A stretch of DNA of 64,000 nucleotides, taken from Caldimonas thermodepolymerans (GTDB lineage Bacteria > Pseudomonadota > Gammaproteobacteria > Burkholderiales > Burkholderiaceae_C). Of the stretch, positions 1-64,000 are shown piece by piece. How positions within the stretch are numbered: position 1 is the first letter of the stretch; every line of letters starts with the position of its first letter. Location of the stretch: positions 1,984,001-2,048,000 of the forward strand of contig NZ_CP064338.1 of assembly GCF_015476235.1 (NCBI RefSeq). Direction: 5' to 3'. The notes under the pieces were generated by a model. It was not told the DNA's origin and ran no database searches. It was given only the letters and a program-made list of their open reading frames with translations. Made by a program: the position numbers and the translations under genes.

Positions 1-2142
1 GATCGGGGTGCGCTCGCCCATGCTCATGGCCTCGCCGCGGAAGCCGGCATAGTCGGCCAGCGTCACGGCGCAGTCGGCCACCGGCACCTGCCAGGGGCCG
101 ACCATCTGGTCGCGGTGGCTGAGGCCGCCGACCGTGCGGTCGCCGATCGTGATCAGGAACCGCTTGCTCGCCACGGTCGGGTGGCGCAGCACGTCGAAGG
201 CCACCTGCTCCAGCGGCACGCCGGTCAGGTCGATCGGGCTGCCGTGGCGCTGCACGCGCTCGACCACGCGGTGCATCTTGGGCGGCTTGCCGAGCAGCAC
301 GTCCATCGGCATGTCGATGGCGCGCTCGCCGCCCGGGCCGTCTTCCAGGATCAGCTGGCGGTCGTCGCGCACCACGCCGACCACCGCGAACGGGCAGCGC
401 TCGCGCTCGCACATGGCCTGGAACAGCGGCAGGCTCTCGGGCGCGATCGCCAGCACGTAGCGCTCCTGGCTCTCGTTGCACCAGATTTCCTTCGGCGACA
501 GGCCGGTTTCCTCCAGCGGCACGCGGCGCAGGTCGAAGGTCGCGCCCTTGCCGACGCCGTCGACCAGTTCCGGGAAGGCGTTGGAGATCCCGCCCGCGCC
601 GACGTCGTGGATGGCCAGGATGGGGTTCTTGTCGCCCAGCTGCCAGCAGTGGTTGATGACCTCCTGTGCGCGGCGCTGGATCTCGGGGTTGCCGCGCTGC
701 ACCGAGTCGAAGTCCAGCTCGGCGGCGTTGACGCCGGCGGCCATCGAGCTGGCCGCGCCGCCGCCCATGCCGATGCGCATGCCCGGGCCGCCCAGCTGGA
801 TCAGCAGCGTGCCGGCGCCGAACGGCAGCTTGTGCGTCAGCCCGGCCGGGATGCTGCCCACGCCGCCGGCGATCATGATCGGCTTGTGGTAGCCGCGGCG
901 CACGCCGTCGACGGTCTGCTCGTAGACGCGGAAGTAGCCGCCCAGGTTGGGCCGGCCGAACTCGTTGTTGAAGGCCGCCCCGCCCAGCGGGCCCTCGATC
1001 ATGATCTGCAGCGGGCTGGCGATGTGGTCGGGCTTGCCGTAGGCGTCGCGCTCCCACGGCTCGCTCGTGCCGGGCAGCTCGAGGTTGGAGACCGAGAAGC
1101 CGGTCAGCCCCGCCTTGGGCTTCGCGCCGCGGCCCGTCGCGCCCTCGTCGCGGATCTCGCCGCCAGCGCCGGTCGAGGCGCCCGGGTGCGGGGAGATCGC
1201 GGTCGGGTGGTTGTGCGTCTCCACCTTCATCAGCACGTGCGCGACCTCCTGGCGCGCCTTGTACAGCGGGGCATTGGTGTAGCCGTCCGGCACCCAGCGC
1301 TCGATCGGGCCGCCTTCCATCACCGCGGCGTTGTCCGCGTAGGCCACCACGGTGTACTGGGGCGCCAGCTGGTGGGTGTTGCGGATCATCTGGAACATCG
1401 AGCGCTCCTGCTCGACGCCGTCGATCGTGAACTTCGCGTTGAAGATCTTGTGCCGGCAGTGCTCGCTGTTGGCCTGGGCGAACATCATCAGCTCGACGTC
1501 GCTGGGGTTGCGCTTCAGCTCGGTGAAGGCCTGCACCAGGTAGTCGATCTCGTCGTCCGACAGCGCCAGGCCGAAGTCGCGGTTGGCCGCCTCCAGCGCG
1601 GCGCGCCCGCGGCCCAGCACGTCCACGTGCTCCATCGGCTTGCCGGGCTGCTCGTCGAACAGGTGGGCGGCCGCGGCACGCTCCAGCACCACGCTTTCGG
1701 TCATGCGGTCGTGCAGCGCCGCCGCGAGCGCCAGCAGCTCGCCTTCGGCCAGCGGCTTGACGCCGCCCAGCAGGCCGGCCTTGAGCTCCAGCCGGTACTC
1801 GGTGACGCGCTCGACACGGCGGATCGCCAGGCCGCAGTTGTGGGCGATGTCGGTGGCCTTCGAGGCCCAGGGCGAGACGGTGCCGAAGCGCGGCGTGACG
1901 ACGATCAGCGCACCGTCGGTCGGGCCGGCATAGAGGTCGCCGTAGGTCAGCAGCGCGGCCAGCTTGTCGTGCTCGGCCGGTGCCAGCGCATGGTCGGCCC
2001 ACACCCAGTGCACGTGGCGCGCATGCACGCCCGTCACGCGCGGGTTGATCGCCTGCAGGGTGCGCAGCAGCGCCTGGGCACGGAAAGCGGAAAGGGCATT
2101 GCCGCCCTCGAAATGGATGAGGTGTTTGGCTGTCGCTGTCAC
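1..2142 (-). CDS. purL: Phosphoribosylformylglycinamidine synthase, 5' part (3' end outside window)
   Basis: Large PurL enzyme of de novo purine synthesis, converting FGAR to FGAM with ATP and glutamine in the cytoplasm. About 714 codons are inside the window. The start is taken as GTG at 2142, which gives [20 protein letters not shown], the usual betaproteobacterial N terminus; no ATG precedes the conserved region. Visible landmarks are the PurS-like N-terminal domain, the conserved motif [12 protein letters not shown] near residue 230, [20 protein letters not shown] of the AIRS-like ATP-binding domain, and [16 protein letters not shown]. The second half with the glutaminase triad lies beyond base 1, so completeness cannot be judged. 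It is transcribed away from map. Identity is secure from several family motifs. Confidence 0.96.
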
Positions 2143-2313
2143 GCTGGGGCTCGGGATGGGGGTGGGCAGACGCGCGGGGCCAGGCCCGCGGAATCCGTGA
2201 TTTTAAGCGTTCCCCCTTGTCCGGCGCCCCGCCCGCCCCGGCCTGCGCGCGGCCAGCGCCGCAGCAGGCCGGTTGCCGCCATGGTGAAGGCCGAATTGCG
2301 ATAATGCGGCGTC
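2143..2313. promoter_or_regulatory. Divergent purL/map intergenic region
   Basis: 171 bp between two divergent starts, so both promoters should lie here. On the minus strand TAAAAT at 2200-2205 is a possible purL -10 box. On the plus strand GATAAT at 2300-2305 lies only 8 nt before the map ATG. No convincing -35 box pairs with either. There is no Shine-Dalgarno motif directly before map. Confidence 0.35.
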
Positions 2314-3144
2314 ATGAGCATCTCCATCAAGACCGGCGAGCAGATCGACGGCATGCGCCTGGCCGGGCGACTGGCCTCCGAAGTCCTGGATTACCTGACG
2401 CCGCACGTCAAGGCCGGCGTCACGACCGAGGAGCTGGACCGCCTGGCCCACGACTACATCGTCAACGTCCAGGGCGCCATCCCGGCCCCGCTGAACTACG
2501 CGCCCCCGGGCTACAAGCCCTACCCGAAGTCGATCTGCACGTCGATCAACCACGTCATCTGCCACGGCATCCCCAACGAGCGGCCGCTGAAGAATGGCGA
2601 CATCCTGAACATCGACGTCACCATCATCAAGAACGGCTGGCACGGCGACACCAGCCGCATGTTCATCATCGGCGAAGGGTCGATCCAGGCGAAGCGCCTG
2701 TGCCAGATCACCTACGAGGCGATGTGGCGCGGCATCCTGAAGGTCAAGCCGGGCGCGCGCCTGGGCGACATCGGCCACACCATCCAGGTGTTCGCCGAGA
2801 ACGCCGGCTACTCGGTGGTGCGCGAGTTCTGCGGCCACGGCATCGGCACCAAGTTCCACGAGGAGCCGCAGGTGCTGCACTACGGCCGCCCCGGCACGAT
2901 GGAGGAACTCCAGCCGGGCATGACCTTCACGATCGAGCCGATGATCAACGCCGGCCGCCGCGAGATCCGCGAGATGCCCGACGGCTGGACCATCGTTACC
3001 AAGGACCGCTCGCTGTCCGCCCAGTGGGAGCACACCGTGCTCGTCACCGAGACGGGCTTCGAGGTGCTGACGATGTCGGCCGGGTACCCGCCGCTGCCGG
3101 ACTTCGTCAAGGAAGCCCTGGCGGCCAACCCCCCTGCCTCCTGA
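2314..3144 (+). CDS. map: Methionine aminopeptidase, type I
   Basis: Removes the N-terminal methionine from nascent proteins after deformylation. The 276-aa product matches the family length. The five metal ligands are visible as D101 (NIDVT), D112 (GDTSRMF), H175 (CGHGIG), E208 (TIEPM) and E239 (WEHTVL), with the catalytic-pocket His at H84 (ICHGIP). It is followed after 9 bp by glnD, so the two are probably co-transcribed. The ATG has no clear Shine-Dalgarno sequence and sits just downstream of a GATAAT element, so a very short or absent leader is possible. The partner deformylase gene def is also in the window, on the other strand. Confidence 0.97.
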   Translation: MSISIKTGEQIDGMRLAGRLASEVLDYLTPHVKAGVTTEELDRLAHDYIVNVQGAIPAPLNYAPPGYKPYPKSICTSINHVICHGIPNERPLKNGDILNIDVTIIKNGWHGDTSRMFIIGEGSIQAKRLCQITYEAMWRGILKVKPGARLGDIGHTIQVFAENAGYSVVREFCGHGIGTKFHEEPQVLHYGRPGTMEELQPGMTFTIEPMINAGRREIREMPDGWTIVTKDRSLSAQWEHTVLVTETGFEVLTMSAGYPPLPDFVKEALAANPPAS

Positions 3145-3153
3145 CCTCGCCCC

Positions 3154-5757
3154 ATGGCTGCCGTTGCCGACGACCCCGCGGCCGCCAGCGTCGCCGAACT
3201 GCGTCACCGCTTCCGTGCCCGCAAGGCGGCGCTGATCGAGGAGTTCCGCGAGGCGCGCCCGACCGCGGCAGCCGCCAACCGCCTGCTCAAGGGCCTGGCG
3301 CGCCATGTCGACCAGACCCTGCAGGAGCTGTGGGAGTGCGCCCTGCTGCCCCCCGGTGCGGCGCTGCTGGCCGTGGGCGGCTACGGCCGCGGCGAGCTGT
3401 TCCCCTACTCCGACGTCGACGTGCTGGTGCTGTTGCCGGACGACGTCTCGCTCGCGCATGACGCCAACGCCGCGCTGAAATCCAGCATCGAGGGCTTCAT
3501 CTCGGCCTGCTGGGACATCGGCGTCGAGATCGGCTCCAGCGTGCGCACCGTCAGCGAATGCCTGCAGGAAGCCGAGCGCGACGTGACGGTGCAGACCGCG
3601 CTGCTCGAATCGCGCTTCCTGTGCGGCGCCAAGGCGCTGTACCGCAGGTTCTGCGAGGCCTTCGCGCAGCAGATGAACCCGCGCGCCTTCCTGCGCGCCA
3701 AGACGCTGGAGATGCGCCAGCGCCACCAGAAGTACGAGGACACCCCCTACTCGCTGGAGCCCAACTGCAAGGAAAGTCCCGGTGGCCTGCGCGACCTGCA
3801 GGTGGTGCTGTGGGTGGCCAGCGCCGCGGGGCTGGGGCGCACCTGGTCCGAGCTCGCCGCCAAGGGGCTGGTCACGCCCTTCGAGGTGCGCCAGCTGCAG
3901 CGCAACGAGGGGCTGCTGAAGCTGATCCGCGCGCGCCTGCACATGATCGCCGGGCGCCGGGAAGACCGCCTGGTGTTCGACCTGCAGACCGCGGTGGCCG
4001 AAAGCTGCGGCGACAAGGCCACCAAGGCTCGGCGTGCCTCCGAGGCGCTGATGCACCGCTACTACTGGGCGGCCAAGGCGGTGACGCAGCTGAACCAGAT
4101 CCTGATGCTCAACATCGAGGAGCGCGTCAACGGCTCGCAGGACCCGCCGATGCGCCCGATCGACGAGCAGTTCCTCGACCGCGACGGCATGCTCGAGGTC
4201 GTCAGCGACGACCTCTACGAGCGCGACCGCAGCGCCATCCTGCGCACCTTCCTGGTCTACCAGCGCACCCCGGGCATCAAGGGCCTGTCGGCGCGCACGC
4301 TGCGCGCGCTGTACAACGCGCGCGAGCTGATGGACGCGCAGTTCCGCGCCGACCCGGTCAACCGGGCCACCTTCCTGCAGATCCTCAAGCAGCCGCAGGG
4401 GCAGACGCACGTCTTCCGCCTGATGAACCAGACCTCGGTGCTGGGGCGCTACCTGTGGGTGTTCCGCCGCATCGTCGGACGCATGCAGCACGACCTGTTC
4501 CACGTCTACACCGTGGACCAGCACATCCTGATGGTGCTGCGCAACGTGCGCCGCTTCTTCATCCCCGAGCACGCGCACGAGTACCCGTTCTGCTCGCAGC
4601 TGGCCGCGCAGTTCGACACTCCCTACGTGCTGTACGTGGCCGCGCTGTTCCATGACGTGGCCAAGGGCCGTGGCGGCGACCACTCCGAACTGGGGGCGAT
4701 GGAGGTGCGCCGCTTCTGCCGCGACCACGGCCTGCCCCGGGAGGACGCGAAGCTCGCCGAGTTCCTGGTGCAGCATCACCTGACGATGTCGCGCATCGCG
4801 CAGAAGGAAGACCTCAGCGACCCGCAGGTCATCGAGAACTTTGCCGCGATCGTCGGCAACGAGCGCTACCTGACGGCACTGTACCTGCTGACCGTGGCGG
4901 ACATCCGCGGCACCAGCCCCAAGGTGTGGAACGCCTGGAAGGGCAAGCTGCTGGAAGACCTGTACCGGCTGACGCTGCGTGCGCTGGGCGGCACCCGGCC
5001 CAACCTGGACGCCGAGATCGAGGCGCGCAAGCAGGAGGCCCTGCAGGACCTGGCGCTGCACTCGCAGCTGCCCGGCACCCAGGAAGCGCTGTGGAAGACG
5101 CTGGAAGTCAGCTACTTCGCGCGCCACGAGGCGGGCGACATCGCCTGGCACGCCCGCTCGCTGTGGCGCCATGTCCAGACGCAGCAGCCGATCGTCAAGG
5201 CGCGCCCCTCGCCGGTCGGCGAAGGCCTGCAGGTGCTGGTCTACGCCCCCGACCGCGCCGACCTGTTCGCGCGCATCTGCGGCTACTTCGACGGCGCCGG
5301 CTTCAGCATCCTGGACGCCAAGATCCACACCACGCGCGCCGGCTACGCGCTGGACACCTTCCAGGTGGTCTCACCCTACACCGACCACCACCGCGACCTG
5401 GTCGCGCTGGTCGAGACGCAGCTGGTGCAGGCGCTGGAAGACACCGGGCCGCTGCCCGAACCGAGCCGCGGGCGGCTGTCGCGGCGAGTCAAGTCCTTCC
5501 CGGTGCAGCCGCGCGTGATGCTGCGCCCGGACGAGCGCGCGCAGCGCTGGCTGCTGAGCGTCTCCGCGAGCGACCGCACCGGCCTGCTCTACTCGATCGC
5601 GCGGGTGCTGGCCAAGTACCGTGTCAACCTGCAGCTGGCCAAGGTCACCACCCTGGGCGAGCGGGTCGAGGACACCTTCCTGATCGACGGGCCGGCGCTG
5701 GCCCAGGCGCGCACCCAGCTCGAGCTGGAGTCCGACCTGCTGGACGCGCTGGCCTGA
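3154..5757 (+). CDS. glnD: Bifunctional [protein-PII] uridylyltransferase / uridylyl-removing enzyme
   Basis: Senses glutamine and uridylylates or deuridylylates PII proteins (GlnB/GlnK), setting nitrogen assimilation. The protein is 867 aa, normal for GlnD. Domains in order: nucleotidyltransferase with [16 protein letters not shown] at about residues 75-90 (D87 and D89 as metal ligands), the GlnD-specific linker domain, an HD hydrolase domain with [14 protein letters not shown] near residue 500, and two C-terminal ACT domains ([18 protein letters not shown] and [20 protein letters not shown]) that bind glutamine. Both catalytic centres look intact, so both activities are expected. The ATG is 9 bp after the map stop. 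Confidence 0.97.
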
Positions 5758-5776
5758 TGCGCCCGCGGACGGCGGT

Positions 5777-6313
5777 TCAGTCGTCCGAGGCCGCGTCCAG
5801 CCCGGGGAACAGCACCTCGGTGTAGCCGAAGCGCGTGAAGTCGCGGATGCGCATCGGATAGAGCTTGCCGATCAGGTGGTCGCACTCGTGCTGCACCACC
5901 CGGGCGTGGAAGCCCTCGGCCTCGCGCTCGATGCGCCGGCCCTGCGGGTCGTAGCCCGTGTAGCGGATGTGCTTCCAGCGCGGCACCACGCCGCGCATCC
6001 CCGGCACGGACAGGCAGCCTTCCCAGCCCTCTTCCTCGTCGTCGGACAGCGGCTCGATCGACGGGTTGATCAGCACGGTGCGCGGCACCGGGGGCGCGTC
6101 CGGGTAGCGCGGGTTGTGGTCGAAGCCGAAGATCACCACCGCCAGGTTCACCCCGATCTGCGGCGCGGCCAGTCCCGCGCCGTTGGCGGCAGCCATCGTG
6201 TCGAACATGTCGGCGATCAGCGCGCGCAGTTCCGGCGTGTCGAACTGCTCGACCGGCCGGGCCACCCGCAACAGGCGCGCGTCGCCCATCCTCAGGATCT
6301 CGCGGACTGCCAT
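5777..6313 (-). CDS. def: Peptide deformylase
   Basis: Iron-dependent hydrolase removing the formyl group from the initiator methionine. The 178-aa protein carries all three family motifs: [10 protein letters not shown] at residues 45-54, EGCLS at 98-102 with metal ligand C100, and [13 protein letters not shown] with metal ligands H142 and H146 and catalytic E143. It is the last gene of the minus-strand run smc-zipA-ligA-def, 12 bp after ligA, and converges on glnD. It is not next to fmt, so it may be one of several deformylases in the genome. Confidence 0.96.
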
Positions 6314-6325
6314 CGTCGCCCTCCT

Positions 6326-9481
<3,156 letters not shown>

Positions 9482-9485
<4 letters not shown>

Positions 9486-12400
9486 GCTGCCTCCGCCATG
9501 CTGATCGCGGCTTCCATGTCGACCGCCACGATGCGGGAGACGCCCTGCTCCTGCATCGTCACGCCGATCAGCTGCTCGGCCATTTCCATCGCGATCTTGT
9601 TGTGCGAGATGAACAGGAACTGCGTGTTCTTGGACATGCTCTTGACCAGGTTGGCATAACGCTCGGTGTTGGCGTCGTCGAGCGGGGCATCCACCTCGTC
9701 GAGCAGACAGAACGGCGCCGGGTTGAGCTGGAACATCGCGAACACCAGCGCGATCGCGGTCAGCGCCTTCTCACCGCCGGACAGCAGGTGGATGGTGCTG
9801 TTCTTCTTGCCCGGCGGCTGGGCCATGACCTGCACGCCGGAATCGAGGATCTCGTCGCCGGTCATCACCAGCTTCGCGTTGCCGCCGCCGAACAGGCTGG
9901 GGAAGAGCTTGCCGAAGTGCTCGTTGACGATGTCGAAGGTCTTCTTCAGCAGGTCGCGCGTCTCCATGTCGATCTTGTGGATCGCGTCTTCCAGCGTGCG
10001 GATCGCGTCGTTCAGGTCCGACGACTGCGCATCCAGGAAGGTCTTGCGCTCGCGCGCGGCGGCCAGTTCGTCCAGCGCCGCGAGGTTGACCGCGCCCAGC
10101 GCGTTGATCTCGCGGTTGATGCGGTCGATCTCGCCCTGCAGGCCGTAGAGCTTGACGTTGCCTTCCTCGATGGACTTCTGCAGCGCCTCCAGGTCGACCC
10201 CGGCCTGGGTCAGCTGCTCCATGAACTGCGCGCCGCCGAGCGACGCGGCCTGCTCTTCCAGCTGCAGCTTGGTGATGCGGTCGCGCAGCGGCTGCAGGCT
10301 GCGCTCGAATTCCATGCGCTGCTCCTCGGCGCGGCGCAGCTTGGCGGCCAGGTCGTCGTACTCGCTGCGCTTGGCCGCCAGCGCCGACTCGCGGTCCAGC
10401 TTGACGGCCAGGGCTTCCTCCAGGCCGGCCTGCGCCGCGGCGTCGTTGAAGCCGTCCAGCTCGGACTGCAGCTGCTGCGCGGTCTGCTCGTTGAGCGCGA
10501 TCTGCTGGTTGGCCGTCTCGATCGAGCGCTGCAGCTCGCCCCGCCGCGCGGCCAGCGCGCGCGCCGAGAACTGCGCCTCCTGGGCCTCGCGCTCCAGCGA
10601 ACGCAGCTGCTCGCGCGCCTCGTTGAGCTTGCGCTCGGCCTCGATCACCGCCTCTTCCAGCTCGGCGTGGCGCTCCTGCTCGTTGGCCAGCGCCATGTCG
10701 AGCTCCTCGAAGCGCGCCTCGCCGGTGGCGCGGCGCTCGTTGAGCTCCTCGAGCTGGCCGTCGATCTCGGCGAGTTCCTCCTCGATCTGCCCGCGCCGGG
10801 CGCTGGTCTGCTCGGCCTGCTGGGTCAGGCGCAGCAGCTCGACCTGCAGCTGGTAGGCGCGCGACTGCAGCTCGGCGGCCTCGCGGCGCGCGCCGGCCAG
10901 CCGCTGCGTGGCGTCGGTGTAGGCGGCCTCGGCGCGCACCAGCGCGGTGCGGGCGTCTTCGGCGATCAGGGCCTGGGCGCGTACCTGGCGCTCCAGGTTC
11001 TCGATCTCCTGCGCGCGCTGCAGCATCCCGGCCTGCTCGGAGTCCGGGGCGTAGAAGCTCACCGAGTACTGGGACACCGCATGCCCCTCGCGGGTCATGA
11101 TGACCTCGCCGTGCGTGAGCTTGCCGCGCTCGGCCAGCGCCTCGTCCAGCGAGGCAGCGGTGTAGACGCCTTCCAGCCAGTCGTTGAGCAGCGCCTTGAG
11201 CCCTGCGTCGTTCAGGCGCAGCAGGTCCGACAGGCGCGGCAGCGTCTGGTGGGTGTTGCTGATCGCCGCCGACGGCAGCGTGTAGAACGCCAGCTTGGCC
11301 GGCGGGGCGTCGCTCGCGAAGGCGCGCACGGTCTCGACCCGGCCGACCTCCAGCGCGTTGAGCCGCTCGCGCAGTGCCGATTCCAGCGCGGTTTCCCAGC
11401 CCGGCTCGATGTGCACCTGGGTCCACAGGCCCGGCAGCCCGTCCAGCCCGTGCTTGGCCAGCCACGGCTTGAGCTTGCCTTCGGTCTGCACCTTCTCCTG
11501 CAGTGCGCGCAGCGCCTCCAGGCGGGCGCTCAGGTCGGCCTGCCTGGCGGTCTCGGCGTTGACCTGCTCCTGCTTGGCGCGGCGGTCCTCGTCGAGCTGC
11601 GGCACCTGCTCGGTCAGCTCGTGCAGGCGTTCCTCGGCAATCGCCAGCGCCTCGGCGGCCTGCTCGTGCTGGCGGGTCAGCTCGGCCAAGCGCAGCTCGT
11701 CGGGCGCGGCCAGCCCCTTGACCTCGCTCGCCAGGCGCTCGCGGCGCAGCGTCAGCTGGCGCGCCTGTTCCTCGACGTTGCGCGACTCGGCCGCCAGCAG
11801 CTGGATCTGCTGCTGCACGTTGGCGACGGCCGATCGCTGCTCGTTGGCGCGCTGGGTGGCCGCACGCACCGCGTCCTCGTAGCCGGGCAGGTTGGCCGCC
11901 TGCTCCTCGGCCTGCGCGGCGAGGATCTCGGCCTGTTCCTCGGCCTGCGCGATCTGCTCGGCGATGGTTTCCAGTTCGGCCTCTGCATCGGCGCGCCGCT
12001 GCGCCCACTGCTCGCTCTGGGCCTTGAGCTCGACCAGGCGCTGCTCGACCCGCTGGCGACCCTCGACCACGTAGCGGATGCGCTCTTCCAGGCGGCTGAC
12101 CTCCAGGTTGGCCTCGGCCAGCGCGGCCTGCGCGGTGTGCAGCTCGTCGCTGGCGGCATAGTGGGCCTGCCGGATGGTCTCCAGCTCGGCCTCGACGTGG
12201 CGCAGCTCGGCCAGGCGCGCCTCCAGCGCGTTGGTGGCCTCCAGCACCTCCTTGTGCAGGCGCTCCTGCTCGCTGGCCGCGTCGCGGTGCTTCAGGAACC
12301 ACAGCTGGTGCAGCTTCAGCGTGCCCTGCTCCTGCAGCGTGCGGTACTGGGTCGCGACCTCGGCCTGCTTCTCGAGCTTCTCGAGGTTGGCGTTGAGCTC

Positions 12401-12997
12401 GCGCAGGATGTCCTCGACGCGGGTGAGGTTCTCGCGCGTGTCCTTGAGCCGGTTCTCGGTCTCGCGGCGGCGCTCCTTGTACTTCGAGACGCCGGCGGCC
12501 TCCTCGAGGAACATGCGCAGCTCCTCGGGCTTGGACTCGATGATGCGGCTGATCGTGCCCTGGCCGATGATCGCGTAGGCGCGCGGGCCCAGGCCCGTGC
12601 CCAGGAACACGTCCTGCACGTCGCGGCGGCGCACCGGCTGGTTGTTGATGAAATAGCTGGAGGTGCCGTCACGCGTGAGCACGCGCTTGACGGCGATCTC
12701 GGTGAACTGGTTCCACTGCCCGCCGGCGCGCGCGTCGCTGTTGTCGAACACCAGCTCGACGCTGGCGCGGCTGGCCGGCTTGCGGTTGCTGGAACCGTTG
12801 AAGATGACGTCCTGCATCGACTCGCCGCGCAGCTCGGACGCCTTGGACTCCCCCAGCACCCAGCGCACGGCGTCCATGATGTTGGACTTGCCGCAACCGT
12901 TGGGGCCGACCACGCCGACGAGCTGGCCGGGCAGCTGGAAGTGGGTCGGCTCGGCGAAGGACTTGAAGCCGGACAGCTTGATCGAGTTCAGGCGCAT
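9482..12997 (-). CDS. smc: Chromosome segregation protein SMC
   Basis: Condensin ATPase that compacts and segregates chromosomes with ScpA/ScpB. The start at ATG 12997 gives MRLNSIKLSGFKSFAEPTHF, the canonical SMC N terminus, for 1171 aa; a 13-codon upstream extension is ignored. The Walker A motif is GVVGPNGCGKSNIMDAVRWV. Two long coiled coils rich in Glu, Ala and Gln flank a hinge at about residues 500-650 (AKHGLDGLPGLWTQVHIEPG onwards). The C-terminal head carries the signature LSGGEKALTAIALVFAMF and Walker B FCLLDEVDAPLDDAN. It is the first gene of smc-zipA-ligA-def and diverges from queF. Confidence 0.97.
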
Positions 12998-13164
12998 GGG
13001 CTGGAAACCGCACGGGGCGGCGCACGCCTGTCGCAAAGCGCCACCAACACCGCTTTAAGTGCTTGATTTGCTTGGAAAATCTCGCGCTCCGGCGAGTTTC
13101 GATCGAGGCGGGATGATACCATCCGCCCCTTCGCTGAACTGTGTCCAGAGCTGTCGTTTTCACC
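12998..13164. other. Divergent smc/queF intergenic region
   Basis: 167 bp that must hold promoters for both smc and queF. An imperfect palindrome (GGCGGGATG-ATAC-CATCCGCC, one base shorter on the right) lies around 13109-13129. I see no preQ1 riboswitch hallmark before queF and no strong sigma-70 pair. Confidence 0.4.
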
Positions 13165-13668
13165 ATGCCCAAGACCGTGTCGAGAACCGCCTCCCGTCCT
13201 GCCGCCACCAAGGCCGCAGCCCCCAAACAGCGCCCGGTGCCGGCCACGCCGCCCTCGGCACCGTCCAAGGAGCTGCATGTCTTTCCGAACCCGGCCCCGA
13301 AGCGGGACTATGTGATCCAGTTCCAGATCCCCGAGTTCACCTGCCACTGCCCGCTGACCGGCCAGCCCGACTTCGCGCACTTCACGATCGACTACATCGC
13401 CGACAAGCTGTGCGTGGAGCTCAAGAGCCTGAAGATGTACATGTGGAGCTACCGCAACGAAGGCGCGTTCCACGAGAAAGTCACCAACGACATCCTGGAT
13501 GACATCGTCAAGGCGATCGATCCGCGCTACATCCGCATCACGGCCAAGTGGTACGTGCGCGGCGGCATCTACACCAACGTCGTCGCCGAGCATCGCAAGA
13601 AGGGCTGGAAGCCCCAGCCGCGCATCGAGCTGCCGCAGCACGCGCACGAGACCGGCCTGCTCGGCTGA
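13165..13668 (+). CDS. queF: NADPH-dependent 7-cyano-7-deazaguanine reductase (preQ0 reductase)
   Basis: Reduces preQ0 to preQ1 in queuosine biosynthesis. From ATG 13165 the product is 167 aa ([13 protein letters not shown]); a GTG eight codons upstream at 13141 is the alternative start. After a basic, Ala/Pro-rich N-terminal tail of about 40 residues comes the unimodular QueF fold. It has the catalytic Cys in [13 protein letters not shown], the QueF motif [17 protein letters not shown], and the substrate-binding region FHEKVTNDI. The short single-domain form, not the long E. coli type, is encoded. It lies 16 bp before dapC and probably shares its transcript. Confidence 0.95.
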
Positions 13669-13684
13669 CGCCCGGGAATCCGCG

Positions 13685-14890
13685 ATGAACCCCCTGCTCT
13701 CCAAGCTGCAACCCTATCCGTTCGAGCGGCTGCGCGCGCTGGTCAAGGACATTCAGCCCAACCCGGCCTACCGCCCCATCAGCCTGGGCATCGGCGAGCC
13801 CAAGCACCCGACGCCGGCCTTCATCCAGCAGGCGGTCACGGCCGCGCTGGCGGGGCTGGCCAACTACCCGGCCACGGCCGGTGACATCCGGCTGCGCGAG
13901 GCGATGGCCGGCTGGGTGCAGCGCCGCTACGGCGTCACGCTCGACCCGGCGACCCAGGTCCTGCCGGTCAACGGCACCCGCGAGGCGCTGTTCGCGCTGG
14001 CGCAGACCGTGATCGACCCGACGCGGCACCGCGACCAGGGGGGGCCGGTGGTGGTCTGCCCCAACCCCTTCTACCAGATCTACGAAGGCGCGGCCCTGCT
14101 GGCCGGCGCCCGCGTGGCCTACGCCAACAGCGACCCGGCGCGCAACTTCGCGCCGGACCTGACGGGCATCCCCGAGGCCACCTGGGCCGCCACCCAGCTG
14201 CTGTACGTCTGCTCGCCGGGCAACCCGACCGGCGCGGTGATGTCGCTCGACGAGTGGGCGCGCCTGTTCGAGCTGAGCGACCGCCACGGCTTCGTGATCG
14301 CCTCGGACGAGTGCTACTCCGAGATCTACTTCCGCGACGACCAGCCGCCGCTGGGCGGGCTGGAGGCCGCGCTCAAGCTGGGGCGCGGCGACTTCCGCAA
14401 CCTGATCGCGCTGACCAGCCTGTCCAAGCGCTCCAACGTGCCGGGCATGCGCTCCGGCTTCGTCGCCGGCGACGCGCAGATCCTGAAGTCCTTCCTGCTG
14501 TACCGCACCTACCATGGCGGCGCGATGAGCCCGGTGGTGCAGCAGGCCAGCATCGCGGCCTGGGGCGACGAGCAGCACGTGGCCGAAAACCGGGAAAAGT
14601 ACCGCGCGAAGTTCGCCAAGGTGACACCGATGCTGGCCGAGGTGCTGGACGTGGCGCTGCCCGATGCCGGCTTCTACCTCTGGGCCAAGGTGCCGGGCAG
14701 CGACACCGAGTTCGCCCGCGGGCTGCTCGCTCAATACAATGTCACCGTCCTGCCCGGCAGCTATCTCGCGCGCGAAGCGCACGGCATCAACCCGGGCGCC
14801 GGGCGCGTGCGCATGGCGCTCGTTGCCGAAGTCGACGAATGCGTCGAAGCGGCCGAACGCATCGTGGCCTACGTCCGATCCCTGTCCTGA
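13685..14890 (+). CDS. dapC: Succinyldiaminopimelate transaminase
   Basis: PLP enzyme converting N-succinyl-2-amino-6-ketopimelate to N-succinyl-LL-diaminopimelate in the lysine and peptidoglycan precursor pathway. The 401-aa fold-type I aminotransferase starts [20 protein letters not shown]. Landmarks are [14 protein letters not shown], the cofactor-binding [23 protein letters not shown], and the Schiff-base lysine in [15 protein letters not shown]. The DapC assignment over a generic aminotransferase rests on immediate linkage to dapD (16 bp) and dapE, which act directly before and after it. Confidence 0.94.
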
Positions 14891-14906
14891 AGTACACGAC
14901 AACACC

Positions 14907-15728
<822 letters not shown>

Positions 15729-15784
15729 ACGCGCGGCCGCGGCGAACCGGGACGACAGCACACAGCCAGGACGGAGGGATCGCG

Positions 15785-19023
<3,239 letters not shown>

Positions 19024-19027
<4 letters not shown>

Positions 19028-20973
19028 TCGTGCTGAAGAACGTCACGCTGCGCCGCGGCACCAAGGTCGTGCTCGAGGGCGCCAACGTCACGCTGCATCC
19101 GGGCGAGAAGGTCGGCCTGGTGGGACGCAACGGCGCCGGCAAGTCCTCGCTGTTCGCGCTGCTGACCGGCGCCCTGCACCCCGACGCCGGCGACGTGGAG
19201 CTGCCGCCGCGCTGGCGCATTGCCGAGGTCGTGCAGTCCATGCCCGACACCGAGGACAGCGCGACCGACTTCGTGCTGGCCGGCGACACCCCGCTGATGG
19301 AAGCGCAGGCCGCGCTGGCCGAGGCCGAGGCACGCGGCGACGGCACCGCGATCGCCGAGGCGCACCAGCGCATCCAGGACGCCGGCGGCTTCGACGCGCG
19401 TGCCCGCGCCCAGGCGCTGTTGATGGGCCTGGGCTTCAAGTCCGGGCAGCTCGAGCGTCCGGTCAACAGCTTCTCGGGCGGCTGGCGCATGCGGCTGCAG
19501 CTGGCGCGCGCGCTGATGTGCCCGGCCGACCTGCTGCTGCTCGACGAACCGACCAACCACCTGGACCTCGACGCCCTGGTCTGGCTGGAGAGCTGGCTCA
19601 AGCGCTTCGAGGGCATGATGCTGGTGATCAGCCACGACCGCGAGTTCCTCGACGCGATCACGCGCGTGACGCTGCACCTCGAGGACGCGCGCCTGACCCG
19701 CTACACCGGCAACTACACCGCCTTCGAGGCGATGCGCGCCGAGCGCCTGCAGCAGCAGCAGGCGGCCTACGAGCGCCAGCAGGAGAAGATCGCCCAGCTG
19801 CAGCGCTTCATCGACCGCTTCAAGGCCAAGGCAACCAAGGCCCGGCAGGCGCAAAGCCGCGTCAAGGCGCTGGAGCGGATGGAAAAGCTCGCGCCGGTGC
19901 TGACCAGCGCCGACTTCAGCTTCGAGTTCCGCGAGCCCGAGAGCCTGCCCAACCCCATGCTGGCGCTCAAGGACGTGGCGTGCGGCTACACCGGCGCCGA
20001 CGGCAGCCCGACCGTGATCGTGCGCGACGTGCGCCGCACCGTGCTGGCCGGCCAGCGCATCGGCATCCTGGGCGCCAACGGCCAGGGCAAGTCCACGCTG
20101 GTCAAGACCGTCGCCCGCGTGCTGCCGCCGCTGGGCGGGCAGATCACCGAGGGCAAGGGCCTGGCGATCGGCTACTTCGCGCAGCAGGAGATGGACGTGC
20201 TGCGCCCGGACGAATCGCCGCTGCAGCACATGGTGCGGCTGGCCCGCGAGGTCAGCCCGCAGGCGCGCGAGCAGGAACTGCGCGACTTCCTCGGCCGCTT
20301 CCGCTTCACCGGCGACATGGTGTCCCAGGCCACCGGCACCATGAGCGGCGGCGAGAAGGCGCGCCTCGTGCTGGCCATGCTGGTGTGGCAGCGCCCCAAC
20401 CTGCTGCTGCTCGACGAGCCGACCAACCATCTGGACCTGACCACCCGCGAGGCGCTCAGCATGGCGCTCAACGGCTTCGAGGGCACGGTGATGCTGGTCA
20501 GCCACGACCGCGCGCTGCTGCGCGAGGTGTGCGACGAGTTCTGGCTGGTCGCCGGCGGCACGGTGCAGCCCTTCGACGGCGACCTGGACGACTACCAGCG
20601 CTGGCTGCTCGAGCAGGCGCGCCTGCAGCGCGAGGCGGCGGCCCCGGCGGACGCCGCCTCCCCGACGTCGCGGCCCGGGGCTGCCCCGCCCGCGGCCAAC
20701 CGGCGCGAGGAGCGCAAGGCCCAGGCCCAGGAGCGCCAGCGCCTGGCCGAACAGCTGCGCCCGCTGAAGAAGGAGCTGGCGCAGGTCGACGCCCGCCTCG
20801 CCGCGCTGGCCGAGGAGAAGGCCGCGATCGAGGCCGCCTTCGCCAGCGGCCACCTCGACCCGGCCCAGGTGGCCGGGCACGGCCGGCGCCTCAAGGCCAT
20901 CGCCGACGAGACCGAGGCGCTGGAGCTGCGCTGGCTCGAGCTGTCCGAAGACATCGAGCGGCTGAGCGCCTGA
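19024..20973 (+). CDS. yheS: ABC-F family ATPase, YheS type
   Basis: Soluble duplicated ABC ATPase of the ABC-F group, which act on ribosomes; no membrane segments. 649 aa from ATG 19024, overlapping the prmB stop by 4 bp. First domain: GLVGRNGAGKSSL, FSGGWRMRLQLA, LLLLDEPTNHLDLDA. The inter-domain linker (P-site tRNA interaction motif) has RFKAKATKARQAQSRVKAL. Second domain: GILGANGQGKSTL, MSGGEKARLVLA, LLLLDEPTNHLDL. The C terminus carries a charged coiled coil from about residue 555. Order and motifs match E. coli YheS more closely than Uup or EttA. Linkage to prmB fits a translation role. Confidence 0.9.
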
Positions 20974-21006
20974 CCCCCATGACCGCACCCGTGGCATGGT
21001 TGCCGC

Positions 21007-21030
21007 CAATTAAATTGTGCGCAATTAAAT
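21007..21030 (+). promoter_or_regulatory. Putative OhrR operator upstream of ohrR
   Basis: AT-rich island in GC-rich DNA, 21-44 nt before the ohrR ATG. CAATTAAAT occurs twice as a direct repeat (21007-21015 and 21022-21030), and between them AATTG-TGCG-CAATT forms an inverted repeat. MarR/OhrR proteins typically bind such AATTG/CAATT palindromes. It would allow autoregulation. Confidence 0.65.
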
Positions 21031-21050
21031 CGGTCTCTACCATTCCTGCC

Positions 21051-21554
21051 ATGATATCCCGCAAGCCTGCCCCGATCTCGTCCGACGACGCGCTGCTGCA
21101 GCTCGACCACCAGCTGTGCTTCGCGCTGTACGCCACCTCGCTGGCCATGACCAAGCTGTACAAGCCCCTGCTCGACCGGCTGGGGCTGACCTACCCGCAG
21201 TACCTGGTGATGCTGGTGCTGTGGGAGCAGGATGGCCTGAGCGTCGGCGCCCTCGGCGAGCGGCTGTTCCTCGACTCGGGCACGCTCACCCCGCTGCTCA
21301 AGCGCATGGAAGCCGCCGGCTGGCTGGTGCGCGCGCGGGCCAAGGACGACGAACGGCGCGTGGTGGTCTCGCTGACGCCAGAGGGCCGCGCCCTGCGGGC
21401 CCGGGCGATCGCCGTGCCCAGGGCGATCGGCTGCGCCACCCGGTGCTCCATGGAAGAACTTGCCGACCTGCGCCAGCGCCTGCACGCGCTGCGACGCCGG
21501 CTCTCCCCCCAGCTCGTCGAATCAGCGGCCCGCGACGAAGCGCGCGCCGCCTGA
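21051..21554 (+). CDS. ohrR: Organic hydroperoxide-sensing MarR-family repressor
   Basis: Redox-sensing transcriptional repressor of ohr. 167 aa from ATG 21051. The sensor cysteine is C23 in [20 protein letters not shown], the hallmark of OhrR. The winged-helix DNA-binding domain follows, with [20 protein letters not shown], the recognition region [20 protein letters not shown] and the wing [13 protein letters not shown] second cysteine pair near residues 125-129 could allow disulphide chemistry. The gene lies 74 bp before ohr, and an AT-rich palindrome precedes it. Confidence 0.93.
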
Positions 21555-21628
21555 GCCGGGCAGGAACGATGCTTTCTCTGACCCGGGCAGACCCGTCCCC
21601 TCCACCCACCTCGCCTCAGGAGAAGCTC

Positions 21629-22054
21629 ATGGCACTCGACAAAGTCCTCTACCAGGTCCAGGCCACCGCAACCGGCGGCCGAGACGGACGCGCCGTCTCG
21701 TCCGATGGCGTGCTCGACGTCAAGCTGGCCACCCCGAAGGAGCTGGGCGGCCCCGGCGGCGCGGCGACCAACCCGGAGCAGCTGTTCGCGGCCGGCTATT
21801 CGGCCTGCTTCCTGAGCGCGATGAAGTTCGTCGCCTCGCAGCAGAAGAAGCCCCTGCCGGCTGACGCCTCGGTGACCGGCACCGTCGGCATCGGCCCGAT
21901 CCCGGGCGGGTTCGGGCTGCAGGTGAAGCTGGGCGTGTCGCTGCCCGGCTGGGAGCGCGGCGACGCGCAGGCGCTGGTCGAGGCGGCGCACAAGGTCTGC
22001 CCGTATTCGAACGCCACGCGCGGCAACATCGACGTGACGCTCGACGTGCTCTGA
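21629..22054 (+). CDS. ohr: Organic hydroperoxide reductase Ohr
   Basis: Thiol peroxidase of the Ohr/OsmC family that reduces organic hydroperoxides with lipoylated or dithiol reductants. 141 aa. The catalytic pair is peroxidatic C60 ([12 protein letters not shown]) and resolving C124 ([13 protein letters not shown]). The Ohr-type motif [14 protein letters not shown] is present. A good ribosome-binding site (AGGAG, 21618-21622) precedes the ATG. It converges on the asparaginase gene. Confidence 0.96.
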
Positions 22055-22076
22055 GGCGCGTTGCGCGGGTGGCGGC

Positions 22077-23021
22077 TCAGCCGGCCGCCATCAGCTGCAG
22101 CATCAGCTCCACGCGGGCCTTCCACGGGGTCAGCGCCCCGGCCGACGGCAGCGCCTGCCGGCCCGTCGGCACCACCACCCCCTCGGCGCAGCGCGAGCAG
22201 CGCAGCACGCGCACCCCGCGTGCCTGCGCCCGCACCAGCTCGGCCTCCAGCCGTTCGTGCACCGTGCCGTTGCCGGTGCCGACCACCACCAGCCCCTGCA
22301 CCGGCAGCCCGGCCAGGGCCGCGGCCCAGCGGCCATCCGCGCCGGCGTGGCTGCTGACGATCTCCACCCAGGGCCAGCCGGCGGGCGACGCCGGCAGGCA
22401 TGCCAGCCCGAGCGGCTCGCCCTGCGGCCAGTCGCGCAGCTGGCGCAGCCGTCCTTCCTCCACGTAGCCCAGCGGGCCGGCATCGCCGGAGCCGAACGCA
22501 TCGAGCCGGTAGGTGTGGGCCTTGCGCACCTCCAGCCCGCTGTGCACCTGCCCGGCCAGCACCGCGAGCACCCCCCGGGCCCCGGGCGTTGCCGCCACCG
22601 TCACCGCATCCAGCAGGTTCTGCGGGCCGTCCGGCCGCAAGGCGCTGGCCGGACGCATCGCCGCGACCATCACCACCGGCTTGGCCGGCGCCAGCAGGCG
22701 GTGCAGGAAATACGCCGTCTCCTCCAGCGTGTCGGTGCCGTGCGTGACCACGACGCCGCGCACTTCGGGACGCGCCAAGTGGTGCGCCACGCGCTGCGCC
22801 AGCAACTGCCACACCCCGAAGTCCATGTCCTTGCTGTCGAGCTGGGCCACCTGCTCGGTCTCCAGCGGCCAGCGGGCCAGCGCCGGCACCGCCGCGACCA
22901 GGTCGGCCACGCCCAGCTGCGCCGCGCGGTAGCCGACGTTGTCATGCGGGTCGGCCGCGGTGCCGGCGATCGTGCCGCCGGTGCCCAGGATGACGATGGG
23001 GCCGTGCTCGTTGCTTTGCAT
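22077..23021 (-). CDS. Asparaginase family protein
   Basis: Predicted L-asparaginase of the bacterial type I/II class (not plant type). 314 aa with both active-site signatures: [12 protein letters not shown] near residues 11-22, carrying the nucleophile Thr, and [17 protein letters not shown] near residue 90 with the Thr-Asp pair. No signal peptide is seen, so a cytoplasmic enzyme is likely. The start ATG has GAGAA just upstream. The start codon lies only 12 bp from the nearer of two LexA-like boxes shared with divergent lexA. Whether substrate preference is asparagine, glutamine or another amide is not decidable here. Confidence 0.88.
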
Positions 23022-23032
23022 TTCTCGGAAAA

Positions 23033-23048
23033 CTGGATAAAAATACAG
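23033..23048. promoter_or_regulatory. LexA-binding (SOS) box 1
   Basis: CTGG-ATAAAAAT-ACAG, one mismatch from the CTGT-N8-ACAG consensus. It lies between divergent asparaginase and lexA starts, 82 bp before the lexA GTG. Confidence 0.8.
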
Positions 23049-23051
23049 TTA

Positions 23052-23067
23052 CTGGATGCCTGCACAG
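23052..23067. promoter_or_regulatory. LexA-binding (SOS) box 2
   Basis: CTGG-ATGCCTGC-ACAG inside the longer palindrome TACTG...CAGTA, one mismatch from consensus. Its start is 19 bp from that of box 1. Tandem boxes before lexA are typical of autoregulation. Confidence 0.8.
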
Positions 23068-23129
23068 TATCCGGGATCAAGGCCAGTCGCCTGGTCCGTG
23101 CCGGCAGGCCGTCACTTCGCGAGGTGTCC

Positions 23130-23804
23130 GTGGACCATCAACCCAAACTCACCGCCCGCCAGCAACAGGTGCTGGACCTGATCAAGAGTGCCATCGAGCG
23201 CACCGGCGCCCCGCCGACGCGGGCAGAGATCGCCGCCGAGCTCGGCTTCCGTTCGGCCAACGCGGCGGAGGAGCACCTGCAGGCCCTGGCGCGCAAGGGC
23301 GTGATCGAGCTGGTCGGCGGCACGTCGCGCGGCATCCGGCTCAAGTCTGACACACTGCGCTCGCTCAACGAATCGCGCAGCCGGCAGTTCAGCCTGCCCC
23401 TGCCCGGGCTGGCGCAGCTGGCCCTGCCGCTGGTCGGCCGGGTCGCGGCCGGCAGCCCCATCCTGGCCCAGGAACACATCGACCAGACCTACCACGTCGA
23501 GGCCGGCCTGTTCGCGAGCCGCCCCGACTACCTGCTGCGCGTGCGCGGCATGAGCATGCGCGACGCCGGCATCCTCGACGGCGACCTGCTCGCGGTGCAG
23601 CGTGCCAAGGAAGCCCGCAACGGCCAGATCGTCGTCGCCCGGCTGGGCGAGGAGGTCACCGTCAAGCGCTTCCGCCGCAGCCGCGGCAGCATCGAACTGG
23701 TCGCCGAGAACCCCGACTACAAGACCATCGTCGTCGAGCCCGGCCAGGATTTCGAGCTCGAAGGCATTGCCGTCGGGCTGATCCGCAACTCGCTGCTGAT
23801 GTGA
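23130..23804 (+). CDS. lexA: SOS response transcriptional repressor LexA
   Basis: Repressor of DNA-damage genes, inactivated by RecA-stimulated self-cleavage. A GTG start at 23130, with GAGG six bases upstream, gives 224 aa beginning [23 protein letters not shown] 23124 is an alternative. The winged-helix domain covers residues 1-70. The cleavage site is A107-G108 (VAAGSP). The catalytic dyad is S142 (RGMSMRDAG) and K179 (VTVKRF), with the usual 37-residue spacing. Two tandem SOS boxes lie upstream. The next gene starts 4 bp after the stop. Confidence 0.97.
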
Positions 23805-23808
23805 CGCC

Positions 23809-24291
23809 ATGAAGCACCTCGCCGCGGCCCTGCCGGCCACCGTCCTGTCCGCTGCGCCCTCCCGGGGACCGTCCCTGCGCACCACGTCGCAAGGACCGGC
23901 CACCCCGACGCGCTCGGGCGGCAAGCCGGCCAAGGCGCGGCACCGCAGTGCATGCCTGGCAGACGACGCGGCGCTCGAGTCGCTGCCCAACATCGGCCCG
24001 GCGCTGGCGCAGGGCCTGCGATTGATCGGCATCGAGACCCCGCGCGACCTGATCGGCCGCGACGCCTTCGTGCTCTACCAGGAGCTGTGCGCGCGCACCG
24101 GCGTTCGCCACGACCCGTGCGTACTGGACAGCTTCATGGCTGCGGTGGACTTCATGCGCGGCGCGCCGGCCGCGCCGTGGTGGCACTACACCGCGCAGCG
24201 CAAGCTGCTCTACGGGCAGGCCCAGGGGGAAGCATTGGCCCCGGGCGGTCCGGACGGCACGCCGCGCAACGGCGGGACCGGCCGCGGCTAG
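23809..24291 (+). CDS. Helix-hairpin-helix protein, Cdd1 (pathogenicity locus / mitomycin-resistance) family
   Basis: 160-aa protein of poorly known function. The first 48 residues are a basic, Ser/Pro-rich tail, possibly disordered. The core is a helix-hairpin-helix-like segment LESLPNIGPALAQGLRLIGI, then DLIGRDAFVLYQELCARTG, RHDPCVLDSFMAAVDFMRG and PWWHYTAQRK, which I recognise as the Cdd1 domain. HhH motifs usually bind DNA non-specifically. It begins 4 bp after lexA, so it is almost certainly SOS-regulated with it. The glycine-rich last 30 residues look unstructured. Assignment to the family is from recall, and its molecular role is not established. Confidence 0.75.
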   Translation: MKHLAAALPATVLSAAPSRGPSLRTTSQGPATPTRSGGKPAKARHRSACLADDAALESLPNIGPALAQGLRLIGIETPRDLIGRDAFVLYQELCARTGVRHDPCVLDSFMAAVDFMRGAPAAPWWHYTAQRKLLYGQAQGEALAPGGPDGTPRNGGTGRG

Positions 24292-24438
24292 GCGCACTTT
24301 TTCCAGCTGCCCTGTGGGTGGCGGGCGTTCATGGGCAGCCGCCCATGCATCCCCGCGGGGCAGTCGTCAGGGCACAGGCCCTGTCATCGACCAATCCTGC
24401 CGAACGTCATGGTGGTGTTTTGATTTTCGGAGACGGAC
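24292..24438. repeat. Structured intergenic region with three consecutive hairpins
   Basis: 147 bp between the Cdd1-like gene and imuA. Three perfect palindromic hairpins follow each other: CATGGGC-AGCC-GCCCATG (24330-24347), CCCCGCGGGG (24351-24360) and CAGGGC-ACAG-GCCCTG (24368-24383). None is followed by a T run. After them comes an AT-richer stretch and the ribosome-binding site GGAGA at 24429-24433. Possible roles are a structured leader, a REP-like element or a protein site; none is proven. Confidence 0.5.
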
Positions 24439-25407
24439 ATGGCCCATGCACCCTGTGCACCTGAACACGACGCGTTTCGACTTCCCCCGGTGATGTCGTT
24501 CCGGCCGGCGGCACTCCCGCACCGCCCCTGGCGCCCGGCGCCTGCCACCTGCCTGGCGGCCCGGGACCCTGCCGCGCGCGATGCTGCCAACGATGCCGCG
24601 CCGACGGCCGGCTCGCCATGGTGGAAGCGCTGGAGCCAGGCGCTGGCGTGGCTGGAGCCGGCCGGGCCGGCGCCCAGCACCTGGACCAGCGGCTTTCCGA
24701 TGCTCGATGCCGCCCTGCCCGGTGGCGGCTGGCCGTGCCACGGCCTCGTGGAGGTGCTGGCCCCGCGGCCCGGCCACCCCGAGTTCGCCCTGCTCGCCCC
24801 CGCGCTGGCCGGTGCAGCGGCGCGCCAGCAGCGCTTCGGCGCCATCGGCGCACCCGTGGGTGGCGTGGGCCTGGCCGCGATCGGCGGTTTCGAATCGACG
24901 GGCCTGCCGGCCTGGGGCGACGCCGAACCCGGCGACGCTGCCACCGGTACGCCGACGGCCTCCGTGCTGCAGGACGCGCTGCACTGGCTGCAACAAGGAT
25001 CGGAAGGCGTGCTCGTGGTGTGGCTGCCGGAGATGGGCATGACGCAGCTGCGTGCACTCAAGCGCGCCGCGCGCCGGCGCCGCACCCTGGTCTTCGTCGT
25101 GCGTCCGTGGGTCGCGAACTGGGACGACAGCGAGGCCGACCTGCGCCTGTGCCTGATCGCCGGCAAGGGCGGCCAATGGGAGGTGCGGGTGCACCGCCAG
25201 GCAGCGCAGGCCGCGCCGACCGTGCGCGTGCCGGCGCTGGGGCCGGCGCCGGCACGCCACCTGCGCGTCGTGCGCGATCCGCAGGACCGACGCCGCGCCC
25301 TGCTGAGCGGCTCGTTCGAGCAGGTCTGCGCCGAGCTGGACCGCCTCGCCGAGATCGAGCGCCAGACCGAGTCGACCCAGCCGACCTGGCGCCGCATCGA
25401 CGCCTGA
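24439..25407 (+). CDS. imuA: Translesion-synthesis associated protein, ImuA-like (no imuB/dnaE2 partner nearby)
   Basis: RecA-related accessory protein normally encoded with ImuB and DnaE2, where it supports damage-induced mutagenesis. 322 aa. The diagnostic segment is TSGFPMLDAALPGGGWPCHG near residues 82-101, followed by LVEVLAPRPGHPEFALLAPA. As in other ImuA proteins there is no intact Walker A motif. The C-terminal half is basic and contains GVLVVWLPEMGMTQLRALKR. GGAGA lies six bases before ATG 24439; ATG 24493 is an alternative. The downstream neighbour is an unrelated transporter on the opposite strand, so imuB and dnaE2 are absent here. Confidence 0.82.
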   Translation: MAHAPCAPEHDAFRLPPVMSFRPAALPHRPWRPAPATCLAARDPAARDAANDAAPTAGSPWWKRWSQALAWLEPAGPAPSTWTSGFPMLDAALPGGGWPCHGLVEVLAPRPGHPEFALLAPALAGAAARQQRFGAIGAPVGGVGLAAIGGFESTGLPAWGDAEPGDAATGTPTASVLQDALHWLQQGSEGVLVVWLPEMGMTQLRALKRAARRRRTLVFVVRPWVANWDDSEADLRLCLIAGKGGQWEVRVHRQAAQAAPTVRVPALGPAPARHLRVVRDPQDRRRALLSGSFEQVCAELDRLAEIERQTESTQPTWRRIDA

Positions 25408-25469
25408 GGCAGCTTCTGCACACCCGGGACGGCGCCCTGCTGGACACGTCCTGGATGCCGCGGTCCGGT

Positions 25470-27092
25470 TCAGGCCGCGGCCAGCAGCGTGCGGGTGTAG
25501 GGATGCTGCGGCCGCGCCAGCACCTCGTCGACCGGGCCGCGCTCGACCACCTCGCCGTCCTTCATCACGATCACGTCGTGGGCCATCGCGCGGATCACCT
25601 GCACGTCATGCGTGATCAGCAGGTACGCGAGCCCGTGTTCGCGCTGCAGGCGCTGCAGCAGCTGCAGCACCTGCTTCTGGATCGTCACGTCCAGCGCGCT
25701 GGTCGGCTCGTCGAGCACCAGCAGGCGCGGCTCGACGATCAGCGCGCGGGCGATCGCCAGGCGCTGCCGCTGCCCGCCCGAGAACTCGTGCGGGTAGCGC
25801 GACAGCAGTCCCGGGAACTGCGCCTCGGTCAGGCCCACGTCGGCCAGCACCGCGCGCACCCTCTCCCGCCGCTCCTCAGGCCCCAGGTGCGGCGCATGCA
25901 CCGTCAGGCCCTCGCCGACCAGGGCCTCCACCGTCATGCGCGGCGACAGCGACGAGAACGGGTCCTGGAACACCACCTGCATCACGCGGCGCAGCGGTCG
26001 GTCGGCCTTCTGCACGTACTGCCAGCCGCGCCCGTCGATACGCAGCTCGCCTTCGTCCGGGCGCAGCAGGCCGAGCGCGGCCAGCGCCAAGGTCGACTTG
26101 CCCGAACCCGATTCGCCGATCACGCCCAGCGTGCGCCCCGGCGCGAGTTCCAGGTCCACGCCCTTGACTGCGTCGAAGCGCCCTTTGCGGAACCAGCCCT
26201 TGAGTCCGCCGAGCGGCACGGGATAGCGCACCACCAGCCGCCGGCCCAGCAGGATGGGTGGCTGGCCGGAAGGCGCCGGCGCCACCACGTCCCGCTCGGG
26301 CACGCTGTCGAGCAGCTTGCGCGTGTACGGGTGGCGTGGCGCGGCGAACACTTCGGCCACCGGGCCCTGCTCGACCAGCCGGCCGTGCTCCATCACCGCG
26401 ACCCGGTCGGCGAAGCGCCGCACCAGGTTGAGGTCGTGCGTGATCAGCAGCACCGCCATGCCGATGCGCTGCTGCAGCTGCGCCAGCAGGTCGAGGATCT
26501 GCTGGCGCACCGTCACGTCCAGCGCCGTGGTCGGCTCGTCGGCCAGCAGCAGCCGCGGCTCGCCGGCCAGGGCCATCGCGATCACCGCGCGCTGGCGCTG
26601 GCCGCCCGAGAGCTGGTGCGGGAAGGCACGCGCGCGGCGCTCGGGCTCCGGGATGCCGGTGTCGGCCAGCAGCTGCACCGCACGCTGCCAGGCCTCGGCC
26701 TTGCCCAGGCCCTGCTTCAGCTCGACCACCTCGGCGATCTGGTCGCCCACCGGGTACAGCGGGTTGAGCGCCGTCATCGGCTCCTGGAAGATCACCGCGA
26801 TGTCCTGGCCCCGCACCCCGCGCAGCTCGCGCTCTGACAGCGACAGCAGGTCACGCCCCTGCCCCTGGGCGCCGGCGTCGCCGGCATCGCGCAGCCAGGC
26901 ACGGCCCTCGACCTCGGCGCCCGGCACCAGGCGCAGCAGCGACAGCGCGCTGACCGTCTTGCCCGAGCCGGACTCGCCCACCAGGGCCAGCTTCTCGCCG
27001 GCCCGCACCTGCAGGTCCAGGCGATGCACGACCGGCTTGCCGTCGAAGGCCACGGTCAGTCCCTGCACGTCCAGCAGCACCGGTGCGTTCAT
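25470..27092 (-). CDS. yejF: Oligopeptide/muropeptide ABC transporter, fused double ATPase YejF
   Basis: Cytoplasmic ATPase subunit with two ABC domains in one 540-aa chain, as in YejF. Domain 1: GESGSGKTVSALSLLRL, LSGGQRQRAVIAMALA, LLLADEPTTALDVTVR. Domain 2: GESGSGKSTLALAALGLL, FSGGQRQRLAIARALIV, LLVLDEPTSALDVTIQ. Each domain ends in the oligopeptide-transporter C-terminal extension (HPYTRKLLDSVPE; HPYTRTLLAAA). Start ATG 27092 overlaps the yejE stop by 4 bp. Last gene of the tadA-ldcA-yejABEF run; it converges on imuA. Confidence 0.95.
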   Translation of the reverse strand: MNAPVLLDVQGLTVAFDGKPVVHRLDLQVRAGEKLALVGESGSGKTVSALSLLRLVPGAEVEGRAWLRDAGDAGAQGQGRDLLSLSERELRGVRGQDIAVIFQEPMTALNPLYPVGDQIAEVVELKQGLGKAEAWQRAVQLLADTGIPEPERRARAFPHQLSGGQRQRAVIAMALAGEPRLLLADEPTTALDVTVRQQILDLLAQLQQRIGMAVLLITHDLNLVRRFADRVAVMEHGRLVEQGPVAEVFAAPRHPYTRKLLDSVPERDVVAPAPSGQPPILLGRRLVVRYPVPLGGLKGWFRKGRFDAVKGVDLELAPGRTLGVIGESGSGKSTLALAALGLLRPDEGELRIDGRGWQYVQKADRPLRRVMQVVFQDPFSSLSPRMTVEALVGEGLTVHAPHLGPEERRERVRAVLADVGLTEAQFPGLLSRYPHEFSGGQRQRLAIARALIVEPRLLVLDEPTSALDVTIQKQVLQLLQRLQREHGLAYLLITHDVQVIRAMAHDVIVMKDGEVVERGPVDEVLARPQHPYTRTLLAAA

Positions 27093-28237
27093 GTCGCGGT
27101 CTCCGAGGGGGATGCGGGCGTCGCGGCCGGCGCCGGGGACTGCTTCGGCTTGCCGCGGCGCCGCCCGGCGCGCGGGTCGTCCGGCACGCGCGGGTCCAGC
27201 GCATTGCGCAGCGCGTCGCCCATGAAGGTCAGCAGCAGCAAGGTGCCCACCAGCACCACGAAGGTGGACAGCGAGATCCACCACGCGTCCAGGTTGTTCT
27301 TGCCCTGCGACAGCAGCTCGCCGAGGCTGGGCGTCCCTTCGGGCACGCCCAGGCCGAGGAAGTCCAGCGAGGTCAGCGCCAGGATGGCCGCGCTCATGCG
27401 GAACGGCAGGAACGTCACCACCGGAGTCAGGCTGTTGGGCAGCAGGTGGCGCCAGATGATCTGCCAGTTCGACAGGCCCAGGGCCCGCGCCGAGCGCACG
27501 TAGTCCAGCTGCCGGTTGCGCAGGAATTCGGCGCGCACGTAGTCGGACAAGCCCATCCAGCCGAACAGGCTGAGCAGCGCGACCAGCAGCAGGATGCTCG
27601 GGTCGAACACCGCGGCGAAGATGATCAGCAGGTACAGCTCCGGCATCGAGCTCCAGATCTCGATGAAGCGCTGGAACGCCAGGTCGGTGCGGCCGCCGTA
27701 GTAGCCCTGGACCGCCCCGGCGGCCACGCCCAGCACCACGCCGATCACCGTCAGCGCCAGCGCGAACAGCACCGAGACCCGGAAGCCGTACAGCAACCGG
27801 GCGAACAGGTCGCGCCCGCGGTCGTCGGTGCCCAGCCAGTTGTCGCGCGACGGCGGCGCCGGGTTGGGCTCCTTCGCGAAGTAGTTGATCGTGCGGTAGT
27901 GGTAGCGGTTGAGCGGGTAGATCGCGAAGTTGTCCCCCTTGTGCAGCTGCTCGACGATGAACGGGTCGAGGTAGTCGGTCGGCGTGTCGAAGTCGCCGCC
28001 GAAGGTCGTCTCCGGCACGTCCTGCACGATGGGGAAATACCACTGCCCTTCGTAGCGCACCACCAGCGGCCGGTCGTTGCTGATCGCCTCAGCGAACAGG
28101 CTGATGACGACCAGCGTGCAGAACACCACCAGGCTCCAATAGCCCATGCGGTTGTTGCGAAAGCGTCGCCAGGCACGCCGGGCGGGCGACAGCGAAGGCG
28201 GGGATGCCGGGCCGGGATCGATGGAGGTCGACGACAT
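27089..28237 (-). CDS. yejE: ABC transporter permease YejE
   Basis: Inner-membrane permease of a peptide importer. 382 aa from ATG 28237. An N-terminal helix (MGYWSLVVFCTLVVISLFAE) is followed by a large periplasmic loop and five more membrane helices. The permease signature with the EAA loop is RNRQLDYVRSARALGLSNWQ, and GTDDRGRDLFARLLYGFR is conserved in this family. A Pro/Arg/Ala-rich C-terminal tail of about 35 residues is cytoplasmic. It lies 8 bp after yejB and overlaps yejF. Confidence 0.95.
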   Translation of the reverse strand: MSSTSIDPGPASPPSLSPARRAWRRFRNNRMGYWSLVVFCTLVVISLFAEAISNDRPLVVRYEGQWYFPIVQDVPETTFGGDFDTPTDYLDPFIVEQLHKGDNFAIYPLNRYHYRTINYFAKEPNPAPPSRDNWLGTDDRGRDLFARLLYGFRVSVLFALALTVIGVVLGVAAGAVQGYYGGRTDLAFQRFIEIWSSMPELYLLIIFAAVFDPSILLLVALLSLFGWMGLSDYVRAEFLRNRQLDYVRSARALGLSNWQIIWRHLLPNSLTPVVTFLPFRMSAAILALTSLDFLGLGVPEGTPSLGELLSQGKNNLDAWWISLSTFVVLVGTLLLLTFMGDALRNALDPRVPDDPRAGRRRGKPKQSPAPAATPASPSETAT

Positions 28238-28245
28238 GCAGGCCC

Positions 28246-29286
28246 TCAGTCGAATTTGACGCGCGGGTCCACCCACACGTAGCACAGGTCCGAGATCAGC
28301 TTGGTCACCAGCCCGATCAGCGTGAACAGGTACAGCGTGCCCAGCACGACCGGGTAGTCGCGCCGGATCACCGACTCGTACCCGAGCCGTCCCAGCCCGT
28401 CGAGCGAAAACAAGGTTTCGATCAGCAGCGAGCTGGCGAAGAAGGCGCCGATGAAGGCCGACGGGAAGCCGGTCACGAGGGGGATCAGCGCGTTGCGGAA
28501 CACGTGCTTCCACAGCACCTTGCGCTCCGAGAGCCCCTTGGCGCGCGCGGTCAGCACGTACTGCTTGCGGATCTCCTCCAGGAAGGCGTTCTTGGTCAGC
28601 ATCGTGATCACCGCGAAGCTGCCCAGCACGCTGGCCGTCACCGGCAGGGTGATGTGCCAGAGGTAGTCGACCACCTTGCCCCACAGGCTGAGCTGCTCCC
28701 AGTTCGGCGAGGTCAGGTCGCGCAGGGGGAACCACTGCACGAAGCTGCCGCCGGCGAAAAGCACCAGCAGCGCCACGCCGAGCACGAAGCCGGGAATCGC
28801 GTAGCCGACCAGCACGACCAGGCTGGTCAGCGCGTCGAAACGCGAGCCGGCGCGCACCGCCTTCGCGATGCCCAGCGGCACCGAGATCAGGTAGCTGAGG
28901 AAGAAGGTCCACAGCCCGAGGCTGATCGACACCGGCAGCTTCTCCTTGACCAGCGCCCAGACGTCCTTGTGGTGGAAGAAGCTCTTGCCGAGGTCGAAGC
29001 GCGCGTACGAGACCAGCATCTGCACGAAGCGCTCGTGCGCCGGCTTGTCGAAGCCGAACAGGCGCTTGATCTCCTCGACCTGCGCGGCATCCACGCCCTG
29101 CCGGCCGCGGTAGCCGCCACCGTGCGCGGCCGCCGCCTCGCCGCCGGTGTCACGCCCTTGCAGCTGCGCCACCATCTGCTCGACCGGCCCGCCCGGCACG
29201 AACTGGATCACCACGAAGGTCACCAGCAGCACCCCGAGCAGCGTCGGGATCATCAGCAGCAGGCGCTTGAGGATGTAGGCCCACAT
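28246..29286 (-). CDS. yejB: ABC transporter permease YejB
   Basis: Second inner-membrane permease of the importer, 346 aa. It begins MWAYILKRLLLMIPTLLGVL, the first membrane helix typical of DppB/YejB permeases. A soluble periplasmic insert follows (GVDAAQVEEIKRLFGFDKPA), then SFFHHKDVWALVKEKLPVS and further membrane helices. The EAA loop is RKQYVLTARAKGLSERKVLW. The C terminus ends WVDPRVKFD. The gene is 19 bp after yejA. Confidence 0.96.
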   Translation of the reverse strand: MWAYILKRLLLMIPTLLGVLLVTFVVIQFVPGGPVEQMVAQLQGRDTGGEAAAAHGGGYRGRQGVDAAQVEEIKRLFGFDKPAHERFVQMLVSYARFDLGKSFFHHKDVWALVKEKLPVSISLGLWTFFLSYLISVPLGIAKAVRAGSRFDALTSLVVLVGYAIPGFVLGVALLVLFAGGSFVQWFPLRDLTSPNWEQLSLWGKVVDYLWHITLPVTASVLGSFAVITMLTKNAFLEEIRKQYVLTARAKGLSERKVLWKHVFRNALIPLVTGFPSAFIGAFFASSLLIETLFSLDGLGRLGYESVIRRDYPVVLGTLYLFTLIGLVTKLISDLCYVWVDPRVKFD

Positions 29287-29305
29287 CGTCGCTCGTCCCT
29301 TCCCT

Positions 29306-31135
29306 TCACCGGTTGCGCGGGTCGGCCCACCAGGTGGACAGCGCCCAGCCTTCCGGCGAGTAGTAGCGCGGGATCACCGGCGGCAGCACGAAGCGCCCGC
29401 CGCGGTAGGCCACCCGGAAGGTGCTCGCGTACCACGCCGGGATGGTGTAGTGGCCGTGGCGCAGCACGCGGTCCAGCGCGCGCAGCGCCGGCACCAGCTC
29501 GTCGCGGGTGCGCGCGGCGACCACCTTGCGCAGCAGCGCGTCGACCGCCGGGCTCTTGATGCCGATGAGGTTGCTCGAGCCCTCGGTATCGGCCGCCTCC
29601 GAGCCGAACCGTGCCACCAGCTCGGCGCCGGGCGCCTCGCTGCCCACGATGCGCACGCTGATGATGTCGAAGTCGAACACGTCCATGCGCTTCTGCAGCA
29701 GCGCGAAGTCCACCACCTTGTAGGTGGAGCGGATGCCCAGCTTCTCCAGGTTCTGCATCATCGGCGTGACCACCCGCGCCATCGAGCCCTGGTTGTCGAG
29801 GAACTCGATCGTGAACTCGCGACCCTGGCGGTCGCGCAGCGCGCCGTCGCGGTAGGTCCAGCCGGCCTCCTCCAGCAGCGCCTTGGCGCGGCGCAGGTTG
29901 GCGCGCAGGCCGCCTGGCGTGTCGGTGCGCGGCGGCAGCGGCACCGGCTGCGTGAAGACCGCCTCGGGCAGGTGCGCGCGCAGCGGCTCGAGCAGCGCCA
30001 GCTCCTCGGGCGTGGGCATGTCCCGGGCCTCGAAGTCGCTCGCGACGAAGTAGCCGCGCACCCGGGTGTAGGCGTTGTAGAACAGCTGGCGGTTCATCCA
30101 CTCGAAGTCCATCGCCAGCCCGATCGCCTCGCGCACGCGCACGTCCTGGAACTTCTCGCGCCGGATGTTGAACAGGAAGCCCTGGAAGTCGCCGGCATTG
30201 CCGTGCGGCAACTCGCGCTTGACCAGTTCGCCCGAGTCGAACTTGCGGCCCTTGTATTCGCGCGCCCATTCCTTGGCGACGAAGGCCTGGATGAAGTCGA
30301 ACTCGCCGGCCTTGAACGCCTCCAGGCGCACCTTGTCGTCGGCGTACACCTTGTAGGTGATGCGGTCGAAGTTGAACATGCCGCGCCGCACGTTGAGGTC
30401 GCGCGCCCAGTACTCCGGATCGCGCACGTAGGTGATGTCGCGCCCGAAGTTGACCCGCCCGATGCGGTACGGGCCGGAACCGATCGGCGTGTCGAGGATG
30501 ACCTGGTCGAACGGCTTGCGCTGCCCGTCGACCTCGCCCCACTTGCGGCTGAACACCGGCAGTGCCGTGCCCACCAGCAGCGGCAGCTCGGCGCTGTCAT
30601 GCCTGAAGTCGAAGCGCACGGTGCGCTCGCCCAGCACCGTCGCGCCGGCGATGTCGCCGAAGTAGACGCGGAACTGCGGCGCCGCCTCCTTGCTCATCAG
30701 CGTGTCGAAGGAGTGCTTGACGTCGGCCGCGAGCACCGGGTCGCCGTTGTGGAAACGCGCCTTCGGGTTCAGGCGAAAGGTCGCGCTGCGCCGGTCGGGC
30801 GCGACCGTGACGTCCTCGGCCAGCAGCCCGTAGGCGGTGGTCGGCTCGTCCAGCGTGCCGGTCAGCAGGGTCTCGAACAGCAGCGAGCCCAGCCCCGGCG
30901 GGGCCGTGCCCTTGAGCGTGAACGGGTTGTACTTGTCGAAGTTGCTGATCCGCGTGGGCGGGACCAGCACGATCTCCCCGCCCTTGGGGGCGTCCGGGTT
31001 GACGTAGTCGAAGTGCGAAAAGCCGGGCGGGTACTTGATGTCGCCGAACTGGGCGTATGCATGGGCGGCCTGCGCAAGCGAACTGCCGGCCGCCACCCAC
31101 GCACACAGCAGGAACTTTGCCAGGACACGGATCAT
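29306..31135 (-). CDS. yejA: Periplasmic peptide-binding protein YejA (extracellular solute-binding family 5)
   Basis: Substrate-binding subunit delivering peptides to YejBEF. ATG 31135 gives 609 aa with a signal peptide (MIRVLAKFLLCAWVAAGSSL, then AQAAHA). Mature-domain landmarks of SBP family 5 are YAQFGDIKYPPGFSHFDYVN, FNKYNPFTLKG-like SNFDKYNPFTLKG, FRLNPKARFHNGDPVLAADV and IGSGPYRIGRV. It is 38 bp downstream of ldcA in the same orientation. In Agrobacterium the YejBEF permease works with a related binding protein in muropeptide import; here the adjacent LD-carboxypeptidase points the same way, but broad peptide or microcin uptake is also possible. Confidence 0.92.
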   Translation of the reverse strand: MIRVLAKFLLCAWVAAGSSLAQAAHAYAQFGDIKYPPGFSHFDYVNPDAPKGGEIVLVPPTRISNFDKYNPFTLKGTAPPGLGSLLFETLLTGTLDEPTTAYGLLAEDVTVAPDRRSATFRLNPKARFHNGDPVLAADVKHSFDTLMSKEAAPQFRVYFGDIAGATVLGERTVRFDFRHDSAELPLLVGTALPVFSRKWGEVDGQRKPFDQVILDTPIGSGPYRIGRVNFGRDITYVRDPEYWARDLNVRRGMFNFDRITYKVYADDKVRLEAFKAGEFDFIQAFVAKEWAREYKGRKFDSGELVKRELPHGNAGDFQGFLFNIRREKFQDVRVREAIGLAMDFEWMNRQLFYNAYTRVRGYFVASDFEARDMPTPEELALLEPLRAHLPEAVFTQPVPLPPRTDTPGGLRANLRRAKALLEEAGWTYRDGALRDRQGREFTIEFLDNQGSMARVVTPMMQNLEKLGIRSTYKVVDFALLQKRMDVFDFDIISVRIVGSEAPGAELVARFGSEAADTEGSSNLIGIKSPAVDALLRKVVAARTRDELVPALRALDRVLRHGHYTIPAWYASTFRVAYRGGRFVLPPVIPRYYSPEGWALSTWWADPRNR

Positions 31136-31173
31136 GCGGGCGATTCTGCCCGAACGTCCCGCGCCCCGGAACG

Positions 31174-33041
<1,868 letters not shown>

Positions 33042-33052
33042 GAAGAAGCAAG

Positions 33053-33061
33053 ACTATAGCA
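33053..33061 (-). promoter_or_regulatory. Extended -10 promoter for tRNA-Val
   Basis: On the minus strand TGC-TATAGT lies 11-20 nt before the tRNA 5' end. It is a good extended -10 element; no clear -35 box is present. Confidence 0.5.
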
Positions 33062-33089
33062 TGATTTTCCGCGATTGCACCAGTCCTGC

Positions 33090-35339
33090 TCACTTGCGGC
33101 GTGCGATGCGCACGCCCGGCACCTGGCGCACCACGCCCAGCACCTGCGCCAGCCGGGCCGAGTCCGACACCTCGACCGTGAAGGTCATCCACGCGGTGTC
33201 GCGCACCGACTGCGTGCGCACCCCGATCACGTTCATCTTCTCCTTCGCGAACACTTCGGAGATGTCGCGCAGCAGGCCCTGGCGGTCGTGCGCCTCGACG
33301 GCCACGTCCACCGGGTAGACCGCCGGCTTGTCGGCCGGCGGCTGCCCCCATTCGACCGGGATGACCCGTTCGGGGTCGCGCGCGGCGAGCTGGCGGAAGT
33401 TCGTGCAGTCGCTGCGGTGCACCGCCACGCCCCGGCCCTTGGTCACGAAGCCGCCGATCGCGTCGGGCGGCGCGGGCTTGCAGCAGCGTGCCAGCTGCGT
33501 CAGCAACGACTCGACGCCGACCACCAGCACGCCGCCGCGCGCGGACGCCGCATCGGCGCGCGGCTTGCGCAGCGGAATGAAGTCGTCGGACGGCTGCGGG
33601 GCCGAGCCCCCGGGACGCAGCACCTGCTCGATGTTGCGCAGCGAGTACTCGTCCTTGCCGACCACGTCGAACAGCGCGTCGGCGTTCCTGAAGCCGAGCT
33701 GCGCCGCCAGGTCCTCGAGGTTGATCGCGGTGCGGCCCTCGCGCTGCAGCAGGCGCTCGACCAGCTCGCGGCCCTTGGCGATGGTCTCCTGCTGCGCGAG
33801 CATGTTGAACCAGGCACGCACCTTGGCCTTGGCGCGCGAGCTCTTGAGGTATCCGAGTTCCGGGTTGAGCCAGTCCATCGACGGACCGCCCTCCTTCACC
33901 GTGATCACCTCCACCGTCTGCCCGCTGCGCAGCGGCGTGTTCAGCGGCACCATCACGCCGTCGACCTTGGCGCCTCGGCAGCGGTGGCCGAGGTCGGTGT
34001 GCACGGAGTACGCGAAGTCGATCGGCGTCGCATCCTTGGGCAGCTCGACGACCGACGCCTGCGGCGTGAACACGTAGATGTGGTCGTCGAACACGCCCGA
34101 GCCGCTGCCCTGCTCGGCGAAGTCGCGCTCCCACGCCAGCAGCTGGCGCAGCACCGCCTTGCGGGCCTCGGCCACCTGGGATTCGAAGTCGCCGGCGGCG
34201 ACCACGCCCCCGTAGCCCTTGGTGCCGGCCTCCTTGTAGGCCCAGTGCGCCGCCACGCCGTGCTCGGCATGCTCGTGCATCTCGCGCGTGCGGATCTGGA
34301 TCTCGATGGTGCGGCCCTGCGCGTCGTAGACCACCGTATGCAGCGACTGGTAGCCGTTGGGCTTGGGCTTGGCGATGTAGTCGTCGAACTCCTCCGACAG
34401 CGGCGTGTAGGCCTCGTGCACGACGCTCAGCGCCGCGTAGCAGTCGCGCACGGTGCGCACCACGACGCGCAGCGCACGGATGTCGAACACGTGGTCGAAA
34501 TCCAGTTGCTTGCCGCGCATCTTCTTCCAGATGCTGTAGATGTGCTTGGGCCGGCCCTGCACCTCGGCGGCAATGCCGCGGCGCTTGAGCAGCGAGGCCA
34601 CCTGCTCGCGCAGCGAGCGCACCACCTGCTCGCGCTCGACGCGCTTCTCGTCGAGCATGCGGGCGATCGACTTGTAGGCCTCGGGCTCCAGGAAGCGGAA
34701 CGAGAGGTCTTCCAGCTCCCACTTGATCTGCCAGATGCCCAGCCGGTTGGCCAGCGGCGCGAACACCTGCAGCGACTCGCGTGCCAGCTCCTGCGGGCAA
34801 TCGCGCTTGGACTGCGCGTAGTAGCGCAGCGTCTGCAGGCGCGAAGCGAGTCGCAGCAGGACCACGCGCAGGTCCCTCGAGAAGGCCAGCAGCATCTTGC
34901 GCACGCGCTCGATCTGCTCGGCCCGGTCGTCCTCGGCCACCAGCGCGCCGCGCGCGTTGCGCTGGATCTGCACCAGCTTGCGGGTGGCGCCCACCAGGCT
35001 CGCGTAGGACGGCCCGAAGGCCTTGCCGATGGCCTCCTCCGGGCGGTTCAGGTATTCGGCGACATAGACCAGGTACACCGCGGCGAGCATCGACGGCGAG
35101 GCGCCGATCGCCTGCAGGATGGCCACCACCCCCTCGGCGTGGTGCAAGGCATCCTCGCCGGTGTCGAGCACCTGACCGGTCAGCAGCGGGATCGCGAAGG
35201 AGCGCGCCCGCTCCAGCCGGGCCTGCTCCTCGGCCAGCACCTCGGGCGACGGCCGCGGCGTGAGCTGCCCGCCGACATCGCCCGCCAACGCGACGATTGC
35301 CGCGGTGTCGCGGCTGCTTCCCTGCAAATCGGTCTTCAT
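33090..35339 (-). CDS. relA: (p)ppGpp synthetase RelA
   Basis: Ribosome-associated stringent-response synthetase. ATG 35339 gives 749 aa. The N-terminal HD region is degenerate: where bifunctional Rel/SpoT enzymes have HDxxED, this has AAVYLVYVAEYLNRP, so hydrolase activity is not expected. The synthetase domain carries KHIYSIWKKMRGKQLDFDHV and DDYIAKPKPNGYQSLHTVV. A TGS domain (YVFTPQASVVELPKDATPID), a zinc-finger region (LARCCKPAPPDAIGGFVTKG) and a C-terminal ACT domain follow. The start overlaps the stop of the upstream hydrolase gene (ATGA), so the two are coupled. Confidence 0.95.
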   Translation of the reverse strand: MKTDLQGSSRDTAAIVALAGDVGGQLTPRPSPEVLAEEQARLERARSFAIPLLTGQVLDTGEDALHHAEGVVAILQAIGASPSMLAAVYLVYVAEYLNRPEEAIGKAFGPSYASLVGATRKLVQIQRNARGALVAEDDRAEQIERVRKMLLAFSRDLRVVLLRLASRLQTLRYYAQSKRDCPQELARESLQVFAPLANRLGIWQIKWELEDLSFRFLEPEAYKSIARMLDEKRVEREQVVRSLREQVASLLKRRGIAAEVQGRPKHIYSIWKKMRGKQLDFDHVFDIRALRVVVRTVRDCYAALSVVHEAYTPLSEEFDDYIAKPKPNGYQSLHTVVYDAQGRTIEIQIRTREMHEHAEHGVAAHWAYKEAGTKGYGGVVAAGDFESQVAEARKAVLRQLLAWERDFAEQGSGSGVFDDHIYVFTPQASVVELPKDATPIDFAYSVHTDLGHRCRGAKVDGVMVPLNTPLRSGQTVEVITVKEGGPSMDWLNPELGYLKSSRAKAKVRAWFNMLAQQETIAKGRELVERLLQREGRTAINLEDLAAQLGFRNADALFDVVGKDEYSLRNIEQVLRPGGSAPQPSDDFIPLRKPRADAASARGGVLVVGVESLLTQLARCCKPAPPDAIGGFVTKGRGVAVHRSDCTNFRQLAARDPERVIPVEWGQPPADKPAVYPVDVAVEAHDRQGLLRDISEVFAKEKMNVIGVRTQSVRDTAWMTFTVEVSDSARLAQVLGVVRQVPGVRIARRK

Positions 35340-36214
35340 GGTGCCGTCAGGAACTCCCGCACCACGGCGATCTGTTCGGGCGCGACCAGCGTCGGTGCGT
35401 GGCCCACGCCGGGAAACTCGTGCACCTGCGCCTTCGGCCCGCGTCGCGCCATCTCCTGCACCGTCGCACGCGACAGCAGGTCGGACTCGGCGCCACGGAT
35501 CACCAGCGTGCGCGCCTTGACCGCCTCGTAGCGCTCCCACAGCAGCGCCTCCAGCGCCTTGCCGGCGCCCGGATCCATGGCCTGGAACGGCACCGCGATG
35601 CGCGGGTCGTAATGGGGCACGAAGCCGCTGCCCTGTTCGTCGGCGAGCGGCTTGAGCATCGGGCGGGTCAGCGCCAGCCACTGCTCGCGCGTGTGCGGTC
35701 CGAAGCCCTGCGAGATCGACCACATGTAGTCGGCCGCCTCGTCCAGCGTCTCGAAGCGCCGCACCTGCCCGATGTAGGTGCCGATGCGCGCCAGCGCCTG
35801 CGGCTCGATGGTCGGGCCGACGTCGTTGAGCACCAGCCGGCGCACCGGGCTGCCCGGCAGCGAGGCCAGGCCCAGCCCGATCAGGCCGCCCATCGAGGTG
35901 CCGACCCAGTCCAGCGTCCTGGCGTTGAGCCGCGCCAGCAGCGTGACCATGTCGGCCACGTAGGTGGGGATCTGGTAGCCCATCGGATCGCCCAGCCAGT
36001 CCGAGCGGCCGCGGCCGACCACGTCCGGGCACACCACCCGGTATTCGTCGCGCAAGGCCTTGGCCAGGCTGTCGAAGTCACGCCCCTGGCGCGACAGCCC
36101 GTGCACGCACACCAGCACCTTGGGATTGGCCGGATCGCCCCATTCCCAGTACGCCATGCGGTGCAGCCCCTGGGGATCCAGGCACTGCACGAAATCGAGG
36201 CGGGGCTCGGTCAT
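35336..36214 (-). CDS. Alpha/beta hydrolase fold protein
   Basis: 292-aa cytoplasmic hydrolase of unknown substrate. The fold is clear: oxyanion region VLVCVHGLSRQGRDFD, nucleophile elbow WVGTSMGGLIGLGL with the catalytic Ser, acid residue in VIRGAESDLLS and His in FPGVGHAPTL. No signal peptide. The stop overlaps the relA start by 4 bp, and the gene is divergent from bdhA. It could be an esterase; linkage to 3-hydroxybutyrate dehydrogenase hints at oligomer hydrolysis but is weak, as the genes face apart. Confidence 0.88.
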   Translation of the reverse strand: MTEPRLDFVQCLDPQGLHRMAYWEWGDPANPKVLVCVHGLSRQGRDFDSLAKALRDEYRVVCPDVVGRGRSDWLGDPMGYQIPTYVADMVTLLARLNARTLDWVGTSMGGLIGLGLASLPGSPVRRLVLNDVGPTIEPQALARIGTYIGQVRRFETLDEAADYMWSISQGFGPHTREQWLALTRPMLKPLADEQGSGFVPHYDPRIAVPFQAMDPGAGKALEALLWERYEAVKARTLVIRGAESDLLSRATVQEMARRGPKAQVHEFPGVGHAPTLVAPEQIAVVREFLTAP

Positions 36215-36298
36215 GTTCGGGGCACCTCACTGGTCAATAATGCGGCAGTCAGCCTGTCGCTCAGTTTCTGTCGCAACGATATCAAAGAGGACTTGCTC

Positions 36299-37069
36299 AT
36301 GTTGAAAGGTAAGACGGCTCTCGTGACCGGATCCACCAGCGGCATCGGCCTGGGCATTGCCTGTGCGCTGGCCCGCCAGGGCGCCAACGTGGTGCTCAAC
36401 GGCTTCGGCGATGCGCAGGCGGCCAAGGCGGAGGTGGCGGCGTTCGGCACGCGCGTCAGCTACCACGGGGCGGACATGAGCCGCCCGGCCGAGATCGAGG
36501 ACCTGATCCGGCACGCCGAGGCCGAGTTCGGCGGCGTGGACATCCTGGTCAACAACGCCGGCATCCAGCACGTCGCCAACGTGGAGGATTTTCCGGTCGA
36601 GAAGTGGGACGCGATCATTGCCATCAACCTGACGTCGGCCTTTCACACCACCCGCCTGGCGCTGCCCGGCATGAAGGCGCGCAACTGGGGCCGGGTGATC
36701 AATGTCGCCTCGACCCACGGGCTGGTCGCCTCGGCGCAGAAGTCCGCCTACGTGGCCTCCAAGCACGGCATCATCGGCTTCACCAAGGCCGTGGCGCTGG
36801 AGACCGCGACCACCGGGGTCACGGTCAACGCCATCTGCCCGGGCTGGGTGCTGACGCCGCTGGTGCAGAAGCAGGTCGACGCCCGGGCCGCGGCGGGCGG
36901 GCTGACCCAGGAGGAAGCCAAGCGCCAGCTGCTGGCCGAAAAGCAGCCCTCGCTGCAGTTCACCACGCCGGAGCAGCTGGGCGAGCTGGCCGTGTTCCTG
37001 TGTTCCGAGGCCGCCGCCAACGTGCGCGGCGTGGCCTGGAACATGGACGGCGGCTGGGTGGCGCAGTGA
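36299..37069 (+). CDS. bdhA: D-3-hydroxybutyrate dehydrogenase
   Basis: NAD-dependent oxidation of D-3-hydroxybutyrate to acetoacetate during polyhydroxybutyrate breakdown. 256 aa, classical short-chain dehydrogenase. The cofactor motif is TGSTSGIGLGIA, then NNAGIQHVANVEDFPVEKWD, the catalytic S138, Y151 and K155 (VASTHG, SAYVASK), and CPGWVLTPLVQKQV, which is specific for this subfamily. AAAGAGG lies upstream of the ATG. Alone in its transcription unit, between divergent and convergent neighbours. Confidence 0.95.
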   Translation: MLKGKTALVTGSTSGIGLGIACALARQGANVVLNGFGDAQAAKAEVAAFGTRVSYHGADMSRPAEIEDLIRHAEAEFGGVDILVNNAGIQHVANVEDFPVEKWDAIIAINLTSAFHTTRLALPGMKARNWGRVINVASTHGLVASAQKSAYVASKHGIIGFTKAVALETATTGVTVNAICPGWVLTPLVQKQVDARAAAGGLTQEEAKRQLLAEKQPSLQFTTPEQLGELAVFLCSEAAANVRGVAWNMDGGWVAQ

Positions 37070-37084
37070 GCGCCGCCCGGCGCC

Positions 37085-37801
37085 TCAGCGCAGGATCACG
37101 CTGCCGCTGACCGTGACGGTCACCGTCGCCTTGCCGGCCTCGACCGGCACGGCGGCGTCCTCGGCGGCGGCCTTGGCGCGCATCATCATCGGCTGCGGCA
37201 GGCTGCCGCTGTCGCTGGTCGAGACGTTCACCTCGCGCAGCACGTAGCCGGCAAAGCCGAACTTCTCCGCGTACTCCTGGGCCTTGGCGCGGTAGCGGGC
37301 GATGGCCTGGCCGGCCACCTCGCTGGCGTGGCGCTCGCGCGCCTCGCGCGACAGGCTCTGGGTGATGTTGGCGACGCTGACGGTGTTCAGCCGCCCCGCC
37401 GTCTGCGCGATCAGCGGCATGTCGCGGCCTTCGAGCACCAGCTCGGCCGTGCCCTGCCAGCCGGTGATGCGGCCCTGCTGGTTGTAGCGCGGGTACAGCG
37501 AGAAATTGCCGGTGCGCACGTCCATCTGCCCCGGCGGGGCGTGCTTGCGCGCCTCGGCCAGCGCCGCGTCGATGGCCTGCTTCAGGCCGTCCTGCACCGC
37601 CTTGGCTTCCGGGCCCTCGCGGGTGGCGCGCAGCGTGATCGACAGCTGGTCCTTGGGCACTTCCACGCTGGCGCTCGCGTCCAGGCTGACCACGTTCTGC
37701 AGGTCCTGCACGAGCGTGACGGCCGGCTGGGCGTTGGCAACGCCGGCGGCCAGGGCCGCGGACAGGGCAAGGGCAGGAGCAATGGCAACGGGAGTCCTCA
37801 C
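37085..37801 (-). CDS. SIMPL (DUF541) domain periplasmic protein
   Basis: 238 aa from GTG 37801, preceded by AAGGA; a TTG two codons upstream is less likely. The signal peptide is VRTPVAIAPALALSAALAAG with cleavage expected after VANA. The rest is a single SIMPL domain: SLDASASVEVPKDQLSITLR, then AVQDGLKQAIDAALAEARKH, VRTGNFSLYPRYNQQGRITG and a C-terminal strand. Related proteins are found in the envelope and linked to oxidative stress (E. coli YggE). It converges on bdhA. Confidence 0.88.
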   Translation of the reverse strand: MRTPVAIAPALALSAALAAGVANAQPAVTLVQDLQNVVSLDASASVEVPKDQLSITLRATREGPEAKAVQDGLKQAIDAALAEARKHAPPGQMDVRTGNFSLYPRYNQQGRITGWQGTAELVLEGRDMPLIAQTAGRLNTVSVANITQSLSREARERHASEVAGQAIARYRAKAQEYAEKFGFAGYVLREVNVSTSDSGSLPQPMMMRAKAAAEDAAVPVEAGKATVTVTVSGSVILR

Positions 37802-37962
37802 GGGCAAATCCTTTCCTGATGTGAAAAGCGGGATCGATTGTCATCCGTGAAACGCGCCCCCCGCCCGATCGGGGTCAACCCGCAGGCGGCTTCACCTTTC
37901 TTTACCTTGTCCCTGCCGCCCGTCGGGGACCGCTTGCGACCCGGTGCAGGGAGGCGCAAGAT

Positions 37963-38028
37963 TTGTAACAGTTGGTCAGGTCCGGCAGAAATGCTCGGTT
38001 GCGCCGCACAAAATCCCGCCTGTTACAA
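37963..38028. promoter_or_regulatory. Widely spaced inverted repeat upstream of ompR
   Basis: TTGTAACAG (37963-37971) and CTGTTACAA (38020-38028) form a perfect 9-bp inverted repeat with a 48-bp spacer, ending 17 bp before the ompR ATG. TGTTACA-type elements resemble known OmpR half-sites, so this is a candidate autoregulatory site. The 244-bp gap to the SIMPL gene otherwise shows no clear promoter. Confidence 0.5.
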
Positions 38029-38045
38029 GTTAGGGAGCGCTGCTC

Positions 38046-38783
38046 ATGACATCTCAAACGCCCAATGCCCGCATGGACCGCATCGTGGTCGTCGACGACG
38101 ACGCCCGCATCCGGGATCTGCTGCGTCGCTACCTCACCCAGGAGGGCTTTGAAGTCCTGCTGGCCGAGGACGCCAAGGCGTTGAACCGCGTGCTGACCCG
38201 CGAGACGGTCGACCTGATCGTGCTCGACCTGATGCTGCCCGGCGAGGACGGCCTGTCGATCTGCCGCCGCCTGCGTGCGGCCAACGACGCGACCCCGATC
38301 ATCATGCTGACGGCCAAGGTCGAGGACGTGGACCGCATCGTCGGCCTGGAAGTCGGTGCAGACGACTACCTGCCCAAGCCGTTCAACCCGCGCGAGCTGC
38401 TGGCGCGCATCCATGCGGTGCTGCGGCGCCGCCCGACCCTGGAAGCGCCGGGGGCCCCGGCCAAGGAACCGCAGAGCGTGGTGTTCGGTCCGTTCGAGTT
38501 CGACCTGGCGCTGCGCCGCCTGACCAAGGACGGCGAGCCGATGCCGCTGACCACCGGCGAGTTCTCGATGCTCAAGGCCCTGGTGCGCCACCCGCGCCAG
38601 CCGCTGTCGCGCGACAAGCTGGCCCAGCTGGCGCGCGGCCGCGAGTTCGAGCCGTTCGACCGCAGCCTGGACGTGCAGATCTCGCGCCTGCGCAAGATGA
38701 TCGAGCCCGATCCGTCCCAGCCGCGCTACATCCAGACCGTCTGGGGCGTCGGCTACGTGTTCGTGCCGGACGGCACCACCTGA
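38046..38783 (+). CDS. ompR: Two-component response regulator, OmpR family
   Basis: 245 aa. Receiver domain with VVVDDDARIRD, phosphoacceptor Asp in LIVLDLMLPGEDG, Thr in MLTAKVED and Lys in DYLPKPFNPRELLARI. The winged-helix output domain contains LTTGEFSMLKALVRHPRQPL and DRSLDVQISRLRKMIEPDP. AGGGAG lies before the ATG. The partner kinase gene follows after 140 bp, with a terminator between them. Called OmpR rather than a generic relative on sequence and pairing; its regulon is unknown. Confidence 0.92.
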   Translation: MTSQTPNARMDRIVVVDDDARIRDLLRRYLTQEGFEVLLAEDAKALNRVLTRETVDLIVLDLMLPGEDGLSICRRLRAANDATPIIMLTAKVEDVDRIVGLEVGADDYLPKPFNPRELLARIHAVLRRRPTLEAPGAPAKEPQSVVFGPFEFDLALRRLTKDGEPMPLTTGEFSMLKALVRHPRQPLSRDKLAQLARGREFEPFDRSLDVQISRLRKMIEPDPSQPRYIQTVWGVGYVFVPDGTT

Positions 38784-38810
38784 AGCTCGCCGGGTTCCCC
38801 GGCCTGACGG

Positions 38811-38840
38811 CAAGGCGGCCTGCGGGCCGCCTTGCGTTTT
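38811..38840 (+). terminator. Terminator between ompR and envZ
   Basis: Perfect 10-bp stem CAAGGCGGCC / GGCCGCCTTG with a TGCG tetraloop, followed by CGTTTT. It is placed to end the ompR transcript or limit read-through into the kinase gene. Confidence 0.75.
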
Positions 38841-38923
38841 GACCGCCCTGCCCCGCCCCTGTTGCTTTCCCCGGCCGCACACCGGCGGCCGGACGGGGCA
38901 TACTCGCGGGCAGTCGATTTCCC

Positions 38924-40264
38924 ATGTTCATGGCCCGCAAACGCGTCACGCTCAGCCTGTTCTGGCGCACCTTCATCCTGCTTGGCGTCCTGCTGGGCTT
39001 CGGCATCTTCGCCTGGGTGCAGACGTTCCGGGCCCTGGAGTTCGAGCCCCGGGCCGTGCAGGCCGCCCAGCAGCTGGCCAGCCTGGTGAACCTCTCGCGC
39101 GCGGCGCTGCGCTACGCCGACAGCATCAACCGCGTCACGCTGCTCAAGACCATCTCCGAGCAGGAGTCGATCAAGCTGCAGCCGCGCGAGAAGACCGACC
39201 TCTACGAGCCCTTCGAGACCGACCGCTTCACCCGCCGCATCGGGCAGGAGCTGCGCTCGCGGCTGGGGCCGACCACCGTGGTGGCCACCAGCGTCAACGA
39301 CACGCCGGGCCTGTGGATCGACTTCTCGATCGAGAACGACCGCTACTGGCTGCAGGTCGACCCGGGCCGGGTGCAGGCGGTGGCCGGGCGCACCTGGTTC
39401 ATCTGGGTCAGCATCGCGCTGCTGGCCACCGTGCTCGGCTCGGCCGGCGTCGCGCGGCTGATCAACCAGCCGCTCAAGCAGCTGTCGTTTGCCGCCAGCC
39501 GCATCCGCGAGGGCGAGTACGAGTCGCGCCTGGACGAGGAGACGCTGACCAGCGAGATCCGCGAGGTCAACATGGGCTTCAACCGCATGGCGCGCGAGCT
39601 CGCCAAGGTGGAGGAAGACCGTGCCGTGATGCTGGCCGGCATCTCGCACGACCTGCGCACCCCGCTGGCGCGCCTGCGGCTGGAGGTCGAGATGAGCGTC
39701 ACCGACGAGGAAGCGCGCCGCAACATGGCCGCCGACATCGACCAGCTGGACGCGATCATCGACAAGTTCATGGACTACGCCCGCCCGGGCGAGGTCAAGC
39801 TGGTGCCGGTGCACCTGAGCAGCGTCGTGGACCGCGAGATCGCCGCGTTCCGCGACCTGAACCAGATCCGCATCGTCTCGCGCGTGGCGATCGACACCAA
39901 GGTGATGGCCGACGAGACCGAACTGGGCCGGGTGCTGGCCAACCTGTTCGAGAACGCGCGGCGCTACGGGCGCTCGCAGGACAGCGGCATCGCCCAGGTG
40001 GAGGTGACCTACGCCCGCACCGGCCCCTGGGTGATCATCACCGTGCGCGACCACGGTCCCGGCGTGCCTCCCGAGAAGCTGTCGCAGCTGACCACGCCGT
40101 TCTTCCGCGGCGACGCCGCGCGCACCGCGGCCACCGGTGCCGGCCTGGGCCTGGCGGTGGTGGAAAAGACGGTGGCCCGCATGGGCGGCACCTTCGAGCT
40201 GGCCAACGCGACCCCGCCCGACACCGGGCTCATCGCCCGCATCCGCCTGAAGAAGGCGCCGTAG
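38924..40264 (+). CDS. envZ: Sensor histidine kinase, EnvZ-like
   Basis: 446 aa, inner membrane. First membrane helix in LSLFWRTFILLGVLLGFGIF, a periplasmic sensor region of about 120 residues, second helix in TWFIWVSIALLATVLGSAGV, then HAMP. The phosphorylated His is in AGISHDLRTPLARLRLEV. The ATPase domain has the N box NLFENARRYG, G1 box DHGPGVPPEKL and G2 box TGAGLGLAVV. It pairs with ompR upstream and converges on ispF. Because of the intervening terminator it may have its own promoter in 38841-38923. Confidence 0.9.
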   Translation: MFMARKRVTLSLFWRTFILLGVLLGFGIFAWVQTFRALEFEPRAVQAAQQLASLVNLSRAALRYADSINRVTLLKTISEQESIKLQPREKTDLYEPFETDRFTRRIGQELRSRLGPTTVVATSVNDTPGLWIDFSIENDRYWLQVDPGRVQAVAGRTWFIWVSIALLATVLGSAGVARLINQPLKQLSFAASRIREGEYESRLDEETLTSEIREVNMGFNRMARELAKVEEDRAVMLAGISHDLRTPLARLRLEVEMSVTDEEARRNMAADIDQLDAIIDKFMDYARPGEVKLVPVHLSSVVDREIAAFRDLNQIRIVSRVAIDTKVMADETELGRVLANLFENARRYGRSQDSGIAQVEVTYARTGPWVIITVRDHGPGVPPEKLSQLTTPFFRGDAARTAATGAGLGLAVVEKTVARMGGTFELANATPPDTGLIARIRLKKAP

Positions 40265-40281
40265 CGTCGGCGTGCGCCGCC

Positions 40282-40761
40282 TCAGACGCGGCGCAGCAGC
40301 GCCACCGCGCGCGCCTCGATGGATTCCTGCCGCCCCACCGGGCCGAGCTTCTCGGCCGTCTTGGCCTTCACGTTGACCTGCGCGGGCGTGCAGCCCAGCG
40401 CCGCGGCGATGCGCTCGCGCATCGCGGGGATGTGCGGCGCCATCTTGGGCGCCTGGGCGACGATGGTGCTGTCGACGTTGACCAGTTCCCAGCCCTGCTC
40501 GCGCACGCGGCGCATCGCCTCGGCCAGCAGCGCGGAGGAATCGGCCCCCTTGAAGCGCTCGTCGGTGTCCGGGAAATGGCGGCCGATGTCCCCGAGGCCC
40601 GCCGCACCCAGCACCGCGTCGGTGATCGCATGCAGCAGCGCGTCGGCGTCCGAGTGGCCGAGCAGCCCCAGCGTGTGCGGGATCTCGACGCCGCCCAGGA
40701 CGAGCTTGCGCCCGGCCACCAGTGCATGGGTGTCCCAGCCTTCCCCGATCCGGATGTCCAT
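40282..40761 (-). CDS. ispF: 2-C-methyl-D-erythritol 2,4-cyclodiphosphate synthase
   Basis: Fifth step of the MEP isoprenoid pathway. 159 aa from ATG 40761, normal length. The zinc site is D10 and H12 (GEGWDTHAL) and H44 ([20 protein letters not shown]). The CDP-binding C-terminal motif [19 protein letters not shown] is intact. The ATG overlaps the ispD stop by one base (TGATG), so the two steps are coupled. Confidence 0.97.
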
Positions 40762-41453
40762 CAGCGCGTCCTCAGCAAGCGTTCCGCAAGCGCGAAGTCC
40801 TGCGGATAGGTGACCTTGAAGTTCTCCAGCGAGCCGCGCACCAGCCGCGGCGCATGACCCAGCGCCTCGACCGCGGAGGCCTCGTCGGTGACGCTGTCGC
40901 CGGCATGCAGCAGGGCCGGGCGCAGCAGGCCCAGGCGGAACATCTGCGGCGTCTGCGCCTGCCACTTGCCGCGCCGGTCCACGGTGGCGGCGACGCGGCC
41001 GCCCTCCTCCTGCTTGAGCGTGTCCGGCACCGGCAGCGCCAGCAGGCCGCCGACCTCGTCGTCCAGGCAGGCGTCGATCAGCTCGTCGACCCACTGCGGC
41101 TGCAGCAGGCAGCGCGCGGCGTCATGCACCAGCACCCAGTCGTGCGGCTGGGCGCCGCGCTCGACCAGCGCCGCCAGCCCGTTGGCCACCGTCGCGGCGC
41201 GCGTGGACCCGCCGACGCGCGCCACCCAGCCAGCGAAGCCGGGCACGGCCTCCTCGAAGCGCGTGTCGTCCGGCGCCAGCACCACCATCACGCCGTCCAG
41301 CCGCGACACGGCGGCCAGCGCCTGCAGCGTGTGGGCCACCAGGGCACGCCCGGCCACGCTCGCGTACTGCTTGGGCCCGCCGGCACCGGCACGCTCGCCG
41401 GTGCCGGCGCAGGGCACCAGGGCGAATAGGCGCGGGGGCTCGGTGGAATACAT
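40761..41453 (-). CDS. ispD: 2-C-methyl-D-erythritol 4-phosphate cytidylyltransferase
   Basis: Third step of the MEP pathway, making CDP-methylerythritol from CTP. ATG 41453 gives 230 aa. The CTP-binding signature is [20 protein letters not shown], with the catalytic Arg and Lys in it. Other landmarks are [16 protein letters not shown] and the C-terminal [20 protein letters not shown]. IspD and IspF are separate proteins here, not the fused form seen in some alphaproteobacteria. It diverges from mfd. Confidence 0.95.
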
Positions 41454-41485
41454 CGGGACAGCAGGGGCAACGGAGGGCGGAATTC

Positions 41486-41491
41486 TATAAT
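41486..41491 (+). promoter_or_regulatory. Candidate -10 box of mfd
   Basis: A perfect TATAAT stands out in GC-rich sequence, 68 bp before the mfd ATG. No good -35 is seen. On the opposite strand the same AT-rich patch (TATAGA) could serve ispD. Confidence 0.45.
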
Positions 41492-41504
41492 TTGGTGTCT
41501 GTTT

Positions 41505-41532
41505 CGCCCCGGGAGGACACCCGCCCGGGGCG
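41505..41532 (+). other. GC-rich hairpin in the mfd leader
   Basis: CGCCCCGGG pairs with CCCGGGGCG over a 10-nt loop, just downstream of the TATAAT and 26 bp before the start codon. No T run follows directly. It may affect translation or early elongation of mfd. Confidence 0.45.
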
Positions 41533-41558
41533 ATTTGCATTGGTCCCACACCACGCGC

Positions 41559-44500
41559 ATGCACCTTCCCCCCATCGCCCCCGGCAAGCGCCATACCGTG
41601 CCGCGCCCGCCAGGCTCTGCCGATGCGCTGCTGCTGGCCACCTTCGCCCGAGAGCAGGCGGCGAACCGGACGCTGACGGCCATCGTGACGGCCGAGCCGG
41701 CCGACGCGCAGCGCCTGCACGACGAGCTGGCCTTCTTCGCACCGGAGCTGCGCTGCGCGGTGTTTCCCGACTGGGAGACGCTGCCCTACGACACCTTCTC
41801 GCCGCACCAAGACCTGATCTCCGAGCGGCTGGCGACGCTGTGGCGCGTGCGCCAGGGCGAGGTCGACGTGGTGCTGCTGCCGGCCTCAACCGCACTGGTG
41901 CGCCTGGCACCGCCCTCCTTCCTCGCGGCCTACACCTTCCACTTCAAGCAGAAGGAGAAGCTGGACGAGGCCTCGCTCAAGGCGCAGCTGACGCTGGCCG
42001 GCTACCAGCACGTCAGCCAGGTGGTCTCGCCGGGCGAGTACGCGGTGCGCGGCGGGCTGATCGACCTGTACCCGATGGGCTCGCCGGTGCCGTACCGGGT
42101 GGACCTGTTCGGTGACGAGGTGGATTCGATCCGCACCTTCGACCCGGACAGCCAGCGCAGCCTGTACCCGGTGCCGGAGGTGCGCCTGCTGCCCGGGCGC
42201 GAGTTCCCGATGGACGAGGACTCGCGCGCGAGATTCCGCGCCCGCTGGCGCGAGCGCATGGAAGGCGACCCGAGCAAGGCGCGCATCTACAAGGACATCG
42301 GCAACGGGATCGCCACCGCCGGCATCGAGTACTACCTGCCGCTGTTCTTCGACGAGACGGCCACCATCTTCGAGTACCTGGGCGAGCAGGCGAAGCTGGT
42401 GCTGCACGGCGAGATCGACGAAGCGCTCAAGCGCTTCTGGACCGACACGCGCGAGCGCTACCGCTTCCTGAAGCACGACCCGGAGCGCCCCATCCTGCCG
42501 CCGGAAGACCTGTTCCTGAAGCCCGAGGACTTCTTCGCGCTGTGCAACGTGCACGCGCAGCTCGCGGTGCGCGGCCAGGGGGCGGTCGACTGGGCCCGCC
42601 CGCTGCCGGACCTGAGCGCCGACCGCGGCGCGCCCGAGCCGCTGCGGCGGCTGCAGGCCCATCTGGCCGCGACCCCGCACCGGGTGCTGATCGTCGCCGA
42701 GTCGCCCGGCCGCCGCGAGAGCCTGCTCGAGCTGCTGCGCGACAACCGGATCGAGCCGCCTGCGGTCGAGTCGCTGGCCGACTTCCAGTCCGGCGGCGAG
42801 AAGTACGCCATCGCGGTGGCGCCGCTGGCCGGGGGCTTCCACTGGGCCACCGGCGACGGCGACGCGCAGGGGCTGCAGTTCGTCACCGAGACCGAGCTGT
42901 TCGCCACCGCGCCGACCACGCGCCGGCGCCGCAAGCAGGAGCAGGTCAGCAACGTCGACGCGCTGATCAAGGACCTGTCGGAGCTGAAGGTCGGCGACCC
43001 GGTGGTGCACGTCAACCACGGCATCGGCCGCTACCAGGGGCTGCTCAACATCGACCTGGGCGACGGGCCCAGCGAGTTCCTGCACCTGGAGTACGCCGAC
43101 AAGGCCACGCTGTACGTGCCGGTGGCGCAGCTGCACCTGATCAGCCGCTACACCGGCGTGAGCCCCGAGGAAGCGCCGCTGCACAAGCTGGGTTCCAGCC
43201 AGTGGGAGCGCGCCAAGCGCAAGGCCGCCGAACAGGTGCGAGACACCGCGGCCGAGCTGCTCAACCTCTACGCCCGGCGCGCCGCGCGCGAGGGCCACGC
43301 GTTCCGCTTCTCCGCGCACGACTACGAGGCGTTCGCCGCCAGCTTCGGCTTCGAGGAGACGCCCGACCAGCGCGCCGCGATCCACGCGGTGATCCAGGAC
43401 CTGGTCTCGCCGCGGCCGATGGACCGGCTGGTGTGCGGCGACGTGGGCTTCGGCAAGACCGAGGTGGCGCTGCGCGCGGCCTTCGTCGCGGTCACCGGCG
43501 GCAAGCAGGTGGCGTTGCTGGCGCCCACCACGCTGCTGGCCGAGCAGCACTACCAGACCATCACCGACCGCTTCGCCAACTGGCCGGTGAAGGTGGCGGA
43601 GCTGTCGCGCTTCCGCTCCACCAAGGAGGTCAACGCCGCGCTCAACGGCCTGGCCGCCGGCACGGTGGACATCGTGGTCGGCACGCACAAGCTGCTGTCG
43701 CCCGAGGTGAAGTTCGCGCGCCTGGGGCTGCTGATCATCGACGAGGAACACCGCTTCGGCGTGCGCCACAAGGAGGCCATCAAGGCCATGCGCGCCGAGG
43801 TCGACGTGCTCACGCTCACGGCCACGCCGATCCCGCGCACGCTGGGCATGGCGCTGGAAGGCCTGCGCGACCTCTCGGTCATCGCCACCGCGCCGCAGCG
43901 GCGCCTGGCGATCAAGACCTTCGTGCGCAACGAGACCAGCAGCGTGATCCGCGAGGCGGTGCTGCGCGAGCTGAAGCGCGGCGGGCAGGTCTACTTCCTG
44001 CACAACGAGGTCGAGACCATCGAGAACCGGCGCCAGAAGCTGCAGGAGCTGCTGCCCGAGGCGCGCATCGCGGTGGCGCACGGCCAGATGCCCGAACGCG
44101 AGCTGGAGCGCGTGATGCGCGACTTCGTCGCGCAGCGCTACAACGTGCTGCTGTGCTCGACCATCATCGAGACCGGCATCGACGTGCCCACGGCCAACAC
44201 CATCGTCATCAGCCGCGCCGACAAGTTCGGCCTGGCGCAGCTGCACCAGCTGCGCGGCCGCGTCGGCCGCTCGCACCACCAGGCCTATGCCTACCTGCTG
44301 GTGCCCGACGTCGAGGGCCTGACCAAGCAGGCCGCGCAGCGGCTGGAGGCGATCCAGAACATGGAGGAGCTGGGCTCGGGCTTCTACCTGGCGATGCACG
44401 ACCTGGAGATCCGCGGCGCCGGCGAGGTGCTCGGCGAGCACCAGAGCGGCAACATGCAGGAGGTCGGCTTCCAGCTCTACAACGACATGCTGTCCGAGGC

Positions 44501-45005
44501 GGTGCGCGCGCTCAAGGCCGGCCGCGAGCCGGACCTGCTGTCGCCGCTGTCGGTGACCACCGAGATCAACCTGCACGCCCCGGCCCTGCTGCCAGACAGC
44601 TACTGCGGCGACGTGCAGGTGCGGCTGAACCTCTACAAGCGCCTGGCCTCGGCCGAGACCGGCGACCAGATCGACGCGCTGCTGGAGGAAATCACCGACC
44701 GCTTCGGCAAGCTGCCGCCGCAGGGCCAGACCCTGTTCGACGTGCACCGCCTGCGGGTGCTGGCCAAGCCGTACGGCGTCGTGAAGATCGACGCGGCGCC
44801 GGCGGCCATCCACATCACCTTCCGCCCCAACCCGCCGATCGAGCCGATGCGCATCATCGAGCTGGTGCAGAAGAACCGCCACATCAAGCTGGCGGGCAAC
44901 GACAAGCTGCGCATCGACAAGGCCACCTCGGACCCAAAGGAGCGCGCCCAGTACATCCGCGACGTGCTGCGCTCGCTGGGCACGCCGGTGGCCCAACCCG
45001 CCTGA
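41559..45005 (+). CDS. mfd: Transcription-repair coupling factor
   Basis: DNA translocase that removes stalled RNA polymerase and recruits UvrA to lesions. ATG 41559 gives 1148 aa; a TTG eight codons upstream is an alternative. Order of domains: UvrB-homology region (FFAPELRCAVFPDWETLPYD), the inert D3, RNA-polymerase interaction domain (DPVVHVNHGIGRYQGL), the translocase with Walker A GDVGFGKTEVALRAAF and LLIIDEEHRFGV, the RecG-like TRG region (LCSTIIETGIDVPTANT) and the C-terminal TRCF domain. Followed after 21 bp by serB. Confidence 0.97.
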   Translation: MHLPPIAPGKRHTVPRPPGSADALLLATFAREQAANRTLTAIVTAEPADAQRLHDELAFFAPELRCAVFPDWETLPYDTFSPHQDLISERLATLWRVRQGEVDVVLLPASTALVRLAPPSFLAAYTFHFKQKEKLDEASLKAQLTLAGYQHVSQVVSPGEYAVRGGLIDLYPMGSPVPYRVDLFGDEVDSIRTFDPDSQRSLYPVPEVRLLPGREFPMDEDSRARFRARWRERMEGDPSKARIYKDIGNGIATAGIEYYLPLFFDETATIFEYLGEQAKLVLHGEIDEALKRFWTDTRERYRFLKHDPERPILPPEDLFLKPEDFFALCNVHAQLAVRGQGAVDWARPLPDLSADRGAPEPLRRLQAHLAATPHRVLIVAESPGRRESLLELLRDNRIEPPAVESLADFQSGGEKYAIAVAPLAGGFHWATGDGDAQGLQFVTETELFATAPTTRRRRKQEQVSNVDALIKDLSELKVGDPVVHVNHGIGRYQGLLNIDLGDGPSEFLHLEYADKATLYVPVAQLHLISRYTGVSPEEAPLHKLGSSQWERAKRKAAEQVRDTAAELLNLYARRAAREGHAFRFSAHDYEAFAASFGFEETPDQRAAIHAVIQDLVSPRPMDRLVCGDVGFGKTEVALRAAFVAVTGGKQVALLAPTTLLAEQHYQTITDRFANWPVKVAELSRFRSTKEVNAALNGLAAGTVDIVVGTHKLLSPEVKFARLGLLIIDEEHRFGVRHKEAIKAMRAEVDVLTLTATPIPRTLGMALEGLRDLSVIATAPQRRLAIKTFVRNETSSVIREAVLRELKRGGQVYFLHNEVETIENRRQKLQELLPEARIAVAHGQMPERELERVMRDFVAQRYNVLLCSTIIETGIDVPTANTIVISRADKFGLAQLHQLRGRVGRSHHQAYAYLLVPDVEGLTKQAAQRLEAIQNMEELGSGFYLAMHDLEIRGAGEVLGEHQSGNMQEVGFQLYNDMLSEAVRALKAGREPDLLSPLSVTTEINLHAPALLPDSYCGDVQVRLNLYKRLASAETGDQIDALLEEITDRFGKLPPQGQTLFDVHRLRVLAKPYGVVKIDAAPAAIHITFRPNPPIEPMRIIELVQKNRHIKLAGNDKLRIDKATSDPKERAQYIRDVLRSLGTPVAQPA

Positions 45006-45026
45006 CCCCTGGACCCCGACCGATCC

Positions 45027-45722
45027 ATGCCTACCGACATCGCGCCCGGCCTGACCCTCCGCATCGCCACCCCGACGCTGAAGCTGTCGGACTTCAAGGT
45101 GATCGCGTTCGACATGGACTCGACGCTGATCAACATCGAGTGCATCGACGAGATCGCCGACGCGGTGGGCAGGAAGGCCGAGGTGGCCGCCATCACCGAA
45201 GCGGCCATGCGCGGCGAGATCGCCGACTTCAAGGACAGCCTGCGCCGCCGCGTCGCCCTGCTGGCCGGCGTGCCCTACGCCGCGCTGCAGGAGGTCTACG
45301 ACCAGCGCCTGCGGCTGAACCCCGGCGCGCCCGAACTGCTGGCAGCCTGCCGCGCCGCGGGCCTGGCCACGCTGCTGGTCTCCGGTGGCTTCACCTTCTT
45401 CGCCGAGCGGGTGCGCGAGCGCCTGGGCATCGACGTCGCGCACGCCAACGTGCTGGAGGTGGTCGACGGCCGCCTGACCGGCAAGGTGCTGGGCGACATC
45501 GTCGACGGCGAGGCCAAGAAGCGCCACCTGCTGGAGCTGTGCCGCCAGGTCGGCTGCCCGCCGACCGCCGCGATCGCAGTCGGCGACGGTGCCAACGACC
45601 TGCCGATGATGGGTGCAGCAGGCTTGAGCGTGGCCTACCACGCCAAGCCCCGGGTGCGCGAGCAGGCGATGGTCGCGATCAACGAAGGCGGGCTGGACCG
45701 GCTGCTCGAAGTGCTGCGCTGA
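45027..45722 (+). CDS. serB: Phosphoserine phosphatase
   Basis: Last step of serine synthesis. 231-aa HAD-family hydrolase without the N-terminal ACT extension of some SerB forms. Motif I is FDMDSTLINIECIDEIA (D29 nucleophile, D31 acid), motif II is LLVSGGFTFF, and motif III/IV is AVGDGANDLPMM. It lies 21 bp after mfd and probably shares its transcript; it converges on fisR. Confidence 0.95.
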   Translation: MPTDIAPGLTLRIATPTLKLSDFKVIAFDMDSTLINIECIDEIADAVGRKAEVAAITEAAMRGEIADFKDSLRRRVALLAGVPYAALQEVYDQRLRLNPGAPELLAACRAAGLATLLVSGGFTFFAERVRERLGIDVAHANVLEVVDGRLTGKVLGDIVDGEAKKRHLLELCRQVGCPPTAAIAVGDGANDLPMMGAAGLSVAYHAKPRVREQAMVAINEGGLDRLLEVLR

Positions 45723-45740
45723 GGCGCCGCACGCCGCCCG

Positions 45741-47054
45741 CTACAGCCCCAGCGCCTTCAGGCGGCGGTACAGGGTGCGCTCGCTCCAGCCGAGGTGCGC
45801 CGCCAGTTCGCGCCGCGTGCCCGGGAACGTCGCCGCCAGCCGGCGCAGCTCGGCCGGTTGCCAGCGCGCCGTGACCGGCCCCGTCGCCACGCGGGCATCG
45901 GGTGCGAACGCCCCCGCCTCTCCCAGCCCCGCCGGCAGGTGCTCCGGCCGGATCACGCCGTCGTCGGCCAGCAGCCGCGCGCGGTCCAGCACGTTGCGCA
46001 GCTCCCGCAGGTTGCCCGGCCAGTCGTGCGCCTGCAGGCGCTGCAGGGCCTGCGGCGTCAGCTGCACCGGACGGCCGCCCCCGCCGCGCCGCAGAAAGGT
46101 CTCGGCCAGCAGCGGGATGTCCTCGCGCCGCTCGCGCAACGCGGGCAGGTGGATCGGGAACGCGCTGATGCGGTAGTAGAGGTCCTGCCGGAAACGCCCT
46201 TCGGCGACCATCTGCGCCAGCGGCTTGTGGGTCGCCGCCACCAGGCGGAAATCGGCCTGCCGGGTTTCGACCGAACCGACGCGGCGGAAGGTGCCGGTCT
46301 CGATCAGGCGCAGCAGCTTGACCTGCATCGCCAGCGGCACGTCGCCCATCTCGTCGAGGAACAGCGTGCCGCCGGCGGCGGTTTCCACCAGCCCCTGCTT
46401 GCGGGTCGTCGCGCCGGTGAAGGCCCCCTTCTCGTAGCCGAACAGCTCGCTCTCGAACAGCGTCTCGGTCAACCCCGAGCAGTCCACCACCACGAACGGC
46501 CCTTGCGCCCGCGGGCTGGCCTCGTGGACGGCTCGGGCGAACAGCTCCTTGCCGGTGCCGGACTCGCCGAGCAGCAACACCGGCAGGGTCGAGGGTGCCA
46601 CGCGCTGCAGTGCCTCCAGCGCCGCGTTGAACGCCGCGGAACGCCCGACCAGGCGGTCGCCGCTGGCGCGCGGCGTGGCACTGCGCACGGTGGACAGCCG
46701 CTCGACGTAGGCGAGGATGCCGCCACGCCGGTCGAGGATGGGCCGCAGTTCGACATCGACATGCTCCGGCCCGCGCGGCGTGTGGTGGATGTGCAGGACC
46801 CGGTCCGGCCCCAAGGATTCCGCGGCGCGCTTCATCGGGCAATGCTCGCCGACCTGGTCGCAGGGCACGGCATAGCCGTGCGAGACGCGGTAGCACTTTT
46901 CCCCGAGGTGGGCCCGGTCGGCGCTGCCGAACTGGCGTCGGTACGCGGTGTTCGCGGCCAGGATGCGGTAGTCTGGGTCGAGCACGATCATCGGCTCGGT
47001 CTCGTGCTCGAGGAAGGACAGCAGGGGGTGGAGTTCGGGGGCGTCGGTGTCCAT
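45741..47054 (-). CDS. fisR: Sigma-54-dependent sulfane-sulfur-responsive activator, FisR type
   Basis: Activator of sulfide/persulfide oxidation genes. ATG 47054 gives 437 aa; ATG 47063 is three codons upstream. The N-terminal sensory domain has three cysteines C54, C65 and C72 ([20 protein letters not shown], then HCPMKR). Their 11/7 spacing equals that of the cysteines described for FisR of Cupriavidus. The AAA+ domain has Walker A GESGTGKE (163-170), the sigma-54 contact GAFTGA (210-215) and Walker [10 protein letters not shown] Fis-type HTH ends the protein ([20 protein letters not shown]). It is divergent from the pdo-sqr operon it should control. Confidence 0.88.
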
Positions 47055-47083
47055 TGCGCCCATTGTCGGCCAGCCCGCCGCCA

Positions 47084-47129
47084 CTGCCAATCGTGGCAGC
47101 CAGACTGCCACGTCACTGCCATGCGGCAG
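47084..47129. promoter_or_regulatory. Two phased palindromes, putative FisR upstream activating sites
   Basis: CTGCCA-ATCG-TGGCAG at 47084-47099 and CTGCC-ATGC-GGCAG at 47116-47129 share the CTGCC/GGCAG arms and a 4-bp spacer. Their centres are 31 bp apart, about three helical turns. A further CTGCCA half-site lies at 47105-47110. The position, between fisR and the sulfur operon, suits an enhancer-binding protein. Confidence 0.6.
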
Positions 47130-47185
47130 CGACGGTGCGCCCGGCAGCCTCCGCCCATCCCCAGCCCCCAGGAAAAACTCCTTCG

Positions 47186-47241
47186 GGGACAAGCACTTGC
47201 ATGCCGGCCCCCACCCCATGCCGACTGGCATGCCTTTTGAT
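47186..47241 (+). promoter_or_regulatory. Candidate sigma-54 (-24/-12) promoters for the sulfur operon
   Basis: Two candidates match the TGGCAC-N5-TTGC pattern in part. GGGACA-AGCAC-TTGCA (47186-47201) has the invariant GG and GC at correct spacing. TGGCAT-GCCTT-TTGAT (47226-47241) has a better -24 but GA instead of GC at -12. One of them is expected because the divergent regulator carries GAFTGA. Confidence 0.4.
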
Positions 47242-47274
47242 AAGTCCGGGCACTTTCACCGAACGGAGGACCAC

Positions 47275-47466
47275 ATGAGCCGCAACGAAGGCACGTTCGA
47301 CCGCACCCTGCGCGTGATCGCAGGCCTCGCCCTGATTGCCCTGGCCGCCACCGGCACCGTCGGCTGGTGGGGCTACCTCGGCGTCGTCCCGCTGCTGACC
47401 GGCATCGCCGGCTACTGCCCGCTCTACACCCTCCTGGGCATCAACACCTGCTCGCGCAAGCGCTGA
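47275..47466 (+). CDS. DUF2892 family small inner-membrane protein
   Basis: 63 aa, first gene of the sulfur operon, with a strong ribosome-binding site (CGGAGGA). The sequence opens MSRNEGTFDRTLRVIAGLAL and has two predicted membrane helices (VIAGLALIALAATG and YLGVVPLLTGIAGYCPLYTL). The GYCPLYTLLGINTC segment is typical of DUF2892, a domain often linked or fused to rhodaneses. Its role in sulfur oxidation is not established; the two cysteines near the membrane face are notable. Confidence 0.88.
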   Translation: MSRNEGTFDRTLRVIAGLALIALAATGTVGWWGYLGVVPLLTGIAGYCPLYTLLGINTCSRKR

Positions 47467-47501
47467 CCCCTACAGACAACGACGTACCGAAGGAGCACCC
47501 C

Positions 47502-48386
47502 GTGTCCCAACCCTCGCGCCTGTTCGTCGAAGGTCATTTCGACCCCGCCACCTGGACCATCAGTTACATCGTGATGGACCGCTCCACCCGCGACTGTGCG
47601 CTGATCGACAGCGTGCTCGACTACGACCCCAAGTCGGGCCGCACCTCGACCGACTCGGCCGACCGGCTGATCAAGCGGGTCCACGAGCTGGAGGGCCGGC
47701 TGCAGTGGATCCTCGAGACCCACGTGCATGCCGACCATCTCTCGGCCGCCCCCTACCTGCAGCAGCACCTGGGCGGCAAGCTCGGCATCGGCTGGAACAT
47801 CACCACCGTGCAGGACGTGTTCGGCAAGCTGTTCAACGCCGGCCCCGAGTTCGCGCGCGACGGCAGCCAGTTCGACCACCTGTTCCACGACGAGGAACCG
47901 TTTTGCATCGGCACGCTGGAAGCGCGCGCGCTCTACACCCCGGGGCACACACCGGCCTGCATGACCTATGTCGTGAGCGACGGCGACGAGCATGCCGCCT
48001 TCGTCGGCGACACGCTGTTCATGCCGGACTACGGCACCGCGCGCTGCGACTTCCCCGGCGGCGACGCGCACACGCTGTACCGCTCGATCCGCAAGGTGCT
48101 GAGCCTGCCGCCGCAGACCAGGCTCTACATGTGCCACGACTACCAGCCCGGCGGGCGCGAGCTGCGCTACGTCAGCACCGTGGCCGAGCAACGCGCGCAC
48201 AACATCCATGTCCACGACGGCATCGGCGAGGACGAGTTCGTCGCGATGCGCACCGCGCGCGATGCCACGCTGGCCATGCCCGTGCTGATCCTGCCGTCGG
48301 TACAGGTCAACATGCGCGCCGGCCACCTGCCCGAGCCCGAGGACAACGGCACGCGCTACCTGAAGATCCCGCTCAACGCCCTCTGA
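47502..48386 (+). CDS. Persulfide dioxygenase-like metallo-beta-lactamase fold protein
   Basis: Predicted iron enzyme oxidising glutathione persulfide to sulfite (ETHE1/Pdo group). GTG 47502 preceded by AAGGAG; 294 aa. Metal and active-site residues: HVHADH (H74, H76, D78, H79), H149 in YTPGHTPACM and D170 in FVGDTLFMPDYG. The GTARCDFPGGDAHTLYRSI segment is shared with persulfide dioxygenases and Blh proteins. Position between DUF2892 and the sulfide:quinone reductase, and the divergent FisR-type gene, support this over a generic glyoxalase. Confidence 0.88.
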   Translation: MSQPSRLFVEGHFDPATWTISYIVMDRSTRDCALIDSVLDYDPKSGRTSTDSADRLIKRVHELEGRLQWILETHVHADHLSAAPYLQQHLGGKLGIGWNITTVQDVFGKLFNAGPEFARDGSQFDHLFHDEEPFCIGTLEARALYTPGHTPACMTYVVSDGDEHAAFVGDTLFMPDYGTARCDFPGGDAHTLYRSIRKVLSLPPQTRLYMCHDYQPGGRELRYVSTVAEQRAHNIHVHDGIGEDEFVAMRTARDATLAMPVLILPSVQVNMRAGHLPEPEDNGTRYLKIPLNAL

Positions 48387-48429
48387 GCCGAGCCCACCAC
48401 ACACAACGAGACGACCGAAGAGAACGTCC

Positions 48430-50103
48430 ATGGACATCCGCCGGCTGAGCCCCGAGCTCTCGGTGTCCCCGCAGATCCGCGCCGAGGACGTGCGCGCGAT
48501 CGCCGAAGCGGGATACCGCACCCTGATCTGCAACCGCCCCGACGGCGAAGGCAACGACCAGCCGCTGTTCCGCGAGATCGCCGAACGCGCCCGCGAACAG
48601 GGGCTGGAAGCCCACTACCTGCCGGTGGAGTCCGGCAAGGTCACCGACGAACAGGCGCGCGAGTTCGGCGCGTTGCTGGCCCGCGCGCCCAAGCCGGTGC
48701 TGGCCTGGTGCCGCACCGGCACGCGCTCGACCACGCTGTGGGCGCTGTCGCAGGCGCAGGCCGGTGCCCTGTCGCTGCCGCAGATCGTCGAACAGGCGTC
48801 CCAGGCCGGCTACGACCTCCAGGGTGTGGTGCGGCGCATCGCCAACGGCGGGCGCACCGCGCTGGACACGGTCGACGCACGGCATGACGTGGTCATCGTC
48901 GGCGGCGGCGCGGCCGGCATCGCGGTCGCCTCCAGCCTGCTGGCGCGCGCCCCGTCGCTGGACATCGCGATCATCGACCCGGCGGACGTGCACTACTACC
49001 AGCCGGGCTGGACGCTGGTCGGCGCAGGCGTCTTCGACCCGCGCACCACCGCGCGCACCATGGCCTCGGTGCTGCCGCGCGGCGTGCACTGGATCAAGGC
49101 CGCGGTCGCGGCGTTCGAGCCGGAACAGGACCTGGTGATCCTCGACGGCTGCCGCGTGGTCGCCTACCAGCAGCTCGTCGTCTGCCCGGGCCTGAAGCTC
49201 GACTGGCATGCGATCGAGGGCCTGCCCGGGACGCTCGGCCGCCACGGCGTGACCTCCAACTACCGCTACGACCTCGCCCCCTACACCTGGCAGCTGGTGC
49301 GCGAGCTGCGCGGCGGCCGCGCCGTGTTCACCCAGCCGCCGATGCCGATCAAGTGCGCCGGCGCCCCGCAGAAGGCGATGTACCTGTCGGCCGACCACTG
49401 GCGGCGCAGCGGCGTGCTGCGGGACATCGACATCCAGTTCTGCACCGCCGGGGCGGTGCTGTTCGGCGTACCCGACTACGTGCCGACCCTGATGGAATAC
49501 GTCCAGGCCTACGGCATCCACCTCGACTTCGGCGAGACCCTGGTCGCGGTCGACGGGCCGGCGCGCAAGGCGGTGTTCAACGCCGCCCAGCCCGACGGCA
49601 GCAGCCGCGAGGTGGTGCGCGAGTTCGACCTGCTGCACGTGGTGCCGCCGCAGAAGGCGCCGGACTTCATCCGCGTCAGCCCGCTGGCCGACGCGACCGG
49701 CTGGCTGGACCTGGATCCGGCCACGCTGCGGCACAAGCGCTACGCCAACATCTTCGGCCTGGGCGACGTCGGCAACACCAGCAACGCCAAGACCGCGGCG
49801 GCGGCGCGCAAGCAGGCGCCGGTGGTCGCGCACAACGTGCTGGCCGCACGCGGCGCGGTGCGCGGCGAGGCGCACTACGACGGCTACGGCTCCTGCCCGC
49901 TGACGGTGGAGCGCGGCAGGATCGTGCTCGCCGAGTTCCTCTACGGCGGCAAGCTCGCACCCAGCTTCCCGTCCTGGCTGATCGACGGCCGCCGCCCGTC
50001 GCGCCTGGCGTGGTACCTGAAGGAGCGCATCCTGCCGCCGCTGTACTGGCAAGCCATGCTCAAGGGCCGCGAATGGATGGCGCAACCCGAGCTGGTGGCC
50101 TGA
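48430..50103 (+). CDS. DUF442 (TIGR01244)-sulfide:quinone oxidoreductase fusion
   Basis: 557 aa in two parts. Residues 1-110 are a DUF442 phosphatase-like domain with CRTGTR (C94), possibly a sulfur-transfer thiol. Residues 150-557 are a type II sulfide:quinone reductase with the FAD motif VVIVGGGAAGIAVASSL, redox cysteine C309 in MPIKCAGAPQKAMYLS, and the C-terminal membrane-binding part (YDGYGSCPLTVERGRIVLAE, ILPPLYWQAMLKGREWM). The position of the second disulphide cysteine, GDCTNLPTSKT in human SQOR, reads GDVGNTSNAKT here (V447). C252 might substitute. It feeds electrons from sulfide to quinone and persulfide to the upstream dioxygenase. Confidence 0.88.
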   Translation: MDIRRLSPELSVSPQIRAEDVRAIAEAGYRTLICNRPDGEGNDQPLFREIAERAREQGLEAHYLPVESGKVTDEQAREFGALLARAPKPVLAWCRTGTRSTTLWALSQAQAGALSLPQIVEQASQAGYDLQGVVRRIANGGRTALDTVDARHDVVIVGGGAAGIAVASSLLARAPSLDIAIIDPADVHYYQPGWTLVGAGVFDPRTTARTMASVLPRGVHWIKAAVAAFEPEQDLVILDGCRVVAYQQLVVCPGLKLDWHAIEGLPGTLGRHGVTSNYRYDLAPYTWQLVRELRGGRAVFTQPPMPIKCAGAPQKAMYLSADHWRRSGVLRDIDIQFCTAGAVLFGVPDYVPTLMEYVQAYGIHLDFGETLVAVDGPARKAVFNAAQPDGSSREVVREFDLLHVVPPQKAPDFIRVSPLADATGWLDLDPATLRHKRYANIFGLGDVGNTSNAKTAAAARKQAPVVAHNVLAARGAVRGEAHYDGYGSCPLTVERGRIVLAEFLYGGKLAPSFPSWLIDGRRPSRLAWYLKERILPPLYWQAMLKGREWMAQPELVA

Positions 50104-51839
50104 TGGCCCGCTGGCTGCCCATCCTCGCCTGGAGCCGCCGGTACGACCGCGCCACGCTGGCGCAGGACCTGCTCGCCGCCGTCATCGTGACGGTGATGCT
50201 GATCCCGCAGAGCCTCGCCTACGCGCTGCTCGCCGGGCTGCCGCCCGAAGCCGGCCTGTACGCCAGCATCGCGCCGCTGGTGGTCTACGCGGTGCTCGGC
50301 ACCAGCAGCGTGCTGGCGGTCGGGCCGGTGGCCGTGGTCTCGCTGATGACCGCGGCCGCGGTCGGCCAGGTGGCCGCCAGCGGCACCGCAGGCTACGCGG
50401 CCGCCGCGGTGGTGCTCGCCGCGCTGTCCGGCGTGATCCTGCTCGTGATGGGGCTGCTGCGCCTGGGCTTCCTCGCGCACTTCCTCAGCCATCCGGTGGT
50501 GGCCGGGTTCGTGGCCGCCTCGGGCATCCTGATCGCCGCCAGCCAGCTCAAGACACTGATGGGCGTGCGCGCCGACGGCCAGACGCTGGTCGAGCTGCTG
50601 CCCGCGCTGTGGCGCGCGGCCCCCGAGACCCACCAGCCGACGCTGGCCGTGGGCCTGGCCGCCCTGCTGTTCCTGCAGTGGGTGCGCCGGGGGCTGAAAC
50701 CCTGGCTGCTGCGCCTGGGGGTGTCCCCGCTGGCGGCCGACATGCTCGCCAAGACCGGGCCGGTCGCCGCCATCGTGGTCACCACCGCCCTCACCTGGCG
50801 GCTGGGCTGGCACGAGCAGGGGCTGCGCATCGTCGGCCACGTGCCGCAGGGCCTGCCGCCGTGGACCGTGCCGGCCTGGGATGCCCCGCTGTGGCGCCAG
50901 CTGGCCGTGCCGGCGCTGCTGATCAGCGTGGTCGGGTTCGTCGAGTCGGTGTCGGTCGGCCAGACCCTGGCCGCGCGCCGGCGCCAGCGCATCGAGCCGG
51001 ACCAGGAACTCGTCGCGCTGGGCGCGGCCAACCTGTCTGCCGCATTCACCGGCGGCTTTCCGGTCACGGGCGGCTTCGCGCGCTCGGTAGTGAACTTCGA
51101 CGCCGGCGCCCGCACGCCGGCCGCAGGGGCGTACACGGCCGTGGGCATCGTGCTCGCATCGCTGCTGCTGACCCCGACGCTGTACTACCTGCCGCAGGCC
51201 ACGCTGGCGGCGACCATCGTCGTGGCCGTGCTGTCGCTGGTCGACCTGGGCATCTTCGGGCGCACCTGGCGTTACTCGAAGGCCGACTTCACCGCGGTGC
51301 TGACCACCTTTGCCGTGACGCTGGGCGCGGGTGTCGAGGCCGGGCTGATCGCCGGGGTGGGCGTGTCGCTGCTGCTGTTCCTGCTGCGCAGCAGCCGGCC
51401 GCACATTGCCGAGGTCGGCTGGCTGCCGGGCACCGAGCACTTCCGCAACGTGCTGCGCCACCCGGTCAGGACCAGCCCGCGCGTCGCGACCCTGCGCGTG
51501 GACGAGAGCCTGTGGTTCGCCAATGCCCGCGCACTGGAAGACCGCATCAACGACCTGGTCGCGCACCGCCCGGGGCTGGAGCACCTGGTGCTGCAGTGCT
51601 CGGCGATCAACGCGATCGACAGCAGCGCGCTGGAGAGCCTGGAGTCGATCACCGCGCGCCTGCGCGATGCGGGTATCCGCCTGCACCTGTCGGAGGTCAA
51701 GGGGCCGGTGATGGACCGGCTGCAGGGCACCGGCTTCCTGGCGCACCTGAGCGGACAGGTCTACCTGACGCAATACCAGGCGATGCAAGCGCTGGCGCCG
51801 GAGCTGTTCGCCGACGCACCGCCTCCGGCGGCGACCTGA
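50103..51839 (+). CDS. SulP-family anion transporter with STAS domain
   Basis: 578 aa; the ATG overlaps the SQR stop by one base. About 10-12 membrane helices, starting LAAVIVTVMLIPQSLAYALL, which carries the SulP signature, and AAFTGGFPVTGGFARSVVNF in the transport core. The C-terminal cytoplasmic STAS domain (about residues 450-565) includes LVLQCSAINAIDSSALESLE. As last gene of the sulfur operon it most likely moves sulfate or sulfite out, or sulfate in; direction is not deducible. Confidence 0.92.
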   Translation: MARWLPILAWSRRYDRATLAQDLLAAVIVTVMLIPQSLAYALLAGLPPEAGLYASIAPLVVYAVLGTSSVLAVGPVAVVSLMTAAAVGQVAASGTAGYAAAAVVLAALSGVILLVMGLLRLGFLAHFLSHPVVAGFVAASGILIAASQLKTLMGVRADGQTLVELLPALWRAAPETHQPTLAVGLAALLFLQWVRRGLKPWLLRLGVSPLAADMLAKTGPVAAIVVTTALTWRLGWHEQGLRIVGHVPQGLPPWTVPAWDAPLWRQLAVPALLISVVGFVESVSVGQTLAARRRQRIEPDQELVALGAANLSAAFTGGFPVTGGFARSVVNFDAGARTPAAGAYTAVGIVLASLLLTPTLYYLPQATLAATIVVAVLSLVDLGIFGRTWRYSKADFTAVLTTFAVTLGAGVEAGLIAGVGVSLLLFLLRSSRPHIAEVGWLPGTEHFRNVLRHPVRTSPRVATLRVDESLWFANARALEDRINDLVAHRPGLEHLVLQCSAINAIDSSALESLESITARLRDAGIRLHLSEVKGPVMDRLQGTGFLAHLSGQVYLTQYQAMQALAPELFADAPPPAAT

Positions 51840-51849
51840 GTCGCGGCGA

Positions 51850-52359
51850 TCAGACCGCGGCCGGCGGCGCGGGCAGGATCACGATGCCGTCCTCGTCGGC
51901 GACCAGCCAGTCGCCCGGGCGCACCCACACGCCCTGCACCTGCACGGGGACGTCGCGCTGGCCCTCGTTGCGCTTCTCGGTGGGCAGCGGCATCGACGCG
52001 AGCGCGCGGATGCCGACATCGCAGGCTGCGAGCTCGGCCACGTCGCGCACGCAGCCGTCCACCACCAGGCCGGCCCAGCCATTGCGCGCCGCCGCCGCGG
52101 CCAGGTTGCCGCCCACCAGCGCGCGGCGCAGCGAGCCGCCGCCGTCGACCACCAGCACGCGCCCCTGGCCGGGCGACTCCACCGCGGCCTTGACCAGCGA
52201 GTTGTCCTCGAAGCACTTGACCGTGCTGACCGCACCGGCGAAGCGCCGGCGCTGGCCGAAGTCGCGGAACACCGGCGGCAGCACGCGGAACGCGCCGTCG
52301 CTGTCGTTCTTGTGCGCGTCGCACAGGTCGCAGGTGGGGATGAACTCGCTCGTGCTCAT
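51850..52359 (-). CDS. rraA: RraA-family protein (RNase E inhibitor-like / HMG aldolase fold)
   Basis: 169 aa. The RraA fold is recognised by [20 protein letters not shown] at the N terminus, [20 protein letters not shown] and [20 protein letters not shown], the last with the Arg-Asp pair that binds metal and substrate in the aldolase members. It may modulate RNase E or act as 4-hydroxy-4-methyl-2-oxoglutarate/oxaloacetate lyase; the sequence alone does not decide. The start overlaps the stop of the Lrp-type gene by 4 bp. Confidence 0.9.
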
Positions 52360-52841
52360 GCGTCGATCACTTTCTTGATGGGAGGTTTCACGTCCTCGCG
52401 CCGCGCCGGCAGCATGGGCTGGTGCTCGCGCGCGGCGTTGAGGATGATGGAGGTGGAGGTCTCGGCCAGCAGGCAGAAGCGGGTCACGACGGCGTCCAGG
52501 TGCGCCACGTCGATCACCGCGATCTCGAGCACCCAGCTGTCCTCGCCGGTGACGTTGTAGGCGTTGACGACCTCCGGCGTCTGCTGGATCTGCCGGACGA
52601 CGCGCGCGTAGTCGGCGCGCCCCACCCGCACCAGCGCGCGGATGCCGTAGCCCAGCTTGCCCAGGTCGACGGTGGCGCGGTAGCCGGTGATGACGCCCGC
52701 AGCCTCCAGCTTGCGCACCCGCTCAGTGACGGCCGGCTGGCTCAGGTGCACGCGACGGCCGAGCTCGGCCATCGACAGGCGCGCATCGGCCTGCAGCTCC
52801 GCGAGGATCCGGGTGTCGTAGTGGTCCAGTTCGAGGTTCAA
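52356..52841 (-). CDS. Lrp/AsnC-family transcriptional regulator
   Basis: 161 aa from TTG 52841, chosen because GGAAGGGG lies just upstream and the alignment begins [20 protein letters not shown]. The HTH is [20 protein letters not shown] and the RAM ligand-binding domain follows ([20 protein letters not shown]). It is coupled to rraA by a 4-bp overlap and divergent from an EamA exporter, with a perfect inverted repeat between them. Such pairs are usually regulator and amino-acid or metabolite exporter. Confidence 0.92.
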
Positions 52842-52870
52842 GGTGCCAGCCCCTTCCCACTTTCGGATTC

Positions 52871-52896
52871 CAAGGATTATCGACCTGCAATCCTTG
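52871..52896. promoter_or_regulatory. Inverted repeat between lrp-type gene and eamA
   Basis: CAAGGATT and AATCCTTG form a perfect 8-bp inverted repeat with a 10-bp spacer, 30 bp from the regulator start. It is a good candidate operator for the Lrp-type protein acting on both genes. Confidence 0.6.
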
Positions 52897-52977
52897 AAAT
52901 GCCACTTCAGCCTCGCGGCCCGCGTCCCTAGCATGGAGGCTCCAGCTCCCCTTCTTGCGCCTCCGACCTGCTGCATC

Positions 52978-53883
52978 ATGACTGCCGTCGTCGCTGCCCG
53001 CACGTCCCCTGCCCTGACCCCGCTCGTCACCCTGTGCCTGGCCGCCACCTGGCTGGTGTGGGGATCGACCTACCTCGCGATCAAGTACGCGCTGGTCAGC
53101 TTTCCGCCCTTCTTCCAGATGGGCACGCGCTTCCTGTTCGCCGGAGGCCTGCTGCTCGCCTGGCAATGCCTGCGCGGCAAGCCGCTGCCCACGGGGCGCG
53201 AATGGCGCAACGCGCTCGTCGTCGGCACGCTGATGCTGGGCGGCGGCATGGGCGGCACAGCCTACGCCGAGCAGACCGTGGGTTCGGGCCTGGTGGTCGC
53301 CTTCATCGCGGTGGTGCCGCTGATGATCGCGGCCTTCAACCTGCTGTGGGGCGTGTACCCCACACGCTGGGAGATCGCCGGCATCGTCGTCGGCCTGTGC
53401 GGCGTGCTGATGCTCACGCAGGGGGCCGGCTTCCAGGCCTCGCCCGCGGGGCTGGCCGCGATCACCATCGCCTGCGTGACCTGGTCGCTGGGCAGCGTGC
53501 TGAGCCAGCGCAGCCTGCCGATGGCCAGCGGCGCGACCGGCTTTGCCAGCGAGATGCTGTGCGGCGGCGCGGTCCTGATGGTGCTGTCGCTGGCCAGCGG
53601 CGAGACACCCCGCTGGCCGCCGCAGCCGGTGGCCGTGGCGGCGTGGGCATACCTCGTGGTGTTCGGTTCGCTGATCGCCTTCAACGCCTACATGCTGCTG
53701 CTCGGGCGCGCCAGCGCGGCGCTGGCCTCGAGCTACACCTTCGTGAACCCGGTGATCGCGATGCTGCTGGGCGTGGCGGTGGCCGGCGAGCACATCACCG
53801 GCTACGAGTGGCTCGCCGCCGGCATCGTGCTGTGCGGCGTGGTGCTGATGCTGCGCGGCACGGCGCGACGCGCGCGCTCGTAG
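52978..53883 (+). CDS. EamA (DMT) family transporter
   Basis: 301 aa from ATG 52978; ATG 52933 would add 15 residues, and earlier starts would overlap the operator. Ten membrane helices in two EamA repeats: VTLCLAATWLVWGSTYLAIK opens the first and LAAITIACVTWSLGSVLSQR the second. ASSYTFVNPVIAMLLGVAVA near the end is typical of the YedA/RhtA group of metabolite exporters. The Lrp-type regulator next door suggests an amino-acid-like substrate. Substrate not predictable. Confidence 0.9.
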   Translation: MTAVVAARTSPALTPLVTLCLAATWLVWGSTYLAIKYALVSFPPFFQMGTRFLFAGGLLLAWQCLRGKPLPTGREWRNALVVGTLMLGGGMGGTAYAEQTVGSGLVVAFIAVVPLMIAAFNLLWGVYPTRWEIAGIVVGLCGVLMLTQGAGFQASPAGLAAITIACVTWSLGSVLSQRSLPMASGATGFASEMLCGGAVLMVLSLASGETPRWPPQPVAVAAWAYLVVFGSLIAFNAYMLLLGRASAALASSYTFVNPVIAMLLGVAVAGEHITGYEWLAAGIVLCGVVLMLRGTARRARS

Positions 53884-53930
53884 CGTCTTCCCGGCCGCAA
53901 CGGCGCGCAAGCCTCTTACAATCCATCCCG

Positions 53931-54145
53931 TTGGTGCTCGCGCCGCCGTCCGGTGGCGCGGTTAAACGGGAAGCAGGGAGAAGCGCGGCACCGCCCGCCT
54001 TCCAACCTGCGCTGCCCCCGCAACGGTAAGCAGACGGCACGGCCTTGCGCCGTGCCCGCCCTGGGTCCACGACCACTGGCTGGCGCCTGCCGGCTGGGAA
54101 GGTCCTCCGGGGTCGTTCTGCCAGCCCGGATACCGGCCAACAGGG
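53931..54145 (+). ncRNA. Cobalamin riboswitch
   Basis: Classical B12 aptamer in the leader of btuB. Hallmarks in order: TTGGTGCTCGCGCC at the 5' side, GGTTAAACGGGAAGCAGG, the core GCTGCCCCCGCAACGGTAAG (54011-54030), CCACTGG, CTGGGAAGG, and the B12 box CAGCCCGGATACCGGCC (54122-54138). The spacing is normal. It should lower expression of btuB and downstream genes when adenosylcobalamin is plentiful. Confidence 0.93.
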
Positions 54146-54198
54146 GGACGCGCGCCCCGGTGCGCGTCCATGGGGTTCGAGCCTGCGGGGAAGCAGGC
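54146..54198 (+). promoter_or_regulatory. Possible expression platform: two hairpins after the riboswitch
   Basis: GGACGCGC pairs with GCGCGTCC (54146-54169, 8-nt loop), then GCCTGC-GGGGAA-GCAGGC (54181-54198). Neither has a T run, so classical termination is not evident. Confidence 0.45.
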
Positions 54199-54205
54199 AC
54201 GAACG

Positions 54206-54231
54206 TACAGTCCTTCCGTACAGTCCTTCCG
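54206..54231 (+). repeat. 13-bp tandem repeat directly before btuB
   Basis: TACAGTCCTTCCG is repeated twice, followed by a partial third copy (TCCTTC) that abuts the btuB ATG. It replaces the place where a Shine-Dalgarno sequence would be expected. Confidence 0.7.
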
Positions 54232-54237
54232 TCCTTC

Positions 54238-56091
54238 ATGAAGACGTTCGTCCCAGCCCGTCGCCGCGCGCGATGGCTCCTCGCGCCGATCTGCGCGGCC
54301 CTGCCCTGCCTGGCGCTCGCCCAGGAACGCATCGCCCAGGCCTCCCTCGACACCATCGTCGTCACCGCCACCCGCATGCCGCAGCCCGTCGGCGAGGTGG
54401 TGTCCGACATCACCGTCATCGACCGCACCATGATCGAGCGCAGCGGCGTCACCGGCGTGGTCGACGTGCTGCGCCGCGTGCCCGGCATCGAGCTGTCGCG
54501 CGCCGGTGGCCTCGGCGGCACGACCAGCCTGTTCGTGCGCGGCGCCGAGATGCGCTTCACGCCGGTCTACGTCGACGGCGTGCGCTTCGACTCGCAGGCC
54601 ACCGGCGGCGCGTCGTGGAACGTGATCCCGCTGGCCGAAGTGGAGCGCATCGAGGTCGTGCGCGGCCCCGCCGCGGCGGTCTATGGCTCGGACGCCGTCT
54701 CGGGCGTGGTGCAGATCTTCACGCGCAAGGGCGAAGGCCCGTTCTCGCCCTTCGTCACCGCCGGCATCGGCGAGCACCACACGGGCCGGCTGGGCGCCGG
54801 CGTGCAGGGCACGGCCGAGGGCTTCGACTACGCCGCCAGCCTCACCCGCGAGGTCAGCCGCGGCTTCGACGCCCAGCCGGACGGCGCCAACCCGGACCGC
54901 GACGGCCACCGCACCACCTCCGGCTCGCTGCGGCTGGGCTGGCAGCCCGCCGAGGGCCACCGCCTGGAGGCCTCGCTGCTGGCCAACGACATGAGCGCGC
55001 AGTACGACGGCTTCCTCGGCCCGGTCAACGACCGCGCGCGGCTGCGCATGCACACCGCCGCGCTGAACTGGACTGCACGCTGGAGCGAGCGCCACACCAG
55101 CCGCGTGTCGGTCAGCGAAGGCTACGACCGCTACGAGACCGAGCCCTCGACGTACCTGACCAGCACGCGCGTGCGCACCTACCTATGGCAGCACGAATGG
55201 CGCGCCGACCGGCACCTGCTGACCGCCGCGCTGGAACGGCGCGAGGACCGGCTGCACAACGTGTTCAACACGCCGCCGCGCAGCCGACGCTGGCAGGACG
55301 CGCTGGCGCTGGGCTACAGCTGGACCGACCAGACCCACACGCTGCAGCTGCACCTGCGCCACGATGACGACAGCGAGTTCGGCGGCGAGACCACCGGCAG
55401 CCTGGCCTACGCCTATGCGCTGAACCGCCACTGGCGCGTCTCCGCCTCGGCGGGCACGGCGTTCCGCGCGCCCACGCTCTACCAGCGCTTCAGCGAGTAC
55501 GGCAAGGCGACGCTGCGGCCCGAGTCGGCACGCAACGTCGAGGTGGGGCTGAACTACAGCGGCGGCGCGACGACCTTCGGCCTGGTGCTGTACCGCAACC
55601 GGCTGAGCGACCTGATCGACTTCGTCTCCGGCCCGGGTCCGTGCCCGGCCGGCAGCGGGATGTTCCCCGGCTGCTACGACAACGTCGGCCGCGCCGAGTA
55701 CCTGGGTGCGACGCTGAGCGCCACGCACCGCTTCGCCGGCATCAACCTCAACGGCTCGCTCGACCTGCAGCGGCCGCGCAACCGGGACACCGACGCACTG
55801 CTGCCGCGCCGCGCGCGGCGCCACGCGAGCCTGGGCCTGGACACCCTGGTGCACGGCTGGACGCTCGGCGCCGATGTACAGCTGTCGTCGCACCGCTACG
55901 ACGACCCGGCCAACACGGTGCGCCTGGGCGGCTACGCGACGCTGGACCTGTACGCCAGCCGCCGCTTCCGGCGCGACTGGACGCTGCTGGCGCGCGTCGA
56001 CAACGTGGGCGACAAGGACCACGAGTTCACGCGCGGCTACAGCACCGGCGGCCGCACCTTCTACGTCGAGCTGAAGTGGGCTCCGCGCTGA
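54238..56091 (+). CDS. btuB: TonB-dependent vitamin B12 outer-membrane receptor
   Basis: 617 aa. Signal peptide RRRARWLLAPICAALPCLAL with cleavage after LALA. The TonB box region is DTIVVTATRMPQ. The plug domain (VVSDITVIDRTMIERSGVTG; VERIEVVRGPAAAVYGSDAV) precedes a 22-strand barrel that ends in the expected aromatic-terminated strand (GRTFYVELKWAPR). The upstream cobalamin riboswitch and downstream btuCD fix the substrate as a cobalamin. No ribosome-binding site is visible before the ATG. Confidence 0.95.
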   Translation: MKTFVPARRRARWLLAPICAALPCLALAQERIAQASLDTIVVTATRMPQPVGEVVSDITVIDRTMIERSGVTGVVDVLRRVPGIELSRAGGLGGTTSLFVRGAEMRFTPVYVDGVRFDSQATGGASWNVIPLAEVERIEVVRGPAAAVYGSDAVSGVVQIFTRKGEGPFSPFVTAGIGEHHTGRLGAGVQGTAEGFDYAASLTREVSRGFDAQPDGANPDRDGHRTTSGSLRLGWQPAEGHRLEASLLANDMSAQYDGFLGPVNDRARLRMHTAALNWTARWSERHTSRVSVSEGYDRYETEPSTYLTSTRVRTYLWQHEWRADRHLLTAALERREDRLHNVFNTPPRSRRWQDALALGYSWTDQTHTLQLHLRHDDDSEFGGETTGSLAYAYALNRHWRVSASAGTAFRAPTLYQRFSEYGKATLRPESARNVEVGLNYSGGATTFGLVLYRNRLSDLIDFVSGPGPCPAGSGMFPGCYDNVGRAEYLGATLSATHRFAGINLNGSLDLQRPRNRDTDALLPRRARRHASLGLDTLVHGWTLGADVQLSSHRYDDPANTVRLGGYATLDLYASRRFRRDWTLLARVDNVGDKDHEFTRGYSTGGRTFYVELKWAPR

Positions 56092-56101
56092 GGCAACCGT
56101 G

Positions 56102-57106
56102 ATGCGACACACCCGCCGCCCGCTGCTGCCGCTCGCGCTGCTGCTCGCCGCCGCGGGCGGCAGCGTGCTGCTGGCGCTGATGCTGGGCAGCGAGACGCTG
56201 TCGCCGCGCGCGGTGGCCGACGCGCTGCGCGGCACCGACACCTCGTTCACGCGCGACATCGTGGTCGCGCTGCGCCTGCCGCGCGCGCTCGCGGCGCTGG
56301 CCTGCGGCGCGCTGCTCGCGCTGTCGGGCGCGCTGCTGCAGGCGCTGCTGCGCAACCCGCTGGCCGAGCCCTACGTGCTGGGCGTCTCCAGCGGGGCGTC
56401 GGTGGGCGCGCTCACGGCGCTGTGGCTGGGCGCGAGTGCGGGCGGGACCAGCGCCGGCGCCTCGGCCGGTGCGCTCGGCGCCACGGCACTGGTGTTCCTG
56501 CTCGGCGCGCGCGCGTTCCGCCGCCATGCCGACAGCGCCAGTGCCAGCGTGCAGCTGCTGCTGGTGGGCGTGATCGTGGCAGCCGGCTTCAGCGCCGTGG
56601 TCGCCTTCATCCTCTCGATCGCGCCCGAGGGCCAGCTGCGCGGCATGGTGTTCTGGTTGCTCGGCGACCTCAATGGCGTCGAGCGTTACGGCGTCGCGCT
56701 GGCGGGTGCCGTGGCGCTGCTGGCCGCCGCCCTGCTGCTGGCGCGCGACCTGAACCTGATGCTGCTCGGCGACGGCCCGGCCGAGGCGCTGGGCGTGCCG
56801 GTGCAGCGTCTGCGCATCGCGGTGGTGGTGCTGGCCTCGGTCGCCGCCGGCCTGGCGATCAGCGTGGCCGGCAGCATCGGCTTCGTCGGGCTGGTGGTGC
56901 CGCACGCGCTGCGGCTGGCGCTCGGCAACGACCAGCGGGTGCTGCTGCCGGCCTGCGCGCTGGGCGGCGGCGCCTTCCTGGTGCTGGCCGACACGCTGGC
57001 GCGCACGCTGGCGGCGCCGATGCAGCTGCCGGTGGGCGTGCTGACCGCCTTCATCGGCGTGCCGGCCTTCCTGTGGCTGCTGCTGCGCCAGGGAGGACGC
57101 ACATGA
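56102..57106 (+). CDS. btuC: Cobalamin ABC transporter permease (FecCD family)
   Basis: 334 aa from ATG 56102; a GTG one codon upstream is an alternative. Around ten membrane helices. Family motifs are RLPRALAALACGALLALSGA, LLQALLRNPLAEPYVLGVSS, WLLGDLNGVERYG and GSIGFVGLVVPHALRLALG, the latter forming the coupling region for the ATPase. Its stop overlaps btuD by 4 bp. Cobalamin specificity is inferred from the operon. Confidence 0.92.
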   Translation: MRHTRRPLLPLALLLAAAGGSVLLALMLGSETLSPRAVADALRGTDTSFTRDIVVALRLPRALAALACGALLALSGALLQALLRNPLAEPYVLGVSSGASVGALTALWLGASAGGTSAGASAGALGATALVFLLGARAFRRHADSASASVQLLLVGVIVAAGFSAVVAFILSIAPEGQLRGMVFWLLGDLNGVERYGVALAGAVALLAAALLLARDLNLMLLGDGPAEALGVPVQRLRIAVVVLASVAAGLAISVAGSIGFVGLVVPHALRLALGNDQRVLLPACALGGGAFLVLADTLARTLAAPMQLPVGVLTAFIGVPAFLWLLLRQGGRT

Positions 57107-57885
57107 ACGCCCCGCTGCTCGCCACCCGGGCGCTGCAGGTGCGCGCCGGCCAGCGCGTGCTGGTCGACGGCCTGGACTGGCAGGTGCGCACCGGCGAACG
57201 CTGGGCGCTGCTCGGGCCCAACGGCTGCGGCAAGACCACGCTGCTGCGCGCGCTGGCCGGCCTGCGTCCGCCCGCCGGGGGCGAGGTCGAGCTCGGCGGC
57301 CGGCCGCTGGCCCGCATCCGCACCCGCGAGCTCGCCACGCTGCGCGCCTGGTGTCCGCAGCACCATCACGACGCCTTCGGCCTGTCGGTGCTGGAGGTGG
57401 TGCTCGCCGCACGCCAGCCCTACGCCGGCCGCATGGGCTGGCTGGGACCGGACGACGAGCGCCTGGCGCTCGAGGCGCTGCAGCGCTGCGACGTCGCACA
57501 CCTGGCGGCACAGGACGTGCGCAGCCTCTCGGGCGGCGAGCGACAACGGGTCGCACTGGCCGCGATGCTGGCCCAGGCCACGCCGCTCGTGCTGCTCGAC
57601 GAGCCGACCGCGCACCTGGACGTGCCGCACCAGCTGGCCGCCTGCGCGCTGCTGGCGCAGCTGCACGACCAGGCCGTGGTGATGTCGCTGCACGACGTGA
57701 ACCTCGCGTTGCGCTGCTGCACCCATGCGCTGCTGTGGCTGCCCGATGGAAACGGCGCGCCGCGCTGGATGGCCGGCCCGCTCGACCAGGTGCTGCACCC
57801 CGACCACCTCGCCCGTGCCTACGGCAGCCGCATGCTCGCCGTCACGCTCGAAGGGCACCGTTACTACGTCCCCGCTCCCCGATGA
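57103..57885 (+). CDS. btuD: Cobalamin ABC transporter ATP-binding protein
   Basis: 260 aa single ABC ATPase. Walker A GPNGCGKTTLLRALAGL, Q loop WCPQHHHDAFG, signature LSGGERQRVALAAMLAQ, Walker B LVLLDEPTAHLDV, and switch His in VVMSLHDVNLALR. It overlaps btuC and cobO by 4 bp each, implying tight coupling. Confidence 0.93.
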   Translation: MNAPLLATRALQVRAGQRVLVDGLDWQVRTGERWALLGPNGCGKTTLLRALAGLRPPAGGEVELGGRPLARIRTRELATLRAWCPQHHHDAFGLSVLEVVLAARQPYAGRMGWLGPDDERLALEALQRCDVAHLAAQDVRSLSGGERQRVALAAMLAQATPLVLLDEPTAHLDVPHQLAACALLAQLHDQAVVMSLHDVNLALRCCTHALLWLPDGNGAPRWMAGPLDQVLHPDHLARAYGSRMLAVTLEGHRYYVPAPR

Positions 57886-58517
57886 ACTCGCACCTGGAAC
57901 ATCCGGCCCTGGATGGACACCCCTGCCCCGCGCCGGGCGACTGGCATCCCGCCCCACCGCCAGCGCAGCCCGGCAAGGAGGCCGCGGCCCCGGCCAGGCC
58001 TGGCGGGCGGGATTGCGGCGTGATCGTCGTCAACACCGGCAACGGCAAGGGCAAGAGCTCCAGCGCCTACGGCATGGCCGTGCGGGCGTTGGGCCACGGC
58101 ATGAAGGTCGGCATCGTGCAGTTCACCCGGGCCGCGCAGCCCACGGGCGAGGAGCGCTTCTTCCGCCGCTTCCCGCAGGATCTGCGCTTGCACGTGCTCG
58201 GCGACGGCGATGCCCCGCAGGCGCCTCACGCGGCCCAGGTGCGCACCGCCTGGGAGGTCGCACGCCGCATGCTGCGCGACCCGGAACTGGGCCTGGTGCT
58301 GCTGGACGAGTTCACGACCGCGCTCAGGGCGGGCCTGCTCGGGGGCCAGCAGGCCATCGTGGACCTGCTCGCGCGTCCCGAGCGCCAGCACGTGGTCATC
58401 ACCGGCCCCGACGCCCCGCCCGCGCTGCTCGCGGTGGCGCACACCGTCACCGACATGGGCCGGCTGAAGCATGCCTTCCTGCAAGGCATCCGTGCCCAGC
58501 CGGGCATCGAGATGTGA
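57882..58517 (+). CDS. cobO: Cob(I)yrinic acid a,c-diamide adenosyltransferase
   Basis: Attaches the 5'-deoxyadenosyl ligand to the corrin cobalt. 211 aa. The CobA/CobO/BtuR-type P-loop is VVNTGNGKGKSSSAYGMAVR, followed by GIVQFTRAAQPTGEERFF, LVLLDEFTTALRAG and VITGPDAPPALLAVA. The first 45 residues form a Pro/His/Ala-rich extension (HPCPAPGDWHPAPPPAQPG) that is longer than usual. It overlaps btuD by 4 bp and lies 7 bp before cobB. Confidence 0.93.
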   Translation: MNSHLEHPALDGHPCPAPGDWHPAPPPAQPGKEAAAPARPGGRDCGVIVVNTGNGKGKSSSAYGMAVRALGHGMKVGIVQFTRAAQPTGEERFFRRFPQDLRLHVLGDGDAPQAPHAAQVRTAWEVARRMLRDPELGLVLLDEFTTALRAGLLGGQQAIVDLLARPERQHVVITGPDAPPALLAVAHTVTDMGRLKHAFLQGIRAQPGIEM

Positions 58518-58524
58518 GGCGGCC

Positions 58525-59826
58525 ATGGCGAGGGCGCTGCTGATCGCCGCGGTCGCCTCCGGCCAGGGCAAGACCAGCTTCACCTGCGCCCTGGCGCACC
58601 GGCTGCGCCGGCAGGGACGGCGGGTGCGTGCCTTCAAGGTCGGCCCCGACTTCATCGATCCCTGCCACCTCGCTGCCGTGACCGGGGCGCCGGTGCACAA
58701 CCTGGACCTGTGGATGGTCGGCGAGGCACGCTGCGCGCAATGGCTTGCGGACGCCGCCCGGCAGGCCGACTGGCTGCTGGTCGAAGGAGCGATGGGCCTG
58801 TTCGACGGCAGCCCGAGCGCGGCGGACCTGGCCGCGCGGCTGGCGCTGCCGGTGCTCGCGGTGATCGACGCGGGCGCGATGGCCGAGACCTTCGGCGCGC
58901 TCGCCTGCGGTCTGCGGGCCTACGGTGCCCCGCGCCGGCTGGCCTGGGCCGGCGTGGCCGCGAACCGGGTCGCCGGCGAGGCCCATGCGCGCATGCTGCG
59001 CGACAGCCTGCCGCCCGGCATGCCCTGGCTGGGGCACCTGGACGACGGCGTGCCACGGCTGCCCGAACGCCACCTCGGCCTGGTCGAAGCCCACGAGATG
59101 CAGGCCCGCCTGCCGGCGTCGTGGCAGGCGCTGGACGCCGCCTTGCACCTGGACCTGGCCGCGCTGCAGCGGCTGCCGGCATGGCACCGTCCGGCTTCGC
59201 TCGCTCCCCCGTCGGCACCCCCGCCCTTGCTGCGCGGGCGCACCGTCGCGGTGGCGCGCGATACGGCGTTCTCGTTCTGCTACGCAGCCAACCTGGACCT
59301 GCTGTGCGACCTGGGTGCGACCGTGACGACCTTCTCGCCGCTGGCCGACGAGGCGGTGCCGCCCGGAGCCGACGCGCTCTACCTGCCCGGCGGCTACCCG
59401 GAGCTGCACGCGGCCACGCTTGCGCGCAGCACGCGCTTCATGACCAGCCTGCGTGACTGGCACGCCGCGGGCCGGCCCCTGCTGGCCGAATGCGGCGGCA
59501 TGATGGTCTGCGCCCGCACGCTGCGCGACCTGGAAGGTCGCGACCACGCGATGGCCGGGCTGCTGGACGCCACCGCGGAGATGGGCACGCGACTGGCGGG
59601 CATCGGGCTGCACGCGTGGGACACGCCGCACGGCGAGCTGCGCGGCCATGTGTTCCACTACGGCCAGCTGCACGCGCATGCGACGCTGGTCCCTGCGGCC
59701 CGCACCCGGCCGCAGCACCACGGCCGTCCCGAGGCGGTCTACCGCGAGCGCGGGCTCACCGCCTCGTTCTTCCACGCCTGCTTCGCGTCGAACCCCGAGG
59801 CCACCGCCGCGCTGTTCGGCGCGTGA
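58525..59826 (+). CDS. cobB: Cobyrinate a,c-diamide synthase
   Basis: ATP- and glutamine-dependent amidation of (hydrogeno)byrinate at positions a and c (CobB/CbiA). ATG 58525 gives 433 aa. The N-terminal ATPase domain has LLIAAVASGQGKTSFTCALA and FKVGPDFIDPCHLAAVTG; the C-terminal class I amidotransferase domain has LYLPGGYPELHA and the nucleophile Cys in LLAECGGMMVCARTL, plus the late His in FFHACFASN. Last gene of the riboswitch operon; converges on btuF. Confidence 0.94.
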   Translation: MARALLIAAVASGQGKTSFTCALAHRLRRQGRRVRAFKVGPDFIDPCHLAAVTGAPVHNLDLWMVGEARCAQWLADAARQADWLLVEGAMGLFDGSPSAADLAARLALPVLAVIDAGAMAETFGALACGLRAYGAPRRLAWAGVAANRVAGEAHARMLRDSLPPGMPWLGHLDDGVPRLPERHLGLVEAHEMQARLPASWQALDAALHLDLAALQRLPAWHRPASLAPPSAPPPLLRGRTVAVARDTAFSFCYAANLDLLCDLGATVTTFSPLADEAVPPGADALYLPGGYPELHAATLARSTRFMTSLRDWHAAGRPLLAECGGMMVCARTLRDLEGRDHAMAGLLDATAEMGTRLAGIGLHAWDTPHGELRGHVFHYGQLHAHATLVPAARTRPQHHGRPEAVYRERGLTASFFHACFASNPEATAALFGA

Positions 59827-59834
59827 GCACGCGC

Positions 59835-60728
59835 TCAGCGGCGCTTCGCGCGCGCCTCGTCCAGCACCTCGCAGACCCGCGCCGCCCCCTGCAGCAGCCG
59901 CGGTGTCGGGCGGTTCAGCAGGTCGCCGTCGATCGCGTAGAGGTTGTCGCGCGCCACCGCCTGCAGGCGTGAAAACCGCTTCCAGCCCTCCAGCCCGTCC
60001 ACCGGCCGGGTCCCCGGCGTCGCGCCCATCGCGGCGGTAAGGATCACCTCCGGGTCCGCCTGGAGCACCGCCTCCTCGTCGAGGGTGGGTACCAGCGTGT
60101 CCAGGTGGCCGAACACGTTCACGCCGCCGCACAGGCGGATCACGTCGCTGACCATGTGGCGGTCGTTGAGCGTCATCAGCGGCGTGCGCCACACCTGGTA
60201 GAAGGTGCGCACCGGCGCGCGGCCCGCATAGCGCTCGCGCAAGGCCGCCAGGCCCTGTGCGAAGGCCTGCGCCTCGCGGCGCGCCACCGGCTCGGTGCCG
60301 AGCAGCCGCCCCAGCCGCAGCAGCGAAGCGCCGATGTCGTCGAGCCGCCTGGGTTCGCTCTGGTACATCGGGATGCCCAGGCGGCGCAGCTTGTCGATCT
60401 GGCGCGGCGAGTTGCCCTCGCGCCAGACCACGACGAGGTCGGGCTTCAGCGCCGCGATCGCCTCCAGGTCCAACGAACGGCTGTCGCCCACGCGCACGAT
60501 GTCGCGCGCCTGCGGCGGGTGGTCGCTGTAGTCCACCGTGCCGACGATGCGCTCGCCGCCGCCGGCGGCGAACAGCAGTTCGGTCAGGTGCGGCGCGACG
60601 CTGACCACGCGCCTGGCCGGCGCCTGCAGCGTGACCGTGTCGCCATGGTCGTCGATCACCGACACCGGCTGTGCCAGCGCGGCCACGGCACCCAGCGCCA
60701 GCATCCCGGCGAACAGGGGTTTCAGCAT
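59835..60728 (-). CDS. btuF: Periplasmic cobalamin-binding protein
   Basis: Substrate-binding protein for BtuCD. 297 aa with signal peptide MLKPLFAGMLALGAVAALAQ. Helical-backbone (class III) fold: RVVSVAPHLTELLFAAGGGE, DYSDHPPQARDIVRVGDSRS, LEAIAALKPDLVVVWREGNS and FYQVWRTPLMTLNDRHMVSD. It is in the cbiB-btuF unit on the opposite strand, not in the btuBCD operon, so it may not be under the riboswitch. Confidence 0.9.
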   Translation of the reverse strand: MLKPLFAGMLALGAVAALAQPVSVIDDHGDTVTLQAPARRVVSVAPHLTELLFAAGGGERIVGTVDYSDHPPQARDIVRVGDSRSLDLEAIAALKPDLVVVWREGNSPRQIDKLRRLGIPMYQSEPRRLDDIGASLLRLGRLLGTEPVARREAQAFAQGLAALRERYAGRAPVRTFYQVWRTPLMTLNDRHMVSDVIRLCGGVNVFGHLDTLVPTLDEEAVLQADPEVILTAAMGATPGTRPVDGLEGWKRFSRLQAVARDNLYAIDGDLLNRPTPRLLQGAARVCEVLDEARAKRR

Positions 60729-60759
60729 CGGACCGTTCCTTCCTCCTTCGGCGCCAGGC

Positions 60760-61689
60760 TCATCGCGTCGCCACCAGGTGCAGCAGCCCCAGCACCACCA
60801 GCCACAGCAGCATCGCACTGGCCACCAGCGCCAGCGCGCGCGCCACGTCGCGCGGCTGCGGCGGCCGCCCCACACCGGCGATGGACCGCGGCGCAGCGCC
60901 GCCCGAAACACCCAGCCGCAGCCCCAGGGCCCCGGCGCCCGCCGCGACGATGGGCCCGGGACCGCCCCGCGGCCCGGCCTGGTGCTGCCAGCACCAGCGC
61001 GCCGCCCGGATGTCGCCCAGCACCGCGTAGCTGGCCGCGCTCAGCCGGGCCGGGACCCAGTCGAGCGCGTATGCCAGCCGTGCCGCCATCCTGCCGACGG
61101 GATCGGCGCCGGCGCCGCCGGCCTGCCAGGCGCCATGCAGGCGCCGGACCAGCCGGTACGTCAGCGCACCCGCACCACCGGCCAGGGCGAACCAGAACAG
61201 CGGCGCGAGGATGCGCTCGTGTCCCTGCGCCAAGGTGCCCGCGACCGCGGCATCGGCCACCGGCATCGCATCGGGCGCCAGCGCCTCATGGCCGAGCAGG
61301 TGCTGGATGGCCTGGCGCGCGGCCGGCAAGTCGTCGCGCACCAGCGCTGCGCCCACCTGCGCGACCTGCTCGTGCAGCCCGCGCGGACCGACGGCAAGGT
61401 ACAGCACGAAGCCCTCGAACAGCCACCGCCAGCCCGCCGGCCACCAGTGTCGCAGCACCAGCACCGCGGCCGGCGGGGCCAGCAGCAACAGCATGCCCGC
61501 CACGAGGCCGGCGCCATGCGAGCTGTCCCCGGCGGCCCGGCGCCGGGCCGCGCCCCGCGCCGCCCGGTCGAACAGCACCAACGGGTGCCAGCGCCCGGGC
61601 TCGCCGCACACCACGTTCAGGCCGATGCCCAGCAACAGGGCCCAGGCCCATGCGGGATGCAGCAGCGATGGCAGGGCAAGCGAAGTCAT
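60760..61689 (-). CDS. cbiB: Adenosylcobinamide-phosphate synthase
   Basis: Integral membrane enzyme joining aminopropanol (phosphate) to adenosylcobyric acid (CobD/CbiB). ATG 61689 gives 309 aa. Family motif CGEPGRWHPLVLFDRAA near the N terminus, AVGPRGLHEQVAQVGAALVR, RLAYALDWVPARLSAASYAV, and several membrane helices. It is 31 bp upstream of btuF. No riboswitch was recognised before it. Other late genes (cobQ, cobU, cobS) are not in the window. Confidence 0.9.
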   Translation of the reverse strand: MTSLALPSLLHPAWAWALLLGIGLNVVCGEPGRWHPLVLFDRAARGAARRRAAGDSSHGAGLVAGMLLLLAPPAAVLVLRHWWPAGWRWLFEGFVLYLAVGPRGLHEQVAQVGAALVRDDLPAARQAIQHLLGHEALAPDAMPVADAAVAGTLAQGHERILAPLFWFALAGGAGALTYRLVRRLHGAWQAGGAGADPVGRMAARLAYALDWVPARLSAASYAVLGDIRAARWCWQHQAGPRGGPGPIVAAGAGALGLRLGVSGGAAPRSIAGVGRPPQPRDVARALALVASAMLLWLVVLGLLHLVATR

Positions 61690-61857
61690 GCGGCGAAACG
61701 GGAAATCATAATCGGCGCCCCCTGCAGTGGCGCGCGCCCGCCGCGCGAACGCCCCGCACACGGGGGCCGGCGCGCGGCGATTCCAGTGCAGCCCGCTTGC
61801 AGCCGCGCCGGCGTGAGATAGGCTCAAGGCCAGCTGCCCTGTCGCCCCGGAATCACC

Positions 61858-62142
61858 GTGATCGAGAAAAGCTTCGCCGCCCTCGTGTTCGCCGTCTGCA
61901 TCGTGCTGCTGCTGCGCATGCTGGTCGGCGAGCGCCGTCGCGCCCGCCTCGATGCCGCGTGGCTGCGGCTGTGGCAGGCGTTGCGCCGGCGGGCCGTCGC
62001 CGTGTGGCGCTGGTGGCCCGCACGCCGCGAGGCGGCCCGGGCGGCCGAGCAGGCCATCCGCCGTGCCCGCGGCGAGCGGGGTCACTGGGAAGGCAACGTC
62101 TACCGGGCCGGAGCGTTCCGCCGGCCGCGCAAGCCTCGCTGA
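61858..62142 (+). CDS. Small membrane protein of unknown function
   Basis: 94 aa from GTG 61858. One N-terminal membrane helix (FAALVFAVCIVLLLRMLVG) is followed by a very Arg/Trp/Ala-rich cytoplasmic helix (ALRRRAVAVWRWWPARREAA) and a conserved-looking tail (WEGNVYRAGAFRRPRKPR). I do not recognise a family. It is divergent from cbiB with 168 bp between them. Codon use resembles neighbours. Confidence 0.65.
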   Translation: MIEKSFAALVFAVCIVLLLRMLVGERRRARLDAAWLRLWQALRRRAVAVWRWWPARREAARAAEQAIRRARGERGHWEGNVYRAGAFRRPRKPR

Positions 62143-62160
62143 CCGCGACACATGCGGAAG

Positions 62161-62178
62161 CGGCGCCCGAAGGCGCCG
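62161..62178. terminator. GC-rich hairpin between convergent small genes
   Basis: CGGCGCC-CGAA-GGCGCCG, a 7-bp stem with a stable tetraloop. It lacks a T run on either strand. It may end both the 94-aa gene and the small minus-strand gene. Confidence 0.4.
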
Positions 62179-62204
62179 CCTGCCGAGCAAGCGCCGGCAT
62201 CGGC

Positions 62205-62306
62205 TCAGTGGCGCAGCGCGCCGCGACGATGGAACCGATGCTTGGGCGCGGAGAACTTGCCGTGGCCGACCTTGTGACGCTTGCCGACGCGCTTGTCCTT
62301 TTCCAT
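62205..62306 (-). CDS. Possible small basic protein, 33 aa
   Basis: An ATG-initiated frame encodes MEKDKRVGKRHKVGHGKFSA followed by 13 more residues ending RRGALRH. It is extremely rich in Lys, Arg and His, as seen in tiny ribosomal or nucleic-acid-binding proteins. No Shine-Dalgarno sequence is seen. Low size makes it uncertain. Confidence 0.4.
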   Translation of the reverse strand: MEKDKRVGKRHKVGHGKFSAPKHRFHRRGALRH

Positions 62307-62458
62307 CGCGTAGTGCAGCGTCGCGTGGGACTGTCAGGACAGGTAACGCGCCGTGCTCACCGTTATGCGGAACAATGCAGACTGATCCAACTTGGACCAA
62401 GGTACGATGGCTTAGAGTAATGCAAGTAATGCAGTTTGGGGAGCGGCTTGACCTACAA
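62307..62458. other. Gap before the insertion sequence
   Basis: 152 bp, less GC-rich than its surroundings, with no gene. It contains a tandem direct repeat of AGTAATGCA at 62416-62424 and 62425-62433. It may hold the promoter of the 33-aa frame. Confidence 0.5.
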
Positions 62459-62483
62459 GGGCTCCATGTCGTTTCGTGTGGAA
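62459..62483 (+). repeat. Terminal inverted repeat of ISL3 element, left
   Basis: Starts GGGCTCCATGTC and ends TTTCGTGTGGAA; pairs with 63900-63924 with four mismatches. Confidence 0.9.
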
Positions 62484-62493
62484 AGCAACGCTG

Positions 62494-63789
62494 TCACTGG
62501 GGCATCGCCGGCGCGAATGGGCTGGCCGGCAGGTGCTTGAGCTTGGACATGCGTAGGTAGGCGATGGCGATGAAGTTCTGGCTCGTCCTGAAGCCGCGTG
62601 CGGCGCGCTTGGCCTGTTGCAGCAGCCCGTTCATCGCCTCGACGAAGGCGTTGCTGCGGTGATCGACCATGCCGCGCACCACCGCGTCGAACCGCTCCTT
62701 GAGCGTGGCGGCCAGCTTCTTGAACGGCTCGAGCCGGCAGCGCCGCGCCCAGCTCAGCCAGGCCCCGAGATCGGAAGCGGCCTGTTCGATGCTGTTGTGC
62801 GCTGTGGCCCGCGCGTACACCTCGCGCAGCGCCATCTTCAGCCGCCACGCCCGCGCGCTCTTGAGCGTCGAGCGCTGCAGCCAGTGCATCGCCTGGAGCT
62901 GGCGGGCGCTCCAGGTGCTGGGGTTGCGCCGCATGCCCCACAGCAGCTGCCTGAGCGTCTTACGCTGGCCAGTGCCCAGCGCGGCTCGCACCGCCTGCGC
63001 GTCGGTGGCCATCTCCGCGCGGCGCACCTGGTCCATCGTCTCGATGGCCATCGAGACGACGTGAAAGCGGTCGTAGCTGATCTGCGCCTCGGGCAGCGCC
63101 AGCGCCACGCCCTTGGCGTAGGCTGCGCTCATGTCCATGCACACGTGCCGCACCTGGGCGGGATCGCCGCCATGGGCCTTCAGATCCTCGGCGAACTCCA
63201 CCACCGTGCGGTGCTCGCGCCCCTCGGTGGCGAACAGCAGCCGCTTGCGATCCAGGTCGTGCACGACGGTGATGTAGTGCTGCCCGCGCCGCAGGCTGGT
63301 CTCGTCGATGCCCACCGTGCGCACGCCGGCGAAGTCTTCCAGCGCACGCGCCTGCGCGACGTAGAACTCGATGCGCCGCCACAGCCGCTTGTCCTTGCAG
63401 CGCAGCAACTCGGCGGCCTGGCGCACCGGCAGGTCCAGGCACAAGGTCAGCGCCAGCGCTTCGAACGCCGCGGTGAAGCCCGAGCCCGGACGCGCCCAGG
63501 GCACGGCCACCTGCGTGGTCTTGCCGCAGGCACCGCAGGCCACGCGCGGCACGTCGCAGTGCAGCCAGGCCTCGAACTGGAAGAAGTCCAGGTGCCGCCA
63601 GGATCGGCGCAGCCGGTCGTGCACCGGTTGCGTGGCCGCACCGCATGCCGGGCAGGCGAGCCTGCTGGTGTGGCAGCCGATCTCGAAGTCGATACGCCGC
63701 TTAGCGGTGTCGAGCCTGACGTCATCGACGACCCACGGCGGCTGCAAGCCCAGCGCGCTGGTGAACAGAGCTTCTACGGCAATGCCCAT
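62494..63789 (-). CDS. ISL3-family transposase
   Basis: 431 aa from ATG 63789 (MGIAVEALFTSALGLQPPWV); a 22-codon upstream extension is not needed. N-terminal zinc-binding region with CPACGA (residues 46-51) and CGACGK (85-90), then a helical HTH segment, then the DDE catalytic core with D162 (GIDETSLRRGQHY), D219 (VCMDMSAAY) and E384 (FVEAMNGLLQQAKR). All three catalytic residues are present, so the element may be active. It fills the IS almost completely. Confidence 0.95.
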   Translation of the reverse strand: MGIAVEALFTSALGLQPPWVVDDVRLDTAKRRIDFEIGCHTSRLACPACGAATQPVHDRLRRSWRHLDFFQFEAWLHCDVPRVACGACGKTTQVAVPWARPGSGFTAAFEALALTLCLDLPVRQAAELLRCKDKRLWRRIEFYVAQARALEDFAGVRTVGIDETSLRRGQHYITVVHDLDRKRLLFATEGREHRTVVEFAEDLKAHGGDPAQVRHVCMDMSAAYAKGVALALPEAQISYDRFHVVSMAIETMDQVRRAEMATDAQAVRAALGTGQRKTLRQLLWGMRRNPSTWSARQLQAMHWLQRSTLKSARAWRLKMALREVYARATAHNSIEQAASDLGAWLSWARRCRLEPFKKLAATLKERFDAVVRGMVDHRSNAFVEAMNGLLQQAKRAARGFRTSQNFIAIAYLRMSKLKHLPASPFAPAMPQ

Positions 63790-63899
63790 GGACTCATCCT
63801 CCTGATCAAACACGCCTCGTGGACATGTGCACAGGCCGGCCAGCGGCCTGCACACATGCCCACCGGGCTCGACGACCAGGAGTCATTGTGACTGTTGGG

Positions 63900-63924
63900 T
63901 TCCACACGAAATGACGAAGAGCCC
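63900..63924 (-). repeat. Terminal inverted repeat of ISL3 element, right
   Basis: Reads TTCCACACGAAATGACG then AAGAGCCC on the plus strand; complement of the left repeat with four mismatches. Confidence 0.9.
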
Positions 63925-63928
63925 GATT

Positions 63929-64000
63929 GGCTCTATGCCGTTTTGTGTGGAAACGCTTCGCGTCATGTCGGCATGGCTGGCGCGAACGGACTGGCCGGCA
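63929..64000 (-). mobile_element. Second ISL3-family element, left end only (continues past window)
   Basis: From GGCTC at 63929 the sequence repeats the left end of the first element with differences: the inverted repeat to 63952 has three mismatches to its homologue, and the region after it encodes the same transposase tail. Orientation is the same as the first copy. It is a diverged relative, not an identical duplicate. Confidence 0.85.
63963..64000 (-). CDS. ISL3-family transposase, C-terminal end only
   Basis: Stop TGA at 63963-63965. Read on the minus strand the last residues are PASPFAPAMPT, against PASPFAPAMPQ in the first copy. The rest is outside the window. Confidence 0.8.
   Translation of the reverse strand, partial: PASPFAPAMPT

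Follow-up and report, generated by a model that had tools for sequence, protein, structure and literature searches.

What does an ImuA-like gene do behind lexA, with neither imuB nor dnaE2 beside it? Such a gene lies in the stretch of DNA analysed here (the window: 64,000 nt of Caldimonas thermodepolymerans contig NZ_CP064338.1, assembly GCF_015476235.1, positions 1,984,001-2,048,000), whose host belongs to the family Burkholderiaceae_C of the order Burkholderiales and has a genome of one contig (3.86 Mb, 100% complete). Two things at this locus stand out: an undescribed folded RNA and an undescribed module gene after lexA, both present in the host genome and in many of its relatives. Together, they may form a second layer of SOS control.

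The lexA locus and its ImuA-like gene

As an earlier note on this DNA had read it, the locus carries, in this order on the forward strand, lexA, a Cdd1-family helix-hairpin-helix (HhH) gene and an ImuA-like gene (hereafter imuA2), followed on the opposite strand by a transporter gene, found here to be that of an ABC transporter. The gene of the SOS repressor, lexA (23130-23804, +; 224 aa, GTG start), passed the curated cut-off of TIGR00498 (223 vs 110.95 bits), and the Cdd1-family gene, which starts 4 nt after it (23809-24291, +; 160 aa), passed that of PF11731 (103.3 vs 25.5 bits); imuA2 (24439-25407, +; 322 aa) matched NF033429 under its curated cut-off (84.7 vs 150 bits). Two predicted LexA boxes of the pattern CTGN10CAG, CTGGATAAAAATACAG (23033-23048, +) and CTGGATGCCTGCACAG (23052-23067, +), precede lexA, the first gene of the row, as expected of a LexA-regulated unit. 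The unit is thus linked to lexA, as the note had held, and it is also uncharacterised, as suggested there. A search with PADLOC gave no match to a defence system for the three proteins searched. An asparaginase gene (PF00710; 22077-23021, -) diverges from lexA; with 12 nt between its start and the first LexA box, it could be under LexA control too.

ImuA2 comprises a RecA/ImuA-like core and a C-terminal module. When its predicted model (mean pLDDT 71.8, core blocks mostly >85) was searched with Foldseek, the best matches were RecA proteins (E 3.7e-8, TM 0.45), in line with a core of the RecA type. At the place of the RecA Walker A motif, residues 107-115 read LAPRPGHPE, without GK[ST], and ATPase activity of ImuA2 is therefore predicted to be unlikely. 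The dN/dS ratio of imuA2 was 0.20-0.31 in five pairs, and that of cdd1 was 0.18-0.39 in three. A contig scan with ImuA2 returned at least 80 loci, those listed matching it at 26-41% identity.

Having seen no imuB or dnaE2 beside this gene, the earlier note took its product for an orphan ImuA. A search of the host genome overturned this reading: ~1 Mb from the lexA locus, at 3.020-3.025 Mb (3,019,790-3,025,117), lies an imuA-imuB-dnaE2 row with another imuA and a LexA box of its own (CTGTATAAACATACAG, 8 nt before that imuA). The cassette imuA (275 aa) scores above the cut-off of NF033429 (190.3 vs 150 bits), and dnaE2 (1058 aa) reaches 1481 bits against the error-prone polymerase model. The label imuB is weaker than these two, since the gene in question (453 aa) was called by its place and by homology to same-place genes in relatives, gave no NCBIfam or PDB match, only one to IMS_C at E 0.18, and was missed by a PF00817 search of the host genome, which found one, different gene. 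Among five imuB-position genes from other families, three passed the PF00817 cut-off, one fell just below it and one gave no match.

The products of imuA2 and the cassette imuA are 36% identical over 165 columns. In an unrooted tree of 39 rows, ImuA2 and seven relatives form a clade of their own, separate from the 31 remaining rows (support 100/100); a placement of ImuA2 as sister of the lexA-linked ImuAs was unsupported in this tree and was dropped. Judged by its sequence, ImuA2 is a second, deeply diverged ImuA paralogue in the host genome, and it probably works outside the usual cassette, as the note had also supposed.

Two findings had been named in the note as speaking, together, against its view of the locus: a separate cassette with its own imuA, and a cluster not conserved in related species. 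The former exists, as described above; the latter does not hold, as the cluster is conserved in the host genus. Among the nine species of the genus that were sampled (host included), imuA2 follows lexA in eight, and the ninth (G007) has neither imuA2 nor Cdd1 after lexA.

A C-terminal module shared with small lexA-linked proteins

The C-terminal module of ImuA2 is encoded at 25231-25386 (+), as placed by hhalign with the module alignment A4, and these ~45 residues are common to ImuA2 and to small lexA-linked proteins (hhalign probability 97.3, E 2e-11, 45 columns). A first sample of the family outside the host genus, in genomes with lexA (n=26), held a short gene of 95-159 codons in 18 cases, Cdd1 without a short gene in four and neither in four. 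The 18 small proteins share a C-terminal stretch with the consensus GRMVISGRMADVCAELDRLAxxEA, and no convincing match to them was found in Pfam, NCBIfam or, by profile, PDB (best E 0.16, 0.073 and 4.3, respectively). In this short form, the protein consists of an N-terminal segment, a variable linker and the module. No description of this small lexA-linked protein was found in the open-access PMC literature, subscription papers lying mostly outside that search; one report names hypA and hypB, both hypothetical, as possible targets of LexA in beta-proteobacteria (PMC3323433).

In an even sample of 240 genomes of the host family, the module profile A4 matched 130, and among the matches listed, the module lies no more than 1.5 kb after lexA and on the same strand in 101 of the 103 genomes with both places known. 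The module loci that we read number 132, namely those of 127 of the 130 module genomes plus five congeners; G254, G151 and G115 were left out, and in the first two of these the module is on a different contig from lexA (the G151 match, at E 7e-5, may be chance). All 132 loci contain lexA, preceded by at least one LexA box in 131 and by exactly two in 120. None of 105 further module proteins, with start sites guessed, is longer than 220 residues, and the 17 listed matches to the ImuA2 profile are all confined to its last part, so that the ImuA core is seen only in the host genus. The gene after lexA is thus widespread, given the 130 of 240 family genomes with the module, and what sets the host genus apart is the ImuA core alone.

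This distribution also bears on the HhH protein, which had been put forward as an obvious candidate partner of ImuA, along with a survey of the co-occurrence of Cdd1, lexA and imuA. Within the genus, such co-occurrence was found in part: Cdd1 lies between lexA and imuA2 in five of the eight imuA2 species and is absent in the other three. Across the family it was not, as Cdd1 mostly occurs there without the module. Cdd1 matches were obtained in 65 of the 240 host-family genomes, and of the 44 genomes with both places known, 32 have Cdd1 no more than 400 nt downstream of lexA. At 161 lexA places (those among the matches listed, plus 11 from a separate scan; a lexA match was present in 219 genomes), we counted both Cdd1 and the module in four, the module alone in 97, Cdd1 alone in 28 and neither in 32, a near-exclusivity with a Fisher P of 8e-11 when genomes are treated as independent of kinship. 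Because the HhH gene is missing in three of the eight imuA2 species and is nearly exclusive with the module, it is not the obvious partner; going by gene content, Cdd1 is an optional or alternative neighbour of lexA, and not a dedicated partner of ImuA2. A weak Cdd1-like HhH match (19.9 bits, under the cut-off) was also noted in genome G000, at G000:C1:2766545-2766673, inside a 786-codon open frame that holds the only PF00817 match of that genome, and this stretch is probably the HhH of that Y-family polymerase. Cdd1-like stretches with 32-34% identity to the window Cdd1 protein occur in three unannotated Listeria phage records.

Two other accounts of ImuA2 were weighed. It could be a leftover of an ancestral lexA-imuA-imuB-dnaE2 cassette, the small proteins being shrunken remnants with a minor role and the RNA described below an old leader. 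Gene order lends this some credit: at lexA loci in other families of the order, imuA comes next in 10 of 16 (14 genomes), with imuB and dnaE2 as well in eight of those ten, and imuA2 occupies the matching place. However, imuA2 is under purifying selection, the family-wide module lies outside the region of the ImuA model (the profile match, 108-181, ends before the module), neither the module nor the RNA was found at the lexA-imuA cassettes of other families, and the unrooted tree sets ImuA2 apart from lexA-linked ImuAs; we consider a leftover unlikely. Alternatively, ImuA2 could be an accessory or alternative ImuA that partners with ImuB and DnaE2 from the main cassette, with the module as an extra docking piece. 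Its ImuA-like core and the intact cassette with a LexA box in the host genome are consistent with such a role, yet the cassette already has its own imuA above the cut-off, and the module occurs without an ImuA core in the rest of the family, which argues that the basic task of the module is independent of the core. An accessory ImuA therefore appears rather doubtful to us.

A pseudoknotted RNA before the module gene

The window contains, in the interval from the Cdd1 gene to imuA2, an RNA pseudoknot element (24307-24403, +), matched by our model R1 at E 6.2e-6 and with 35 bits, a low score for this model. With limits read by eye, the element consists of the first strand of helix P1 (24307-24318, pairing with 24352-24363), a bulge, TGGCGGGC (24319-24326), the hairpin P2 (24327-24350), the second P1 strand, a variable linker and CAATCCTGCC, which precedes the ribosome-binding site. 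The GGCGGG of the bulge (24320-24325) can pair with CCTGCC (24396-24401), and this pairing makes the pseudoknot.

Covariation was counted on two sets: 45 sequences picked by a sequence pattern (A5; 45 of 76 genomes used, elements >92 bases left out) and 86 model matches (A7), the latter from 87 sources that had been selected as likely to hold the element. In both sets, covariation exceeded that of shuffled and slid controls, as expected of a structured RNA; since the A5 pattern fixes much of both pseudoknot arms, part of the perfect pairing in A5 reflects the way in which its sequences were picked. Among the 86 model matches (85 distinct), 86.8% of the pairing cells were paired; shuffling gave 75.3%, and sliding the partners 38-50%. 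Changes on both sides were seen in 16 pairs, and the covariation score was 0.333 vs 0.145, values reached by none of 500 shuffles. By helix, the fraction of cells paired in the 85 distinct sequences was 90.9% for P1, 72.2% for P2 and 100% for the pseudoknot, whose arms vary as AGCGGG/CCTGCT, GGTGGG/CCTGCT and GGCAGG/CCTGCC.

When the window copy was folded with a program that does not handle pseudoknots, the nested minimum-energy structure kept P2 and lost P1, whose strands instead paired with the bulge and CCTGCC; the nested minimum-energy folds of three copies were only moderately better than those of shuffles (z -2.3, -2.0 and -1.7). The nested fold and the P1/pseudoknot fold are mutually exclusive, and a switch would also fit. 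Rfam 15 yielded no relevant match to the element in the window or in 15 element-bearing loci, and no lexA-linked RNA of such a kind was found in the open-access PMC literature, a search that mostly left aside subscription papers. A cobalamin riboswitch (RF00174, 58.8 bits) lies elsewhere in the window, at 53915-54155.

R1 matched in 86 of the 132 module loci (20 of 26, 64 of 100 at E <=1e-4, and 2 of 6) and in all eight imuA2 loci. At the thresholds applied, the remaining 46 module loci lacked such an RNA; the module gene can thus be present without it. Where lexA stands without the module, at 23 loci (Cdd1 in 11, neither in 12), no match was obtained, and there was none, at E 0.01, at any of nine lexA-imuA loci of other families, where the best match had E 0.11. 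Of 80 named loci holding ordinary imuA genes, none matched R1 better than E 0.15. In a search of 60 whole genomes, 16 had an R1 match at E <=1e-3, 15 of them at lexA; strong matches numbered one per genome and one per locus, strictly oriented before the module gene.

The one match found elsewhere, in G022, follows a pair of LexA boxes, with its start 9 nt past the second, and stands before a gene for a UvrD-type helicase (PF00580, 202 bits); the module gene of this genome lies 24 nt after lexA without an RNA between them. At this locus (L350, G022:C69:3079-6160; 616-3082), the helicase gene and that of an SOS response associated peptidase (SRAP) diverge from the two LexA boxes, the SRAP gene starting on the far side of the boxes from the RNA. 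A search of plasmids with the G022 copy gave no match. Although a single case, this copy gives the strongest hint of an RNA that is part of SOS control.

Several other candidates were set aside. No AT-rich LexA box was seen near the weaker R1 matches in G000 and G028 (E 0.001 to 0.48), and we attribute these to chance, along with matches in four of 24 other-family genomes (E 0.058-0.086). Eleven viral contigs with an 18-base pattern misfit R1, with two partial matches at E 0.027 and 0.086. Tandem repeats after lexA in two relatives proved to be tRNA genes.

A possible RNA layer of SOS control and its known counterparts

The SOS response is usually drawn as a transcriptional regulon of LexA. 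What was observed at the loci described here is a gene order, LexA boxes, a conserved module, coding constraint and a covarying pseudoknot just before the effector start codon. On the strength of these sequence features, we propose a LexA-controlled unit of the form lexA - (cdd1) - RNA leader - SOS effector gene, a reading that we hold to be evenly poised between right and wrong. Upon DNA damage, the unit would be transcribed from the lexA promoter, and the folded RNA would gate translation of the effector, which would then be made later, or only under strong damage; alternatively, the RNA might provide a site at which ribosomes load, a role that the tisB pseudoknot has in E. coli. As for the effector, it would be an SOS checkpoint or adaptor protein, with the C-terminal module as its constant working part. 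In the host genus, a RecA/SulA/ImuA-type core without the Walker A lysine lies between the N-terminal part and the module, most likely serving as a protein-binding scaffold.

In other bacteria, genes linked to lexA have roles in division or replication checkpoints. With this background, and because the module is the conserved part of the protein, a division or replication checkpoint is our first guess at the task of the effector, and a tentative one. The second guess, an accessory of the mutasome, comes from the ImuA-type core that the protein carries in the host genus, and is doubtful. To our knowledge, no SOS division inhibitor has been described in bacteria of the host family.

Taken further, the pseudoknot could represent a new class of cis-regulatory RNA for SOS transcripts of the host family, one that times a family of module effectors unknown until now, of which one genus acquired a RecA/ImuA-type core; we offer this broader claim as a conjecture, somewhat more apt to fail than to hold. 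If true, SOS control would have two layers, repression by LexA and gating by RNA. With such a covarying pseudoknot leader, linked to the lexA unit in many members of a large beta-proteobacterial family, the SOS circuit would gain a layer made of RNA. The small lexA-linked module protein stands out as a candidate effector of the DNA-damage response in the host family.

Compared with the mutasome cassette imuA-imuB-dnaE2 (also found as lexA-imuA-imuB-dnaE2), ImuA2 is alike in its RecA-type, ImuA-like core and in its place after lexA, and differs in scoring under the ImuA cut-off, in forming its own clade, in its extra C-terminal module and in having no imuB or dnaE2 adjoining. Another comparison is with SulA, the SOS division inhibitor, whose gene is linked to lexA in Pseudomonas. 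ImuA2 shares with it the place after lexA and, in four of the eight ImuA2 proteins, weak profile matches, but its scores against the SulA models NF007892 (17.3 bits, cut-off 162) and TIGR00623 (15.9 bits, cut-off 150) are so far under the cut-offs that membership of the SulA family was rejected. The cassette ImuA of the host, too, reaches 20.9 bits with SulA models, so this weak match does not set ImuA2 apart. As to the Cdd1 family (PF11731), the window gene is a full profile match, and differs in its place beside lexA.

For the RNA, one comparison is with the beta-proteobacterial repeat element (BRE), 75-91 bp long, which three Bordetella species are reported to carry downstream of lexA and related genomes at other places, in up to 29 copies per genome, genomes with one copy being reported too (PMC3110155). 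BREs are GC-rich and found in related genera, and the element resembles them in length, GC content and place downstream of lexA; it could accordingly be a BRE copy, a mobile repeat with no part in regulation at lexA. As described there, however, BREs are repeated within genomes and stand in tandem at lexA, whereas, across the 60 genomes searched, strong matches to the element come one to a genome. By this comparison of descriptions, we think a BRE copy quite improbable. The tisB pseudoknot of E. coli, on which translation of that damage-induced mRNA depends (PMC7708055), is alike in standing before the coding region of a damage-induced gene, damage induction being presumed in our case. By description, the two differ in that the tisB pseudoknot serves a distant standby site, on a toxin mRNA with an antisense RNA.
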